From: Ideonella sp.
Lineage (GTDB): Bacteria; Pseudomonadota; Gammaproteobacteria; Burkholderiales; Burkholderiaceae_C
DNA: 64,000 nucleotides
Direction: 5' to 3'
Assembly (NCBI GenBank): GCA_015075165.1
Contig: JABTUY010000005.1
Span: 186,001-250,000 of the forward strand
Shown: in pieces, positions 1 to 64,000 of the stretch
How positions within the stretch are numbered: the first letter of the stretch is position 1
How the letters are laid out: every line of letters starts with the position of its first letter
Program-made: the position numbers and the translations under genes
The notes under the pieces: model-generated
What the model saw: the letters and a program-made list of their open reading frames with translations, nothing else
Told to the model about the DNA's origin: nothing
Database searches by the model: none

Positions 1-3000
1 CTGGTGCTCGACGTTCTGGCCCGCCAACTCGCCAACGCGCTTGAAGACGCCACCGGAGAGGACTCGGACCTCGCGTTGCGGCAGGTCGAGATCGTCAACG
101 CCTTGTTGGGGTTGTTGCGCGAGCGGATGCAGGCGATCGGAGCGGGCGCCACCGGTGCTGTCGACCGGATCGCGGTGCCGCCGCGGGTCCTGCGGTCGAT
201 CCAGCGTGACCGGCAGTTCCCTCCGGCGCCCGAGCTTGGTCTGGCTGCGCCGTGGCTGTTCACGGCAGGCAAGGGGTCGCCGTCGCTGTTGCAAGAGATC
301 CGGACCGAACTCGCCTCGGCAGACCAGGTCGACATCCTGGTCAGCTTCATCACGGTGTCCGGTGTCCGCAAGCTGCAGGACGTGCTGCACCAGATCACGG
401 CGCGCGGTGGCGGCGATGAGGTGGGCACCCGGCTGCGCGTCCTCACGACAACCTACACCGGCGCCACCGAAGCGCGCGCGCTGGACGAACTGGCTCGCTT
501 GCCGGGGTGCGAGGCCCGAGTTTCCCTTGACGGGCGGCGCACGAGGTTGCATGCCAAAGCCTGGCTGTTCCATCGCCGCAGCGGGTTTGGCTCGGCCTAC
601 GTCGGCAGCGCCAACTTGTCAGGCGCAGCGCTCACCGGGGGTCTGGAGTGGACGGTGAAGCTGACGCAGCGCGCCCAGCAAGCCCTGTTCGACCGCGCCG
701 CGGCTCACTTCGAGACGTTGTGGGAAGACAGCGAGTTCCAACGCTACGACCCGGAGGATGCCAGCCATCGGCAGGCGCTTGCCGAGGCGCTGGGTCGCGA
801 AGCCTTTGGTGGCGATGGGCCGCTCGTGCTGACGTTCTTCGACCTGCAACCCAAGACCTACCAGCAAGACATGCTGGAGCAGTTGGCGGCGGAGCGGACG
901 CACGGCCGGCGACGCAATCTGCTCGTGGCGGCCACCGGAACGGGCAAGACCGTGGTTGCGGCGTTCGACTACCGTGGCATCTGTGCCGCAGAAGGGGGGC
1001 GACCGCGGCTGCTCTTCGTGGCTCACCGCGAAGAGATCCTGCGCCAGGCGCTGCGCACATACCGCGAGGTTCTGCGCGACCCCGAGTTCGGTGAACTGCT
1101 GACGGGTGGCACGGAACCCGCGCGACACGATCACCTCTTCGCCACGATCGACAGCGTGGCCAGCCGCAACCTGGTGGATCGGTTCGGTGCCGAGCACTGG
1201 CACACGGTGGTGGTGGACGAATGCCACCGGCTGGCCGCGGACCGCTTCCGGGAGTTCGTCACGCGGGTGCGACCCAGGATCCTGCTTGGCCTGACCGCAA
1301 CGCCCGAGCGCAGCGACGGCCAACCCATCGCGCCGTACTTCGATGCGCGCCCCGATGGGGCCCCGGCCGTCGAGCTGCGGTTGTGGCACGCGCTGGATCT
1401 GCAACTGCTGGCGCCGTTCGAATATTACGCGTGCGACGACGCCACTGACTTCTCTGCCGTGCCCTGGGACCGGCCCGGCGAGCGCGATGCGATCGATCAG
1501 CTGGTGACCGGCAATGACATCCGCGCACGACTCGTGGTGAACGAATGGCGGCGGCTCGCGTCGGATGCCCGTCGCACCCGCGCGTTGGTCTTCTGTGTGT
1601 CGGTTGCGCACGCGCGGTTCATGACGGACTGCCTCAAACGCGCCGGGCTGCCTGCGGCGTGCGTCGTCGGAGAGACGCCGGCCGAAGAGCGACGGCGCGC
1701 CCCACAGCGCCTGGCCAGCGGCGAGCTCTGCGCATTGGTGACGGTCGACCTCTACAACGAAGGCGTCGACCTGCCGGCCGTCGACACGCTGCTGTTGCTG
1801 CGGCCAACGCAGAGCCCGGTGTTGTTCCAACAACAGATCGGGCGTGGCCTGCGGCTGTCGCCAGGCAAGGAGAGTTGCCTGGTGCTGGATTTCGTGGGCC
1901 AGCACCGCGCCGACTTCCGCTTCGATCGCCTGCTAGCCAGCATGACCGGTCTGTCGCGTCGCGAGCTGTTGTCTGGTGTCGAGCACGGCTTCGGAAGCCT
2001 GCCGCCGGGGTGTCACATTCACCTGCAGCGTCAGACTCGCGACCAGGTGCTGCAGGGGTTGCGGGCCATCACCACGCAGAACTGGCGCCGGATGAGAACG
2101 GAACTTCAGGCCTACGCGGCGCTGCGTGGCCGCGCGTCGGTCAGCCTGGCCAGCTTCCTCCACGACCAGGCACTCGAACTGGAGGACGTCTATCGCGCTG
2201 CAAGCGGCGCCGGGCGCAGCGGTTGGACCGCGCTGAAGCGTGCCGCGGGCTTGATGGTTGCGGAGCCGGGGCCTGAGGAGCCGTACTTCAGCCGCCGCTT
2301 TGGCGACTTGCTGCACGTGGACGATCCGCGTCGTCTGGACGCCATCGAAGCCGTGGCCCGCGACCTCGAAGCGGCCAGGCAAGAGGCCGATCAGGCGCCG
2401 TTGATCGTGCAGATGCTGGCCTACCAGATCGACGGCAGGCATGAGCAGACGGGCAGTGCCGTTGCGTTCGTCGAGCGCTTGCACGCGCAGCCCGGTATCG
2501 CCGACGAGCTGCGTGAACTGATCGCCTGGCTTCAGTCCAGGTCAACCCTGCCTGCAACGCCCCTGCCCGGCCTGGACGACACGCCGCTCGTGCTGCACGC
2601 GGGCTACGGCATCCGCGAGGTCTTGACGGCCGTGCAATGGCTGACGGCCGACCGACGCACCCCGTTCAAGGCCGGCGTGCTGGCCCTGCCTGACCGAAAG
2701 ATCGAACTGCTCTTCGTCACGCTCGACAAGAGCGAGGGCTACCACGATCGCATCGCCTATCACGACTATGCGATCAGCGCGGAGCGGTTCCATTGGCAGA
2801 GCCAGAACAGTGCGGGGCCGGACACACCCGTCGGACGCCGCTATGTCCAAGGAGCGCAAGAAGGCTGGCAGTTCCAGCTCTTCATCCGCGCCCGCAAGGG
2901 CGATGCATACCGCGCCTGTGGCCCGGTGCTGTTGGAGTCTGCGGAAGGTGATCGACCGATGTCGATCATCTGGCGTCTGGTGCGGCCTCTGTCGGCCAAG

Positions 3001-3036
3001 CTGTTCCGGGAGTTCAGCGTGCTGCGCGGCGTGTAG
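1..3036 (+). CDS. PLD-domain DEAD/DEAH helicase with DUF3427 C-terminus (possibly 5'-incomplete)
   Basis: Predicted superfamily 2 helicase/nuclease-like protein of at least 1010 residues. Numbering from the GTG at 4, a phospholipase-D-like block lies at about residues 90-240, with the HxK motif (HAKAW, residues 183-187) and GSANLS. It is followed by a Walker A motif TGTGKT (311-316), the DECHR Walker B, the LTATPER motif and a helicase C-terminal QQIGRGLR. The last ~300 residues resemble DUF3427. The reading frame is open back to base 1 and no Shine-Dalgarno precedes the GTG, so the true start may lie outside the window. Proteins with this PLD-helicase-DUF3427 order are known and are often found near defence genes; substrate and role are unestablished. 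A toxin-antitoxin pair follows, which fits an accessory locus. Architecture is sure; function is not. Confidence 0.85.
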   Translation: MVLDVLARQLANALEDATGEDSDLALRQVEIVNALLGLLRERMQAIGAGATGAVDRIAVPPRVLRSIQRDRQFPPAPELGLAAPWLFTAGKGSPSLLQEIRTELASADQVDILVSFITVSGVRKLQDVLHQITARGGGDEVGTRLRVLTTTYTGATEARALDELARLPGCEARVSLDGRRTRLHAKAWLFHRRSGFGSAYVGSANLSGAALTGGLEWTVKLTQRAQQALFDRAAAHFETLWEDSEFQRYDPEDASHRQALAEALGREAFGGDGPLVLTFFDLQPKTYQQDMLEQLAAERTHGRRRNLLVAATGTGKTVVAAFDYRGICAAEGGRPRLLFVAHREEILRQALRTYREVLRDPEFGELLTGGTEPARHDHLFATIDSVASRNLVDRFGAEHWHTVVVDECHRLAADRFREFVTRVRPRILLGLTATPERSDGQPIAPYFDARPDGAPAVELRLWHALDLQLLAPFEYYACDDATDFSAVPWDRPGERDAIDQLVTGNDIRARLVVNEWRRLASDARRTRALVFCVSVAHARFMTDCLKRAGLPAACVVGETPAEERRRAPQRLASGELCALVTVDLYNEGVDLPAVDTLLLLRPTQSPVLFQQQIGRGLRLSPGKESCLVLDFVGQHRADFRFDRLLASMTGLSRRELLSGVEHGFGSLPPGCHIHLQRQTRDQVLQGLRAITTQNWRRMRTELQAYAALRGRASVSLASFLHDQALELEDVYRAASGAGRSGWTALKRAAGLMVAEPGPEEPYFSRRFGDLLHVDDPRRLDAIEAVARDLEAARQEADQAPLIVQMLAYQIDGRHEQTGSAVAFVERLHAQPGIADELRELIAWLQSRSTLPATPLPGLDDTPLVLHAGYGIREVLTAVQWLTADRRTPFKAGVLALPDRKIELLFVTLDKSEGYHDRIAYHDYAISAERFHWQSQNSAGPDTPVGRRYVQGAQEGWQFQLFIRARKGDAYRACGPVLLESAEGDRPMSIIWRLVRPLSAKLFREFSVLRGV

Positions 3037-3101
3037 GGGCAACGAGCGCCAACGATCCGCATTCGGGTACTCTCTTGCACCGTACTCACGCGGACACCAC
3101 C

Positions 3102-3347
3102 ATGTTCCTCTCGCCGGTCCGTCACTTCACACATCGGGGCAAGCCAGCTGTCCTGCGCATCATCCGTCGCGACGGCCAATGTTGGGCCGAAGTCAAGATG
3201 GGCGACGGCGAGCGCTTCAGCGTCCAGACGATGCGCGACTGGTACGACCTGCCGGACTTCGCTGCGGAGGCCACCGCGCTCGGTGCCTTCAAGCGCCGAC
3301 GCGGCGTCGAGCCCTCGACATTGACCGGGGATCCATTCGAGCAATGA
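3102..3347 (+). CDS. Small hypothetical protein (81 aa)
   Basis: I do not recognise this gene. It starts 65 bases after the helicase stop on the same strand and encodes about 81 residues from ATG 3102. A TTG nine codons upstream (3075) is a possible alternative start, but neither has a clear Shine-Dalgarno. The product is soluble and mixed in charge. Its first half reads like short beta strands (RHFTHRGKPAVLRIIRR, then CWAEVKMGDGERFSV), and the C-terminus is basic then acidic. There is no signal peptide or membrane segment. Position suggests co-transcription with the helicase, so it may be an accessory partner; that is inference only. Confidence 0.6.
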   Translation: MFLSPVRHFTHRGKPAVLRIIRRDGQCWAEVKMGDGERFSVQTMRDWYDLPDFAAEATALGAFKRRRGVEPSTLTGDPFEQ

Positions 3348-3429
3348 GCCCACCCTGAGCTGCGGCGTCCGGCAATGGTGAGTGCGTGATCGCCCCCGGG
3401 ATTCCGCGCGCCGGTGTAGCATCCCGCGC

Positions 3430-3651
3430 ATGAAGCTGGCCACTGGCACCGTGGTGGACGGAAAGATCGTCGTCGACGGCGATCCCTTGCCCGATGGCTT
3501 GGTCGTCACCGTCCTCGCACGCGAGGAGGCCGAAACGTTCGAGGTGCCTGCCGAACTCGAGCCGGAACTGCTGGAGTCGTTGGCGCAAGCCAGCCGCGGT
3601 GAAGCTGTGGCTGCTGCCGAAGTAGTGAAGCGCCTGCGCGGCAGCCGCTGA
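3430..3651 (+). CDS. Putative antitoxin of a RelE/ParE-type toxin-antitoxin pair
   Basis: A 73-residue protein directly upstream of a RelE/ParE-family toxin, 6 bases before its start codon, which is the usual antitoxin-first arrangement. The N-terminal half is a beta-rich stretch (TGTVVDGKIVVDG). The C-terminal half is acidic (FEVPAELEPELLESL) and ends in a short basic helix, as in small antitoxins of this class. ATG 3430 gives the compact reading; the frame is also open to 3382. Expected role, from family knowledge: bind and neutralise the toxin and repress the operon. The specific antitoxin family was not identified, so the call rests mainly on size, composition and neighbour. Confidence 0.65.
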   Translation: MKLATGTVVDGKIVVDGDPLPDGLVVTVLAREEAETFEVPAELEPELLESLAQASRGEAVAAAEVVKRLRGSR

Positions 3652-3657
3652 GCCGAA

Positions 3658-3951
3658 GTGCTCGTCGTCGAGGTCACGCCCCGGGCGCTCGCGCAACTGG
3701 AACGGGCGGCGTCGTGGTGGGCGGCCAATCGGCCGGCCGCGCCGGGCGCGATTGCCGATGACTTCGAAGCGGCGACCAGGCTGTTGGCGAGGCAGCCGGG
3801 CATCGGGGCGCGATCCACGTCGCAGCGCTTTCCCGAACTGCGGCGCCTGTATCTGGAGCGTGTGCGATACCACGTCTACTACGACGTGCGGGATTCGAAG
3901 GTGATGATTCTTGCGTTCTGGCACGCAAGCCGCGAGGCTCCGAAGCTCTAG
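3658..3951 (+). CDS. RelE/ParE-family toxin
   Basis: A 97-residue protein with the RelE/ParE fold signature: an N-terminal VEVTPRALAQLERAASWW helix region, a central PAAPGAIADDF and LARQPGIGAR segment, and the terminal strands RVRYHVYYDVRDSKVMILAFWHA. The P-x-IG followed by RYxVYY and VxxxWHA pattern is typical of plasmid-stabilisation ParE-like toxins. It starts with GTG six bases after the antitoxin stop, so the pair is almost certainly one transcript. Family members inhibit gyrase (ParE) or cleave translating mRNA (RelE); the sequence does not say which. A solo chromosomal copy next to a helicase suggests a small accessory island. Confidence 0.85.
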   Translation: MLVVEVTPRALAQLERAASWWAANRPAAPGAIADDFEAATRLLARQPGIGARSTSQRFPELRRLYLERVRYHVYYDVRDSKVMILAFWHASREAPKL

Positions 3952-4168
3952 CCGATAGCAGGTCGTCGCGCATGGCGCTGCGTGCTCCGCCCGCCGACGG
4001 CGCAACGAAACTCCTCGCGCCGACCGCCCCGTCACCCTGTTGCAAGAAGCATCGTCGGCAACCGATGCTTCCGATTCGTCGGCGCGGCCGCGCGCAGGGC
4101 AATCCTTCACGGCGGTAACACGGATGGCGGCGCACGATGGCGGGCCACGCCGCTGCACACGAATCGCC

Positions 4169-6640
4169 ATGCTCGACACCCTCTTCAAGAACGGCTCCGG
4201 CCGCAAGCAGACCCACGATGACCTGCGCGACCTGGTGACCCAGGCGCGCGAGGAGCGCGAGGCGCTGGCGCTGATGCTGTCGCGCGTGAGCGCCGAGGGC
4301 GATGCGCGCAAGCGCGAGGCGCACGACAGCGCGGCCGCGCTGCGCCAGGAGGGCGAGCAGTTCGAGGAGCTGCGCGCCCGGCTGCGCCAGGCCAGCGCGG
4401 AGGTGGCGCGTTCGGCCGAGACGATCATCGCGCTCAAAGGCGAGCTGGAATCGCTGCGCCGCTCCGAGGCGCAGATGAGCCAGGAGCTGCAGGGCATCCG
4501 CGACGGTGCGCGTGCGGCGCGCGACGATGCCGCCGCCGCCACCCAGGCGGTGCAGGGCGTGGAGCACAAGCTCGCCGGCTTCGCGCGGCTGCAGCAGCTG
4601 AGCGAGGGCACCGAGCAGCGGCTCGATGCCCTCAACGCGCTGGCCGAACACGTGTCGCACAAGACCAAGGCGCTCGAGGGGCAGAAGCAGACGGTGGAGC
4701 GCGCGGTGGTCGAGGCCACGCGGCTGAACGAGATGGTGTGGAACATGGATGCGCAGATCGCGCGCCTCACGCAGGGCCACGAGCAGTTGCAGCAGGCCGA
4801 GCAGGCGATCGGCCGCATGGAGGCGCTGGCGCGCACCACCGCACAGGAGCTGGCCGACGCCGGCGCGGGGCGCGAAGAGTTCCTGCGCGATGCGGCGCGC
4901 GTCGAGGCGCAGGGCAGTGCGCTGTCGGAGCAGCTGCGCGCCAACGTGGAGCGGCTGTCGATCGAGCAGGAGCAGATCGACGCCTTCGACCAGCGCCTGC
5001 AGGCGATGGCGCGTGCGGTGAGCGACACCCAGGCCAGCGTGAAGGGCCTGCTGGCCAAGCAGGACACGCTGGCGTCGATGGAGCGCAAGGCCGATGCGGT
5101 GGGCAAGAGCATCGCCGTGTGGACGGCCCGGGCCGACGAGCTGGCCGAGCGCCACGACGCGCTGGAGGCGCTCGCGGCGCAGCTGGTGCAGGTGGAGGCC
5201 CTGGGCAAGCGCACCGCCGCGCAGCAAGACAGCCTGCTGCACGCGCAGCGCGAGATCGATGCGATGCGCGATGCGCTGGCCGAGTTCCGCACCGCCCATG
5301 CCGAGGCGGCGCAACTGCGCGACCGGCTGCATGTGGACCGCGTGGCGCTCGACAGCTTCGGCGACCGCGCGGCGGCGATGCTGGCGCGCGTGCCCGATCT
5401 CGATGCGCGCATCGAGTCCGTGCTCGGCAAGCTGGCGCGGGTGGAAGCGGGCCACCAGTCGGCGCTGCGCCTGGGTGAGCTGGCCGGCGAGCTCGACGAG
5501 CGGCTGCAGCGCGTGGCCGCGCGGATGCAGCTCGTCGAGCGCATCGAGCAGCGCGTCAACGGGCTGCACGAGCTCAGCGCCGAGGTCGAGCACAAGTTCG
5601 CCGAGCAGCTGGCGCGCCGCGCCGAGGTGGAAGGCGTGAAGAACCAGTGCGACGCGCTGGGCACGCAGCTGCTCGATGTGCAGCACAAGCTCGGCGACGT
5701 GGCCGCGCTGCAGGCCCGCGTGGCGCCGCTGGTCGGACAGGTGGGCGAGCTGCTGCAGGGCGTGGAGCGCAGCCGGCAGGTGCTGGCCGGCGTGCGCACC
5801 GACCAATCGGCGCTCGAAGCGCAGCGCGCGCAGCTGGTGGAACTGGTGCAGCGCAACCAGGCGCTGGCGGCCGAGAGTGCCGAGCGGCTGCAGCAGGTGC
5901 GCGCCGCGAGCGGTGAGCTCGATCGCGCCAGCACGCTGAAGGAGTCGCTGCTGTCCGAACTGGCGGGCGTGCAGGCGGCGCAGCGCGAGGCGCTGACGCA
6001 CACCGAGGCCGCCGAGGAACGCATCCAGCGCGCCGAGACGTTGACGCGCCAGCTCGACCAGCGCTGCGCGCAGGTGCTCGCCGGGCAGGACAAGCTGGCC
6101 GCGCTCGAAGCGCGCCTCGATCAGCTCGATGACGAGGCCACCGGCGTCGAGCAGAAGATCCAGGCGCTGAACGACCAGCAGGCGCTGGTGCAGGCGGTGA
6201 AGGCCGAGGTCGACCAGATCCGCCAGATCAGCGAGCGCAGCCGGGCCGATCTGCAGCACGTGGGCGAGCAGCGCGGCGCGGTCGGTGAGCTGCGCGAGAA
6301 GGTGGACCACCTGCTGGGCCACCTGCACGAGGCCGACGCGAAGATCGCCGTCATCGAGTCGCAGCGCAAGCTGGTCGACGAGGTGCAATCGCGCGCCAAC
6401 GGCATCGTGCACATGCTCGACGACCTGAATGTCAACCTCGACCTGCTCGGCGAGCAGCGCGCGGCGGTCGACCACGTGGGCGAGAAGCTGGCCAAGATGG
6501 AATTCACGCTGCACGAGGCGCAGAACACGCTGCGTGCGCTGCAGCGCGAGCGCGCGGCGGCCGAGCGCGTCGAGCAGGGCATCAAGGCGGTGCGCGCGCG
6601 CAGCGCCGCCGCGGCCGGCGGCGTGGCGCCGCAGGGCTGA
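4169..6640 (+). CDS. Giant coiled-coil protein of unknown function (823 aa)
   Basis: An 823-residue protein that is almost entirely predicted alpha-helical coiled coil, rich in Glu, Gln, Ala, Arg and Leu, with many heptad-like runs such as RLDALNALAEHVSHKTKALE. There is no Walker motif, signal peptide or membrane segment, so it is not a complete SMC/RecN ATPase. ATG 4169 (MLDTLFKNG) is chosen because the upstream open frame (from 4040) has low-complexity, non-coiled-coil residues; no clear Shine-Dalgarno is visible. Proteins like this occur in Burkholderiales as uncharacterised conserved genes and are sometimes named chromosome-segregation-like on coiled-coil similarity alone. A scaffold or filament role is plausible but not shown. 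A 52-residue mini-gene follows 68 bases downstream. Confidence 0.8.
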   Translation: MLDTLFKNGSGRKQTHDDLRDLVTQAREEREALALMLSRVSAEGDARKREAHDSAAALRQEGEQFEELRARLRQASAEVARSAETIIALKGELESLRRSEAQMSQELQGIRDGARAARDDAAAATQAVQGVEHKLAGFARLQQLSEGTEQRLDALNALAEHVSHKTKALEGQKQTVERAVVEATRLNEMVWNMDAQIARLTQGHEQLQQAEQAIGRMEALARTTAQELADAGAGREEFLRDAARVEAQGSALSEQLRANVERLSIEQEQIDAFDQRLQAMARAVSDTQASVKGLLAKQDTLASMERKADAVGKSIAVWTARADELAERHDALEALAAQLVQVEALGKRTAAQQDSLLHAQREIDAMRDALAEFRTAHAEAAQLRDRLHVDRVALDSFGDRAAAMLARVPDLDARIESVLGKLARVEAGHQSALRLGELAGELDERLQRVAARMQLVERIEQRVNGLHELSAEVEHKFAEQLARRAEVEGVKNQCDALGTQLLDVQHKLGDVAALQARVAPLVGQVGELLQGVERSRQVLAGVRTDQSALEAQRAQLVELVQRNQALAAESAERLQQVRAASGELDRASTLKESLLSELAGVQAAQREALTHTEAAEERIQRAETLTRQLDQRCAQVLAGQDKLAALEARLDQLDDEATGVEQKIQALNDQQALVQAVKAEVDQIRQISERSRADLQHVGEQRGAVGELREKVDHLLGHLHEADAKIAVIESQRKLVDEVQSRANGIVHMLDDLNVNLDLLGEQRAAVDHVGEKLAKMEFTLHEAQNTLRALQRERAAAERVEQGIKAVRARSAAAAGGVAPQG

Positions 6641-6708
6641 GGCCGCGCGCGCGAGCGGCGGGCGCGCGTCAACTGAACCCGCGCTCGCTCCGTTGCAACG
6701 CAGCGACC

Positions 6709-6867
6709 ATGAACATCACCGTCCTCTCCAAGGCTGGCGACGCCACCGCAGCGCCGCCCCCGGCGTCGAGCCGGCCGGTTGCACCGCTGCAGGGCCCGTC
6801 GGCACCGCGCCTGCCCGTGTGGGAGGAGCGCGCGCGCAAGATGGGCTTTCCGCCGACGCCGCGCTGA
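6709..6867 (+). CDS. Small Pro/Ala-rich protein ending in a WEERARKMGFPPTPR tail
   Basis: A 52-residue reading frame from ATG 6709 to TGA 6865-6867. The first 35 residues are low-complexity Ala/Pro/Ser (DATAAPPPASSRPVAP). The last 18 are distinct (LPVWEERARKMGFPPTPR) and look like a short amphipathic peptide motif rather than chance translation. It lies 68 bases after the coiled-coil gene on the same strand. I do not recognise a family. Its role may be as a partner of the coiled-coil protein, inferred from adjacency only. Confidence 0.45.
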   Translation: MNITVLSKAGDATAAPPPASSRPVAPLQGPSAPRLPVWEERARKMGFPPTPR

Positions 6868-6969
6868 ACCGGGCCTGACGGTCACCGCGATCGTCGCGGC
6901 CTTGCAACCACTGCGGCCCCTGCAACGGCTGCGGTCTGTACCGCGCCGCGCTGTATCGTGGCGACCCGC

Positions 6970-7734
6970 ATGGACACCGACGCCTTCGTGCACCTGCCGG
7001 CGCTGCGCGGCCGGCTCGAACCGGCCGAGCGCTCGAAGCTGCGCGCTACGGCCGACGTGATGGCGGCGTGGGACGAACGCGCACGCCGGCTCGGCCTGGC
7101 GCCGGGCTGGCGGCTGAGCGACCAGCAGCTCGAGGACACGCGGCGCGCGCTGCTGGGCCCGCAATGCGAGCGCGGGCTCGACCTGTGGGTGTATGGCTAC
7201 GGCTCGCTGATGTGGGACCCGGGTTTTCACTTCGCCGAGGTGCGGTTGGCCGATCTGCACGGCTACCAGCGCCGCTTCAGCTACAAAACACATATCGCGC
7301 GCGGCACGCGCGAACAGCCGGCGCTGATGCTGACGCTGGAGCGCGCGCCCGACGAGCACTGCTGTTGCCGTGGCTTGGTGTTTCGCATTGCCGGTGCAGC
7401 GGCCGAGGTCGAAAGCGGCATGCTGTGGCGGCGCGAAATGCTGCGCGGCGGCTACCGGCCGGTGCTGCTGCCGGTGAGCACGCCGCAGGGCGAGGTCACC
7501 GCGCTGGTGATGACCGCCAACCCCGCGCATGCCGACTACGCCGGCGAACTGCCGCTGGACGAAACCGCGGCGATCATCGCCACCGCAGCCGGAGTGGCCG
7601 GCACCAACCGCGACTACCTCGAACAGCTCGCGCTGCAGATCGACCGTCTTGGCATCGACGACCCATACATCGCGCGCCTGCTGCAGCAGGTGCGCGGCTT
7701 CAGGGCTGCGGCGCCGGCGAAGGGTTTGCCCTGA
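6970..7734 (+). CDS. chaC: ChaC-like gamma-glutamylcyclotransferase
   Basis: A 254-residue ChaC-family protein. ChaC enzymes cleave glutathione in the cytosol to 5-oxoproline and Cys-Gly. The hallmark substrate-loop motif YGYGSLMWDPGF is present around residues 76-87, followed by RRFSYKTHIARGTREQPALMLTLE and the LWRREM region. An N-terminal extension of about 70 residues precedes the fold. ATG 6970 is preferred over the GTG at 6958; neither has a strong Shine-Dalgarno. The C-terminal half carries YLEQLALQIDRLGIDDPYI, normal for the family. It is a single gene, not obviously in an operon, with a small conserved-looking gene 93 bases downstream. Confidence 0.88.
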   Translation: MDTDAFVHLPALRGRLEPAERSKLRATADVMAAWDERARRLGLAPGWRLSDQQLEDTRRALLGPQCERGLDLWVYGYGSLMWDPGFHFAEVRLADLHGYQRRFSYKTHIARGTREQPALMLTLERAPDEHCCCRGLVFRIAGAAAEVESGMLWRREMLRGGYRPVLLPVSTPQGEVTALVMTANPAHADYAGELPLDETAAIIATAAGVAGTNRDYLEQLALQIDRLGIDDPYIARLLQQVRGFRAAAPAKGLP

Positions 7735-7827
7735 CGTAACTGCGTGGGCGACCACTTCTCGCTGCAGCGCGCCGCGCCTAGAATCGTTCCCGATACAGAT
7801 CGTAACAAGCGGGTAAGGGGATCGACC

Positions 7828-8016
7828 ATGAGCGACGCGGCACCCATCCGGGCCTACCAGCCCTCGAAGATCGAGGACGAGCCGATCCTCGGTCCGGTGC
7901 TGATGCTGCCCGACGGCAGCTTCAAGCGCCTGACATGGCGCGAGCGCGTGCTGGTCGCGCTGCGTCTCACCGACGCCAAGACGCTCGAAGCACGCTACTT
8001 CCGCCCGGCCGGTTGA
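7828..8016 (+). CDS. Small hypothetical protein (62 aa)
   Basis: A 62-residue soluble protein starting at ATG 7828, with a purine-rich ribosome-binding region (GGGTAAGGGG) about 10 bases upstream. The sequence has a defined pattern (DEPILGPVLMLPDGSFKRLTWRERVLVALRLTDAKTLE) with a helix near the C-terminus and no low complexity, which supports a real gene. The family is not recognised and there are no cysteines or membrane segments. It follows the ChaC-like gene by 93 bases and may or may not be co-transcribed. Confidence 0.6.
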   Translation: MSDAAPIRAYQPSKIEDEPILGPVLMLPDGSFKRLTWRERVLVALRLTDAKTLEARYFRPAG

Positions 8017-8188
8017 TCGCCGCCATTGCGCACATTGCGCGCCGCTGAGACGGCGCGAAATCCCCCGGCGTGCGACCCGATGCGCCAACTTTGGCGCTGC
8101 TGGTGCCGCTGCGCTGGCGCGGTGCGCTCGACTTCGCACCGCCAAGGCCGAAGACACAAGTCATCGCGGTCTCGGTGGGGGGTGTGTC

Positions 8189-8812
8189 ATGCGTCGCGGG
8201 CTCGTGCTTTGGCTTGCCGTGGGCTGCGCGGGGTCGGCGACCGCCCCTGCTTCGCTCGCGGCCGCCGAAGGCGGCGCGCCGGCGGCACAAACCACCGCCG
8301 ATCGTGTCGACGATCCGCTCGTACGCCCCTGGCCGGCGCCGCTGCGCAGCTTCAGCGTGCAGTTGCCCGGCATGAGCCACCACTTCGACTCGCCGATCGA
8401 CAAGCGCGGCAACCCGATGCCGGGGCGCAAATACAACGAGCGCAACTGGGGCATCGGCCTGCAGATCGATCGGGATCTGCAAGGTGACTGGCAGCAGTGG
8501 GTGGCCAAGACCTCGTTCGGGGTGATGAAGGACAGCCTCGACGCAATGGGCGCCTATGCCGGTCAGACCTGGCAGAAGCGCCTGCTGGACGATGACCGCT
8601 TCGCGGTGGAGCTCGGCGGTGGCGGCTTCGTGTTCTATCGCACGCTGAAGTTCGGTGGTCCGCATCGCCTGGTGCCGGCCGTGTTGCCGGTGCTGTCGGT
8701 CACCTACAAGCCCTGGCAGTTCGGCGTCAACCTGGTCGCCGTGCCGCGCTGTCGCGTCAGCGGCGGCACGATGCCCAACGTGCTGTACATGCAGTTCACC
8801 AAGTCGTTCTGA
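8189..8812 (+). CDS. pagP: PagP-like outer-membrane lipid A palmitoyltransferase
   Basis: A 207-residue secreted protein with a signal peptide (about residues 1-25, MRRGLVLWLAVGCAG...). PagP is an eight-stranded outer-membrane barrel that moves palmitate from phospholipid to lipid A and confers resistance to cationic peptides. Matches to E. coli PagP, recalled from memory, include KYNERNWGIGLQ (YNERPWGGGFG in E. coli), the KDS pair at D115-S116 (D76-S77 in E. coli), histidines H64/H65 near the start of the barrel (H33), VPAVLPVLSVTY, and a C-terminal barrel strand NVLYMQFTKSF ending in Phe. The catalytic triad residues therefore seem conserved. The gene stands alone. Palmitoyl specificity is not provable from sequence. 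Confidence 0.78.
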   Translation: MRRGLVLWLAVGCAGSATAPASLAAAEGGAPAAQTTADRVDDPLVRPWPAPLRSFSVQLPGMSHHFDSPIDKRGNPMPGRKYNERNWGIGLQIDRDLQGDWQQWVAKTSFGVMKDSLDAMGAYAGQTWQKRLLDDDRFAVELGGGGFVFYRTLKFGGPHRLVPAVLPVLSVTYKPWQFGVNLVAVPRCRVSGGTMPNVLYMQFTKSF

Positions 8813-8818
8813 TCGGTC

Positions 8819-8836
8819 ACGCGCGGTGTTGCGCGT
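8819..8836 (+). terminator. Possible hairpin terminator after pagP
   Basis: A perfect 6-bp inverted repeat ACGCGC/GCGCGT with a six-base loop begins 7 bases after the pagP stop. It is followed by TTGTCC rather than a strong T run, so it is weak evidence for termination. Confidence 0.3.
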
Positions 8837-9058
8837 TGTCCACTCGACGGTACCGCCAGCGGCCCGGTTGGCGCGCACTCGGTGAAAGCCCTTGCGGATT
8901 TGTCCCTGCTGCGGCAACGCCACAGACCCTCCAAATCACGGGGTTCGCGCGCGACATGCGCTGAACAGAATGGCACCAGGTGATCGAGGGCACCGCGGCT
9001 CCCCGCAGAAGGGAGACCAGCGGTGGGTTGCGGGACGTCAGTAGCAAGGGATGCCGAC

Positions 9059-9388
9059 ATGTTCGTGCGAGACGTGGAAACCAGCCGCCCGTTGTGGAAG
9101 CAGCAGGGGCGGCGCTTCGTGGCGGGCCTCACGGCCAGCACCTCGCGGCTGACGCACATGGTCGACGAGTTCGAGCGTGCGTTGCGCGGCACCTTGCCGG
9201 CTGACGCGCGGGCGCTGCGGGCGAAGATCCGCGGCGCCCGCACCAAACTCGAGCTGTGGGACTTGCGCACCGAAGTGCACGACCTGGTGCGCCAGGCCTA
9301 CGACAAGTGGGAGGCGCAGACCCGGCTCGACGACCTGAACAGCCTGTTCGAGGATTCCGGCCCGCCGAGCGGCTACACGATCGCGTGA
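9059..9388 (+). CDS. Hypothetical helical protein (109 aa)
   Basis: A 109-residue, largely alpha-helical soluble protein of unknown function. ATG 9059 is chosen over the upstream GTG at 9023 because AAGGGA sits seven bases before it. Characteristic segments are PLWKQQGRRFVAGLTASTSR, KIRGARTKLELWDLRTEV and LDDLNSLFEDSG. There are no cysteines, signal peptide or known motif. It lies convergent to the frameshifted lipoprotein gene that ends 17 bases beyond it on the other strand. The helix and charge pattern suggests a real protein. Confidence 0.6.
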   Translation: MFVRDVETSRPLWKQQGRRFVAGLTASTSRLTHMVDEFERALRGTLPADARALRAKIRGARTKLELWDLRTEVHDLVRQAYDKWEAQTRLDDLNSLFEDSGPPSGYTIA

Positions 9389-9404
9389 GCGCGCGCGCAG
9401 TGCT

Positions 9405-9957
9405 TCAGTTGGCGCTGCCGGCGAACCAGGCCTTGCGGATCAACCGGCCGCACTGCACCGAGCGGTAGCCCTCGCCGAGCGATTGACATGAATCGAAGCG
9501 CACGTAGCCGCTGCGGAAGGTGAGGAAGCGGATATCGTCGTCGCTGAGCGCACCGCCGCGCAGTTGCGCCACGTAGGCGCCGTAGAGCCACTTCGACGCC
9601 GAGGCGATCGCCATCACGGTGTCCTGCGCGTAGACCGTGGGGTCGGTGGTCGAGTTCACCGAGCCTGTGGCCTGCGCGCCGCTGCGGTCGCCGATCTCCC
9701 AGTAGAACGGCCGGATCGGCGCGCAGGCGTTGCTGTCGCTCGCGGCGGTGGTGCTGGCCGCCGCGACGCGCTGCGCCAGCGTGGGGCCCGCTGCTGCCGG
9801 CGTCGCTCGCGTTGTCACCGCCACCGCCACAGCCGGCGAGCGCGGCGCCCAGTGCCAGCACGACGGCCGTGCGCCGCGTGCCGACGAGGCCGAAGACGTC
9901 GCACGCCCGCGAGCTTGTTGCCTGCGTTCGGCCAGAGGGTGTGGGGGTCGGGCTCAT
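9405..9957 (-). pseudogene. Frameshifted, C-terminally short lipoprotein with serine-hydrolase-like SxxK motif
   Basis: The minus strand encodes a lipoprotein start (MSPTPTPSG... hydrophobic VVLALGAALAG then the lipobox Cys and GGGGDNASD). Its continuation, starting PTLAQRVAAAS and running to RKAWFAGSAN, is in a different frame. The switch is at the G/C run 9783-9789 (plus-strand GGGGCCC); removing one base joins the two parts. The downstream part has WEIGDRSGAQATGSV and a beta-lactamase-like S-A-S-K motif (IASASKWLYGAYVAQLRGG). The product would end soon after this motif, shorter than I would expect of a hydrolase. It is either a decayed gene or a sequencing slip in a homopolymer; the early stop favours decay. 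Confidence 0.6.
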
Positions 9958-10070
9958 CGCAAAAATCCTAGCCGCAGCGGGCGCCAACCCGATGAAGAAA
10001 GGTGTCTGCACCGCTCGATGTTGTGCAGCCGGCGTGAAATTCGGCCGGCCTAGCCGCTACAGTCGCGCCG

Positions 10071-10769
10071 GTGGATGCAGCAGAACTCGACGCGGCGCGG
10101 CTGGCGGAGCCCCGGCGGTCGGTGGCGCACCGCGCACCGCAGGCGCGCGATCTGCACTGCGCGCCGGACGCGCGCTACCTGGTGTGCGAGGAGTGCGATG
10201 CGGTGTACCGCGCGCGTGCGATCGGCACCGATGCGCTGCTGCGCTGCCGCCGCTGCGGCGCCACGCTGGCGCTCGGCCATGCGCTGTCGCTCGACGGCCA
10301 GCTCGCGCTGACGCTGGGCGCGCTGGTGGTGTTCGTGATCGGCAGCCTGTCGCCGATCGTCACGCTCGAGCTCAAGGGCGTGCACTCGGTGGCCACGCTG
10401 CTGGAGGCCACCCAGCTCACCTGGGCATCGGGCGAGCAGTTGATCGCCTTGCTCGCTGCGGCCACCGCGTTCGTCTTTCCGCTGTTGGTGATCGTGCTGC
10501 GCCTGTGGGTGCTGGTGCCGCTGCTGCTGGCGCGCCCGGTGCCGGCGCTGGCGCCGGTGATGCGGCTGCTGCGCTGGGTGCTGCGCTGGAGCATGGTCGA
10601 GGTGTTCATGCTCGGCGTGCTGATTGCGGTGGTGCGCTCGGCCGGCGTCACCCACCTCGTGCTCGGCGCCGGCCTGTTCGCCTATGCCACGCTGACGGTG
10701 CTGCTGACGGCGATCCACGCCGCCGGGCTGCACGGCCTGTGGGCGCACGCCGCGCGAGGGGCGCGATGA
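10071..10769 (+). CDS. pqiA: PqiA-like integral membrane protein, first half
   Basis: A 232-residue inner-membrane protein with an N-terminal zinc-ribbon pair (CEECDAVY and CRRCGATL, about residues 42-68) and four predicted membrane spans (ALVVFVIGSLSPIVTLEL onward). Full-length E. coli PqiA has two such modules; here each module is a separate gene, and this is the first. Pqi proteins form an envelope-spanning lipid-transport system with the MCE protein PqiB and lipoprotein PqiC, both encoded downstream. The start is GTG 10071 without a strong Shine-Dalgarno. Its TGA overlaps the next gene's ATG (ATGA), indicating translational coupling. Confidence 0.9.
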   Translation: MDAAELDAARLAEPRRSVAHRAPQARDLHCAPDARYLVCEECDAVYRARAIGTDALLRCRRCGATLALGHALSLDGQLALTLGALVVFVIGSLSPIVTLELKGVHSVATLLEATQLTWASGEQLIALLAAATAFVFPLLVIVLRLWVLVPLLLARPVPALAPVMRLLRWVLRWSMVEVFMLGVLIAVVRSAGVTHLVLGAGLFAYATLTVLLTAIHAAGLHGLWAHAARGAR

Positions 10770-11449
10770 ACGCCGGGCCTGCCGCAAGCTGGCCGGTGGC
10801 GCGCGACCTCGGGCTGATCGGCTGCGGCGTGTGCGGCCTGGTGCAGGCCGCGCCGCCGCGCACCGGGCCGTGGTGCTGTGCCCGCTGCGGCGTGACGCTG
10901 CACGCACGCAAGCCGCTGAGCGTGCAGCGCACCTGGGCTTGGCTGGTCGCCGCGGTGGTGCTGTACCTGCCGGCCAACCTGCTGCCGGTGATGACCACCG
11001 CCAGCGTGCTCGGGCGCGACAGCCACACCATCGTCGGCGGCATCGTCGAGCTGTGGGTCACCGGCTCGCAGGAACTGGCGCTGATCGTGTTCGTCGCCAG
11101 TATCGCGGTGCCGCTGCTGAAGATTTCTGCGCTGGCATTGCTCGCCGTGTCGGCGCAGCGGCGCTCGCGCTGGCGCCAGCGTGAGCGCGCCGCGCTGTAT
11201 CGCCTGGTCGAGACCGTGGGGCATTGGTCGATGCTCGATGTCTTCGTGGTTGTGCTGCTGGTGGGCATGGTGCACTTCGGCGTGCTCGCCAGCGTCGAGC
11301 CCGAGCCCGGCCTGCTGGCCTTCGGCGGCGTCGTCGTCGCGACGATGCTGGCGTCGAGCAGCTTCGACCCGCGGCTGATCTGGCCGGCCGACGCCGTTGC
11401 GCGCACGCCGCATGCCGCCCGCACGGCAGGCATGTCCACAGATGGCTGA
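10766..11449 (+). CDS. pqiA: PqiA-like integral membrane protein, second half
   Basis: A 227-residue second PqiA module: zinc-ribbon cysteines (CGVCGLV, then CCARCGVTLH) followed by four membrane spans, starting AWLVAAVVLYLPANLLPVMT, with the LPVMTT motif typical of PqiA/YebS, and GHWSMLDVFVVVLLVGMVHFG. The start ATG overlaps the previous stop by four bases, and its own end overlaps pqiB by eight. Together with the preceding gene it reconstitutes one E. coli-type PqiA. The inner-membrane role is probably in lipid handover to the MCE barrel, based on family knowledge. Confidence 0.9.
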   Translation: MNAGPAASWPVARDLGLIGCGVCGLVQAAPPRTGPWCCARCGVTLHARKPLSVQRTWAWLVAAVVLYLPANLLPVMTTASVLGRDSHTIVGGIVELWVTGSQELALIVFVASIAVPLLKISALALLAVSAQRRSRWRQRERAALYRLVETVGHWSMLDVFVVVLLVGMVHFGVLASVEPEPGLLAFGGVVVATMLASSSFDPRLIWPADAVARTPHAARTAGMSTDG

Positions 11450-13166
11450 CGTCGAAGGCCCGCCGCGCGCCGCGGCCGAGCCACCGCTGCCCGAGCCCGT
11501 GCTCGCGCGGCAGAACCGGCTGCGCCTGTCGCTGGTGTGGATCGTGCCGATCGTCGCCGTGCTCGTCGGTGCGGTGCTGGTGGTGCGCGCGCTGCTGCAG
11601 GCCGGGCCCGAGATCACCATCGAGTTCCGCAGCGGCGAGGGCATCGAGCCCGGGCGCACCGAGGTGCGCTTCAAGGAGGTGGTGGTCGGCCACGTGAAGA
11701 GCGTGACGATCGGCCCGCAGGGCCAGAAGGTGCTGGTCACCGCCACGCTGGAGCGCAGCGTCAAGTCGATCGCGGTCGACGACAGCCGCTTCTGGGTCGT
11801 GCGCCCGCGCATCGGCACCGCCGGCGTCAGCGGCCTGGGCACGCTGCTGTCGGGCGTCTACATCGGCGTCGACGCCGGCGAATCGGCCGAGTCGCGCACG
11901 CAGTTCATCGGTCTCGACCAGCCGCCGCTGGTGCTGCGCGGCGAGCCCGGCCGCAGCTTCGTGCTGCGCGCCGACGACCTCGGCTCGCTCGACTTCGGCT
12001 CGCCGGTGTACCACCGCCGCGTGCGCGTGGGCCGCGTCGTCGGCTATTCGCTCGAGCCCGGCGGCCGCAAGATCGCGATCCAGGTGTTCATCGAGGCACC
12101 GAACGAGGGCTTGGTCACGCTCGGCACGCGTTTCTGGCACGCCAGCGGCGTGAACCTGCAGCTCAACGCCAGTGGCCTGACGCTGAACACCGAGTCGCTG
12201 GCGTCGGTGATCGCCGGCGGCATCGCCTTCGGCCCACGGCCCGATGACCCGCCGGGGCCGCCGGCGGCCAGCGGCCAGCCCTTCCGCCTGTTCGACGACG
12301 AGCGTGGCGCGATGGCGCCCGACGACGGCGAGCCGCTGCGCGTGCGCATGGTGTTCGACCAGTCGGTGCGCGGGCTCGCCGCGGGCGCGCCGCTCGATCT
12401 GCTGGGCGTCGAGGTGGGCACGGTGCGCAGCGTGTCGCTGCAGCCCGATGGCTCGCTGCACTCGTTGCCGGTGCAGGTGCTGGCCGACCTCTACCCGCTG
12501 CGGCTCGGCGCGGTGCGCGAGCGCTTCGTGGCGCGCCACGGTGCCGACAAGGTCGACCGCGCGCTGCTGAAGGAACTGGTGGACCACGGCCTGCGCGCGC
12601 AGGTGCGCAGCGGCAACCTGCTGACCGGCAGCCTGTACATCGCGCTGGAGTTCGCGCCGCGCGCCAAGCGCGCCAAGTTCGACCTCGCCGCCGCGGTGCC
12701 CGAGCTGCCCACCGTGCCCGGCGCGCTGGCCGACCTGCAGCCGCAGCTGGCCGACATCGTGGCGCGGCTGTCGCGCGTGCGCTTCGACGAGATCGGCAGC
12801 GACCTGCAGGCGGCGCTGCGCGCGGTGAACGCCAGCACCGCATCGATGCAGGCGGCGCTGTCGAGCGTCGACGCCACGTTCCGTGCGCTCACGCCCGAGG
12901 CCAAGGCGGCGATCGCCGAGATGCGGCAGACGCTGGCCAACGCCAACCAGACGCTGGCCGGCGCGCAGGCCACGCTGCGCAGCGCCGAGTCCAACCTCAC
13001 CGATTCGCAGGCGCCGCTGCAGCGCAACGCCAACCAGGCGCTGGCCGAACTGCAGCGCGCCGCGCAGGCGCTGCGCGCGCTGGCCGACTACCTGCAGCGC
13101 CACCCCGAGTCGCTGCTGCGCGGCAAGCCCGACCAACCGTCGCCGGGCGTGGGAGGCCAGAAGTGA
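11442..13166 (+). CDS. pqiB: PqiB-type MCE-domain protein
   Basis: A 574-residue protein with one N-terminal membrane anchor (LVWIVPIVAVLVGAVLVVRA, about residues 28-47) followed by three MlaD/MCE domains in the periplasm. Their repeated signature is FKEVVVGHVKSVTI / YHRRVRVGRVVGYSL / LLGVEVGTVRSVSL. The C-terminal ~130 residues are a long alpha-helical, coiled-coil tail (ALRAVNASTASMQAALSS onward), which in PqiB forms a needle bridging to the outer membrane. ATG 11442 (MADVEG) is favoured; the frame extends further upstream inside pqiA. The stop overlaps the pqiC start (GTGA). Confidence 0.92.
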   Translation: MADVEGPPRAAAEPPLPEPVLARQNRLRLSLVWIVPIVAVLVGAVLVVRALLQAGPEITIEFRSGEGIEPGRTEVRFKEVVVGHVKSVTIGPQGQKVLVTATLERSVKSIAVDDSRFWVVRPRIGTAGVSGLGTLLSGVYIGVDAGESAESRTQFIGLDQPPLVLRGEPGRSFVLRADDLGSLDFGSPVYHRRVRVGRVVGYSLEPGGRKIAIQVFIEAPNEGLVTLGTRFWHASGVNLQLNASGLTLNTESLASVIAGGIAFGPRPDDPPGPPAASGQPFRLFDDERGAMAPDDGEPLRVRMVFDQSVRGLAAGAPLDLLGVEVGTVRSVSLQPDGSLHSLPVQVLADLYPLRLGAVRERFVARHGADKVDRALLKELVDHGLRAQVRSGNLLTGSLYIALEFAPRAKRAKFDLAAAVPELPTVPGALADLQPQLADIVARLSRVRFDEIGSDLQAALRAVNASTASMQAALSSVDATFRALTPEAKAAIAEMRQTLANANQTLAGAQATLRSAESNLTDSQAPLQRNANQALAELQRAAQALRALADYLQRHPESLLRGKPDQPSPGVGGQK

Positions 13167-13789
13167 CGCGCGCATCGTTCAAGGCGTCGGCCTGGGCCCT
13201 GCTGGCCGCAGCGCTCACCACGCTGTTGACCGCCTGCGGCTCGACGCCACCCACGCACTACCACAGCCTGCTGGCGCCGCCGCCCAGCCCGGCGCCGGGC
13301 GCGGTGGCGCGTGCCGTGCCGGCGCCGCCGGTGCGCTTCGAGGTGCTGCCGGTGGGCGTGCCGGTGCAGGTCGATGTGCCGCAGCTCGTCGTGCGCCTGC
13401 CCGACGACGCGCTGACGGTGCTCGAGAGCGAACGCTGGGCCGCGCCGCTGGGCGATGAGATCCGCTCGTTGCTCACGCTGCGCATCGAGCGCGCGCTGGC
13501 CGGTGTGCCTGCGCCGGCCGCCGGCGCCGACCGCCGCTGGCGCGTGCGCGTGGACGTGCAGCGCTTCGACGCGCTGCTGGGCCGTGCCGCCACGGTGCAG
13601 CTGCGCTGGTCGCTGCAGCAGGTGGGCGCCGAGCCGGCGCTGCGTTGCCTGGCCAGCTATGAACAACCGGTGGGCGCCGGCGCCGCCGCGCTCGTGGCCG
13701 GCGCGCGCGCGCTGTTCGATCGGCTCGGCGACACCATCGGCCGCGCGATCGCGGTGGCCGCGGGCGGCGGCGCGCCGTCGTGCGGCTGA
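13163..13789 (+). CDS. pqiC: PqiC-type outer-membrane lipoprotein
   Basis: A 208-residue lipoprotein of the PqiC/YmbA (ABC-type transport auxiliary) family. The signal sequence ends in a lipobox LLTACGST with the lipidated Cys at about residue 25. The mature part has the family's HYHSLLAPPP start, VPQLVVRLPDDALTVLESERWAAPLGDEI, which is its best-known block, and a C-terminal helix FDRLGDTIGRAI. PqiC docks the PqiB needle at the outer membrane. It starts with GTG 13163 overlapping the pqiB stop and is the last gene of the pqi operon. Confidence 0.9.
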   Translation: MTRASFKASAWALLAAALTTLLTACGSTPPTHYHSLLAPPPSPAPGAVARAVPAPPVRFEVLPVGVPVQVDVPQLVVRLPDDALTVLESERWAAPLGDEIRSLLTLRIERALAGVPAPAAGADRRWRVRVDVQRFDALLGRAATVQLRWSLQQVGAEPALRCLASYEQPVGAGAAALVAGARALFDRLGDTIGRAIAVAAGGGAPSCG

Positions 13790-13883
13790 TCGCTGCCACG
13801 GCGCCGTTTGCTTCGCTGCTGCCGTTGATCGACCTGCGGCTGCTATCGTCGGCGTCATTGCGAGCACGATCGGAGCTGCCGCC

Positions 13884-14684
13884 ATGTACCCGCGCAAGAC
13901 CGCCATCGTCACCGGCTCGGGCACCGGCGTCGGCGCCGCCACCGCACTGGCGCTGGCACGGCGCGGCTACGACGTGCTGATCAACTACTCGCGCAGCGAG
14001 GCCGAGGCGGTGCAGTCCGAAGCGGCCTGCCGCGCAGCCGGCGCCGACACGCTGCTGCAGCGCGCCAGCGTGGCCGACGATGCCGATTGCCGCGCACTGG
14101 CCGATGCCGCCGTGGCGCGCTGGGGCCGCCTCGACGCGCTGGTGAACAACGCCGGCATCACCACCTTCGCCGGCGCCGGCGACTGGAACGCGATCGACGC
14201 CGCGGTGTTCCAGCAGATCATCGCCGTCAACGCGCTCGGCACCTTCCAGATGGTGCGCGCGTGCGCGCCGCATCTCACGGCGGCGCGCGGCGCGATCGTC
14301 AACGTGTCGTCGGTGGCCGGCGCGCTCGGCATCGGCTCGTCGGTGCCCTACATCGCGTCGAAGGGCGCGGTCAACTCGATGACGCTGCACTTCGCGCGCA
14401 CGCTGGCGCCGCACGTGCGCGTGAACGCGGTCTGCCCGGGGCTGATCACCACGCGCTGGTTCGTCGACGGCATGGGACGCGAGGCGTACGAGAAGATCGT
14501 GGCCCATAACGAGAAGACCGCGCCGCTGGCCACCGCCTGCACCGCCGAGGACGTGGCCGATGCGGTGGTGTGGCTGATCGACGGCGCGCGCACCACCACC
14601 GGCGAGCTGCTGCTGCTCGACGCGGGGCGCCACCTCGGTGCGCCGCCGCCGGTGCCGGCCCGCGTCGCGGGGCCGGCACGATGA
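13884..14684 (+). CDS. SDR-family oxidoreductase
   Basis: A 266-residue classical short-chain dehydrogenase/reductase. It carries the NAD(P) glycine motif TGSGTGVGAA (residues 10-19), NNAG (about 90), and the catalytic set N...S (VSSVAGALG), Y-x3-K (YIASKG) and the C-terminal VCPGLITTRW. An Asn-Tyr-Ser-Arg after strand 2 (LINYSRSE) suggests NADP preference. The start ATG 13884 has GGAG ten bases upstream. Its stop overlaps the next gene's ATG, so the two are co-translated. The substrate cannot be named; the closest general class is 3-oxoacyl-ACP reductase/glucose dehydrogenase-like. Confidence 0.85.
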   Translation: MYPRKTAIVTGSGTGVGAATALALARRGYDVLINYSRSEAEAVQSEAACRAAGADTLLQRASVADDADCRALADAAVARWGRLDALVNNAGITTFAGAGDWNAIDAAVFQQIIAVNALGTFQMVRACAPHLTAARGAIVNVSSVAGALGIGSSVPYIASKGAVNSMTLHFARTLAPHVRVNAVCPGLITTRWFVDGMGREAYEKIVAHNEKTAPLATACTAEDVADAVVWLIDGARTTTGELLLLDAGRHLGAPPPVPARVAGPAR

Positions 14685-15280
14685 ACCATCCGCTGCGCTG
14701 CCGCTGCGGCCGCCTGCAGGGCCACGTCACCGAGCCGCAGCGCGCGATGGGCCGCGGCATCTGCTACTGCCGCGACTGCCGCGCCTACGCGCGCTTTCTC
14801 GGCCAGCCCGACGCTGTGCTCGACGCGCACGGCGGCACCGACGTGGTGGCGGTGCAGCCGCAGCAGGTGGTGATCCACCAGGGGCACGAGGTGCTGGCGT
14901 GCATGTCGCTGTCGCCGCGCGGCCTGCTGCGCTGGTATGCGAGCTGCTGCCGCACGCCGCTGGGCAACACGCCGCGCAACCCCAAGGTCGCCTACGTCGG
15001 GCTGGTGCACAACGGCCTCGAAGGCGGTGGCGTGTCGATCGAGTCGTCGTTCGGGCCGGTGACGCTGCACCTGAACGCCGCATCGGCCACCTCGCCGGTG
15101 GCCGAGCGCTCGCGCGGCGCGCTCGGCAGCGCGCTGCGGGCGATGGCGGCGATGGCCGCCACGCGGCTGAGTGGCCGCTACCGGCGATCACCGTTCTTCG
15201 ATGCCGCCAGCGGCGCGCCGGTGGTGGCGCCGCAGGTGCTGTCGCGCGCCGAGCGCGAGCGCCTGGCGGCGCCGCCTTGA
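14681..15280 (+). CDS. GFA/CENP-V-like zinc protein (DUF6151-type)
   Basis: A 199-residue protein with a cysteine arrangement like the glutathione-dependent formaldehyde-activating (GFA) fold: CRCG near residue 7-10, CYCRDC at about 28-33, and a later CC pair (YASCCRTPLGNTPRN). This pattern binds zinc. The rest is beta-rich, then a helical C-terminus. The ATG overlaps the stop of the SDR gene. DUF6151 is my best family match by pattern memory; no reaction is established. It is convergent with the lrp-type gene downstream. Confidence 0.72.
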   Translation: MNHPLRCRCGRLQGHVTEPQRAMGRGICYCRDCRAYARFLGQPDAVLDAHGGTDVVAVQPQQVVIHQGHEVLACMSLSPRGLLRWYASCCRTPLGNTPRNPKVAYVGLVHNGLEGGGVSIESSFGPVTLHLNAASATSPVAERSRGALGSALRAMAAMAATRLSGRYRRSPFFDAASGAPVVAPQVLSRAERERLAAPP

Positions 15281-15352
15281 GCAGTCGAGGCGGCCACGCT
15301 CGTGCGCACGGAGCCGGGCGACGTGTGGCGGAAGGCGGGCCTGGCCGCGCGC

Positions 15353-15853
15353 TCACGCGCGCCGCGGGCGGCGCTTCGGTTCGGGCACATGCACGGCCAC
15401 CGGCAAACGCGTCTGCTGCTTGATCTCCTTCAGCACGATGCTCGAGCGCACGTGCGTCACGCCGGGCAGCTTGAAGATCGTGTCGTGCAGGAAGCGTTCG
15501 TAGGCCTGGATGTCGGCCGCCAGTACGGTCATGATGTAGTCGGCCGGGCCGGTGGTGCTGACGCAGTGCACGATCTGCGGGCTGGCGGCCACCGCGCGCT
15601 CGAACCTGCGCACCAAGTCTTCGGCGTGCTCGCGCAGGTTCATCTCCACCACCACGCACAGGTTGAGGCCGACCCGGCCGCGGTCGACCAGCGCGGTGTA
15701 GCCGGTGATCACGCCGGCAGCCTCGAGCTCCTTCACGCGCTTCCAGCACGGCGTGGGCGACAGGCCCACCGCGGCCGACAGCTGCTGCACGGTCTGGCGT
15801 GCGTCGTGCTGCAGCTCGGCCAGGATGGCGAGGGCGTAGCGGTCGAGTTCCAT
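15353..15853 (-). CDS. Lrp/AsnC-family transcriptional regulator
   Basis: A 166-residue Lrp-type regulator with an N-terminal winged helix-turn-helix (LDRYALAILAELQHDARQTV then LSPTPCWKRVKELEAAGVI) and a C-terminal RAM ligand-binding domain (GLNLCVVVEMNL to the VLKEIKQQTRLPV strand). The ATG lies at 15853. GGAG, five bases upstream, is embedded in the palindrome at 15856-15883. It is divergent from the indolepyruvate ferredoxin oxidoreductase gene, which is the usual partner of such a regulator in this group. It likely senses an aromatic or branched amino acid and controls that gene and itself (inference). Confidence 0.92.
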   Translation of the reverse strand: MELDRYALAILAELQHDARQTVQQLSAAVGLSPTPCWKRVKELEAAGVITGYTALVDRGRVGLNLCVVVEMNLREHAEDLVRRFERAVAASPQIVHCVSTTGPADYIMTVLAADIQAYERFLHDTIFKLPGVTHVRSSIVLKEIKQQTRLPVAVHVPEPKRRPRRA

Positions 15854-15855
15854 TC

Positions 15856-15895
15856 ATTCTCCGAAATGGTCGTTTCGGAGAATGATTTTCTCCGA
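15856..15895. promoter_or_regulatory. Palindromic Lrp-type operator between lrp and IOR genes
   Basis: A perfect 11-bp inverted repeat ATTCTCCGAAA (15856-15866) / TTTCGGAGAAT (15873-15883), spaced by six bases, is followed by a third half-site TTCTCCGA at 15888-15895. It lies directly upstream of the lrp start codon and contains that gene's Shine-Dalgarno, and it is about 100 bases before the divergent oxidoreductase start. Such multi-half-site arrays are typical of Lrp/AsnC autoregulated divergent promoters. Confidence 0.75.
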
Positions 15896-15986
15896 TCCCC
15901 CGCGGCGTGCCGCTGATGAAGAACACGCTTGCGCGCCGACGCGCGTAAGCTCGTTGCGCTGCCTGCTGCCCCGATTGGAGGCGACC

Positions 15987-18900
15987 ATGGACGTTGCGGC
16001 CACCCGCGAACCCGCCGCCGGCGCACCGCTGGCGCGCCCCGACTACCAACTGAGCGACAACCTCTGGGCCGAGCGCGGCAGCGTGTTCCTCACCGGCACG
16101 CAGGCGCTGCTGCGGCTGCTGCTGATGCAGCGCGCGCGCGATGCCCGCGCCGGGCTGGACACGCGCGGCTTCGTCAGCGGCTACCGCGGCTCGCCGCTGG
16201 GCATGGTCGACCAGGCGATCTGGAAGGCGGGCGCGAAGTTCGCCGACGCCGGCGTGCGCTTCGTGCCGGCGATCAACGAGGAGCTCGCCGCCACGCAGGT
16301 GCTGGGCACGCAGCGCGTCGAGTCCGACCCCGAGCGCACGGTGGCGGGCGTGTTCTCGATGTGGTACGGCAAGGGCCCGGGCGTCGACCGCGCCGGCGAT
16401 GCGCTGAAGCACGGCAACGCCTACGGCAGCTCGCCCACCGGCGGCGTGCTGGTGGTGGCCGGCGACGACCACGGCTGCGTGTCGTCGTCGATGTCGCACC
16501 AGAGCGATGGGCTGTTCCAGGCCTTCCTGATGCCGATCGTGTCGCCGGCGTGCGTGGCCGAGTACCTCGAGTTCGGCCTCTACGGCTGGGCGCTGTCGCG
16601 CTACAGCGGCAACTGGGTGGGCTTCACCGCGCTGTCCGAGGTGGTGGAAAGCGGCGCCACGGTGGATCTCGATGCGATCGCGCAGCGCGTCGACGCCTGG
16701 CGCGATGCCGACGCGGTGCGCGCGATCACCGGCCACGCCGCGCCGGCCGACGGCCTGCACTATCGCTGGCCCGACCTGCCGAGCCCGCGCATCGAGGTGC
16801 GCCTGCACGACAAGCTGGCCGCGGTGCAGGCGTTCGCGCGCGTCAACTCGATCGACCGCGAGGTCATCGCGTCGCCGCAGGCGAGCGTGGGCATCGTCAC
16901 CTGCGGCAAGGCGCACTACGATCTGATGGAGGTGCTGCGCCGCCTCGAGATCACGCCGGCGATGCTCGCCGCGGCCGGCGTGCGCCTGCTGAAGGTGGGC
17001 TTGTCGTTCCCGCTCGAGACGACGCGCATGCGCGCCTTCGCGCACGGCCTGCGCGAGGTGCTGGTGATCGAGGAGAAGGCCCCGATCGTCGAGACGCAGC
17101 TGCGCGACCTGTTCTACAACGCCCCGGCCGGTGCGCGCCCGGTGATCGTCGGCAAGCACGATGCCGATGGGCGGCCGCTGGTGTCGGCGGCGAGCGAGCT
17201 GCGGCCGTCGCGGCTGATCGAGATCGTGGCGCACTGGATCGCGCGCCACTTCCCGGGCGACCGCACGCTCGGCGACCACCTGCAGCACGTGCGCGACTTC
17301 ACGCTGCCCGAGCTGCTGAGCAACGCCGCCGATGCGGTCAAGCGCGTACCGTACTTCTGCGCCGGCTGCCCGCACAACACCAGCACCCGCGTGCCCGAGG
17401 GCTCGCGCGCGCAGGCCGGCATCGGCTGCCACGTGATGGCCGCCTGGATGGGGCGGCATACCGAAGGCGTGATCCAGATGGGCGGCGAGGGCGTCGACTG
17501 GGTCAGCCACTCGATGTTCACCCGGGTGCCGCACGTGTTCCAGAACCTGGGCGATGGCACCTACTGGCACTCGGGCTACCTGGCGATCCGCCAGGCGGTG
17601 GCCTCGAAGGCCACCATCACCTACAAGATCCTGTTCAACGATGCGGTGGCGATGACCGGTGGCCAGCCGGTCGACGGCGCGATCAGCGTCGATCGCATCG
17701 CGCGCCAAGTCGAGAGCGAGGGCGTCGAGCGGGTGGTGGTCGTCAGCGACGACATCGCCAAGTACGACCGGCAGCGCGCGCTGTTTCCGGCCGGCACCGA
17801 GTTCCACCCGCGCGAGGCGCTCGACGCCGTGCAGCGCCGGCTGCGCGAGATCGAAGGCGTCACCGTGCTGATCTACGAGCAGACCTGCGCGGCCGAGAAG
17901 CGGCGGCGGCGCAAGAAGGGCGAGCTCGCGGATCCGGCGCGCCGCATCTTCATCAACGAGCACGTCTGCGAGGGCTGCGGCGACTGCTCGGTGCAGAGCA
18001 ACTGCGTCGCGGTGCTGCCGCATGACGAGCGCCGCCCGGCCGCTCCGAAGGCGCTCGCTCCCCCTCGGGGGGACGACGCGCAGCGTCAAGGGGGCGCAGA
18101 GTTCGGGCTCGGGCGCAAGCGCAAGATCGACCAGAGCAGCTGCAACAAGGACTACTCTTGCGTGAAGGGCTTCTGCCCGAGCTTCGTCGGCGTGGTCGGC
18201 GGCGCACTGCGCAAGCGCGCCGGTGCGCTGGAGGCCGACCGGCAGGGCTTCGCGCGCCGCGTGGCCGCGCTGCCGCAACCTGCGCCGCACGAATGGACGG
18301 GCCCGTACGACCTGCTCGTCACCGGCGTCGGCGGCACCGGCGTGGTCACCGTCGGTGCGGTGATCGCGATGGCCGCGCACCTCGAAGGCAAGAGCGCCAG
18401 CGTGCTCGACTTCATGGGCTTCGCGCAGAAGGGCGGCTCGGTGCTGAGCTTCGTGCGCTGGGCCGACCGGCCCGAGCGGCTGAACCAGGTGCGCATCGAC
18501 ACCCAGCAGGCCGATGCGCTGCTGGCCTGCGACCTCGTGGTCGGTGCGTCGTCCGAGGCGCTGCAGACGGTGCGCCACGGCCGCACGCGGGTGCTGGCCA
18601 ACGTGCACGAGGTGCCGGTGGCCGAGGCGGTGCTGAACCCCGACGCCGACCTGCGCGTCACCGGGCTGCTCGAGAAGCTGCACTTCGCCGCCGGCCGCGA
18701 GCGCGTGGAAACTTTCGACGCGCAGGCGCTGGCCGAGGAGTTTCTCGGCGACACCATCGTCGCCAACATCCTGGCGCTGGGCTACGCGTGGCAGCGCGGC
18801 CTGGTGCCGGTGAGCCTGCCGGCGCTCGAGCGCGCGATCGAGCTCAACGGCGTGGCGGTGCAGAGCAACCTGCTGGCGTTCGCGCTCGGCCGCCTCGCGG

Positions 18901-19673
18901 CGGGCGACGCGGCGGCGCTGCAGGCGTTGCGCGGCACCGCGGCGGAACCGGCGCTGGGCGCGGATGCGCAGGGCATCGAGGCGCTGATCGCGCGCGGCGT
19001 CGAACACCTCACGGGCTACCAGGATGCGGCCTACGCGCAGCGCTACGCCGAGCGCGTGCGCCGCGTGTGGGCCCACGAGACGGCGCTGGGCGCCGACGCG
19101 AGCCTGCCGTTCACGCTCGCGGTGGCCGCCAGCCTGCGCAAGCTGATGGCCTACAAGGACGAGTACGAGGTGGCGCGCCTGTACACCGACGGCCGCTTCC
19201 GGCGCGAGTTGCAGGCACAGTTCGAAGGCAACGTGCGGCTCGAGTTCTACATGGCGCCGCCGCTGCTGGCGCGCGCACGCAACGGCCAGCCACCGCGCAA
19301 GCTGCGCTTCGGCGGCTGGCTGCTGCCGCTGCTGCATGTGCTGGCGCGCGGCAAGCGCCTGCGCGGCGGCGTGTTCGACCTGTTCGGGCGCACGGCCGAG
19401 CGCCGCCTGGAGCGCGAGCTGATCGCGCAGTACGAGGCACGCATCGACGAGCTGCTGCCGCAGTTGAGCCTGCGCACGCTGGCGCTGGCCAGCGAGATCG
19501 CGCGGGTCCCGCAGAGCATGCGCGGCTACGGCCATGTGAAGATCGCCAACGTCGCGCTCGCGCGCACCCGCGAGGCCGAGTTGCTGTACCGGCTCGACCC
19601 GCAGCGCTACCCGCGCCCGGCCGTGGCCGCACAGGCCGGGCAGCTGAAGGGCATTGCGGTGGTCGCACGCTGA
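15987..19673 (+). CDS. Indolepyruvate ferredoxin oxidoreductase, fused subunits
   Basis: A 1228-residue one-piece 2-oxoacid:ferredoxin oxidoreductase. It oxidatively decarboxylates aryl pyruvates (indolepyruvate, phenylpyruvate) from amino-acid degradation to acyl-CoA, reducing ferredoxin. The order is a pyrimidine-binding domain (GFVSGYRGSPLGMVDQ), a TPP-binding region (GGEGVDWVSHS and the metal-site area FNDAVAMTGGQPVDG), an iron-sulfur segment (CEGCGDCSVQSNC at about 660, SSCNKDYSCVKGFCP at about 715), and a C-terminal gamma domain (TGVGGTGVVTVGAVIA). ATG 15987 has GGAG upstream. About 22-25 extra residues lie between the two cysteine clusters and are encoded by a repeat-like sequence. It is probably controlled by the divergent Lrp regulator. 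Confidence 0.92.
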   Translation: MDVAATREPAAGAPLARPDYQLSDNLWAERGSVFLTGTQALLRLLLMQRARDARAGLDTRGFVSGYRGSPLGMVDQAIWKAGAKFADAGVRFVPAINEELAATQVLGTQRVESDPERTVAGVFSMWYGKGPGVDRAGDALKHGNAYGSSPTGGVLVVAGDDHGCVSSSMSHQSDGLFQAFLMPIVSPACVAEYLEFGLYGWALSRYSGNWVGFTALSEVVESGATVDLDAIAQRVDAWRDADAVRAITGHAAPADGLHYRWPDLPSPRIEVRLHDKLAAVQAFARVNSIDREVIASPQASVGIVTCGKAHYDLMEVLRRLEITPAMLAAAGVRLLKVGLSFPLETTRMRAFAHGLREVLVIEEKAPIVETQLRDLFYNAPAGARPVIVGKHDADGRPLVSAASELRPSRLIEIVAHWIARHFPGDRTLGDHLQHVRDFTLPELLSNAADAVKRVPYFCAGCPHNTSTRVPEGSRAQAGIGCHVMAAWMGRHTEGVIQMGGEGVDWVSHSMFTRVPHVFQNLGDGTYWHSGYLAIRQAVASKATITYKILFNDAVAMTGGQPVDGAISVDRIARQVESEGVERVVVVSDDIAKYDRQRALFPAGTEFHPREALDAVQRRLREIEGVTVLIYEQTCAAEKRRRRKKGELADPARRIFINEHVCEGCGDCSVQSNCVAVLPHDERRPAAPKALAPPRGDDAQRQGGAEFGLGRKRKIDQSSCNKDYSCVKGFCPSFVGVVGGALRKRAGALEADRQGFARRVAALPQPAPHEWTGPYDLLVTGVGGTGVVTVGAVIAMAAHLEGKSASVLDFMGFAQKGGSVLSFVRWADRPERLNQVRIDTQQADALLACDLVVGASSEALQTVRHGRTRVLANVHEVPVAEAVLNPDADLRVTGLLEKLHFAAGRERVETFDAQALAEEFLGDTIVANILALGYAWQRGLVPVSLPALERAIELNGVAVQSNLLAFALGRLAAGDAAALQALRGTAAEPALGADAQGIEALIARGVEHLTGYQDAAYAQRYAERVRRVWAHETALGADASLPFTLAVAASLRKLMAYKDEYEVARLYTDGRFRRELQAQFEGNVRLEFYMAPPLLARARNGQPPRKLRFGGWLLPLLHVLARGKRLRGGVFDLFGRTAERRLERELIAQYEARIDELLPQLSLRTLALASEIARVPQSMRGYGHVKIANVALARTREAELLYRLDPQRYPRPAVAAQAGQLKGIAVVAR
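18030..18106 (+). repeat. Repeat-like insertion within the IOR gene
   Basis: A segment with an inverted core (CTCCCCCTC, then GGGGGG), followed by GACGACGCGCAGCGTCAAGG, sits in frame inside the oxidoreductase gene between its two cysteine-rich motifs. Its GGCGCT...CCCCCT...GGGGG style resembles the dispersed repeats at 46634 and 46776. In the family as I recall it the two motifs are joined by only about ten residues ending in EFGRKR, so this stretch looks inserted. Exact borders are approximate. Confidence 0.55.
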
Positions 19674-19703
19674 AGAGCCGCTGCGCGACGCGGTGGGCGG
19701 GGC

Positions 19704-19731
19704 CGCCGCGCGCCACGCTGTGCGCGCGGCG
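19704..19731 (+). terminator. Hairpin after the IOR gene
   Basis: A perfect 10-bp inverted repeat CGCCGCGCGC (19704-19713) / GCGCGCGGCG (19722-19731) with an 8-base loop, 31 bases after the stop. It has no T run, but the stem is very stable. Confidence 0.45.
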
Positions 19732-19869
19732 ACGCGCGCGGCATCGCGCATGGGGCGAGCCCAAGCATCGAGGTCGTGCTGCCGCGGTGGCCTGCGGCGC
19801 GTGTGGTAGAACTTGGCTCGCTGTGGCCGCCGGCGCGCAGCGACTCCCCCTGCAATCGCCTCGAACCGC

Positions 19870-20640
19870 ATGCTCGGAACCTTCAAACCCGTGGCCTTCG
19901 AGCCCTATGGCCGCAGGCGCTCGTCGCGGCGCATGCCGCAATGGCTGGTGATGCTGCTGCTCGGCGCCGCCGCCGGCGTGGTGGGCGTGCTGCTGGTGCA
20001 GCAGCGCGTGCTGCCGCCGCGGCTGTCGGCCAGCGAATCCACCGCGCTGCGCGCCCAGCTCGCGCAGGCCGAGCAGGAGCGCGACCGCGCGCGCGCCGAG
20101 GCCGCCACCGCGGTCCAGCAGCGTGACGCTGCGACGGCCGAGCGCAAGGCCGCGGTCGACGAACTTGCGGCCGACCGCGAGCGCACGAAGAACGCCCGCG
20201 CCGACCAGGAGTTCCTGATCGCGTCGCTGCCGCCCGACCCACGCGGCGGCGCGGTCGAGGTGCGCGCCGCGCGCTTCACGCGCGAGCGCGGCGCGCTGAA
20301 CTACGAGGTGCTGCTGACCCGGGGCAAGGGCGCCGTCACCGCTCCCGGCGGCAAAGGCGCCTCCACAGCACCCGGCGGCAAGAGCGTCGCCAAGGGCGGC
20401 GACGCGGCCGACAACCTGCCGCCACTGGCCGGCGTGATGCAGTTCATCGTCGCTGGCTCCTCGGGCAGCGGCGAGCGTCACATCACGCTCGAGCCGATCA
20501 AGATCAACCTCGGCAGCCACCAGCGCCTGCGCGGCAGCGTGCCGTTGCCCGAGAACTTCACCGCCCGGAAGACGACCATCAGTGTCTTCGACCGCGTCGG
20601 CGGCAAGCAGTTGGGCATGCGTGTGCTGTTCGTCGGGTGA
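19870..20640 (+). CDS. Membrane-anchored coiled-coil protein (DUF6776-like)
   Basis: A 256-residue protein with a basic N-terminus (GRRRSSRRMP), one membrane span (QWLVMLLLGAAAGVVGVLLV, about residues 24-43), a periplasmic coiled coil (about 55-110, ALRAQLAQAEQERDRARAEA) and a C-terminal beta domain (EVRAARFTRERGALNYEVLLTR ... ITLEPIKINLGSHQRLRGSV). A short imperfect internal repeat (GKGAVTAPG, GKGASTAPG) interrupts the beta domain at about residues 156-175. The domain order matches what I recall of DUF6776 proteins; function is unknown. It is monocistronic as far as visible. Confidence 0.65.
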   Translation: MLGTFKPVAFEPYGRRRSSRRMPQWLVMLLLGAAAGVVGVLLVQQRVLPPRLSASESTALRAQLAQAEQERDRARAEAATAVQQRDAATAERKAAVDELAADRERTKNARADQEFLIASLPPDPRGGAVEVRAARFTRERGALNYEVLLTRGKGAVTAPGGKGASTAPGGKSVAKGGDAADNLPPLAGVMQFIVAGSSGSGERHITLEPIKINLGSHQRLRGSVPLPENFTARKTTISVFDRVGGKQLGMRVLFVG

Positions 20641-20825
20641 GGCATCGGCGGCGACGGCGCAAGGCGTCGGTTCGAGGCCCTGGTCGGGCGGCTGAGAACG
20701 CATCCGCCTGCCGGGCGGGTTCGTGCTCCGCCGCGCGCTCGTGCTGCACGGAGTACCCGGCGCGCACGCGCTGCACGGCGAGCCCGGCGTTCACGCGCCG
20801 GCCGTCGGTACCGACGGCACCGCGC

Positions 20826-21200
20826 TCAGCTGCCGATTGCGCCGACCGATGCGTCGTGGCGCGCGCCGTTTTGCACCGCCGCGCGGCCGCCGGCCGGCGG
20901 CTGGCGCAACGGCTCGAGCGTGCACTCGAGGTCGTCGAGCGCAGCAAACACGCCGAGCGCGCCGGCGTGCAGGGCCCGCGCCGGTGCGGTGGGCAGCATG
21001 CGACGGCCGTCGCAACGGAACAGCGGCACGCCCACTGCTTCGGCCAGCTTGCGCAGGTGCCCCGACACGGTGGGTTGAGCCAGATGCAGCGCTTCGGAGG
21101 CGCGCGTCACCGAACCCAGCCGCATCACGGCATCGAACGCGGCCAACTGCGGCAGCATGCCGTGACGCAGGTAGCGTCGCAGTCTTCGAGAGGTTTCCAT
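20826..21200 (-). pseudogene. LysR-type regulator remnant, DNA-binding domain only
   Basis: A 124-residue reading frame that begins with a good LysR helix-turn-helix (LPQLAAFDAVMRLGSVTRASEALHLAQPTVSGHLRKLAEAVGVPLF). It then loses family similarity after about residue 85 and ends without the ~200-residue co-inducer domain. No continuation is apparent in the other frames up to 20641. It is most likely the truncated remains of a LysR gene, although a stand-alone DNA-binding protein cannot be excluded. It is divergent from the TerC-UspA gene across a 481-base gap. Confidence 0.6.
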
Positions 21201-21681
21201 CGTCGTCCGCTTTCAGTCCTGAAGCGGTGCCGCCGCTGCGGCATCCGCGCGGGGGCAACGACCTGGGGGTGTGGTTGAAAAGTCCAGACCGGTGCCCTGA
21301 CAGGCAAAGGTCTCGTTCGGCAGCCTGCTGGCCGCTCGGGCACCGGGGCCTGAGCGAACAGACCCGGACTGACGGTGCACCGGCAGCGCCGCCCGCGAAG
21401 GCGGCACCGGAACTACTCCCGCTTTGCAACCCGTGCCGCGCCGCCGCGAACGGCCTTGCTGCACGCAGGTGCTTTGTACCACGTCGCCGGCCGTGCGACC
21501 AAGGCCGGAGTCGGCACAAACCCGGCCCGCGAACGCGGGCGCATCGCGATTCGCGATGGCAGCCATTGCGCAGCGCGCCGGCAGGTTTCGCCAAATGCGG
21601 CAGCAGCTATCGCCATATGCAGACGCCGGCTCGGCGCTGCGCTTTCACAATCACCGTCACCCATCGCTTCCTGGAGCACGT
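21201..21681. other. 481-base intergenic region with hairpins upstream of the TerC-UspA gene
   Basis: No gene is seen here. Three symmetrical elements are present. The first is a long stem GGTCT-c-GTTCG (21309-21319) with CGAAC-AGACC (21355-21364). The second is CCCGCG-AA-CGCGGG (21526-21539). The third is a 17-bp palindrome CATCGCGA-T-TCGCGATG (21542-21558). Because TerC genes are often preceded by a manganese-sensing yybP-ykoY riboswitch, I looked for that element's conserved core and did not find it. The palindrome could be an operator shared with the divergent LysR remnant. Confidence 0.4.
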
Positions 21682-22977
21682 GTGGAGCCCGGCCAGTTCC
21701 TGTCTGCGTTGATGGCGATCGTGGTGATCGACATCGTGCTCGCCGGCGACAACGCGATCGTCATCGCGCTGGCCGCCCGGCAGTTGCCGCAGCGCCTGCA
21801 GAAGCGTGCCATCGTCTGGGGCGCGCTCGGTGCGGTGGCCGTGCGCATCGTGCTGACGGCCGCCGTGGTCTGGCTGCTGAAAGTGCCGGGCCTGCTGGCG
21901 ATCGGCGGCGCGCTGCTGGTGTGGATCGCGTGGAAGCTGCTGCAGCCCGACGAGGCGCAGCAGGTCGACACCGGCAGCGACGCGCACCCGTCGAGGCCGG
22001 CCGCGCACGCGATGCCGGCGGCCACCACGTTCTGGGGCGCGATGCGCACGGTGATCGTGGCCGACGCGCTGATGGGGCTGGACAACGTGCTCGCGGTCGC
22101 CGGTGCGGCGCACGGCAGCCTGCTGCTGGTGGCGCTGGGGCTGGCGATCAGCGTGCCGATCGTGATGTGGGGCAGCACGCTCGTGCTGAAGGTGGTCGAA
22201 CGGTTTCCGGTCGTGGTCTACGTCGGTGCCGGCGTGCTGGTGTGGACCGCGGTGACGATGATGCTGAGCGAGCCGCTGCTGAAGGCCTGGCTGGCCGAGC
22301 AGCACGTGCCGCGCGCGCTGCCGTTCGCGCTGGTGCCGCTGCTGCTGGTGGCCGCCTTCGTGCGCAACCACCGGCAGCTCGAATCGCGCATCCACGCCCG
22401 GCTGCGCGCGATGTCCGACGTCGCACCCCAGCCCGCACCCCCCACCGTTCCCGGAGGACCACCCATGCTCAACGTCCTGGTGCCCATCGATGGCTCCGCC
22501 AACAGCCTCACCGCGCTGCGCCATGCCATCGCCGAATACCGCCGCGACCACGACCTGAAGCTGCACCTGCTGCACGTGCAGCCGCGGCTGTCGCGCCACA
22601 TCTCGCGCTTCGTCAGCCGTGGCGACCGCGAGGCCTGGCACCATGAGCGTGCCGACGCCGCGCTGGCCGGCGCGCGCGAGCTGCTGCGGCAGGCCGAGGT
22701 GCCGTTCGAGGAGCAGTGGTGCATCGGCGACCGCGCCGAGGAGATCTGCCGCGCCGCGCAGGAGTTGAACTGCCATCACATCGTGATCGGCACCGCGCGC
22801 AAGAACTCGCTGACGCGGATGCTCGAGGATTCGGTGACCGGCAAGGTGCTCGAGACGGCCACCGTGCCGGTCGAGGTGGTGGTGGGCCGCGAGGTGTCGC
22901 GCCTGGAACGCTGGGGCGTGCCCACCGGCATCGGTCTGAGCCTCGGGGGCCTCGTGCTGGCGGTGCTGGCCGACTGA
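21682..22977 (+). CDS. TerC-family membrane protein fused to a UspA domain
   Basis: A 431-residue fusion. Residues about 1-235 are a TerC/YkoY-like integral membrane protein with the motifs MAIVVIDIVLAGDNAIVIAL and VIVADALMGLDNVLAVAGAA, whose acidic residues are thought to handle metal ions (Mn efflux in homologues). From residue 262 (MLNVLVPIDGSANSLTALRHA) to about 415 runs a universal-stress-protein domain with the nucleotide-loop motif VIGTARKNSLTRMLEDSVTGKV, then a C-terminal hydrophobic helix. The start is GTG 21682 with GGAG upstream. ATG 22465, at the UspA boundary, has its own GGAGG seven bases upstream, so free UspA may also be made. Confidence 0.82.
   Translation: MEPGQFLSALMAIVVIDIVLAGDNAIVIALAARQLPQRLQKRAIVWGALGAVAVRIVLTAAVVWLLKVPGLLAIGGALLVWIAWKLLQPDEAQQVDTGSDAHPSRPAAHAMPAATTFWGAMRTVIVADALMGLDNVLAVAGAAHGSLLLVALGLAISVPIVMWGSTLVLKVVERFPVVVYVGAGVLVWTAVTMMLSEPLLKAWLAEQHVPRALPFALVPLLLVAAFVRNHRQLESRIHARLRAMSDVAPQPAPPTVPGGPPMLNVLVPIDGSANSLTALRHAIAEYRRDHDLKLHLLHVQPRLSRHISRFVSRGDREAWHHERADAALAGARELLRQAEVPFEEQWCIGDRAEEICRAAQELNCHHIVIGTARKNSLTRMLEDSVTGKVLETATVPVEVVVGREVSRLERWGVPTGIGLSLGGLVLAVLAD
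22453..22467 (+). promoter_or_regulatory. Internal Shine-Dalgarno and in-frame ATG for the UspA domain
   Basis: GGAGG at 22453-22457 is seven bases before ATG 22465, in frame with the TerC part and exactly at the start of the UspA domain. It is stronger than the site for the full-length start and suggests internal initiation or a recently fused second gene. Confidence 0.55.
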
Positions 22978-23025
22978 GCGGGCCGCGGCGCCGCCGCGTC
23001 GCACGCTGGCCGCGGTGCCGCGCGG

Positions 23026-23051
23026 GGTCGCGTTGTCGGCGCGCCGCGACC
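23026..23051. terminator. Hairpin between convergent TerC-UspA and SMP-30 genes
   Basis: GGTCGCG (23026-23032) pairs perfectly with CGCGACC (23045-23051) in an otherwise extremely GC-rich gap between two convergent stops. It could act in both directions; there is no T run. Confidence 0.35.
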
Positions 23052-23065
23052 GCGCCGCGCGACGA

Positions 23066-24064
23066 TCAGACGCAGCCGCGCGTGTTGACGTACAGCGCGT
23101 ATAGCGAGTGGCTGGCGGCCATGAACAGGCGGTTGTGCTTCGCGCCCCCGAAGCACAGGTTCGCGCAGCGCTCGGGCAGGTGGATGTGCGCCACATCCTG
23201 GCCGGCGGGGTTGTACACGCGCACGCCGTCGAGCCGGTCGGCCTGCGTGCCGTCGCTGCTGCCGAAGCCGCACCAGACATGGCCGCTGATGTCGACCTTG
23301 ATGCCGTCGTACGCCCCGGGCCCGCCGGCGTCGACGAACAGGCGCTTGCGCGTTAGCGTGCCGTCGGCGCCGACGTCGTAGGCCCAGATGCGGCGGTGCG
23401 GCAGCGCGCGGCTCTCGACCACGTACAGCATCTGCTCGTCGGGTGAGAACGCCAGCCCGTTGGGCGCCGCGAGGTCGTCGATCACGCGCTGCAGCTCGCC
23501 GTTGCGTGGGTCGATGCGGTACACCGCCCACGGCGTCTCGCTGGCCGCAGGCTCGCCCTCCCAGTGGCCGGCGATGCCGAACAGCGGATCGGTGAACCAG
23601 ATGCCGCCGTCGCGCGCGCAGACGATGTCGTTCGGCGAATTGAGCCGCTTGCCCTGCCAGCGCTCGGCCAGCACGGTGATCGTGCCGTCGTACTCGGTGC
23701 GCGTGACGCGGCGCGTCAGGTGTTCGCACGAGAGCAGGCGGCCCTGCCGGTCGCGCGCGTGGCCGTTGGCGTGGTTCGACGGCGCGCGGAAGACGCTGCT
23801 GCGGCCGGTGGTCTCGTCCCAGCGCAGCATGCGGTTGTTGGGGATGTCCGACAGCAGCAGGTAGCGCCCGTCGCCGAACCACACCGGGCCCTCGGCCCAG
23901 CGCAGGCCGCTGGCGAGCTGCTCGACATGCGCGCTGAACAGGCGCAACTTCAGGAACGACGGGTCGAGGATCTCGACCGCCGGGTCGGGGTAGCGCGCAC
24001 TCGGCGTGAACGGTACGCCGGGGCCTTCGAGCGGCGGCGTGGGCAGCAGCGGATGGGTCGTCAT
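23066..24064 (-). CDS. SMP-30/gluconolactonase-family lactonase
   Basis: A 332-residue beta-propeller protein of the SMP-30/gluconolactonase/LRE family, soluble and cytosolic (no signal peptide). Key blocks are LRWAEGPVWFGDGRYLLLSDIPNNRMLRWDE with the metal-ligand Glu in AEGP, NSPNDIVCARDGGIWFTDP with the Asn ligand, APNGLAFSPDEQMLYVVES and DGIKVDISGHVWCG with the Asp ligand. These keep the calcium/zinc site of sugar lactonases. Family members hydrolyse gluconolactone or other lactones. ATG 24064 is chosen over upstream in-frame starts because the preceding residues are low complexity. It is divergent from the 2-hydroxyacid dehydrogenase gene. Confidence 0.87.
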   Translation of the reverse strand: MTTHPLLPTPPLEGPGVPFTPSARYPDPAVEILDPSFLKLRLFSAHVEQLASGLRWAEGPVWFGDGRYLLLSDIPNNRMLRWDETTGRSSVFRAPSNHANGHARDRQGRLLSCEHLTRRVTRTEYDGTITVLAERWQGKRLNSPNDIVCARDGGIWFTDPLFGIAGHWEGEPAASETPWAVYRIDPRNGELQRVIDDLAAPNGLAFSPDEQMLYVVESRALPHRRIWAYDVGADGTLTRKRLFVDAGGPGAYDGIKVDISGHVWCGFGSSDGTQADRLDGVRVYNPAGQDVAHIHLPERCANLCFGGAKHNRLFMAASHSLYALYVNTRGCV

Positions 24065-24251
24065 CGGTCGGGCGGGCTGTGGCGAAATGCGGTGGTGTTG
24101 CGGCGCACCGACGTTGAGGTGCGATGGCTGCGCCGGTCCGCAGTATGGCGGCATCTGCATTGCACGCGGTGGCACTCGCGGGCCCAGGCTGTACGATCAC
24201 ACTGCTCATGCACAAGATCACAAGGCAGGCGGTGCCGGAGGAGCGCAGGCG

Positions 24252-25187
24252 ATGAAGCACAAGGTGTTGCAGTTCGGCCGGCTGACGCCGTCGCTGGAGC
24301 AGCAGCTCGGCGCGGCCTTCGACTGCCGGCGCCTTGCCGACGAGGTCGACCCGAAGGCGTTCTTGGCCGCGCACGGCCGTGAGTTCACCGGTCTGGCGAC
24401 GATGGGTTTCGCCGATGCGGCGTTGATCGAATCGCTGCCGTCGCTGCGGGTGATCTCCAGCTTCGGCGTCGGCGTCGACCAGATCGACCTGCAGGCTGCC
24501 GCGCGGCGTGGCATCCCGGTGGGCAACACGCCCGACGTGCTGAACGACTGCGTGGCCGACCTGACGATCGGCCTGATGATCGACGTGGCGCGTGGCGTCG
24601 GTGCCGCCGAGCGCTATCTGCGCGCCGGCTCGTGGCCACGGGCGCCGTTCCCGCTGCAGCGACGCATCAGCGGCAAGCGGCTCGGCATCGTCGGCCTCGG
24701 CCGCATCGGCCACGCGGTGGCGCGACGGGCGATCGCGTTCGACATGGACATCCGCTACCACAACCGCCGGCCGGTGAGCGACACCTCAATGGCACACGAG
24801 CCGTCGCTGGTCGAGCTGGCGCGGTGGTGCGACTTCCTCGTCGTCATCGTGCCCGGCGGTGCCGCGACGCGGCACCTGATCGACGAGGCGGTGCTGCATG
24901 CGCTCGGGCCCGAGGGCTTCCTCGTCAACGTGGCGCGTGGTTCGGTGGTCGACGAGGCGGCGCTGGTGCGCGCGCTGCGCGAGCAGCGTCTGGGCGGCGC
25001 CGCGCTCGACGTGTTCGAGCGCGAGCCGCAGGTGCCGGCCGAGTTGATCGCGATGGACAACGTGGTGTTGGTGCCGCACATCGGCAGCGCCACCGTCGAG
25101 ACGCGCGCCGCGATGGCGCAGCGCGTGTTCGACAACCTGTCGGCCTTCTACGAAACCGGCAAGGTGATCAGCCAGGCGACGGCTTGA
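24252..25187 (+). CDS. D-isomer 2-hydroxyacid dehydrogenase (glyoxylate/hydroxypyruvate reductase type)
   Basis: A 311-residue NAD(P)-dependent 2-hydroxyacid dehydrogenase. Motifs in order: VISSFGVGVDQIDL, GNTPDVLNDCVADL, the Rossmann GLGRIGHAVARRA, NHRRP-like NRRPVSD (basic, favouring NADPH), NVARGSVVDEAAL with the catalytic Arg, ALDVFEREPQVP with the Glu, and VLVPHIGSATVETR with the catalytic His. These match glyoxylate/hydroxypyruvate reductases. ATG 24252 has GGAGGAG about 11 bases upstream. A divergent SMP-30 lactonase suggests a shared sugar-acid context, but the substrate is inferred only. Confidence 0.9.
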   Translation: MKHKVLQFGRLTPSLEQQLGAAFDCRRLADEVDPKAFLAAHGREFTGLATMGFADAALIESLPSLRVISSFGVGVDQIDLQAAARRGIPVGNTPDVLNDCVADLTIGLMIDVARGVGAAERYLRAGSWPRAPFPLQRRISGKRLGIVGLGRIGHAVARRAIAFDMDIRYHNRRPVSDTSMAHEPSLVELARWCDFLVVIVPGGAATRHLIDEAVLHALGPEGFLVNVARGSVVDEAALVRALREQRLGGAALDVFEREPQVPAELIAMDNVVLVPHIGSATVETRAAMAQRVFDNLSAFYETGKVISQATA

Positions 25188-25231
25188 ATGCCGAGCGCTG
25201 CCGCGGGGGCCGGGTCCGCGCGGCCTGCGCT

Positions 25232-25837
25232 TCAGCGCCGCGGCTGGCGCCGCTGCGCCATCTCGGCGCCCATCGCGTCACGCTCGGCCGGCGTCATCCG
25301 CTCGCGCGCCGACGGGAACGCCAGGCGGTCTTCGAGCGGAATGTGGCGATCGTGCAGCTCGACGAAGGCATCGGCTTCGCGGCGCAGCGACGGCAGCGTG
25401 GCCTCGAGCGCATCGGCCGACCGCTCGGGCGCAGCCTCGTGCACCTCGCGCAGCAGCGGCCCGAGCCGGTGCCAGATCGCGTCGATCTCGCGGTGGTCGT
25501 TCTCGATGCGCTGCGCCAGTGCGGCCAACCACGGGTCGCCGCTGGCGCGCAGGCGCGGCAGCACGTGGCGCTCTTCGTCCTGGTGGTGCGCCGGGGCGGC
25601 GACCTCGAAGTAGCGCCAGACGTCGTGCGCGGCCGTACGCGCATCGGCGTCGAGCCCCGTCGATTGCAGGTGGGTGATCAGCCGACGCAGCAGCGACAGC
25701 GAACGCTGCACGCGATCGTGGCACGACGCCAGCATCGCGAACGGATCGTCGAAGCCGGCAGCCGGTGCGCTCCACCCGGGCAGCGACACCGGGATCACGG
25801 CGGACAGGGCAGCCGACGGTCGCATGGGCGGCAGCAT
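25232..25837 (-). CDS. Hemerythrin HHE-domain protein
   Basis: A 201-residue helical-bundle protein with the hemerythrin-like ligand pattern: ASCHDRVQRSL, APAHHQDEERHVLPRL, ENDHREIDAIWHRL and FVELHDRHIPLEDRLAFP. Such proteins bind a di-iron centre and act in oxygen, nitric oxide or iron handling. The start is uncertain: ATG 25837 and ATG 25825 are both possible, and the frame runs further upstream in low-complexity sequence. The divergent gene is an FNR/DNR-type regulator, with a TTGAT-type box between them, which points to low-oxygen or NO control. Confidence 0.85.
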   Translation of the reverse strand: MLPPMRPSAALSAVIPVSLPGWSAPAAGFDDPFAMLASCHDRVQRSLSLLRRLITHLQSTGLDADARTAAHDVWRYFEVAAPAHHQDEERHVLPRLRASGDPWLAALAQRIENDHREIDAIWHRLGPLLREVHEAAPERSADALEATLPSLRREADAFVELHDRHIPLEDRLAFPSARERMTPAERDAMGAEMAQRRQPRR

Positions 25838-25860
25838 CGGCGTGCCGGTGTTCCGGTGGC

Positions 25861-25874
25861 TTGATCCAGCGCAA
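25861..25874. promoter_or_regulatory. FNR/DNR-type box between hemerythrin and regulator genes
   Basis: TTGATCCAGCGCAA matches the TTGAT-N4-ATCAA FNR/DNR consensus in eight of the ten defined positions. It lies in the 88-base gap between the divergent hemerythrin-like and CRP/FNR-like genes, centred 58 bases before the regulator's ATG. Confidence 0.5.
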
Positions 25875-25925
25875 TCGACATTGGCGAACGATGGCCGACA
25901 GTGCAGCGACGTTTGCGCTGAACAC

Positions 25926-26888
25926 ATGTCTGCCACCGTTGCCGAAGCCGTGATGCTGCCCGTACCGCCGCGGCAGCGGCGCGCACGCGCCGTCGAGGGC
26001 CGCCTGCTGCACGATCGTGCGGCAGGGGCGCGCACTCAGGGCACGTCGGCGGTCGACGCAGCCGATGTCGCGAGCGAACCCGACACCGGCGCACTGGTCG
26101 AGCGCGCGCTCGCCACGTTGCTCGGCGGCACTGCTGGCGATCGCGGGAGTGATCGCGGGGGCGATCGCGGGGGTGATCGCAACAGTGCGCGCAACGGGCA
26201 TCGGCCGCGCGAGGCCGCGCCGCGTGTGCGCGAAGCCGGCGCAGCGCGTACACCGGCGGCCGCGTTCGCATCGGCCATCGCCGCCTTCGCGCGCGTGCGC
26301 ACGCTGCACGCAGGCGCGGCTGTGTTCACCCGCACCGAGCGCGCGCGTTCGGCTGTGCTGCTGGCGCGCGGCGATGTCGCACTGGGCCTGCGGCGCGACG
26401 GCCAGTGTTTCGAGGTCGAGCGCATCGCGCATGCGCCGGCGTGGCTCGACCTGGCCACCGTCTGGCTCGGTGCGCCGCATGCGATCGATGCCTGCGCGCA
26501 CGGCGACTGCGTCGTCGTCGAGCTGCCGCTCGAACCGCTGCGCGAGCATCTGGCCGAGCAGCCCGCGCTGGCGCTGCGCGTGATCCAGGGCCTGGCACGC
26601 GAACTGCAAGCGCGCAGTTCGCAGGCCTCGGGCCTGATCCACCAAAGCGCGCCGGCGCGGCTGGCGCATTGGCTGCATGACCATGCCAGGGCATCGGTGT
26701 CGCAACCGGGTGGCTGGGTGGTCGAGCTGTCCGAACGCAAGCGCGACCTCGCCGCGCAACTGGCGATCGCACCGGAGACGCTGTCGCGTCTGCTGCGCCG
26801 GCTCGCCGACGACGGCGTGATCGACGTCGCCGGCTACACCGTTCGTCTGCGCGACCGCGACGCGCTGGAGCGCATGGCGAGGGTCTAG
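25926..26888 (+). CDS. CRP/FNR-family transcriptional regulator with a long N-terminal extension
   Basis: A 320-residue regulator from ATG 25926. Residues about 118-225 form a cyclic-nucleotide-like beta-barrel sensor and about 232-318 the winged helix-turn-helix. The recognition helix APETLSRLLRRLADDGVI carries the E-x2-S-R pattern that reads TTGAT half-sites in FNR/DNR proteins. No FNR-type N-terminal cysteine cluster is present, so it is not an oxygen-sensing Fe-S FNR; a DNR/NarR-like or haem-dependent sensor fits better. The first ~115 residues are low complexity and include four near-repeats of 12 bases (26139-26186). The real start may be further downstream. Confidence 0.82.
   Translation: MSATVAEAVMLPVPPRQRRARAVEGRLLHDRAAGARTQGTSAVDAADVASEPDTGALVERALATLLGGTAGDRGSDRGGDRGGDRNSARNGHRPREAAPRVREAGAARTPAAAFASAIAAFARVRTLHAGAAVFTRTERARSAVLLARGDVALGLRRDGQCFEVERIAHAPAWLDLATVWLGAPHAIDACAHGDCVVVELPLEPLREHLAEQPALALRVIQGLARELQARSSQASGLIHQSAPARLAHWLHDHARASVSQPGGWVVELSERKRDLAAQLAIAPETLSRLLRRLADDGVIDVAGYTVRLRDRDALERMARV
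26139..26186 (+). repeat. 12-bp tandem repeat, four copies, in the FNR-like gene
   Basis: Four consecutive 12-base units beginning GATCGC (third and fourth bases of the tail vary) encode the run GDRGSDRGGDRGGDRN. The repeat preserves the frame. Confidence 0.7.
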
Positions 26889-26922
26889 CCCGTTCACAGG
26901 CCCTGGCGGGGCAATCGGGCAC

Positions 26923-27759
26923 TCAGCCGGCACACACCGTCGCGCGCATCGCCTGCCGCGACGCCTTCGATGCACATTGCAGCAGCTGCGCCACCGCGGC
27001 CAGCGCGATCACCGCGGGCTCCTTGCCGGCGATGCCCGGCACGCCGATCGGGCAGGTCAGCCGCGCCAGCGTATCGGCCGCGATGCCGCGCGCCTCGAAG
27101 CGGTGGACGAAGCGTGCGCGCTTGGTGCGCGAGCCGATCAGGCCGAGAAAGCCGAAATCGCCGCGGCGCAGGATGGCTTCGGTGATCGCCATGTCGAGCG
27201 CGTGATCGTGCGTCAGCACGAGGTAGAACGCGCCGGCCGGCGCGAGCGCGACCTCGGCATCGACCGGTTCGACGCAGACGCGCTCGATGTGCGGCGCACT
27301 CGCTGCGCCGGCGAACTCGTGCTCACGTTCATCGATCCACTGCACGCGGCAGTCGATGTCGGCAAGCAGCCGCACGATCGCGCGGCCGACATGGCCGGCG
27401 CCGTACAACTGCAGCGTGAAGCGCGGCGGCGCGGCGGGCCACGCCGCCGGTGCGCTCTCGGCGAGTGTGCGGTAGCGCAGCGTCAGCGCGCCGCCGCAGC
27501 ACTGGCCCAGCGTGGGGCCGAGCGCGATGCGTTGCTCGCGACGCAGCGGCTCGCCGCGCAGCAGCGCGCGCGCATGTTCGATCGCCTGCAGCTCGAGGTG
27601 GCCGCCGCCGATGGTGCCGTGCGCGTCGCGCGCGCCCACCAGCATCCGCGTGCCGGCCTCGCGCGGCACCGAGCCGCGCGCGTCGACCACCTCGACGACG
27701 ATCGCCGGCAACGCCCGCGCCTGCCATTGCAGCGCAACGGCCTGCAGCGCGGCGTTCAT
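26923..27759 (-). CDS. xdhC: Xanthine dehydrogenase accessory protein XdhC
   Basis: A 278-residue XdhC-family chaperone, which binds molybdenum cofactor, helps its sulfuration and inserts it into xanthine dehydrogenase. Visible motifs are VVDARGSVPREAGTRMLVG, GTIGGGHLE, the LGPTLGQCCGG cysteine motif, a Rossmann-like LYGAGHVGRAIV, VLTHDHALD and LIGSRTKRARF. The start ATG (27759) overlaps the end of xdhB by four bases, so the order xdhA-xdhB-xdhC is a tight operon. It is the last gene of that operon and is convergent with the FNR-like regulator. Confidence 0.93.
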   Translation of the reverse strand: MNAALQAVALQWQARALPAIVVEVVDARGSVPREAGTRMLVGARDAHGTIGGGHLELQAIEHARALLRGEPLRREQRIALGPTLGQCCGGALTLRYRTLAESAPAAWPAAPPRFTLQLYGAGHVGRAIVRLLADIDCRVQWIDEREHEFAGAASAPHIERVCVEPVDAEVALAPAGAFYLVLTHDHALDMAITEAILRRGDFGFLGLIGSRTKRARFVHRFEARGIAADTLARLTCPIGVPGIAGKEPAVIALAAVAQLLQCASKASRQAMRATVCAG

Positions 27760-30163
27760 GCGGCGGCCTTCGTGGCCTCGCGCACCGCGGTGATCGCATC
27801 GAGCACCGCCTCGGCGGTGGCCGGTGCGCGCAGCGGCGGGTCGGCGCGGTGGCCACCCACCGCCGACACCGCGTCGCGGATCGCGAAGAACACCGAGAAC
27901 GGCAGCAGCAGCGGCGGCTCGCCGACGGCCTTGCTGCGGTGCACGCTGTCGGCCACGTTGTCGGCCTCGAACAGCTCGACATTGAACACCGGCGGGCAGT
28001 CGTTCGCGGTCGGGATCTTGTACGTGCTCGGCGCGTGCGTCATCAGCAGGCCCGAGCTGGGGTGCCACTTCAGCTCCTCGGTGGTCAGCCAGCCCATGCC
28101 CTGGATGAATGCGCCTTCGATCTGCCCGAGGTCGATCGCCGGGTTCAGCGAGCGGCCGACGTCGTGCAGCACGTCGGCGCGCAGCAGGCGCGACTCGCCG
28201 GTGAGCGTGTCGACCACCACCTCGCTGACCGCGGCACCGTACGCGAAGTAGAAGAACGGGTGGCCCTGCAGCGTGTCGCGGTTCCAGTGCAGGCCGGGCG
28301 TGGCGTAGAAGCCGTCGCTCCACAGCTGCACGCGCGCGGCGTAGGCCTCGCGCACCAGCGCGTCGAACGCGATGCGCTGGCCGCCGCCGTGCACCGCGCC
28401 GTCGGCGAAGTGCACCTCGTCGGCGCGCACGTCCAGCCGCGGCGCGGCGAAGGCCGCCAGGCGGTCGCGGATCTGGCGCGCCGCGTCCTGCCCGGCCATG
28501 CCGTTCAGGTCGGCGCCGGTCGATGCGGCGGTGGCCGAGGTGTTGGCCACCTTCTGCGTGTCGGCCGCGGTGCAGCGCACGCGCGTCAGCGGCAGGCCGA
28601 GTTCGTGCGCCACCACCTGCGCCACCTTGGTGTTCAGGCCCTGACCCATCTCGGTGCCACCGTGGTTGACCAGCACCGAACCGTCGGTGTAGACGTGCAC
28701 CAGCGCGCCGGCCTGGTTGAAGTGCGCCACGTTGAACGAGATGCCGAACTTCACCGGCGTCAGCGCCAGGCCGCGCTTGAGCACCGGGCTGGCGGCGTTG
28801 AACTCGGCCACCTGGCGGCGGCGGCGTTCGTAGTCGCTGCTGCGCACCAGGCGCTCGACCAGCGCTTCGATCACGTTGTCGTCGATCACCTGGCCGTACG
28901 GCGTGACGTTGCGCCCGCCGCCCGGGCCCGCGTCGCCGCTCGGGCCGTAGAAGTTGACGCGGCGCACGGCCAGCGAATCCTTGCCGAGCGCGCGGGCGAT
29001 CGACTCGAGGATGCTCTCGATCGCGATCGCGCCCTGCGGGCCGCCGAAGCCGCGGAACGCGGTGTTGCTCTGCGTGTTGGTGCGCGCCGAGTAGCCGTGC
29101 ATCGCCACATGCGGCAGCCAGTAGGCGTTGTCGAAGTGGCACAGCGCGCGCGTCATCACCGGGCCCGACAGGTCGGCCGAGAAGCCGGCGTTGCTGATCA
29201 GGTCGATCTCGGCGCCGAGCACGCGGCCGTCGTCGTCGTAGCCGACGCTGTAGTCGTACTCGAAGCCGTGGCGTCGCCCGGTGACGAGGAAGTCGTCGTC
29301 GCGGTCGGGCCGCAGCTTCACCGGCCGGCCCGTGTGGCGCGCCGCGACCGCGGCCACGCACGCGAACAGCGCCGACTGCGACTCCTTGCCGCCGAAGCCG
29401 CCGCCCATGCGCCGGCATTCGACGCGCACGCGGTGGCTCGCCATGTCGAGCGCGTGCGCCACCGCGTGCTGCATCTCGGACGGGTGCTGCGTCGAGCAGT
29501 GCACCAGCATGCCGTCGTCCTCGAGCGGGATCGCATACGCGATCTGGCCTTCGAGGTAGAACTGCTCCTGGCCGCCGATCGACAGCGAGCCGTGCAGCCG
29601 GTGCGGCGCCGCGGCGATCGCGCGCTGGGCGTCGCCGCGGCTCATGTGCATCGGCGGGATCACGTACTGCTGCAGCCGGTGCGCCTCGCGCGGCGTGAGC
29701 ACCGGCGGCAGCGGCTCGATCGTGGCCGCCTGCTTCGCGCCGGCGGCGGCGCGGCGCGCCGCCTCGCGCGTGTGCGCCAGCACCACGAACATCGGCTGGC
29801 CCAGGTAGTGCACCGTGCCGTCGGCCAGGATCGGGTCGTCGTGCTCGATCGGGCCGCAGTCGTTGCTGCCCGGGATGTCGGCCGCGGCGAGCACCTCGAC
29901 CACGCCCGGCTGCGCGCGGATCGCATCGAGCGCCAGCGCCTTCAGCCGGCCGTGCGCCAGCGGCGACAGCCCGAGCGCGGCGTGCAGCGTGCCGGCCAGC
30001 TCGGGCATGTCGTCGACGTAGGTTGCCTCGCCGGCGACGTGCAGGTGCGCCGACTCGTGCGGGTGCGGTACACCGACGCCGGCGTCATGGCGTTCGGCGG
30101 CCGCGCGCGCGGTCGAGGTCGCGGACGCCGGCGCGTCGAGCAGCGCGGATTCGTGGGGTTTGT

Positions 30164-30167
<4 letters not shown>
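27756..30167 (-). CDS. xdhB: Xanthine dehydrogenase, molybdenum-binding large subunit
   Basis: An 803-residue molybdopterin-binding subunit that hydroxylates hypoxanthine to xanthine and xanthine to urate. Diagnostic blocks: HLHVAGEATYVDDMP, GGQEQFYLEGQ, RRMGGGFGGKESQ (cofactor loop), NTAFRGFGGPQG (active-site Arg), HGGTEMGQGLNTK and the C-terminal SKAVGEPPLLLPFSVFFAIRDA, which carries the catalytic glutamate (VGEPP). Length is normal for bacterial XdhB. It starts with ATG 30167, overlapping xdhA by four bases. The complex also needs XdhA (FAD and 2Fe-2S) and XdhC, both adjacent. Confidence 0.96.
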
Positions 30168-31690
<1,523 letters not shown>

Positions 31691-31778
31691 GGGCAGCTCC
31701 GGGTAATGCCGCAACCGTAGCGCGCCGGGGTCGCCACCGGTATACGCGAAGCGCGATGATGACTATGCTCGTTCGACT

Positions 31779-32786
31779 ATGGCGCGCCGCGAGGATTTCG
31801 ACAAGATCGAGCTCCATCTCGTGAGGGTCTTGCACACTGTGATCAGCGAACGCAGCGTTTCGCGGGCGGCCTTGCGGTTGCGCACCACGCAGCCGGCGGT
31901 GAGCGCCCAGCTGCGCCGGCTGCGCGAGCTCACCGGCGATCCGCTGCTGGTGCGCGCCGGGCCCGGGATGGCGCCCACCGCCACCGCGCTGGCGCTGCTG
32001 CAGCCGGCCACCGACCTGCTGCAGCAGGCCGAGCGCCTGTTCAGCGGCCATGCACGCACGCAGGCATTCGACGCCGCCAGCGCCGACGCGGTGTTCCGCG
32101 TCGCCGCCAGCGACTACCTCGATCCGCTGTTCCTGCCGGCGCTGGTCACGCGGCTGAAGCGCCAGGCGCCGAGCGTGCGCATCGAGCTGCGCGCGCTGTC
32201 GCGCGAGTTCGACTACCGGCGCAGCCTCGCCGCGGGCGACGTCGACCTGGTGATCGGCAACTGGCTCGAGCCACCGGCCGAGCTGCACCTGGGCCGCCTG
32301 CTGGTCGACGAGGTGGTCTGCCTGGTGGCGGCCGATCATCCGGCCGTGCGGCGCCGCGACTGGTCGGTGGCGCAGTACCTCGAGTGCGAGCACGTGGCGC
32401 CCACCGAGTTGCACCCGGGCGCGATCGGCGTCATCGACCAGCATCTGGTGGCGCGCGGCCTGACGCGCACGATCGTCGTGCGCAGCGCGCACTTCGGGTT
32501 GATCCCGCTGATGGTGGCCGGCAGCCTGCTCGTGCTGACGACCGGGCAGCTGTTCTGCAGCCGCTATACCGGTGTGCTGCCGGTGCGCATCGTGCGTTGC
32601 CCGGTGGAGTTTCCGCCGCTGGCGTACTACCAGCTCTGGCACGACCTGACGCACCGCTCGCCGGCGCAGCGCTGGCTGCGCGAGCAGGTGCGCGAGGCGG
32701 CGCAGGGCCTGCGCAGCGCCGCGTCGCCGGCGCTGCCGGTGCCGCCGGCGCCGCCGGCGCCGCCGCGCCGCCGCGCACGCCACTGA
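31779..32786 (+). CDS. LysR-family regulator, probably of purine catabolism
   Basis: A 335-residue LysR-type regulator: N-terminal helix-turn-helix (FDKIELHLVRVLHTVISERSVSRAALRLRTTQPAVSAQLRRLRELTG region) and a full co-inducer domain (VFRVAASDYLDPLFLPALV ... HFGLIPLMVAGSLLVLTT). The C-terminus ends in a Pro-rich then Arg-rich tail (PVPPAPPAPPRRRARH). It is divergent from xdhABC and followed 12 bases later by guanine deaminase, so it most likely controls both directions. The effector may be a purine such as xanthine or urate (inference). No clear Shine-Dalgarno precedes the ATG. Confidence 0.88.
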   Translation: MARREDFDKIELHLVRVLHTVISERSVSRAALRLRTTQPAVSAQLRRLRELTGDPLLVRAGPGMAPTATALALLQPATDLLQQAERLFSGHARTQAFDAASADAVFRVAASDYLDPLFLPALVTRLKRQAPSVRIELRALSREFDYRRSLAAGDVDLVIGNWLEPPAELHLGRLLVDEVVCLVAADHPAVRRRDWSVAQYLECEHVAPTELHPGAIGVIDQHLVARGLTRTIVVRSAHFGLIPLMVAGSLLVLTTGQLFCSRYTGVLPVRIVRCPVEFPPLAYYQLWHDLTHRSPAQRWLREQVREAAQGLRSAASPALPVPPAPPAPPRRRARH

Positions 32787-34146
32787 CGAGCCCGCGCGAT
32801 GCCCGCCACCGCCGCCCCGATCGCCCGCCGCGCGCTGCGCGGCGACCTGCTCGATTTCACCGCCGACCCGGGGCTCGGCACGCCGAACGCGGCCGCCGCG
32901 CGCTTTCGCCCCGACCACTGGTTGCTGATCGAGGGCGAGCGCATCGTCGCCGTGCTGCCGCCGGCGCAGGCGCCGGGCGATGACTGGCCGCGCGAAGATC
33001 ATCGCGGGCGGCTGCTGCTGCCGGGCTTCATCGACACGCATGTGCACAGCGCGCAGCTGGACGTGATCGCCTCGTTCGGCACCGAGCTGCTCGATTGGCT
33101 CGAGCGCTACACCTTTCCGGCCGAGGCGCGCCATGCCGACCCCGCGCACGCCGCGCGTGCGGCCGAAGGCTTCGTCGACGCGCTGCTCGCGTGCGGCACC
33201 ACGGCGGCGGTGGTGTTCCCGACCGTGCACACCACGTCGGTGCAGGCGTTGTTCGGCGCTGCGCGCGCGCGCGGCATGCGGCTCGTCGCGGGCAAGGTGC
33301 TGATGGACCGCCACGCGCCCGCTGCGTTGCGCGACGACGTGACGCAGGCCGAGGCCGACTGCGAGGCGCTGATCGCGCGCTGGCACGGCCAGGGCCGGCT
33401 GGCGTACGCGGTGACGCCGCGCTTTGCCGCCACCAGCACGCCGGCGCAGCTGGCGATGGCCGGCGCGCTGCTCGCGCGCCACGACGGCCTGTACCTGCAG
33501 ACGCACCTGGCCGAGAACCGCGCCGAGGTGGCGTGGATCGCGCGCCTGTTCCCCGACGCGCGCAGCTATCTCGACGTCTACGACCGCCACGGCCTGCTCG
33601 GCGAGCGCAGCGTGTTCGCGCACGGCGTCTGGCTCGACGCGGCCGATCGCGCGCGGCTGGCCGAGGCCGGCGCGCAGATCGCGCACAGCCCGAGCTCGAA
33701 CCTGTTTCTCGGCAGTGGCCTGATGGATTGGCGCGCGCTGCACGAGGCCGGCGCGGCCGTCACCGTGGCCAGCGACGTCGGCGGTGGCACCGCGCTGTGC
33801 ATGGTGCGCACGCTGGCCGATGCGTACAAGGTGCAGGCGCTGCGCGGCGAGAAGCTGAGCGCGTTCAAGGCCGTGCACGCGGCCACGCTCGGCGCCGCGC
33901 AGGCGCTGCAGCTGGCCGGCGAGATCGGCAGTTTCGATGCCGGCCGCATGGCCGACCTGTGCGTGTGGAACTGGGCCTGCGGCCCGGTGGCCACGCACCG
34001 CGATGCGCTGGCGCGCGATCTGCACGAACGGCTGTTCGCGTGGATGATGCTGGCCGACGAGAGGGCGCTGGTCACCACCGTGGTGGCCGGACGCACCCGC
34101 TACGAGCGCCCGACCCATGAGTCCGGCGCCGCGATGGAGACAAGAC

Positions 34147-35680
<1,534 letters not shown>

Positions 35681-35688
<8 letters not shown>

Positions 35689-36796
35689 GCTCGAAGCGAG
35701 GCCGCAGCCGTCGAAGGCGCTGTCGTTCGCGTCGCCGCTGCTGGCGCTGGCGCTGACGGTGCTGATCGGCATCGTGCTGTTCGCGCTGCTGGGCAAGGAT
35801 CCGCTGCGCGCGCTGCAGATGTTTTTCTGGGAGCCGATCAAGAACGGCTACGCGTGGACCGAGATCGCGGTCAAGGCGACACCGCTGGTGCTGATCGGCC
35901 TCGGCCTGGCGATCTGCTACCGCTCCAACGTGTGGAACATCGGCGCCGAAGGCCAGTTCGTGATCGGCGCGGTGTTCGCCGGCGGCGTCGCGATGCACGC
36001 CGGCACCGAGACCTCGCGCGCGATCGTGCTCGCGATCCTGCTGGCCGGCGTCGTCGGCGGCATGCTGTGGGCGGCCATCGTCGCGCTGCTGCGCGACCGC
36101 TTCAACGCCAACGAGATCCTGGTCAGCCTGATGCTGGTCTACGTCGGCGTGCTGGTGCTGGGTTACCTGGTCTACGGGCCGTGGAAGGATCCGAAGGGCT
36201 ACAACTTTCCGCAGACCGTCACCTTCGCTGCGTCGACGCGGATCCCGCGCCTGGTCGACGGCTCGCGGTTGAACATCGGCGTGCTGATCGCGCTGGCGAC
36301 GGTGGCGCTGTCGTGGCTGTTCCTGTTCCGCACCTATCGCGGCTTCGCGCTGCAGGTGGGCGGGCTGGCGCCGGCGGCCGCGCGCTACGCCGGCTTCTCG
36401 TCGCGCCGCGCGCTGTGGACGGCGCTGCTGATCTCGGGTGGCCTGGCCGGCCTGGCCGGCGCGCTCGAGGCGGCCGGGCCGCTCGGGCAGCTGACGCCGC
36501 ACGTGCCGGTGGGCTACGGCTTCGCGGCGATCATCGTCGCGTTCGTCGGCCGGCTGCATCCGGCGGGCGTGGTGTTCGCCGGCATCCTGATGAGCATGTT
36601 CTACATCGGCGGCGAGCTGGCGCAGTCGCGCCTCGGGCTGCCGAAGGCACTGACCGGGGTCTTTCAGGGTCTGCTGCTGTTCGCGCTGCTGGCGTGCGAC
36701 ACCTTGATCCACTATCGGATTCGCTGGCGCTCCGCCGCGCGGGCGCCTGTCGCTGCGGCGGCGGTGCCGGCAGCCACCGCGGCGAAGGAGGCGTGA
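35681..36796 (+). CDS. ABC importer permease 1 (nucleoside/purine)
   Basis: A 371-residue inner-membrane permease of the BPD_transp_2 family with about eight to ten hydrophobic spans. Typical blocks are NVWNIGAEGQFVIGAVF and RFNANEILVSLMLVYV, both hallmark motifs of nucleoside-type ABC permeases, and VGYGFAAIIVAFVGRLHPAGVV. It starts eight bases inside the end of the ATPase gene and ends three bases before the second permease start. The C-terminus is Ala-rich and cytosolic. Confidence 0.93.
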
Positions 36797-36798
36797 GC

Positions 36799-37719
36799 AT
36801 GGAAGCGTATGCACTGCTGATCGCGGCGACGCTCAACGCCGGCACCGTGCTCGCGATCGCGGGTCTCGGGCTGCTGATCAACGAACGCGCGGGCATCGTC
36901 AACCTCGGCGCCGAGGGGATGATGCTGGTGGCGGCGATCGCCGGCTTTGCCACCGCCGTGCACACCGGCAGCGATTGGCTGGCCTTCGGCGCCGGCATGG
37001 CCTCGGGCGCGCTGCTGGCGGCGGCGTTCGGCGTGCTGGTGATCTGGCTCAACACCAACCAGTACGCCACCGGGCTGGCGCTGAGCCTGTTCGGCGCCGG
37101 CTTCTCCGCTTTCGCCGGCATCACGTACACGCAGCGCAAGCTCAGCGAGCGGCCGAAGTTCGATATTCCCGGGCTGGCCGATATCCCGTTCATCGGGCCG
37201 GCGCTGTTCAAGCACCATCCGCTGGTTTACCTGACGGTGTTCGGCACCTTCGCGCTCGCCTGGTTCCTTTATCGATCGCGCGGCGGCCTGGTGCTGCGCG
37301 CGATCGGCGAGTCGCCGGAGTCGGCGCATGCGCTGGGCTACCCGGTGCGGCGCATCCGGCTGCTGGCGGTGGTGATCGGCGGCGCGCTGTGCGGCCTGGC
37401 CGGCGCCTACATCTCGGTGGTGTACACGCCGCTGTGGGTCGAGGGCATGGTCGCCGGCAAGGGCTGGATCGCACTGGCGCTGACCACCTTCGCCACCTGG
37501 CGGCCGGCGCGCGTGCTGCTGGGCGCGTACCTGTTCGGCGGCGTCACGATGCTGCAGTTCTACCTGCAGGGCGAGGGGGTGCAGATCCCGAGCCAGTGGC
37601 TCAGCATGCTGCCGTACCTGGCCACCGTCGTCGTGCTGGTGCTGATCTCGCGCAACGCCACCTGGATCCGCGTCAACATGCCGGCCTCGCTGGGCAAGCC
37701 GTTCTATCCGGGCTCGTGA
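36799..37719 (+). CDS. ABC importer permease 2 (nucleoside/purine)
   Basis: A 306-residue inner-membrane permease, partner of the preceding one. It has the family block INERAGIVNLGAEGMMLVAA, then FGVLVIWLNTNQYATGLALSLFG and GMVAGKGWIALALTTFATW. About eight membrane spans are visible. ATG 36799 has GGAG about eight bases upstream, overlapping the end of permease 1. The stop is followed by 94 bases before the binding-protein gene. Confidence 0.93.
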   Translation: MEAYALLIAATLNAGTVLAIAGLGLLINERAGIVNLGAEGMMLVAAIAGFATAVHTGSDWLAFGAGMASGALLAAAFGVLVIWLNTNQYATGLALSLFGAGFSAFAGITYTQRKLSERPKFDIPGLADIPFIGPALFKHHPLVYLTVFGTFALAWFLYRSRGGLVLRAIGESPESAHALGYPVRRIRLLAVVIGGALCGLAGAYISVVYTPLWVEGMVAGKGWIALALTTFATWRPARVLLGAYLFGGVTMLQFYLQGEGVQIPSQWLSMLPYLATVVVLVLISRNATWIRVNMPASLGKPFYPGS

Positions 37720-37813
37720 GCACCGCACCGCATAATCTCCACCGCTCGATCGGGCCCGGTGCATGGCGGTCCGTTCGAATCCTCCTCCGCAGCTTCCCTC
37801 ACATGGAGTCTTC

Positions 37814-38980
37814 ATGACCTATCCGACCGTCTCGCATCGTTCGTTCAGACTCGGCGGCCTCGCGGCCGTCGCCGCTGCCGCGGCCCTGGTCGGCTGCGGC
37901 AAGAAGGAGGAAGCACCGCCTCCGGTGGCCGCGGCACCGGCGTCGGCCGCCGCGCCGGCCAAGCCCGAGCCGCTGAAGGTCGCGTTCGCCTACGTCGGCC
38001 CGGTCGGCGACGGCGGCTGGACCTTCGCGCACGACAACGCGCGCAAGGCGATCCAGAAGGAGTTCGGCGACAAGATCGTCACCAGCTACGTCGAGAGCGT
38101 GCCCGAGGCGGCCGACGCCGAGCGCGTGTTCCGCGACATGGTCGGCCAGGGCAACAAGCTGATCTTCGGCACCACGTTCGGCTACATGGAGCCGATGATG
38201 AAGGTGGCCGCCGACGCCAAGGACGTGAAGTTCGAGCACGCCACCGGCTACAAGACGGCCGAGAACCTACGCACCTACGACAGCCGCACCTACGAGGGCG
38301 CCTACATGGCCGGAGTGATCGCCGGCGGCATGAGCAAGACGCACACGCTCGGCGTCGTCGGTTCGGTGCCGATCCCCGAGGTGATCCGCAACATCAACTC
38401 GTTCACGCTCGGCGCGCAGAGCGTGAACCCGAAGATCAAGACCAAGGTGGTGTGGGTCAACGACTGGTTCAACCCGCCGAAGGAAACCGAGGCCGCCACC
38501 GCGCTGATCAACGGCGGCGCCGACGTGCTGATGCAGAACACCGATTCGCCCGCGGTGCTGAAGACCGCCGAAGAGAAGGGCAAGCGCGCGTTCGGCTGGG
38601 ACAGCGACATGACCGCCTACGGCCCGAAGGCGCACCTCGGCTCGGCGGTGATCAATTGGGTGCCGTACTACACCAAGACGGTGCAGCAGGTGCTCGACGG
38701 CACGTGGAAAACCCAGAAGGAAAAGATCTGGTGGGGCGTCAAGGAGGGCGCGATCGACTTCGTCTCGGTCGCCGCCGACGTGCCGGCCAACCTGAAAGAG
38801 AAGGTCGAGAAGGCCAAGGCCGGCCTGAAGGACGGCAGCCTGGTGATCTGGAAGGGCCCGATCGTCGACAACACCGGCAAGACCGTGCTCGAGAAGGACA
38901 AGGTCGCCGACGATGAATGGCTCGGCGGCATCAAGTTCTTCGTCAAGGGCGTCGAAGGCAAGGTGCCGGGCGAGAAGTAA
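37814..38980 (+). CDS. BMP-family substrate-binding lipoprotein of the purine/nucleoside importer
   Basis: A 388-residue periplasmic lipoprotein of the basic-membrane-protein (Med/PnrA) family. The signal sequence ends at the lipobox [10 protein letters not shown] (Cys at about residue 33), followed by an Ala/Pro linker. The binding domain has [20 protein letters not shown], the family's opening, [33 protein letters not shown] and [19 protein letters not shown]. PnrA-type proteins bind purine nucleosides, in line with the neighbours. ATG 37814 has GGAG five bases upstream. Two hairpins follow the stop. Confidence 0.94.
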
Positions 38981-39037
38981 GCCCGACGTCGCCGGGCTTG
39001 CGGCAGCCGAGGGCCACCTTCGCGGGTGGCCCTTGTT
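38979..39037 (+). terminator. Double hairpin terminator after the importer operon
   Basis: The first hairpin is AAGCCCG (38979-38985)/CGGGCTT (38993-38999). The second is a perfect 8-bp stem GGGCCACC (39011-39018)/GGTGGCCC (39025-39032), followed by TTGTTG. The second looks like a genuine intrinsic terminator closing the transporter operon. Confidence 0.7.
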
Positions 39038-39098
39038 GCTGCGGCGCACCTTGCGGCACTCGCCGCTGTTGCGATACGGTGGCAACCGGGTGAAAGGC

Positions 39099-40154
39099 AT
39101 GATCGACTTCGACCGCATCCCGCGCAGCGCGCTGCCGGCGCTGCTGCAGCGCATGCCCAAGGCCGAGCTGCACATCCACATCGAGGGCTCGCTCGAGCCG
39201 GAGATGATCTTCCGGCTCGCGCAGCGCAACGGCGTGCCGCTGCCGTATGCCGATGTCGAGGCGTTGCGGCGTGCCTATGCGTTCACCGACCTGCAGAGCT
39301 TCCTCGACATCTACTACGCCGGCGCCAGCGTGCTGCTGAAGGAGGAAGACTTCTTCGACATGGCGTTCGCCTACCTGCAGAAGGCGGCGGCCGACCATGT
39401 GGTGCATGCCGAGATCTTCTTCGACCCGCAGACCCACACCGACCGCGGCGTGTCGATCGAGGCGGTGATCGTCGGCCTGTCGCATGCGATGCGGCGTGCG
39501 CACGCCGAGCTGGGCATCGGCTCGGCGCTGATCCTGTGCTTCCTGCGCCACCTGAGCGAGGAGGCGGCGTTCGCGGTGCTCGAGCAGGCGCTACCGTACC
39601 GCCACCACTTCGTCGGCGTGGGGCTCGATTCGAGCGAGCGCGGCCACCCGCCGGAGAAGTTCGCGCGCGTGTTCGCGCGCTGCCGCGAGCTCGGCCTGCG
39701 CGTGGTGGCGCACGCCGGCGAGGAGGGGCCGCCGGCGTACATCGAGACCGCGCTCGATCTGCTGCGGGTGCAGCGCATCGACCACGGCGTGCGCTGCGTC
39801 GAATCGCCCGCGCTGGTGCAGCGCCTGGCGCGCGAGCGCATGCCGCTTACGGTGTGCCCGCTGTCGAACGTGAAGCTGTGCGTGTTCGAGTCGATGGCCG
39901 CGCACAACCTGCCGGCGCTGCTGGCGCAGGGGCTGTGCGTCACCGTCAACAGCGACGACCCGGCGTACTTCGGCGGCTACGTCAACGACAACTTCCGCGC
40001 GCTGTTCGACGCCCACCCGCAGCTCGACGCGCGCGCGGCGTGGCAGCTCGCGCATAACAGTTTCGAGGCCAGCTTCGCCGATGCGGCGCACAAGGCGCGT
40101 TGGCAGGGCGCGCTCGACGCGGTGTTTGTCCAGGCGGCCGCGCCGGGGCGCTGA
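39099..40154 (+). CDS. Adenine deaminase (adenosine deaminase-like family)
   Basis: A 351-residue amidohydrolase of the adenosine/adenine deaminase superfamily. Zinc and catalytic motifs: [54 protein letters not shown] and [17 protein letters not shown]. The [10 protein letters not shown] block and the IEGSLEPE opening are typical of the adenine-deaminase subgroup (bacterial proteins once annotated add), so adenine to hypoxanthine is the likelier reaction; adenosine is the alternative. ATG 39099 is chosen at the first conserved residues, with only a weak AAAGG upstream. It follows the importer terminator by about 60 bases and completes the purine route into Xdh. Confidence 0.9.
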
Positions 40155-40187
40155 ACGGCGCGCCGTGGCTGCCCGCGACGCGCCAGA

Positions 40188-40706
40188 ATGGAGCCGGTCG
40201 AGGTCATTCGGGTGCAGGCGATGGATGCTTCGCGACGCGACTACTTTCGGCAGGCCAAGCTGCTCGAGCGTGTGCTCGCCGGCCTGCTGGTCGCAGGCCT
40301 GGTGGGCATGTGGCTGCTGGCGCACGCGCGCTGGTGGTGGCTGGAGCTGTTGTGCGTGTTGACACTGCTCGGCGTGACCGCCGGCATCTTCGTCGTCTCG
40401 TCGTGGCTGTTCACGCGGCACCACCCGGTGATCTCGGTGTTCGCCGACCGGCTGTGGTTCCGCGGCCTGCGCGAGCAGGTGGTGATGCTGCGCAATGTGC
40501 GCGGCGTGCACATGGCCGAGCGATCCGTCGCCGGCCTGACGCGGCGCTGGCTCGAGCTCACGCTGGGCAACCCGCGCGACCCCGACGATGACGACACCGA
40601 AGGCGTGCGCATCGGGCTGGACGCGGTGGAATGCGACCCGATCGAGCTGATGCAGCTGATCGGCCAGCGCGCCGAGCTGGTGCGCGATCAGGCGACGCCG
40701 CGCTGA
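40188..40706 (+). CDS. Two-span membrane protein with PH-like domain, hypothetical
   Basis: A 172-residue inner-membrane protein with two adjacent hydrophobic spans (VLAGLLVAGLVGMWLLA and ELLCVLTLLGVTAGIFVVSS, about residues 29-70) and a cytosolic C-terminal part resembling a short PH-like beta domain (SVFADRLWFRGLREQVVMLRNVRGV, then TRRWLELTLGNPRD). Function is unknown. A second possible ATG lies at residue 12 (40221). It is 33 bases after the deaminase stop on the same strand. Confidence 0.7.
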   Translation: MEPVEVIRVQAMDASRRDYFRQAKLLERVLAGLLVAGLVGMWLLAHARWWWLELLCVLTLLGVTAGIFVVSSWLFTRHHPVISVFADRLWFRGLREQVVMLRNVRGVHMAERSVAGLTRRWLELTLGNPRDPDDDDTEGVRIGLDAVECDPIELMQLIGQRAELVRDQATPR

Positions 40707-40847
40707 GCGGCCCGCACGCGGCGAGACCGAGGCCGACGGCAGCGCCGCCGCTACCGGGCTGCCGCGGCCGCGTTGGTTCGATCGCGTCGCGTCGTATAGT
40801 GAGCTCGCCCGCGCCGGGTCACCCCGCACCCACCGCATCGCAACGCG

Positions 40848-41204
40848 ATGACCCCGATCGCCGTCGTCACCACTGTCACCAACCGTGCCGAGGCCGTGGC
40901 GCTGGCACGCGCGCTGGTGCAGCAACGGCTCGCCGCCTGCGCACAGATCTCCGAGATCGAGAGCGTCTACCGCTGGCGCGGCGAGGTGCAGCAGGGGCCC
41001 GAGTGCCGCATCGTGCTGAAGACCACGCGCGAGCGCTATGCGCAACTGGAGCGCACGATTCGCGAGCTGCACCCGTACGAACTGCCGGCGATCCACGCAC
41101 TGGCGTTCGATGCGATCGACGCGCCCTATGCCGAGTGGATCGCGCAGGGCTGCGCGGAACCGGGCGACACTTCCTGCCAACCTTCCGACGGAGCGAACCG
41201 ATGA
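40848..41204 (+). CDS. cutA: Divalent-cation tolerance protein CutA
   Basis: A 118-residue CutA1-family protein, a very stable trimer linked to copper tolerance and signalling-like roles. Typical motifs: VVTTVTNRAEAVALARALVQQRLAACAQI, ESVYRWRGEVQQGPECRIVLKTT and the ELHPYELPAIHAL block. It overlaps the start of the ClpP-like gene by four bases (ATGA), so the two are co-translated. No strong Shine-Dalgarno is visible before its ATG. Confidence 0.93.
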   Translation: MTPIAVVTTVTNRAEAVALARALVQQRLAACAQISEIESVYRWRGEVQQGPECRIVLKTTRERYAQLERTIRELHPYELPAIHALAFDAIDAPYAEWIAQGCAEPGDTSCQPSDGANR

Positions 41205-41797
41205 GTTCTGAGGCCCCTGCCAACCCCGATGCCGCACCGCCGGCCGAGCGCCTAGGCATGCTCGAGGAGCGGCTGTCGTTCCAGTCGCGCTTCGTACTGG
41301 TGTTCGGCGAGATCGACGACAAGCTCGCGCTCGTCACCTGCCGCCGCCTGCTGGCGCTGTCGGAGCAATCCGATGCGCCGATCACGATGCTGGTGTCGTC
41401 GCCGGGCGGTCACGTGGAGTCGGGCGACGCGATCCACGACATGATCCGCTTCGTGCGCGCACCGGTCACCACGGTGGGCTCGGGCTGGGTCGCCAGCGCC
41501 GGCTGCCACATCTTCCTGGCGCCGCCGAAGGAGCGCCGCGTCTGCCTGCCCAACACGCGCTTCATGATCCACCAGCCGGCCGGCGGCGCCGGCGGCCAGG
41601 CCACCGACATCGCGATCCAGGCCAAGGAGATCCTGCGCACGCGCGAGCGCATCGCCAGCGTGATCGCGCGGCAGACCGGCAAGGCGCAGGCGACCGTGCT
41701 GGCCGACATGGAGCGCGACTTCTGGATGAGCGCCGACGAGGCGGTGGCCTACGGCATTGTCTCGCGCGTGATCGAGCGGCAGAAGGATCTGGCCTGA
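41201..41797 (+). CDS. ClpP-family serine protease paralogue
   Basis: A 198-residue ClpP/crotonase-fold protease. The catalytic triad can be read by alignment to ClpP: Ser in GWVASAGCHIF (E. coli ASMGA), His in NTRFMIHQPAGG, Asp in MERDFWMSADEA. Homologues form barrel proteases working with Clp ATPases. It differs from housekeeping ClpP in the C-A-G around the Ser and the N-terminal ~30 residues, and no clpX or clpA lies next to it, so it is probably a second, specialised copy. GGAG is 7-10 bases before ATG 41201. A tandem repeat array starts one base after its stop. Confidence 0.85.
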   Translation: MSSEAPANPDAAPPAERLGMLEERLSFQSRFVLVFGEIDDKLALVTCRRLLALSEQSDAPITMLVSSPGGHVESGDAIHDMIRFVRAPVTTVGSGWVASAGCHIFLAPPKERRVCLPNTRFMIHQPAGGAGGQATDIAIQAKEILRTRERIASVIARQTGKAQATVLADMERDFWMSADEAVAYGIVSRVIERQKDLA

Positions 41798-41798
41798 C

Positions 41799-42206
41799 GG
41801 CAGGCGCAAGGCCCCTTCCGGGCCCTTGCGTCCGGCCTCATGCCCGGCCGCTTGTATCGCGGCCGGTCCTTCGGCAGGCGCAAGGCCCCTTCCGGGCCCT
41901 TGCGTCCGGCCTCATGCCCGGCCGCTTGTATCGCGGCCGGTCCTTCGGCAGGCGCAAGGCCCCTTCCGGGCCCTTGCGTCCGGCCTCATGCCCGGCAAAC
42001 TTGTATCGCGGCCGGTCCTTCGGCAGGCGCAAGGCCCTTCCGGGCCGCCGTCCGGCCTCATGCCAGCCGCTTGTATCGCGGCCGGTCCTTCAGGCAGGCG
42101 CAGGCCCTTCCGGGCCCTTGCGTCCGGCCTCATGCCCGGCCGCTTGTATCGCGGCCGGTCCTTCGGCAGGCGCAAGGCCCCTTCCGGGCCCTTGCGTCCG
42201 GCCTCA
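41799..42206. repeat. 74-bp tandem repeat array, about 5.6 copies, with paired hairpins
   Basis: Copies begin at 41799, 41873, 41947, 42022, 42093 and 42165 (the last is 42 bases). Copies 1 and 2 are identical, copy 3 has one extra base with a changed CGGCAAAC, copies 4 and 5 carry small deletions. Each full unit holds two hairpins: CGCAAGG/CCTTGCG around a CCC..GGG core, and a perfect CCGGCCGC/GCGGCCGG stem with loop TTGTATC. The array fills the gap between two convergent genes; its last partial copy ends at the stop codon of the minus-strand gene. It is not a CRISPR, as there are no unique spacers. Confidence 0.9.
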
Positions 42207-42692
42207 GCGCTTGATCGACGACACCGAAACGGTGCCGCCCAGGCTCACGCGCCGTGGCGGGTCGACCGCGCCGGGCTGCGCCCAGACGTCGGGCCGTTGC
42301 GCCGCCTGACTGCGCGCTTGTGGCGTCATGCGCCTGGCGTGCAGCTTGTAGAGGCGCTCGATCTCGTAGCGGATGCGCGGCGTGAAGCCCTTGCGGCCGC
42401 CGCGATGGTCGACCATCAGGTCGGTCAGCAGCCGGTCGATCACGTGCAGATGCTCCCAGTTCACCGCGATGCGGTTGGCGATGCGCGGGTAGTGGCGGCA
42501 CAGGTGCTTCGGGTGCACGCTGTTCGGAATCGTGCGCAGCCACGCATGGGTGTGGCTTTGCATCACCACGTCGTCGTCGATCAGCGGCGCACGCGAGTGC
42601 GACCAGTCGTCGGAACGATAGATCCGCACCGGCCGGTTCAGCAGGTTCGACAACAGGCTGCCTGCACGCGCGAGGGGAGATTTCAAGCTCAT
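42204..42692 (-). CDS. Hypothetical protein (162 aa) beside the tandem array
   Basis: A 162-residue basic soluble protein. Recognisable segments are VRIYRSDDWSHSRAPLIDDD, HTHAWLRTIPNSVHPKHLCRHYPRIANRIA and VDHRGGRKGFTPRIRYEIERLYKLHARR; no known domain was identified. The compact, charge-patterned sequence supports a real gene. ATG 42692 is chosen; the frame continues upstream in less plausible sequence, and no clear Shine-Dalgarno is seen. The stop codon is formed by the last three bases of the tandem repeat array. Confidence 0.6.
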   Translation of the reverse strand: MSLKSPLARAGSLLSNLLNRPVRIYRSDDWSHSRAPLIDDDVVMQSHTHAWLRTIPNSVHPKHLCRHYPRIANRIAVNWEHLHVIDRLLTDLMVDHRGGRKGFTPRIRYEIERLYKLHARRMTPQARSQAAQRPDVWAQPGAVDPPRRVSLGGTVSVSSIKR

Positions 42693-42984
42693 GGTCAGTC
42701 GAACGGTTGGCGATCCGCTGGTCCCGCAACCTGACAAGGCCTGCGAACCAAACGACCGTCAGCGTACGGACCGCGCGCCGGCTGCGCAGCCCCGAGAACA
42801 TGGGGAAATCGTGCCGGTTTGGCCGATCGCGCACTGCTGTGGAGCCGCGCTCGCATCGCTCAACGTGCAAATGCCGCAACCGCGCCCGAAACGGCGCGTG
42901 CCCACCCCACCGTTTGCGGGCCGCGCGCGGTGCCACGCCGAGAATCGTCCGCGTCCCGGCCCCAGCGGGCACGGCGCGTTCACG

Positions 42985-43539
42985 ATGCCTCGCACGACAG
43001 TACAAACCGGAGCTGTTCGCGGCCGAACGCGCAGCGCCGCGGCGCCGCGGCGGGCGGCGCGCCGGCATGCGCCGCAGCGCCTGCCGCGCTGGCCCCTCGC
43101 GGCGACGCTGGCCTACGGGCTGGCGGTGGGTGTGTCGTCGTTGGCGTGGGCGGTGGCGGTGCGTCAGTTGATGCCGCCGGCGGCGTTGGCCGCGGGCCCC
43201 TGGCTGCGCTGGCCGGTGCTGCCGCTGGTGGCCACCGCGGTGGCGCTGGTCGCGACCGCCGGCTTCGCGCTCGCGCTGCGGCTGCAGGTTGGTCCCCGCA
43301 GTCGCCGCGGACCCGGGACGCTGCGGGCCTGCGCTTGGGCGTGGCTGGCCGGCGCGGCGTTTCCGTGGTTCAGCGGCTTGCTGCTGCCAGCCTGGGTGGC
43401 CGCGTCGGGCGAACGTGCGGGCGCGGCGGTGAATGGCCCGGTGTGGCTGCTCTGGGTATGGTGCTTCGTCGGCAGCATGATTGCCGCTGCGGGTGTACAC
43501 CGCGTGCTCGCCCGCGCACCCCAGCAGGAGACCTCATGA
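42985..43539 (+). CDS. Integral membrane protein, hypothetical (184 aa)
   Basis: A 184-residue membrane protein with about four spans (PLAATLAYGLAVGVSSLAWA, LPLVATAVALVATAGFALAL, a span at about residues 112-135, and WLLWVWCFVGSMIAAAGV) after an Arg/Ala-rich N-terminus. The family is not recognised. ATG 42985 is the first plausible start; the frame is open further upstream through sequence without conserved character. It ends four bases inside the next gene (PEP-mutase family), implying co-transcription. The preceding 292 bases (42693-42984) hold no gene I can support. Confidence 0.6.
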   Translation: MPRTTVQTGAVRGRTRSAAAPRRAARRHAPQRLPRWPLAATLAYGLAVGVSSLAWAVAVRQLMPPAALAAGPWLRWPVLPLVATAVALVATAGFALALRLQVGPRSRRGPGTLRACAWAWLAGAAFPWFSGLLLPAWVAASGERAGAAVNGPVWLLWVWCFVGSMIAAAGVHRVLARAPQQETS

Positions 43540-44375
43540 ACCACCCCACCACCGCTACCGTCACCCAGTTGCAGAAGGCGCAGCGCTTCCAGGCTCTGCA
43601 CGAGAGCGGGTGCTTCATCGTCGGCAATGCTTGGGATGCCGGTTCGGCGCGCGTGCTGGCCGGCGCCGGCTTTGTCGCGCTGGCCACCTCCAGCGGCGCC
43701 AGCGCCGGCGTGCTCGGCCGCCGCGACGGCGCGATCACGCGCGACGAGTCGCTCGCCTCGGCGCGCGCCATTGCACTGGCGTGCGACCTGCCGGTGTCGG
43801 GCGACCTGGAGAACGGCTTCGGCGCCGAACCCGAGGCGGCGGCCGAGACGATCCGCCTCGCCGCCGCCGCCGGCCTGGTCGGCGGCTCGATCGAAGACGC
43901 CAGCGGCAATGCCGCGCAGCCGCTGTATCCAATCGAATACGCCGTGCGACGCATCGGGGCCGCGGTGCAGGCCGCGCGCGCGCTGCCGTTTCCGTTCGTG
44001 CTGACCGCGCGCAGCGAGAACTTCGTGCGCAACCGGCCCGACCTCGACGACACCATCGCGCGGCTGCAGGCGTTCGAGCGCGCCGGTGCCGACGTGCTGA
44101 TGGCGCCGGGCCTGCCCGACCTCGACGCGGTGCGCCGCGTCTGCAGCGCGCTGCGCAAGCCGTTCAACTTCATGGCCGGCATCCGCGGCAAGTCGTTCAC
44201 CGTGGCCGAGTTGCGCGACGTGGGCGTGCGCCGCGTCAGCCTGGCGACCTCGCTGTACCGCATCGCAATGACGGCGCTGGCCGACGCCGCGCGCGAGGTG
44301 CAGCAAGACGGTTGCTTCGGCTACCTCGATCGCGCGCTGGCGACGCCGGAGCTCAACCGCATGATGCGGGGCTGA
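43536..44375 (+). CDS. Isocitrate lyase/PEP mutase-family enzyme
   Basis: A 279-residue TIM-barrel enzyme of the isocitrate lyase/PEP mutase superfamily. Motifs: GNAWDAGSARVLAGAGFVALATSS, LPVSGDLENGFG, GGSIEDASG (metal-binding Glu/Asp), LTARSENF and MAGIRGKSFTVAELRDVGVRRVSLATSLYR. It lacks the KKCGH catalytic loop of true isocitrate lyase, so it is more likely a carboxyphosphonoenolpyruvate/oxaloacetate-type lyase of unknown substrate. It starts with ATG 43536, with CAGGAG six bases upstream, overlapping the membrane-protein gene by four bases. Confidence 0.88.
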   Translation: MNHPTTATVTQLQKAQRFQALHESGCFIVGNAWDAGSARVLAGAGFVALATSSGASAGVLGRRDGAITRDESLASARAIALACDLPVSGDLENGFGAEPEAAAETIRLAAAAGLVGGSIEDASGNAAQPLYPIEYAVRRIGAAVQAARALPFPFVLTARSENFVRNRPDLDDTIARLQAFERAGADVLMAPGLPDLDAVRRVCSALRKPFNFMAGIRGKSFTVAELRDVGVRRVSLATSLYRIAMTALADAAREVQQDGCFGYLDRALATPELNRMMRG

Positions 44376-44553
44376 CAGCGCGCGGCTGCACAACGGTGAT
44401 GCGTGCGCGCATCGTGCCGGCGCGTCGCATCGCGGGACCGCGTGGGCCGCGCGTTGGCGCGGTGCGGCAGCGCCGGGTGGGGTCATGCCGTGTCGGCGAG
44501 GGTCCATCCGCTAGACTGACCTTCCCACCTCCACCCCTGCATCCGCAGCGCCT

Positions 44554-45648
44554 ATGTCCGCCGTCACCGAAAGCGCCGTGCTCGAGGCTCTGAAGGCCTG
44601 CCTAGACCCCAACACCGGCAAGGATTTCGTTTCCACCAAGCAACTGAAGAACCTGCGCATCGCCGGCGCCGACCTGTCGTTCGACGTCGAGCTGGGCTAC
44701 CCTGCGGCCAGCCAGGTGCCGGCGCTGCGCAGCGCGCTGATCGCGGCGGCGAAGGCGGTGCCCGGCATCGGCAACGTCAGCGTCGGCGTGCACAGCAAGG
44801 TGCTGGCGCACGCCGTGCAGCGCGGCGTGCAGTTGCTGCCGAAGGTGAAGAACATCGTCGCCGTCGCGTCGGGCAAGGGCGGCGTCGGCAAGAGCACCAC
44901 CACCGTCAACCTGGCGCTCGCGCTGGCGGCCGAGGGCGCGCAGGTGGGCATCCTCGACGCCGACATCTACGGCCCGAGCCAGCCGATGATGTTGGGCATC
45001 GCCGGCCGCCCCGAGAGCCACGACGGCAAGACGATGGAGCCGCTGGCCAACTACGGCGTGCAGGTGATGTCGATCGGCTTCCTGGTCGACCCCGACCAGG
45101 CGATGATCTGGCGCGGTCCGATGGCCACGCAGGCACTCGACCAGTTGCTGCGTCAGACCAACTGGGGCGAGCTCGACTACCTGCTGGTCGACATGCCACC
45201 GGGCACCGGCGACATCGCGCTCACGCTGAGCCAGCGCGTGCCGCTGACCGGCGCGGTGATCGTCACGACGCCGCAGGACATCGCGCTGCTCGACGCGAAG
45301 AAGGGCCTGACGATGTTCGAGAAGGTCAACGTGCCGATCATCGGCATCGTCGAGAACATGAGCGTCTACGTGTGCCCCAACTGCGGGCACAGCGAGCACA
45401 TTTTCGGCGCCGATGGCGGCCGCCGCATGGCCGAGCAGTACAAGGTCGAGTACCTCGGTGCGCTGCCGCTGAACCTGTCGATCCGCGAGCAGACCGATTC
45501 GGGTCGCCCCACCGTGGTGGCCGAGCCCGACGGCGAGATTGCACAGATCTACAAGTCCGTGGCGCGCCGCATCGCGGTCGCGATCGCCGCGAAGTCGCGC
45601 GACTTCAGCGCCAAGTTCCCGACCATCACCGTCTCGAAGCACACCTGA
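44554..45648 (+). CDS. apbC: Iron-sulfur cluster carrier protein ApbC/Mrp
   Basis: A 364-residue Mrp/NBP35-family P-loop protein that delivers Fe-S clusters to apoproteins. It has an N-terminal MIP18-like DUF59 domain (about residues 1-85), the deviant Walker A SGKGGVGKSTTTVNLALAL (about 107-115), DADIYGPSQP, DMPPGTGDI and the cluster-binding CPNC at residues 274-277. Length and order are standard. Its position, 98 bases before psd, does not by itself suggest a link. The 178 bases before it show nothing I can name. Confidence 0.95.
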   Translation: MSAVTESAVLEALKACLDPNTGKDFVSTKQLKNLRIAGADLSFDVELGYPAASQVPALRSALIAAAKAVPGIGNVSVGVHSKVLAHAVQRGVQLLPKVKNIVAVASGKGGVGKSTTTVNLALALAAEGAQVGILDADIYGPSQPMMLGIAGRPESHDGKTMEPLANYGVQVMSIGFLVDPDQAMIWRGPMATQALDQLLRQTNWGELDYLLVDMPPGTGDIALTLSQRVPLTGAVIVTTPQDIALLDAKKGLTMFEKVNVPIIGIVENMSVYVCPNCGHSEHIFGADGGRRMAEQYKVEYLGALPLNLSIREQTDSGRPTVVAEPDGEIAQIYKSVARRIAVAIAAKSRDFSAKFPTITVSKHT

Positions 45649-45746
45649 ACCCGGCCGCGGCCCGCCGCTGACGCGCCGCACGAATCGACCCCACGAAGCG
45701 GCTGCACGAAGCGACCGCCGAACCGCGATTGCGCCTGCCTGCAGCC

Positions 45747-46631
45747 ATGCCGGACCCGACCGACGACCGACCCTTCGCCGAACGGCTCGCCGTCGGCGTG
45801 CAGCACATCGTGCCGCAGCGTGCGCTGACGGTGGCGATCGGCCGCGGCGCGGCGGCCGCCGGCGGCCGCGCCACGACGGCGGTGATCCGCTGGTTCATCC
45901 GTCGCTACGGCGTCGTCATGGCCGAGGCGGCCGACCCCGACCCGGCGCGCTACCGCAGCTTCAATGATTTCTTCACCCGCGCGCTGAGGCCGGGCGCACG
46001 CCCGCTGGCCACAGCCGACCTGCTGTGTCCGGTGGACGGCGCGATCAGCCAGTTCGGCGCCATAGACGGCGAGCACCTGCTGCAGGCCAAGGGCCACCAC
46101 TACAGCGCGCGCGCGCTGGTCGGCGGCGATGCCGCGCTGGCGCAGCGGTTCAGCGGCGGCTACTTCGCGACGCTGTACCTGAGCCCGAAGGACTACCACC
46201 GCATCCACATGCCGTGCGCGGCGCGGCTGACGCGGATGATCCACGTGCCCGGTGCGCTGTTCTCTGTGAACCCGGCCACCGCGCGCGGCGTGCCGGGGCT
46301 GTTCGCGCGCAACGAGCGCGTGGTGTGCTGCTTCGAGGCCGCGTTCGGGCCCTTGGTGCTGGTGCTGGTGGGCGCGACGATCGTCGGCAGCATGGCCACC
46401 GTGTGGCACGGCGTCGTGAACCCGCCGCGGCCGGGGCGGGTGCGCGAGTGGCTCTACGACGCTGACGGAGCAGAGCCGGTCGCGCTGCAGCAGGGCGATG
46501 AGATGGGGCGCTTCCTGCTCGGCTCCACCGTCGTGCTGCTGTGGCCGGCGTTGCCGCTGCGCTTCAACCCGGCCTGGGCGCCGGGCGGCGCGATCCGCAT
46601 GGGCGAGGCGATGGCGTCGCTCGGGCGCTGA
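45747..46631 (+). CDS. psd: Phosphatidylserine decarboxylase
   Basis: A 294-residue membrane-associated decarboxylase that makes phosphatidylethanolamine from phosphatidylserine. Diagnostic blocks: RSFNDFFTRALRPGARP, PVDGAISQFG, LYLSPKDYHRIHMP, GATIVGSMATVWHG, and the self-cleavage site LGST (FLLGSTVVLLWP), where the Ser becomes the pyruvoyl group. The beta/alpha chain split would fall before that Ser. ATG 45747 (MPDPTDDRP) is preferred over a TTG start at 45729. No pssA gene is nearby. Dispersed repeats follow the stop. Confidence 0.94.
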   Translation: MPDPTDDRPFAERLAVGVQHIVPQRALTVAIGRGAAAAGGRATTAVIRWFIRRYGVVMAEAADPDPARYRSFNDFFTRALRPGARPLATADLLCPVDGAISQFGAIDGEHLLQAKGHHYSARALVGGDAALAQRFSGGYFATLYLSPKDYHRIHMPCAARLTRMIHVPGALFSVNPATARGVPGLFARNERVVCCFEAAFGPLVLVLVGATIVGSMATVWHGVVNPPRPGRVREWLYDADGAEPVALQQGDEMGRFLLGSTVVLLWPALPLRFNPAWAPGGAIRMGEAMASLGR

Positions 46632-46633
46632 AG

Positions 46634-46870
46634 TGAACCACCCCCGTTGCGCCTTCGGCGCTTCCCCCTGCAAGGGGGCGCCGCCAGCGGCCCGGCAAAG
46701 CCGGAGCCGCGGCGGCTCTCGGCTGCACCGGTTCATGCGTCGCGGGTCGCGCGAAGCGCGATGGAGCAACTGAGATGAACCACCCCCGTTGCGCCTGCGG
46801 CGCTTCCCCTTCGGAGGGGGCGCCGCCAGCGGCCCGGCAAAGCCGGATCCGTGGCGGCTCCCGGTGGCGT
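46634..46870. repeat. Two direct copies of a dispersed repeat after psd
   Basis: Two imperfect copies start at 46634 and 46776, each opening TGAACCACCCCCGTTGCGCC, then a GGCGCTTCCCC...GGGGGCGCC hairpin and CAGCGGCCCGGCAAAGCCGG, about 95 bases each and offset by 142. Both occupy the gap (46632-46917) between psd and the convergent small gene. A related-looking segment lies inside the IOR gene at 18030. Confidence 0.75.
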
Positions 46871-46917
46871 TGGTTGATGCGCCGCGGGTGGCGCTCTTGG
46901 GTCGTGAAGGACCGAAA

Positions 46918-47145
46918 TCAGTCGTCGAAGCCGATCGTCGGCTCGTCGAGGTAGTCGTCGAGTTCGGCGATCACCACCGCGCCTTCGAACAAGCGGTGCA
47001 GGTCGCCGCGGTCGGTCACGGCGTCCAAGTCGAACAGCCCGGCGCCGTCGGAGTCGGTGGCCAGCATGCGCTCGCCGTCGAACAGCCGGGCGTCGCGCGC
47101 GGCGTGGCGGGTGTAGGGCAGGGGGCTGATCGTGGCCAGATGCAT
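46918..47145 (-). CDS. Small acidic protein, paralogue of the gene at 48871 (75 aa)
   Basis: A 75-residue acidic protein with a strong AGGAG seven bases before ATG 47145. The core [21 protein letters not shown]..., with [15 protein letters not shown], lines up with SLFDGGRALAFECDAAGEVDLDALSERAKLNYLY of the small gene on the other side of gabD. Both read LFDGxRxLA-x3-D-x-AG-x2-DLDA. Function is unknown. It is divergent from gabD, with 178 bases between. Confidence 0.65.
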
Positions 47146-47323
47146 GGGGCGCTCCTGTCGAGGGGTCGGGGCTGGGCAGTCGACACTGAGTTGCCGCCGC
47201 CCACCGATCGGTTCACCGCTGCGGCCCGCGCCGCTGCGCCGCGATGCGGCGACAGCTCAACGGTCGATGGCGCAGAATCGCTTCTCTTTCACTTGGCGCA
47301 GGCCTGCCGCCCGGAGCCCTTCG

Positions 47324-48790
47324 ATGTCGACCACCGCCGAAACCACCGCCGCCCCCGCCTACCCGAACGTGCAGCTGTTCATCGCTGGCCAATGGCGCGA
47401 CGGCGGCGAGAGCAAAACCTTGGCGGTGCACGATCCGGCCACCGGCCGCGCGGTGGGTCGGGTGGCGGTGGCCACGCGCGCCGACCTCGACTCGGCTTGC
47501 GCGGCGGCGCTGCAGGGCTTCGACGCCTGGCGCAAGGTGCCGGCGTTCGAGCGCGCCAAGACGATGCGAGAAGCCGCGCGCCTGCTGAAGGAGCGCGCCG
47601 GCGGCATCGCGCGCTGGATGACGCAGGAGCAGGGCAAGCCGCTGGCCGAGTCGAAGGCCGAGATCCTGATGGCCTGCGACATCATCGAGTGGTTCGCCGA
47701 GGAAGGTCGGCGTGTGCAGGGCCGCATCCTGGCGCCGCGCCAGGCCGGCGTGCTGCAGCAGGTGCTCAAGGAGCCGGTCGGCCCGGTGGCGGCGTTCACG
47801 CCGTGGAACTTCCCGATCAACCAGGTGGTGCGCAAGCTCAGCGCGGCGCTGGCCACCGGCTGCTCGATCATCGTCAAGGCGCCTGAGGAAACCCCGGCAT
47901 CGCCGGCCGAACTGATCCGCGCGTTCGCCGACGCCGGCGTGCCGGCCGGGGTGGTCAACCTAGTCTACGGCAGCCCAGCCGAGATCTCGCAGTACCTGAT
48001 CCCGCACCCGGCGATCCGCAAGATCACGTTCACCGGCTCCACCGTGGTCGGCAAGCAGCTCGCTGCGCTGGCCGGGCAGCACATGAAGCGCGTGACGATG
48101 GAGCTCGGCGGCCACGCGCCGGTGATCGTCGCCGCCGACGCCGACATCGCGAAGGCGGCCAAGATTGCCGGCACCGCCAAGCTGCGCAACGCCGGTCAGG
48201 TGTGCATCTCGCCGACGCGCTACCTGGTGCACAACGACGTGCGACAGGCGTTCATCGACGCCTTCGTCGCGGTGGCCAAGGGTGCCAAGCTCGGCCACGG
48301 CCTGGAGGCCGGCACGACGCTCGGGCCGCTGGCCAACCCGCGGCGCCTGAGCGCGATGCAGAAGATCACCGACGATGCGCTGACCCGGGGCGCCAGCGTG
48401 GCCGCCGGCGGCAAGCGCGTGGGCAGCGACGGCAACTTCTTCGAGCCGACGATCGTCGTCGACGCGCCGCTGGACAGCCTGCTGCTCACCGAGGAGCCGT
48501 TCGGCCCGATGGCGTCGGTGCGCGGCTTCGACCGGCTCGAAGACGCGATCGCCGAGGCCAACCGGCTGCCGTGGGGCCTCGCCGCGTATGCGTTCACGAC
48601 GTCGCTGAAGACCGCGCACGAGCTGACGCACGGCATCCAGGCCGGCATGCTGTGGATCAACCAGGCCGCGGCGCCGTGGGCCGAGATGCCGTTCGGCGGC
48701 GTCAAGGACTCCGGCTACGGCTCCGAGGGCGGCCCCGAGGCGCTCGAGGCGTACCTGAACACCAAGTCGGTGGCGGTGCTCAACACGTAG
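47324..48790 (+). CDS. gabD: Succinate-semialdehyde dehydrogenase-type aldehyde dehydrogenase
   Basis: A 488-residue NAD(P)-dependent aldehyde dehydrogenase, the GabD class that oxidises succinate semialdehyde to succinate in 4-aminobutyrate degradation. Catalytic features: [14 protein letters not shown] (Asn), [11 protein letters not shown], the general base Glu in [10 protein letters not shown], the nucleophile Cys in [12 protein letters not shown] and [10 protein letters not shown]. The [13 protein letters not shown] opening is typical of GabD. ATG 47324 has GGAG nine bases upstream. It stands alone, flanked by two paralogous small minus-strand genes. Other short-chain semialdehydes remain possible substrates. 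Confidence 0.88.
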
Positions 48791-48849
48791 CAAACGAAAT
48801 CGGCGCCCGCGAAGGCAGCAAACGAAGTCGGCGCCCGCGAGGGCGCCGA
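48789..48849. terminator. 28-bp duplication with terminator hairpin after gabD
   Basis: Two tandem 28-base units (48789-48816 and 48817-48844, two differences) begin at the gabD stop codon. The second forms a perfect 9-bp stem TCGGCGCCC (48828-48836)/GGGCGCCGA (48841-48849) with loop GCGA, between convergent genes. Confidence 0.6.
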
Positions 48850-48870
48850 TGCGGGCCGGATGCCGGCGCC

Positions 48871-49080
48871 TCAGTGCAACTCGACGCGTGGCGTCGCGAA
48901 GTCGCGGCCGATGACCGTGCGGGCGTAGAGGTAATTCAGCTTGGCGCGCTCGCTCAGCGCGTCGAGGTCGACCTCGCCTGCGGCGTCGCACTCGAAGGCC
49001 AGCGCGCGGCCGCCGTCGAACAGCGATTCGAAGCGCAGGATGTAGCCCTTGGCTTGGTGCTGGATGGCTTGGGCGTTCAT
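48871..49080 (-). CDS. Small hypothetical protein, paralogue of the gene at 46918 (69 aa)
   Basis: A 69-residue protein with AGGAG eight bases before ATG 49080. It shares the LFDG-x-R-x-LA and AG-x2-DLDA pattern with the 75-residue protein encoded at 46918-47145, which suggests duplication. Its N-terminus (QAIQHQAKGYILRFE) differs. There is no known domain, signal or membrane segment. It is convergent with gabD. The 121 bases after it, before the kinase gene's end, show no gene. Confidence 0.65.
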   Translation of the reverse strand: MNAQAIQHQAKGYILRFESLFDGGRALAFECDAAGEVDLDALSERAKLNYLYARTVIGRDFATPRVELH

Positions 49081-49201
49081 GGCATCACTCCTGGGGCGGG
49101 TTGCGACGGCTTGGCGAGTTGGCCCTCTGTTGCGGCCTAGCCGTCAACGGTTCAAGCGGCTCGGCGGTTGGCGGTCGCGCCGCACCGGCCGCCCCCCGCA
49201 C

Positions 49202-51163
49202 TTACGCGGTCGGCGCGGGGTCGGATGCCGGCGTTTCGGCCGGCAGCACGATCGTCAGCTGCGCGCCGGGCGAGTCGTCGCGGTTGCGTGCCCGGAGGTC
49301 GCCGCCATGGCGTTGCAGCAGGCTGCTGCTGATCCACAAGCCGAGCCCGGAGCCGTCTGGCTTCGTGGTGGCGAAGGCGCGGAAGCCGCCGGTCAGTAGC
49401 TCCTGCGGAAACCCCGTGCCGGTGTCGGCGATGTCGATCTCGACCTCGGCGTCGCCCGCGTCGCGGCTGACCAGCGTGAGCGTGCCGCCGCCGGGCATGG
49501 CCTGGATCGCGTTGACGATGCCATGGATCAGCACCTGCTGCAGCGCCTGCCGGTTCACCGTCACGCGCCGTGTCGCGCCGTCTTCGCGCACTACCACGAT
49601 CTGTGCGGACCCGAGCTGGTGCTGCAGCAGCACCAGGCTGTCGTCGAGTGCCTGTGCCGGAGCGACGGCCTCGACGCCGTCGGCGTCGTCGGGCCGCGCC
49701 AGGCGCAGCAGCCGCGTGACGACCCGCTGCATGCGTGCGAGCGGCTCGTCGATCAGCTTCAGCTCGGCGTGTGCCGGCTTGGCTTTCTTGCCCAGCGCGT
49801 CGCGCAGCCGGTCGAGCTTGCCCTGGATCGCCGCGATCGGCTGTTGCACGTCGTGCGCGATACCGGCGGCGAGCTGGCCGATCGCCGCCAGCCGCTCGCT
49901 CCTGATCAGCTGGGCCTGAGCCGACGCCAGGTCGCGCGTGCGCTCGGCCAGCCTGCGGTCGAGCTCGTCGTGGGAGTGCTGCAGCGCCTGCGTCCGGGTG
50001 CCGAGTGTCTCGAGCAGGCGGTCCAGCTCGACCGCGAGCCGCCCCACCTCGTCGCCGCTGTCGCCCACCTGCGCGCGGGCGGTGAGGTCGCCGGCCTGCA
50101 CCGCCTGCATCGTGGCCGCCATGCGCTCGATCGGCGTGCCGATGCGCCGTGCCCAGCGCAGCGCCAACGCCATCGCCAGCGCCATCAACACCAGCACGAC
50201 CCCGCCCACGCCGAGCAGCATGTTGAACTTGACGCGCCGGAATGGGCGCTCGAGGTAGCCCACATGGAGCATGCCCACGCGCCGTCCGGTGGCATTGGTC
50301 AGCGGCTGGTAGGCCGAGACGTACCAGTCGTTGACGACGAAGGCGCGATCGAGCCAGGTCTGGCCGCGGCCCAGCACGGCATCGCGCACGACCTGCGACA
50401 CGCGGGTGCCGATCGCGCGCTGCGCACCTTCCAGACCGAACAGCCGCACGTCGGTGGCGACGCGCACATCGTCGAGCAGCACCGTCACCGCGCCCTGGCT
50501 GCCGAACGGCAGCGACCCGGCCGGGTAGACGATCCCTTCGAGGTGGTCGATCAGCTCCAGATTGCGGTTCAACAGCACGCCGCCGCGCAGCAGTCCCAGT
50601 GGTCGGCCGTCGAGCGCGAGCACTGGCGCCATCGCCACCACTACCATCGCGCGATCTTCGACGGCCGTGCTGTCCGGCGCCGCGTCGGGTGTCGGCAGCA
50701 GGTTGACGCCGACGCGACCGAGCAGCTCCGGCGCGATGCGTTCGAACTGTGCGTTCTCCAGCAGCTCCACGCGCGCCAGACCTTCGCGGCTGGCGTGGTC
50801 GATGGCGGCGATGGCGGTCGGATCGGGGGGCAGCAGCGACAGGAACTCCAGCGCGTGCTCGCGCTTGGCGTGCGCCAGCATTTGCGCCAGCGCGGTCTGG
50901 TCGTTGCGGGCCAGCGCGTCGGCCAGCGCATGCGAGCGCGCCACCGCCAGCGTACTGGCGCCAACCTCGGCCTGCAGGCGATCGAAGTAACCTTTGGCCA
51001 CGCCGAGGTCGCTGCGCACCTTGGTGATCAGCAGCGTGTCGAACGCCGAATTGCCCCACACCAGCAGGACCCCCGCCAGCAGCGGCAGTGCCAGCAGCAG
51101 CGGCAGCAGGCCGAGCGCCAGCAGTTTCCGGCGCATCGACAACGCGCTGCGCAGCCCGGTCAT
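49202..51163 (-). CDS. Orphan sensor histidine kinase with Cache-like and HAMP domains
   Basis: A 653-residue membrane sensor kinase. It has an N-terminal span (LLALGLLPLLLALPLLAGVLL), a ~260-residue periplasmic sensor of Cache-like character (ending DWYVSAYQPLTNATGRRVGMLHVGY), a second span (VGGVVLVLMALAMALAL), HAMP, coiled coil, a dimerisation/phosphoacceptor helix (GIAHDVQQPIAAIQGKLDRL) and a HATPase domain with N-box VNAIQAM, G1 DTGTGF and G2 GSGLGLW. The H-box has His-Asp instead of the common His-Glu. No response regulator is next to it. It is divergent from the formate dehydrogenase genes. ATG 51163 (MTGLRSAL) is preferred to 51199. Confidence 0.9.
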   Translation of the reverse strand: MTGLRSALSMRRKLLALGLLPLLLALPLLAGVLLVWGNSAFDTLLITKVRSDLGVAKGYFDRLQAEVGASTLAVARSHALADALARNDQTALAQMLAHAKREHALEFLSLLPPDPTAIAAIDHASREGLARVELLENAQFERIAPELLGRVGVNLLPTPDAAPDSTAVEDRAMVVVAMAPVLALDGRPLGLLRGGVLLNRNLELIDHLEGIVYPAGSLPFGSQGAVTVLLDDVRVATDVRLFGLEGAQRAIGTRVSQVVRDAVLGRGQTWLDRAFVVNDWYVSAYQPLTNATGRRVGMLHVGYLERPFRRVKFNMLLGVGGVVLVLMALAMALALRWARRIGTPIERMAATMQAVQAGDLTARAQVGDSGDEVGRLAVELDRLLETLGTRTQALQHSHDELDRRLAERTRDLASAQAQLIRSERLAAIGQLAAGIAHDVQQPIAAIQGKLDRLRDALGKKAKPAHAELKLIDEPLARMQRVVTRLLRLARPDDADGVEAVAPAQALDDSLVLLQHQLGSAQIVVVREDGATRRVTVNRQALQQVLIHGIVNAIQAMPGGGTLTLVSRDAGDAEVEIDIADTGTGFPQELLTGGFRAFATTKPDGSGLGLWISSSLLQRHGGDLRARNRDDSPGAQLTIVLPAETPASDPAPTA

Positions 51164-51498
51164 CGCACCACCTTCACGCCGGCGCCCGCCTGGTGCCACG
51201 CTGTCGGTCGATCAGGAGGGTCGGGTTCACGAGGAGGAGTCGAGCGAACGCGCAATTCTATGGAGCTCGGCGCCGGTGGGCCCGATGTGGCGTGGCGCTG
51301 GCATCGGCGTGCAGGCGAACCTACAGTGGCGAGCCTGCGGTGGCGAGCCTGCAGTGGCGGATGCGGACGCGTGTTCGTCAATGCCATGACGCGAGAAGCA
51401 GTATTGACCCGTATCGCACCCGTGCTGCGGCCCGACGAGCCGATCCCATGCACGATCGAGAGATCGATCGGTTAGCATCGATCGAGCCATACGCCCAG
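51164..51498. other. Divergent control region between sensor kinase and formate dehydrogenase
   Basis: A 335-base gap with no gene I can support. It contains three tandem 14-base units (51314-51327, 51328-51341, 51342-51355; each GGCGAxCCTxCxGT) and CGATCGA-rich symmetrical sequence near 51449-51487. It presumably holds both divergent promoters. Confidence 0.45.
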
Positions 51499-53334
51499 AT
51501 GAGCTTTGCCGCCCCCTCTGCTTCTGCCGCCGTGCCGGTGGCCACGGTCGAAGACCTGCGCGGCACGTTGCGCCGCAAGGGCAAGCTGAAGGGGCGGCAG
51601 CCCGACGAAGCGTCGCTCGACGAGGTGCGCGCGCTGATCGGCGCGGGGCCGCACCGGCGCGACCTGCTGATCGAGCACCTGCACAAGTTGAACGACCGCT
51701 GGCACGGTCTGCTCGATCGCCACCTCGTCGCGCTGGCGCGCGAGATGAACCTGTCGATGGCCGATGTGTTCGAGGTCGCCAGCTTCTATCACCACTTCGA
51801 CCTCGTGCGTAGCGGCGACACGCCGGCCGCGCTGACCGTGCGCGTGTGCGACGGCCTATCGTGCGAGCTGGCCGGCGCGCGGGCGCTGCTGCAGCGGCTG
51901 CCGTCGCTGCTCGGCGCCGCGGTGCGCGTGGTGGCCGCGCCGTGCGTGGGCCGCTGCGAGCAGGCGCCGGTGGCGGTGGTCGGCCAGGCGCCGCTGCCGC
52001 GTGCGGATGCGCCCGGGGTGCAGGCGGCGGTGCAGGTTGCAGCGCAAGCGGCCGAGCAGTCGCCTGCGCGGGGCAGCACGCAACACCCGATGCCGCGCGA
52101 TGACGGGGCATTCGACGCCGCCGCGCTCGCGCCGGCGTCGATCACCGCATCGCCCGTCGAGGTGGCGCCGGCCTACGTCGGCTACGACGCCTATCGCGCG
52201 CGCGGCGGCTACCGGCTCGCCGCGGCGCTGGCCAGCGATGCGATGGCGCCCGACGCCGTGCTGCAGGCGATGGCCGACTCCGGCCTGCGCGGCCTGGGTG
52301 GAGCCGGTTTCCCGGCCGGCCGCAAGTGGAGCATCGTGCGCCAGACGCCGGCGCCGCGGCTGATGGCGGTGAACCTCGACGAAGGCGAGCCCGGCACCTT
52401 CAAGGACCGCACCTACCTCGAGCGCGACCCGCATCGCTTTCTCGAGGGCATGCTCGTTGCCGCGGCGGTGGTCGGCACCGAGGCGTGCTACCTCTACCTG
52501 CGCGACGAGTACCACGGCTGCCGCGCGATCCTCGAGCGCGAACTCGCGCGGCTGCACGCCGACCCGCCGTGCCCGCTGCCGCGCATCGAGCTGCGTCGCG
52601 GCGCCGGTGCCTACATCTGCGGTGAAGAGTCGGCGATGATCGAGAGCATCGAAGGCAAGCGCGGCGAGCCGCGCTTGCGCCCGCCGTACATCGCGCAGGT
52701 GGGCCTGTTCGGTCGGCCGACGCTGGAGCACAACTTCGAGACGCTGTACTGGGTGCGCGACATCGTCGAGCGCGGGCCGGCGTGGTTCGCAGGCTTCGGG
52801 CGCCACGGCCGCAAGGGGCTGCGCTCGTTCAGCGTCAGCGGCCGCGTGCGCGAGCCCGGCGTCAAGCTGGCGCCGGCGGGCATCACGCTGCGCGAGCTGG
52901 TCGACGAATACTGCGGCGGCATGCTGCCCGGCCACGAGTTGTACGCCTACCTGCCGGGCGGCGCATCGGGCGGCATCCTGCCCGCGCGGCTGGCCGACGT
53001 GCCGCTCGATTTCGACACCTTGCAGCCGCACGGCGTGAACGGCGGCTGCTTCATCGGCTCGGCGGCGGTGATCGTGCTCAGCCGCCACGACCGCGCGCGC
53101 GACGCGGCGCTGAACATGATGCGCTTCTTCGAGCACGAGAGCTGCGGCCAGTGCACGCCGTGCCGCGTCGGCACGGCCAAGGCGGCCACGCTGATGACGG
53201 CGCCGCACTGGGACCACGCGACGCTCGAAGACCTGAGCCAGGTGATGGTCGACGCGTCGATCTGCGGCCTGGGGCAGGCGGCACCGAACCCGCTGCGCTG
53301 CGTGCAGAAGTACTTTGCGGATGAGGTGGAGTGA
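51499..53334 (+). CDS. fdsB: NAD-dependent formate dehydrogenase beta subunit (NuoE-NuoF fusion)
   Basis: A 611-residue diaphorase subunit that passes electrons from the formate site to NAD. Residues about 25-175 are NuoE-like, with the [2Fe-2S] cysteines RVCDGLSC and PCVGRC. A ~50-residue Ala/Gln linker follows, then a NuoF-like part with FMN/NADH motifs (GLRGLGGAGFPAGRKW, NLDEGEPGTFKDR, GAYICGEESAMIESIEGKRG) and the [4Fe-4S] motif ESCGQCTPCRVGTAK with a later SICGLGQ Cys. The fused form recalls the two-subunit FDH1 of Methylorubrum, not the FdsG+FdsB pair of Cupriavidus. ATG 51499 is chosen; an in-frame ATG at 51448 is an alternative. Confidence 0.9.
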   Translation: MSFAAPSASAAVPVATVEDLRGTLRRKGKLKGRQPDEASLDEVRALIGAGPHRRDLLIEHLHKLNDRWHGLLDRHLVALAREMNLSMADVFEVASFYHHFDLVRSGDTPAALTVRVCDGLSCELAGARALLQRLPSLLGAAVRVVAAPCVGRCEQAPVAVVGQAPLPRADAPGVQAAVQVAAQAAEQSPARGSTQHPMPRDDGAFDAAALAPASITASPVEVAPAYVGYDAYRARGGYRLAAALASDAMAPDAVLQAMADSGLRGLGGAGFPAGRKWSIVRQTPAPRLMAVNLDEGEPGTFKDRTYLERDPHRFLEGMLVAAAVVGTEACYLYLRDEYHGCRAILERELARLHADPPCPLPRIELRRGAGAYICGEESAMIESIEGKRGEPRLRPPYIAQVGLFGRPTLEHNFETLYWVRDIVERGPAWFAGFGRHGRKGLRSFSVSGRVREPGVKLAPAGITLRELVDEYCGGMLPGHELYAYLPGGASGGILPARLADVPLDFDTLQPHGVNGGCFIGSAAVIVLSRHDRARDAALNMMRFFEHESCGQCTPCRVGTAKAATLMTAPHWDHATLEDLSQVMVDASICGLGQAAPNPLRCVQKYFADEVE

Positions 53335-53721
53335 GGTGGGGGCGCTGCTTGGTTTAGTGGTCTTTCACCGCGGAAGTGCTGCGCGGCGCGGCGGGCGGTG
53401 CCCGGTGTGGGCTCCTACTGTGGCGGTCGGCCCTGCGGGCCGACTTCGCTGCGATGCTCGCTCTGAGGTCGCGCGGCGAAACTCGCTTCACTCACTTCGT
53501 TCGTTGCGCTCGGACAATCGCCGCGAGTCAGACCACAAAGCGCGCGCTGCGCGCGCGCCGACCTCAGAGCTGCGCTTCTCGCCGCCCCACAAGTCGCCCA
53601 CCCCGGGCACCGCCCAGCGCGCAGAACCAATCGTGCTGTTCGACGACGCATGCCACGGTGGTGCCCGCGGCTTTGCAAGCTCGGTCTCTTCGCGACGAGC
53701 CATCGTGACGAGCAGACACCA
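53335..53721. repeat. 387-base gap with palindromic repeat element inside the formate dehydrogenase operon
   Basis: No gene is seen. The gap contains a hairpin GTCGGCCC (53426-53433)/GGGCCGAC (53437-53444) and a larger element bounded by a perfect 11-bp inverted repeat, CTCTGAGGTCG (53461-53471)/CGACCTCAGAG (53559-53569). Internally, further pairing is seen (GCGGCGA/TCGCCGC) together with an alternating CGCGCGCTGCGCGCG tract. It looks like an inserted MITE- or REP-like sequence. Confidence 0.65.
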
Positions 53722-56586
53722 ATGAACGCACCCGAGCACCTCCTGACCGCAGCGCGAACGATCGAGTTCGAGCTCGACGGCAAGGCGGTTCGCGCCGCCC
53801 ACGGCGAGACGATTTTCGAGGTGGCCGATCGCGAGGGCGTGACGATTCCGCGGTTGTGCCACAAGCCGGGCTACCGGCCCGACGGCAACTGCCGCTCGTG
53901 CGTGGTCGAGATCGACGGCGAGCGCACGCTGGCGCCGAGCTGCTGCCGTGCGCCGGTGCCTGGCATGAAGGTGCGTGCGACCAGCGAGCGTGCACTCAAG
54001 AGCCAGAAGATGGTGCTCGAGATGCTGCTGGCGGATCTGCCGGCGCAGGGCTACAAGTGGCTCGGCGACGATGCCACGCGGCCGCACGGCGAGCTGAGCG
54101 ACTGGGCGTCGCGGCTGGGCGTTGCGGTGCGGCCCGAGCTCGCAAGCATCAGGCGTACGCAGCCGGCGGCCGATGTGTCGCACCCGGCGATGGCGGTCAA
54201 CCTCGATGCCTGCATCCAGTGCAACCGCTGCGTGCGTGCGTGCCGCGAGGAGCAGGTCAACGATGTGATCGGCTATGCCTATCGCGGTGCGCACAGCGCG
54301 ATCGTGTTCGACCTCGATGATCCGATGGGCGAAAGCACCTGCGTCGCCTGCGGCGAGTGCGTGCAGGCGTGCCCCACCGGCGCGCTCAGCTCCAAGACGC
54401 ACATCGGCGCGCAGGCGGTCGACCGCAGCGTCGACTCGGTGTGCCCGTTCTGCGGCGTCGGCTGCCTGATCACCTACAACGTCAAGGACGAGCGCATCGT
54501 CAGCGTCGACGGCCGCGACGGGCCCGCCAACCGCAGCCGGTTGTGCGTCAAGGGCCGCTTCGGCTTCGACTATGCGCACCATCCGCACCGCCTCACCGTG
54601 CCGCTGATCCGCAAGCCGGGCGTGGCCAAGGATGCCGCGATGGTCGACAACGACCCGGCCGCGTGGCGCGAGGTGTTCCGCGAGGCCAGCTGGGACGAGG
54701 CGCTCGACCTCGCCGCCGGCGGCCTGAAGGCGCTGCGTGACGCGCACGGCCCGAAGGCGCTGGCCGGCTTCGGCTCGGCCAAGGGCAGCAACGAAGAGGC
54801 CTACCTGTTCCAGAAGCTGGTGCGCACCGGCTTCGGCAGCAACAACGTCGACCACTGCACACGGCTGTGCCATGCGTCGAGCGTGGCGGCGCTGCTCGAA
54901 GGGGTGGGGTCGGGCGCAGTCAGCAACCAGGTGAACGACATCGAGCACGCCGAGCTGATTCTCGTGATCGGCTCGAACCCGAGCGCGAATCACCCGGTGG
55001 CCGCCACCTGGATGAAGAACGCGGCCAAGCGCGGCACGAAGATCGTGCTCGCCGATCCGCGCATCACCGACATCGGGCGCCACGCGTGGCGCACGCTGCA
55101 GTTCCGAGCGTCGACCGACGTGGCGCTGCTCAACGCGATGATCCACACGGTGATCGACGAAGGGCTGGTCGACGCCGGGTTCGTCGAGCATCGCACCAGC
55201 AACTACGAGGCGCTGCAGCGCAACGTGCAGGGCTACAGCCCCGAGGCGATGGCGCCGATCTGCGGCATCCCCGCGGCCACCATCCGCGAGGTGGCGCGTG
55301 CGTTCGCCACCGCCAAGGCGGCGATGATCCTGTGGGGCATGGGCGTCAGCCAGCACGTGCACGGCACCGACAACGCGCGCTGCCTGATCGCGCTGGTGTC
55401 GATCACCGGCCAGATCGGCAAGCCCGGCAGCGGGCTGCATCCGCTGCGCGGTCAGAACAACGTGCAAGGTGCCAGCGATGCCGGGCTGATCCCGATGATG
55501 TTCCCGAACTACCAGCGCGTGGACGCGCCCGACAAGCGCGAGTGGTTCGAGCGCTTCTGGGGCACGAAGCTCGACGAGCGGCCCGGCTACACGGTGGTCG
55601 AGATCATGCACAAGGCGCTGGCGCCCGCCAGCGACCCGCACAAGGTGTGGGGCATGTTCGTGATGGGCGAGAACCCGGCGATGAGCGACCCCGACCTGCA
55701 CCATGCGCGGCATGCGCTGGCGTCGCTGCAGCACCTGGTGGTGCAGGACATCTTCATGACCCAGACCGCCTGGCTGGCCGACGTCGTGCTGCCGGCCAGC
55801 GCATGGCCCGAGAAGACCGGCACCGTGACCAACACCGACCGCATGGTGCAGATGGGTCGGCGCGCGCTGGACCCGCCGGGCCAGGCGCGGCAGGATCTGT
55901 GGATCCTGCAGCAGCTGGCGCAGCGCATCGGCCTGCCGTGGCGCTACGAGGGCGCCGAATCGGGCGTGGCCGCGGTGTACGAGGAGATGCGCCAGGCGAT
56001 GCACGGCGCGATCGCCGGCGTCAGCTGGGAGCGCGTCGAACGCGAATCGAGCGTCACCTACCCGTGCCTGAGCGAAGGCGACCCGGGCCAGCCGATCGTT
56101 TTCGTCGACCGCTTTCCCACGCCCGACGGCCGCGTGAAGCTGGTGCCGGCCGACATCATCGCGGCCAACGAGCGGCCCGATGCCCAGTACCCGTTCGTGC
56201 TCATCACCGGCCGCCAGCTCGAGCACTGGCACACCGGCAGCATGACGCGGCGCGCCGCGGTGCTCGATGCGATCGAGCCGGTGGCCACCGTGTCGATGAA
56301 CGGCGCCGACCTGCACCGGCTCGGCGTCGCGGCAGGAGACCTCGTCACCGTGGCGTCGCGCCGCGGCAGCGTCACGCTCGGCGTGCGGCGTGACGACGGC
56401 ACGCCCACCGGCGCCGTGTTCATCGCGTTCGCGTACTACGAGGCGGCGGCCAACCTGCTGACCAACCCGGCGCTCGACCCGTTCGGCAAGATCCCCGAGT
56501 TCAAGTACTGCGCGGTCGCGGTCACGCGCGGCGGCACGCCGGCGCCGTCGATCGGCTTCGGCCGCACGAGCACGCAGCCGGCCTGA
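53722..56586 (+). CDS. fdsA: NAD-dependent formate dehydrogenase alpha subunit (Mo/W)
   Basis: A 954-residue catalytic subunit oxidising formate to CO2. It begins with a [2Fe-2S] ferredoxin domain (CHKPGYRPDGNCRSCVVE), a His-Cys cluster region and two [4Fe-4S] motifs (CIQCNRCVRAC, CVACGECVQACPTGAL), then the molybdopterin domain opening CPFCGVGCLITYNV. The active-site pair Cys383-His384 lies in VDHCTRLCHAS and a C-terminal molydopterin-dinucleotide-binding domain follows (LITGRQLEHWHTGSMTRR). Metal is Mo or W; sequence cannot tell. ATG 53722 has only a weak Shine-Dalgarno. FdhD (fdsC) and fdsD genes are not present in the window. Confidence 0.94.
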   Translation: MNAPEHLLTAARTIEFELDGKAVRAAHGETIFEVADREGVTIPRLCHKPGYRPDGNCRSCVVEIDGERTLAPSCCRAPVPGMKVRATSERALKSQKMVLEMLLADLPAQGYKWLGDDATRPHGELSDWASRLGVAVRPELASIRRTQPAADVSHPAMAVNLDACIQCNRCVRACREEQVNDVIGYAYRGAHSAIVFDLDDPMGESTCVACGECVQACPTGALSSKTHIGAQAVDRSVDSVCPFCGVGCLITYNVKDERIVSVDGRDGPANRSRLCVKGRFGFDYAHHPHRLTVPLIRKPGVAKDAAMVDNDPAAWREVFREASWDEALDLAAGGLKALRDAHGPKALAGFGSAKGSNEEAYLFQKLVRTGFGSNNVDHCTRLCHASSVAALLEGVGSGAVSNQVNDIEHAELILVIGSNPSANHPVAATWMKNAAKRGTKIVLADPRITDIGRHAWRTLQFRASTDVALLNAMIHTVIDEGLVDAGFVEHRTSNYEALQRNVQGYSPEAMAPICGIPAATIREVARAFATAKAAMILWGMGVSQHVHGTDNARCLIALVSITGQIGKPGSGLHPLRGQNNVQGASDAGLIPMMFPNYQRVDAPDKREWFERFWGTKLDERPGYTVVEIMHKALAPASDPHKVWGMFVMGENPAMSDPDLHHARHALASLQHLVVQDIFMTQTAWLADVVLPASAWPEKTGTVTNTDRMVQMGRRALDPPGQARQDLWILQQLAQRIGLPWRYEGAESGVAAVYEEMRQAMHGAIAGVSWERVERESSVTYPCLSEGDPGQPIVFVDRFPTPDGRVKLVPADIIAANERPDAQYPFVLITGRQLEHWHTGSMTRRAAVLDAIEPVATVSMNGADLHRLGVAAGDLVTVASRRGSVTLGVRRDDGTPTGAVFIAFAYYEAAANLLTNPALDPFGKIPEFKYCAVAVTRGGTPAPSIGFGRTSTQPA

Positions 56587-56707
56587 CTGGCGCGTGGCCG
56601 GTCTGACAGGCGCGGCTGCGCCGCAACGCGCGGTCGGCGCATAGCCAACGCGTAGTCGGCGCGTGGTCGACACCCGTTTCGCCGCCGGCGTGCCTTAACC
56701 TCGCAGC

Positions 56708-57829
56708 ATGCGCGCACGCGGCGTCCACCTCGAATACAGCTTCCAGCCCGACGGCCAGCACGGCGCCGACGTCCACAACCCGCTGTTCGAACTGCTGTCG
56801 GCGGTGCGCGAGCATGGCTCGATCCAGCACGCGGCGAAGGCGCTCGGCGCGTCGTACCGTCACGTATGGGGGCAGCTCAAGCACTGGGAAGCGGTGCTCG
56901 GCGAGCCGCTGGTCAGCTGGACGCAGGGGCAGCCGGCGCGGCTGACGCCGTTTGCGCAGCGCATGGTGTGGGCCGAGGCGCGCGCGCGGGCGCGGCTGGC
57001 GCCGCACATCGAGGCGCTGCGCGTCGAGCTCGAGCGCGTGCTGAGCGAGGCGCTCGACGGCACGCAGCAGGTGCTCACGCTGTACGCCAGCCACGATCTC
57101 GCGCTGCCGCTGCTGCGCGAGCGCGCCGGCGCCGAGTCGCGGCTGCACGTCGAGCTGCGCTTCGCCGGCAGCGTCGATGCGCTGCGCGCGCTGGCCGAGG
57201 GCCGCTGCGTGGTCGCCGGCTTCCACGTGCCGCGGCTGGCCGGCGGCAGCAAGCTGTTCGAGACGCAGATGAAGCCGCTGCTCAAGCCCGGGCTGCACAA
57301 GCTGATCGCCTGCGCCACGCGGCGCCAGGGCCTGATCGTCGCGCGCGGCAACCCACACCGCATCGGCAGCGTGCGCGACCTGGCGCGCGAAGGCGTGCGC
57401 TTCGTCAACCGCCAGGGCGGCTCGGGCACGCGGCTGCTGACCGACCAGCTGCTGCAGCTCGAGCGCATCGCGCCGGAGTCGATCGCCGGCTACGGCGACG
57501 GTGCCGAAGACAGCCACCTCGCGGTGGCCGCCGCGGTGGCCAGCGGCGCGGCCGACGCCGGCATCGGCATCGAGGCGGCGGCGCAGCGCTACGGGCTGCC
57601 CTTCGTGCCGCTGGCCGAGGAGGACTACTTCCTCGTCTGCCTGCGCGATGCGCTCGACCAGCCGCCGGTGGTCAAGCTGCGCGAGGTGCTGGCCAGCGAC
57701 ACCTGGCGGCGCACGGTGCAGGCGCTGCCCGGCTACGGCGGCGAGCGCGCCGGCGAGGTGCTGTCGCTGACGCAGGCGCTGCCGTGGTGGAAGTTCCGCG
57801 TGCGCAAGCGGCGTGGCACGCCGCGCTGA
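56708..57829 (+). CDS. ModE-type regulator with periplasmic-binding-protein-like sensor
   Basis: A 373-residue regulator. Residues about 20-100 are a ModE/LysR-type winged helix (LLSAVREHGSIQHAAKALGASYRHVWGQLKHWEAVLGEPLV). From about 115 to 345 there is a binding-protein-like domain (LTLYASHDLALPLL, FHVPRLAGGSKL, VRFVNRQGGSGTRLLTDQLL, GAADAGIGIEAAAQRYGLPFVPLAEEDYFLV) of the class fused to molybdate-responsive regulators. It probably senses molybdate/tungstate or molybdopterin and controls the flanking formate dehydrogenase and modA genes. It follows the alpha subunit by 121 bases on the same strand. Confidence 0.87.
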   Translation: MRARGVHLEYSFQPDGQHGADVHNPLFELLSAVREHGSIQHAAKALGASYRHVWGQLKHWEAVLGEPLVSWTQGQPARLTPFAQRMVWAEARARARLAPHIEALRVELERVLSEALDGTQQVLTLYASHDLALPLLRERAGAESRLHVELRFAGSVDALRALAEGRCVVAGFHVPRLAGGSKLFETQMKPLLKPGLHKLIACATRRQGLIVARGNPHRIGSVRDLAREGVRFVNRQGGSGTRLLTDQLLQLERIAPESIAGYGDGAEDSHLAVAAAVASGAADAGIGIEAAAQRYGLPFVPLAEEDYFLVCLRDALDQPPVVKLREVLASDTWRRTVQALPGYGGERAGEVLSLTQALPWWKFRVRKRRGTPR

Positions 57830-57897
57830 GCGCGCCGCGCCGCCCGCTGCGCTCTCGCTGCGCCGCGGCGCCCGTTGCACGTGGTGCAGCCGGGTGC

Positions 57898-57921
57898 CGC
57901 TATGCGGGGGCGTGCATATCG
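57898..57921. promoter_or_regulatory. ModE-like operator upstream of modA
   Basis: CGCTATGC (57898-57905) and GCATATCG (57914-57921) form an inverted repeat with one mismatch and an 8-base spacer. The outer CG-x-TAT.../ATA-x-CG pattern resembles ModE sites (CGnTAT...ATAnCG). It lies 94 bases before the modA GTG and just after the ModE-type gene. Confidence 0.45.
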
Positions 57922-58014
57922 CGCACGCGTCGGCAAGTGCGTAGCCTTGGCGGCCATGCGAAGCGAACCGATGAACCGTTGCGATGCCGGCCGCCACGCG
58001 CGAAGGGTGACCCC

Positions 58015-58815
58015 GTGAGGGCGCGCCTCGTCGCCGCCATCGCATGGATCGCCGCAACCACGATGGTGCAGGCCCAGCCCGAGACCGAGCTGCGCGTGTT
58101 CGCCGCCGGCAGCCTGCGCGGCGCGCTCACCGACGTGGCGCAGGCGTTCGAGCGCAGCGAAGCCGGCGTGCGCGTGCGCTTCACGTTCGGCGCGTCGGGT
58201 CTGCTGAAAGACCGCATCGCCGGCGGCGAGGGCGCCGATGTGTTCGCGTCGGCCAACATGGCGCATCCGCAGGCCTTGGCCGCGACGGGCCAGGCCGGCG
58301 CGGTGCGGCGCTTCACGCGCAACGCGATGTGCGCGCTGGTCGCGCCGTCGGTCCAGGTCACGCCCGAGACGCTGGTCGATCGCCTGCTCGACCCGGCCGT
58401 GAAGCTCGGCACCTCGACGCCGAAGGCCGACCCGTCGGGCGACTATGCCTGGCGGGTGTTCGAGCGCATCGAGCAGCAGGGCCGGCGCGGCGCGTTCGAG
58501 CAACTCTCGCGCAAGGCGCTGCAGCTCACCGGCGGCCCCAACTCGCCGCCGCCAGCCGGCCGCAGCGTCTACGGTGAGCTGGTGGCGCAGGGCCGCGCCG
58601 ACATCTTCCTCACCTACTGCACCAACACCGCCGCGGCGCGCGCCGAGCAGCCGAGCCTGCGCTCGGTTGCGGTGCCGGCGGCGATCAACGTCAGCGCCGA
58701 CTACGGCGTCGCGCCGATCCACGGCGCGCGGCCGCCGGCGCAGCGCTTCATCGACCACCTGCTCGGGCCCGACGCGCAGGCGATCCTGGCGCGGCACGGG
58801 TTCGCGCCGCTGTGA
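58015..58815 (+). CDS. modA: Molybdate ABC transporter substrate-binding protein ModA
   Basis: A 266-residue periplasmic protein with a signal peptide (to about residue 20, IAATTMVQAQ). ModA motifs: ELRVFAAGSLRGALTDVAQAFE (oxyanion-binding Ser), VRFTFGASGLLKDRIAGGEGADVFASAN, LGTSTPKADPSGDYAW and the C-terminal PAQRFIDHLLGPDAQAILARHGF. It captures molybdate for uptake. It starts with GTG 58015 with AAGGGTGA upstream. No modB or modC follows, so the permease and ATPase must be elsewhere or absent. Control by the upstream ModE-type regulator is likely. Confidence 0.93.
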   Translation: MRARLVAAIAWIAATTMVQAQPETELRVFAAGSLRGALTDVAQAFERSEAGVRVRFTFGASGLLKDRIAGGEGADVFASANMAHPQALAATGQAGAVRRFTRNAMCALVAPSVQVTPETLVDRLLDPAVKLGTSTPKADPSGDYAWRVFERIEQQGRRGAFEQLSRKALQLTGGPNSPPPAGRSVYGELVAQGRADIFLTYCTNTAAARAEQPSLRSVAVPAAINVSADYGVAPIHGARPPAQRFIDHLLGPDAQAILARHGFAPL

Positions 58816-58846
58816 CGGTCGACATGGGGTCGGCGCGAAGGTCGGC

Positions 58847-59374
58847 GTGAACGCCGGCATGCGGCGTCGGCACGCGGCGGCGGGTGCGCTGTGCGCGCTG
58901 CTGGCGTTGCCCGCACCCACGTCGGCCGCCGACGCGGCCGATGCCGTCGCCATCGGCGGCGACGTGAGGCAGCCGCTGGTCGTCGACGCCGCCGCATTGC
59001 GGGCGATGCCGGCCGTGGCCCAGGTGAACTACCGCAACGAGCGGCAGGTCGACGGCCAGCCGCAGAGCGCGTCGGTCGTGCGCGGTGTGCGGCTGATCGC
59101 GCTGCTCGAACGCGCCGGGCTCGCCGCGCGCGACCGCTTCGACTAGCGCAAGGCCGTGGTGATCGCCACTGCGCGCGACGGCTATCGCGCGGTGTTCTCG
59201 TGGCCCGAGCTGTCCAACACCGCAGGCGGCGCCCAGGTGATGGTGGGCTACGAGCGCGATGGCGCGCCGCTGGCCGACGGGCCGCTGGTGCTGCTGGCGC
59301 CCGCCGACGAGCGCAGCGGGCCGCGCCACGTGAAGCTGCTGCAGCGCATCGACGTGCGCGTGCTGCGCGAGTAG
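58847..59374 (+). pseudogene. Sulfite-oxidase-fold molybdopterin protein interrupted by an amber codon
   Basis: One reading frame runs from GTG 58847 to 59374 with a single in-frame TAG at 59144-59146. The first part is a secreted protein (signal peptide RRRHAAAGALCALLALPAPTSAAD, then LVVDAAALRAMPAV). It continues after the stop as RKAVVIATARDGYRAVFSWPELSNT ... RHVKLLQRIDVRVL. Together they give a ~175-residue small molybdopterin-oxidoreductase (SUOX-fold) protein, as found near modA. GAAGG lies just before the start. A nonsense mutation or a base-call error explains it; both parts are otherwise intact. Confidence 0.75.
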
Positions 59375-59387
59375 CGCCCGTGGGCGC
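59374..59387. terminator. Short hairpin between the SUOX-like pseudogene and mobA
   Basis: GCGCCC (59374-59379)/GGGCGC (59382-59387) with a two-base GT loop immediately after the stop codon, between convergent genes, followed by CTGTTC. The very short loop makes it a weak call. Confidence 0.3.
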
Positions 59388-59444
59388 CTGTTCAAGCGGC
59401 GCAGGCGAAGGCGGCACGACCGAGCCGCTGCGATGCGGCGCGCG

Positions 59445-60041
59445 TCAGCGCTGCAGGCGCTGCAGTTCTTCGAGCGTGTTGGCGTTGTCGAACGCCGCGG
59501 CATCGTCGAACACCACCGTGGCCACGCGGTGCTGCGCGGTCCAGCGGTCGATCTTGCGCTCGCCGCGCTTCAGGTAGTCGATCAGGCTCTCCAGCAGCGT
59601 CGCCTTCAGCAGGCAGAACACCGGCTGGCGGTTGATGGCGCCGTGCTCGCGTGTGGCGGCCATCGCGAGGTCGGCGTCCTCGGCGTGCAGCGCGTCGGCC
59701 AGCCGCTGCACCAGGTCGAGCGGGAAGTTCGGCGTGTCGCACGGCACGGTCACCAGGTACGGCGTTTCGCAGCGTTCGAGCCCGACCAGCACGCCGGCCA
59801 GCGGGCCGGGAAAGTCGCCTTCGGTGTCGGGCCACACCGGCACGCCCATCGATTCGTAGGCCGCGAGGTTGCGGTTGGCGTTGAGCATCGTCTGCCCCAC
59901 CTGCGGCTGCAGGCGCAGCAGCGCGTGCAGCGCCAGCGGCACGCCGCGGTGGTTCTGCAGCCCCTTGTCGACGCCACCCATGCGGCTGCCGCGGCCGCCG
60001 GCCAGCACGATGCCGGTGATGTCGTCGGGCGGGATGGTCAT
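59445..60041 (-). CDS. mobA: Molybdenum cofactor guanylyltransferase MobA
   Basis: A 198-residue nucleotidyltransferase that joins GMP to molybdopterin, forming the bis-MGD cofactor used by formate dehydrogenase. Motifs: [20 protein letters not shown] (GTP-binding loop), [35 protein letters not shown] and [23 protein letters not shown] 60041 (MTIPPDD) is preferred over upstream starts in less conserved sequence. It is convergent with the SUOX-like pseudogene and completes the molybdenum gene set of this region. Confidence 0.93.
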
Positions 60042-60165
60042 CGTCTGTCTCGGGTGGGTGGGGCCGCGCGCTCCGCGCATCATCGCACCGGCCGACGCCG
60101 CCGCGCCGGCCACGGCGTGCGCGTGCGCCGCATGGACGGCTGTCCGCGGCGCACGGCGCAGGGGG

Positions 60166-61392
60166 TCAGGCCGGGCCCGGTGTCCGGCCGGCCTGTGCGG
60201 CCTGCGCCGCCCGCTGGCGCGCCACCGCGAGCTCGCCGATCGCGCGCCCCATGCCGAGGCTCACCTCGTTGGTGAAGCGGTAGTGCAGGCCGCCGTACAC
60301 GCGCGCCATCGCCACCTCGTGCACGAAGTCGTCGATGCGGCTCCAGCGCCGCGTGGCGCCCTTGGCGGTGGGGCTGGTGGTCGACAACTGCACCGGCGTC
60401 GTGCCGACCTCGGCGCGCAGCACTGCGCCCACCGCGGCGGCGAGGATGCTGTGGCCGCTGGGATACTCGGGGTGCATCGGCACGTCCAGCAGCGGCAGCC
60501 AGGCGGCATCGCGCGTGGTGGCGTCGTTGCCGTCGAGGTCGGCGTTGCGGATCGCCGTCACCGGACGCCAGAAGTTGTAGTGGTACTTGGCGTCGAACAC
60601 GGCGATCAGTGCATCGTCCATCGCCTGCGCCGCGGTGGCGAACAGGCGCGCGTTGGCCGCCAGGTCGCGCCCGGGCTGCAACGCCACCGAGCGCACCACG
60701 CCGTGGTAGATCGGCGGCAGCGAGTAGTCCCAGAAGCGGGCGATCTCGGTCTGCTCGGGGCTGCGGCGGCTGCCGTTGCGGCCACCGAAAGCCTTGATCT
60801 CCTCCAGGTCGCGCGCGAAGGCGTCGCTGGTGAGCAGCGGCGGCGCCGCGGGGCGGAACTGCGACGCGCTGGCCATCACCCAGGGCGTGCGCTGCGGCCA
60901 CGCAGTGGCCGCCGGCATGGCGGTGGGCACATAGCGGCCGGGCGTGCCCACGTGTGGGCGGGTGGCGTCGGGCGCCGCGAGCACCTGCGCCTCGTGCGCG
61001 CGGGCGGCCAGCACCTGCGCCGCGGCGCGTTCGCCGGCGGCGGCGCCGGCCGCCGTGGCCGGTGTGTCGCCCAGCGTGGCCAGCGCGGTCTGGTACGCCG
61101 CGTCGATGGCCGCCTGCTGCGCCGGCAGCAAGGCGACCAAGGTGGCGCGGTTGGCCGCGGCCACTGCGGCCTGCGCGGCCGCTTCGCTCGCGGTCTGCTG
61201 CACGGCCTCGTGCACGGCGGTCTGCACGATGGCCACTGCGCGCATCGCCGGCGGGGTGCCGAGCCGGGCCTCGGCGATGAAGCCACCGGCCAGATGGCTC
61301 CAGTCGGTCACGGCGTCGGCGTGCGCCGGTTGGCCGGCGAAGGTGGCCGCCGCCATGGCGGCCATCAGGGTGATTCGGTTCAGTGGGTTCAT
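60166..61392 (-). CDS. Secreted vanadium-haloperoxidase/PAP2-like protein
   Basis: A 408-residue protein with a signal peptide ([21 protein letters not shown]) and the acid phosphatase/vanadium haloperoxidase motifs: K-x6-R-P in [20 protein letters not shown] in [14 protein letters not shown], and R-x5-H in [15 protein letters not shown]. The last motif has Thr where phosphatases have Asp (H-x3-D). Proteins of this type are annotated as vanadium-dependent haloperoxidases or phosphoesterases; the reaction is uncertain. ATG 61392 overlaps the end of the DUF3455 gene by four bases, so the two are co-translated. Confidence 0.87.
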
Positions 61393-61985
61393 TGCTTCCA
61401 GCTCCTGGGAGAAGTCGAGTCGATCGAGGCCGCGGCGGTGTCGCTGCGCGGCGTGTAGAACAGGTAGTCGGCGCCGTAGGGCACGCGCACGCGGCGGCCG
61501 AACTCGCTGCCTTCGCACGGCGCGCCCGGTGCCTGGCCACCGCGGGTGTGGATGCGCAGCACCGTGCGCGCGCCGCCAGCGGCCGCGCCGGCCGGCGCCT
61601 CCAGACGCAGCCAGGCGATGGCATCGGCCTGCGGTGCGGGCGCCGAGCCGGTCACGCGGGCCGTGACGCGGCCGGGCACCGCGCGCGCCGCCGGCGTCGC
61701 GTCGTCGAAGGTCCAGTGCGGGCCGGCGCCGTGGCGGCCGATCGTGCGTCCGGCGGCGTCGAGCAGCTCCGCGTCGGGCGCGACGAAGGCCCATTGGCCG
61801 CGCGCGCTGTCACTGCCGGCGCGGCATTCGTAGATCTGCACGCCGCGCGCGGCGACGGTGAGCGCGAGCACCTGGTTTGCCGCGGGCGCGATCTGCGGCG
61901 GCAGTGCGGTCTGCACCGCGTGGCCGGCGCACGCGGCGAGCGATGCGGCCGTCGCCAGCGCACCATGCTTGAGCAAGAGGTTCAT
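61389..61985 (-). CDS. DUF3455-family secreted lipoprotein
   Basis: A 198-residue exported protein; the signal segment ends LAACAGHAV, a plausible lipobox with Cys at about residue 19. Features match DUF3455: VQIYECRAGSDSARGQWAFVAPDAEL, IGRHGAGPHWTFDD, and AIAWLRLEA ... GEFGRRVRVPYGADYLFYTP-like C-terminus (SEFGRRVRVPYGADYLFYTP). The family is common in soil bacteria and has no established function. ATG 61985 has AAGGA seven bases upstream. It is placed directly before the haloperoxidase-like gene. Confidence 0.83.
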   Translation of the reverse strand: MNLLLKHGALATAASLAACAGHAVQTALPPQIAPAANQVLALTVAARGVQIYECRAGSDSARGQWAFVAPDAELLDAAGRTIGRHGAGPHWTFDDATPAARAVPGRVTARVTGSAPAPQADAIAWLRLEAPAGAAAGGARTVLRIHTRGGQAPGAPCEGSEFGRRVRVPYGADYLFYTPRSDTAAASIDSTSPRSWKQ

Positions 61986-62031
61986 GGGGTTGTCCTTCTG
62001 GTATCGGGGCCAGGGGTGATGCGCGCCGCGC

Positions 62032-62862
62032 TCAGCGGCGCGTGATCACGGCTTCGAGGTAGGCGCTGGGCACCACCAGCGACGACGGCCCGGCGGTGTT
62101 GAGCTCTTCGAGCAGCGCCACGATGTCGCGCTCGAGCGCGCCGCGGCCGGCCTCGGGCAACGCGGCGAAGGCCTTGTGCGTGGGGCCGTAGTAGTCGCGG
62201 AACACCTCGACGAAGTGCGCCGCCGAGCGGTAGCGGAAGTTGAACACGCGCTCCGTCGTACGGATCTCGGCGGCGTCGCCGAACAGCGCCTGCAGGTGCT
62301 GCGGGCTGCCCCACAGCGCTGGCGAGCGCACACCGGCGGGCGGCGGCACGTGCGCGCCGATCACCTTGAACAGCCGGCCGATGAACCCGGTCGGGGTCCA
62401 GTTGGCCAGCGCGATGCGGCCGCCCGGGCGCACCACGCGCAGCATCTGCCCGGCGCAGCGCTCGTGCTGCGGCGCGAACATCACGCCGAAGGTCGACAGC
62501 ACGGCGTCGAAGCTGGCGTCGGCGAACGGCAGCTCCTCGACATCGGCGACGAGAAAGCGCACCTTCAGGCCCTCGGCGGCGGCGCGTGCGCTGCCGCGCT
62601 CGAGCAGCGCCGGCACGTAGTCGGTGGACAGCACGTCGGCGAAGCGGCGTGCCGCCGCCAGCGTGGCGTTGCCGTTGCCGGCAGCCACGTCGAGCACCTT
62701 CTCGCCGGCGCGCAGGTCGGCCGCTTCGGCCAGTTGCTCGCCGACGATCTGCAGCGTGGTGCCGACCACGGCGTAGTCGCCGCTGGCCCAGGTGGCCTGC
62801 TGGCGCTGCTTGATGGCGTTGAAGTCGGGGGTGGTGACAGGGGGAGTGACGGTGGTGGTCAT
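62032..62862 (-). CDS. Class I SAM-dependent methyltransferase
   Basis: A 276-residue methyltransferase of the Methyltransf_11/25 type. Motif I is EKVLDVAAGNGNATLAAAR, followed by LSTDYVPALLERGSARA, VADVEELPFADASFDAVLSTFG (motifs II-III) and MLRVVRPGGRIALANWTPTGFIG. The substrate is unknown; homologues are usually called ubiquinone/phosphatidylethanolamine-type methyltransferases only by similarity. ATG 62862 has AAGGAAAG six bases upstream. It sits between the alpha/beta hydrolase and the DUF3455 gene in one minus-strand run with gaps of 34 and 46 bases. Confidence 0.9.
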   Translation of the reverse strand: MTTTVTPPVTTPDFNAIKQRQQATWASGDYAVVGTTLQIVGEQLAEAADLRAGEKVLDVAAGNGNATLAAARRFADVLSTDYVPALLERGSARAAAEGLKVRFLVADVEELPFADASFDAVLSTFGVMFAPQHERCAGQMLRVVRPGGRIALANWTPTGFIGRLFKVIGAHVPPPAGVRSPALWGSPQHLQALFGDAAEIRTTERVFNFRYRSAAHFVEVFRDYYGPTHKAFAALPEAGRGALERDIVALLEELNTAGPSSLVVPSAYLEAVITRR

Positions 62863-62896
62863 CGGTCTTTCCTTGGGGTGTGGGTCGACGGGGGGG

Positions 62897-63922
62897 TCAG
62901 TCGACGGTCGAGAAGTCCCGGGGCCGCAGCACCGGAACGCGAAGAGGAGGCCGCCGCCGCGCGGCGGTCGTCGGCGGCAGCGCCCGCAGGTGCGCGGCGA
63001 TGCGATCGGCCACGCGATCGGGGTGCGTCAGCGGGCCCATGTGGCCCAGGCCGGGCAGCGTCTCGTGACGCACGCGCGGTTGCAGCGCACACAGCTGCTG
63101 GGCGATGCGACGGGCCGTGGCCACCGTGTGCTGGCCGCTGAGCAGCTGCACCGGCAATTCCAGACGTGCCAGTGCCGCCGCCTGCCGGTGCTCGCCGAGC
63201 AGCGCGCCGAACTGCTGCAGCAGGATCGGCACCTGCCGGGCGATGCCGTCACGTGCCGCGGCGGACATCGCGTGCCAGGCGTCGGGGCCGGACCAGTAGC
63301 TCACGAAGTGCTGCGCCGCGCCCTCGGCGTGGCCGTGCGCGAGGTGCCGCTGCATCGCGTGGACGACGGCGAGGATCTCGCCGGCTTCGGCGCGACTGGC
63401 CGGGTCGTCGAACAGCAGACGAAGTGGGACCGGCTCGTACAGCACCAGCGAGCGCACATGCTGCGGGTGGTCGCAGGCGAGCTTCAGCGCGACCGCGCCA
63501 CCGTAGGAGTGGCCGACCAGGTGGACACCACCGCCGTCGACCACCCGGCCGGCCGCGAACAGCTGCGGGGCCACGAACGCGGCCTCGTCGCCGAGCGTCA
63601 GCGCGGGGCGTGCGCGGCCGTCACGCGTCCACGCCGGGCCGCTGCCGTGGTCGTGCAGGTCGAGCGCGTGCACCTGCCACTCGGCCACGCGCCACGGCCG
63701 GGCGGGGTCGGCGAAGGTGCGCTCGCCCGGCTGCGGCTGCAGCCGCGCAGCCAGCGCGCGCCACTGCCGCGCCGAGCTGCCGCTGGCGTGCAATGCGATC
63801 ACCGTCTGCGTGGGCGCGCGCGGGCGCGGGGCTGGGGCCTCGCCGCACGGCGACCACAGCGGTTCCGCGCGTATCGCCTCGGCATGCCGCGGCGCGCTGT
63901 CGAGGGTGAGGGTGGCATCCAT
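62897..63922 (-). CDS. Alpha/beta-fold hydrolase
   Basis: A 341-residue soluble alpha/beta hydrolase. The oxyanion region is TQTVIALHASGSSARQW, the nucleophile elbow GHSYGG (Ser), and the catalytic His is in LPGLGHMGPLTHPD; the acid residue is probably Asp or Glu in the preceding LLSGQHTV area, which I could not assign. An extra ~35-residue Pro/Arg-rich N-terminus and an Arg-rich C-terminus (TAARRRPPLRVPVLRP) are unusual. ATG 63922 has AAGGAA eight bases upstream. It is the first gene seen of the minus-strand cluster with the methyltransferase, DUF3455 and haloperoxidase-like genes. Confidence 0.87.
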   Translation of the reverse strand: MDATLTLDSAPRHAEAIRAEPLWSPCGEAPAPRPRAPTQTVIALHASGSSARQWRALAARLQPQPGERTFADPARPWRVAEWQVHALDLHDHGSGPAWTRDGRARPALTLGDEAAFVAPQLFAAGRVVDGGGVHLVGHSYGGAVALKLACDHPQHVRSLVLYEPVPLRLLFDDPASRAEAGEILAVVHAMQRHLAHGHAEGAAQHFVSYWSGPDAWHAMSAAARDGIARQVPILLQQFGALLGEHRQAAALARLELPVQLLSGQHTVATARRIAQQLCALQPRVRHETLPGLGHMGPLTHPDRVADRIAAHLRALPPTTAARRRPPLRVPVLRPRDFSTVD

Positions 63923-63966
63923 CGATCGGTTCCTTGGCTCGGGTGTGAGGGCGGCCCGGCGGACGC

Positions 63967-63999
63967 TCAGGCGATGCGCGAGCCGATCGCGAGCCAGGC
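63967..63999 (-). CDS. Possible C-terminal end of a minus-strand gene leaving the window
   Basis: The minus strand at the window edge reads ...AWLAIGSRIA followed by a stop at 63967-63969, 45 bases upstream of the hydrolase start. Only ten residues are visible, so product and even reality are uncertain; placement suits a further gene of the same cluster. Confidence 0.3.
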   Translation of the reverse strand, partial: AWLAIGSRIA

Positions 64000-64000
64000 A

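Follow-up and report, generated by a model that had tools for sequence, protein, structure and literature searches.

The whole space between the stop codons of two convergent genes in the window (the complete 64-kb stretch of DNA that was analysed) is occupied by a tandem array of two-hairpin units. On the plus strand it is bordered by a gene for a ClpP-like protease subunit and on the minus strand by an ORF of 177 aa for which Pfam and NCBIfam searches gave no match, and in both respects the initial annotation described the neighbours correctly. The features are:

41201-41797, plus strand: ClpP-like protease subunit gene, 198 aa, stop codon TGA at 41795-41797; PF00574 with E 2.2e-58, NF009205 above cut-off
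42204-42737, minus strand: ORF of 177 aa, of unknown family, conserved in the relatives G001 and G004
41798-42206, minus strand: whole array, five full units followed head to tail by a 43-nt part (Tandem Repeats Finder, covariance model)
42204-42206, minus strand: TGA stop codon of the 177-aa gene, the opening 3 nt of unit 1
42133-42206, minus strand: unit 1, 74 nt, canonical, its TGA being the stop of the minus-strand gene
42165-42202, minus strand: hairpin 1 of unit 1 with the basal helix, conserved C-U mismatch
42136-42158, minus strand: hairpin 2 of unit 1, CCGGCCGC-GATACAA-GCGGCCGG
42061-42132, minus strand: unit 2, 72 nt, 5 differences from unit 1
41989-42060, minus strand: unit 3, 72 nt, 8 differences, hairpin 2 partly broken
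41915-41988, minus strand: unit 4, identical to unit 1
41841-41914, minus strand: unit 5, identical to unit 1
41798-41840, minus strand: unit 6, a 43-nt part with hairpin 1 alone, abutting the stop of the ClpP-like gene

Tandem Repeats Finder reports a period of 74, 5.6 copies (as in the assembly), 92% matches and a score of 723 at 41798-42206, far in excess of all other tandem arrays in the window. Elsewhere the window holds a 12-bp tandem repeat, GATCGCGGGGGT, in 3.5 copies (26139-26180) and a 28-bp repeat in 2 copies (48789-48844). The array sits in a 406-nt gap, one of the largest among the 55 gaps between convergent genes in a 450-kb sample of contig C24 of this genome (G000), on which, together with searches, the survey rests. 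The natural phase of the units is that of the minus strand, on which each one opens with TGAGGCCGGACG (a TGAGGCC start). Units 1, 4 and 5 and the 43-nt part are identical and the diverged units 2 and 3 lie mid-array, an arrangement that does not fit the earlier view of two identical first copies, diverged later ones and expansion at one end.

Both hairpins are strongly predicted, and the description of a tandem two-hairpin array between convergent genes stands. The predicted fold of a single unit has an energy of -45.0 kcal/mol on the plus strand (z -4.3) and of -49.7 kcal/mol on the minus strand (z -5.5), values that no shuffle equals, and for the whole array the prediction yields z -6.5 (plus) and z -8.7 (minus) against dinucleotide shuffles. 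The unit is not unique: an identical 74-nt copy is present on a different contig of this genome (G000:C1:900491-900564) and related units are found elsewhere. A covariance model made from ten units detects the element at about 20 places in this genome and also in each of the five genus mates searched. The scaffold pattern TGAGSCCGGAC, 18-32 bases, GCCTGSCGAAGG occurs at more than 119 places in named genomes, mostly of Rubrivivax, Roseateles, Pelomonas, Piscinibacter and their allies. Among 399 genomes drawn evenly over the order it is present in four and a reversed control pattern in none, a figure distinct from the prevalence in the carrying clade, which such a draw hardly covers. A narrow DNA pattern, too specific to the subtype of the window, had no match in the genome contigs. 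No Rfam family exceeds its gathering score for the element, and nothing on the family turned up in Rfam or in the openly accessible literature that was searched.

The members of the family share the layout TGAG-SCCGGAC-[hairpin 1]-GCCTGSC-GAAGG-[hairpin 2]-GGC(A) over about 70-80 nt, the exact 3' end being GGC or GGCA depending on the subfamily, and variation is lowest in the TGAG tag, in the GAAGG linker and in the basal helix, which carries the C-U mismatch. The paired S positions of the scaffold are complementary in 83 of 84 elements. In an ungapped 48-nt set the outer S-S pair is complementary in every case, positions in the stem of hairpin 1 show up to 5 pair types, and shuffles and shifted registers pair far less than the true register. 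An alignment of 65 distinct sequences (A2), which was fitted to the model and so favours structure in a way that the ungapped set does not, has 17 of 22 pairs varying on both sides and 92.8% of cells paired, values matched by 0 of 500 shuffles and by no slid version. Each unit of the array belongs to a dispersed, covarying two-hairpin family, and the array is not a one-off duplication of a terminator.

The tag reads TGAG, or rarely CGAG, in all three classes of the scaffold. Class A, the type of the window, is anchored at the stop codon; in class B the scaffold stands behind a CCCCTCGGGGG hairpin about 50 nt past the stop, and in class C it is part of a longer composite repeat. One larger composite repeat recurs in many species (loci L110, L113, L117, L089 and L087, with the element at position 1501 of the oriented locus) and consists of a stop, a stretch of about 50 nt that contains a CCCCCTCGAGGGGGC-type hairpin, the TGAG two-hairpin scaffold and GCGGCCTGCAAGGC; it often precedes a codirectional gene. 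Another, longer intergenic repeat is present in this genome in six copies (G000:C22:204614, C1:460966, C12:441557, C12:900799, C12:870552 and C23:289415), whose similarity reaches well past the scaffold on both sides; there the scaffold is embedded after CGGTAG and its TGAG is not a stop codon.

Several arrays join identical as well as mixed subtypes head to tail and in a single orientation, a mixed one lying at G000:C25:265606-265896. The anticipated copy-number variation among relatives was seen at another locus, where the same gene, presumably of DUF494/smg type, is followed from position 1501 onwards by three near-identical units in G003 (L044) and by one degenerate unit in G001 (L055).

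The element is placed with single-base precision. A TGA was scored as a stop codon if it ended a reading frame with coding-like GC content at the codon positions, with frames not taken from annotation. By this measure the first TGA of the element is the stop codon of a gene in 19/21 class A copies of the genus and in 18/19 copies of the Roseateles subtype, always at offset 0, and the element opens at a stop codon in 37 of the 40 copies of both sets. The base preceding this TGA is C in 20 of the 21 genus copies and in all 19 Roseateles copies, compared with 49% of the TGA stops of this genome. At the 3' border a fixed-rule count gives CTGA in 14/19 Roseateles copies, followed by a variable base; the 3' TGA is missing in 4/19, and in the subfamily of this genome the border is ATGA. 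Where CTGA stands at both borders it could represent a duplicated target or an end of the element.

Relatives that lack the element served as the control. At 28 orthologous gene ends without the element, meaning without a convincing match to the covariance model, the stop codon (TGA, TAG or TAA) is the same in 21 and lies within one codon in 26. The 177-aa gene itself has the same stop codon in G001 and G004, neither of which has the array. The stop of the minus-strand gene does lie within the repeat, as stated earlier; the array did not create it, because relatives without the array stop at the same codon. A supply of the stop by the array was rejected on the basis of these two orthologues, which likewise do not support the suggestion that changes in array length could alter the end of the protein. 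A second array, at G000:C1:900377-900607, behaves differently: its minus-strand gene ends about 13 codons later than the G004 orthologue, and in G001 and G004 the gene pair lacks the element and has other, unrelated hairpins. The C-terminus of this protein did change around the array, counter to a silent insertion.

A clean filled site is in Roseateles toxinivorans (G595, L407), which reads ...CGTAAC TGAGCCCGG...GGC TGAGAACC... and continues into a U-tract terminator, AAAGCCCGC...GCGGGCTTTT. Its empty orthologues (G617, G618) read ...CGCAAC TGA, followed after about 20 nt by an equivalent terminator. The extra DNA at L407 begins at C^TGA and has another TGA on its far side; it looks as if the element had come with a stop codon and pushed the existing one aside. 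The element thus has dispersed copies as well as sites that are empty in relatives, as expected of a non-autonomous mobile element.

We therefore interpret the array, with a probability of about two in three, as the local head-to-tail multiplication of one dispersed, non-autonomous, REP-like element of the Rubrivivax-Roseateles group (Burkholderiales) that inserts at C^TGA. The element would enter between the C and the TGA of a CTGA stop and provide a new TGA at the same place, while the TGA of the host would end up on the far side; with its own TGA in the same place, the insertion would be silent for the protein. A further copy, oriented like the first, could then enter at each displaced TGA, and the repeated use of displaced TGAs together with ordinary slippage would lead to head-to-tail arrays, mixed subtypes included. 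By analogy with REP/TnpA-REP and IS200/IS605, the chemistry is likely to be single-strand cutting and joining at CT sites that flank the hairpins.

The search for a mobilising enzyme was directed at the Y1 transposase (PF01797) alone and covered this genome, 201 genomes of the family and 25 element-bearing genomes. PF01797 had no match in G000, G001 or G004, and Y1_Tnp is missing from several of the 25 element-bearing genomes searched; in other genomes none of 60 Y1 loci is directly flanked by the element. Mobilisation as a RAYT-driven REP was rejected on the basis of the absence of Y1 from these three genomes and the lack of adjacency in the others searched. Single-copy Y1 genes of Roseateles-type genomes (L300, L301, L304, L306 and L299) have an AT-rich motif similar to AATTGACTCTGACCCCATT downstream, which suggests that the motif represents the terminal repeats of those genes themselves.

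How far the element discriminates stop codons from other CTGA sites bears on the nature of its target. Of the CTGA sites in the contig sample, 170 are stops, compared with 202 at other intergenic positions; convergent gaps contain 45 stops versus 24 others, and the same-strand sites up to 100 nt downstream of genes comprise 170 stops versus 52 others. If insertions were tolerated only at CTGA in 3' regions, 65-77% of copies would be expected at stops, a share that the observed 37/40 exceeds moderately (P 6.5e-5 to 0.0085). With so high a share expected under selection, a C^TGA target combined with selection may suffice, and the excess lends slight weight to a specific recognition of stop codons by the element. 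True recognition would be the more novel explanation but is the weaker of the two. In its boldest form it would imply a class of mobile elements that recognise stop codons (C^TGA, sense orientation), swap in a stop of their own and leave the old one behind, served by an enzyme outside the REP/RAYT pairing and building arrays by using the displaced stop as the next landing site; we offer this tentatively, as a doubtful extension of the insertion model.

Among the alternatives, the one that fares best is that of the initial annotation, a multiplied bidirectional terminator or another 3'-end-forming structure whose units are kept because their hairpins stop or trim convergent transcripts. Hairpins are indeed enriched between the convergent genes of the contig (mean best stem 6.6 versus 5.0 shuffled), a convergent stop lies within about 410 nt in 13/21 genus copies, a higher proportion than that of convergent ends among the gene ends of the contig, and the unrelated hairpins at the C1:900 pair in G001 and G004 imply that some hairpin may be useful there. 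Since convergent genes of this genome are commonly separated by hairpins that lack a T-tract, the element may protect 3' ends or limit convergent transcription. The features of a terminator proper are nevertheless missing: the longest T run in the array is 2, a terminator scan found 0 terminator-like sites in it, and hairpin 1 stands directly at the stop codon, where in E. coli the terminating ribosome represses adjacent hairpin terminators (PMC4824070). The Roseateles element lies upstream of a U-tract terminator that the element-free orthologues possess too, and as this terminator is kept in the filled site and in both empty orthologues the element need not be one. Other copies have no convergent gene nearby, and selection for a hairpin alone leaves the sequence identity across loci unexplained. 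We consider a multiplied terminator unlikely.

A REP-type regulator linked to translation would act differently, its hairpins stalling terminating ribosomes from less than 15 nt beyond the stop and thereby lowering expression of the upstream gene. By analogy with E. coli, where REPs that lie no more than 15 nt from the stop are reported to stall ribosomes and lower translation (summarised in PMC12306157), the start of the element at the stop itself in nearly all scored copies would suit such a role; survival at silent sites alone would yield the same position, however, and the element-bearing genes share no evident function. This regulatory role may be called improbable. Similarly poor prospects attach to a spread that involves no transposition, in which ectopic gene conversion and slippage distribute units whose stop positions were inherited from an old repeat at gene ends. 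Identical units at two loci of one genome, arrays of exact period and the negative transposase search (PF01797) in this genome all fit, and a movement of units between loci by gene conversion could occur and counts against the insertion model. Yet the clean empty site and the orthologues that lack the element, for the window gene as for several other genes, point to repeated gain at genes whose flanks are unrelated, where conversion would lack the homology it needs. That the array serves as a source of small RNA or as a binding array for a (nucleoid) protein is very improbable, for even though the stable conserved hairpins and the invariant single-stranded tag and linker could in principle bind a protein, the array has no detectable promoter-like site and no Rfam match, and nothing demands a role in trans.

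The element is close to several known systems without being identical to any of them. REPs are dispersed, intergenic and close to the 3' ends of convergent genes (PMC3733652). Like those of E. coli, Pseudomonas and Stenotrophomonas, the element has an imperfect palindrome that contains a conserved mismatch and is preceded on its 5' side by a short single-stranded tag, and it too is dispersed, short, palindromic and mostly extragenic. The E. coli TnpA-REP cuts at CT beside a hairpin (PMC8266576), and the borders of the element, which read CTGA, likewise contain CT. Unlike REPs of the GTAG and CGTC superfamilies it carries the tag TGAG, it has two different hairpins in direct order rather than inverted pairs, and its first TGA is exactly the stop codon; unlike RAYT-mobilised REPs it occurs here in a genome that lacks a Y1 gene, and elsewhere it adjoins no such gene. 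The element may work in the manner of a REP without belonging to the GTAG or CGTC families. BIMEs are similar in being arrays of palindromic units between genes, sometimes of mixed types, whereas the units described here are all head to tail, in an orientation set by the gene, and never alternate. With miniature elements derived from IS200/IS605 the element shares two hairpins close to its ends, insertion in a set orientation next to a short target and the lack of terminal inverted repeats; it differs from them in that the genome has no recognisable TnpA and the target includes a stop codon. A GC-rich hairpin past the gene is the feature in common with intrinsic (Rho-independent) terminators, which are set apart by the missing U-tract, the abutment to the stop and the separate downstream terminator in relatives.

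Once transcribed, the array would form a series of stable hairpins directly past the stop, which could shield the 3' ends of mRNAs and impede convergent transcription, a putative function that is not needed to explain the pattern. The finding carries a caution, in that a hairpin between convergent genes is not always a terminator. While most small bacterial repeats are said merely to lie near gene ends, the position of this one is exact to the base. An element with its own stop codon, together with relatives that are free of it, provides a test of how a parasite-like repeat spreads without harm to proteins, and allows one to ask whether hairpins at the stop codon affect ribosomes or the 3' ends of mRNAs.
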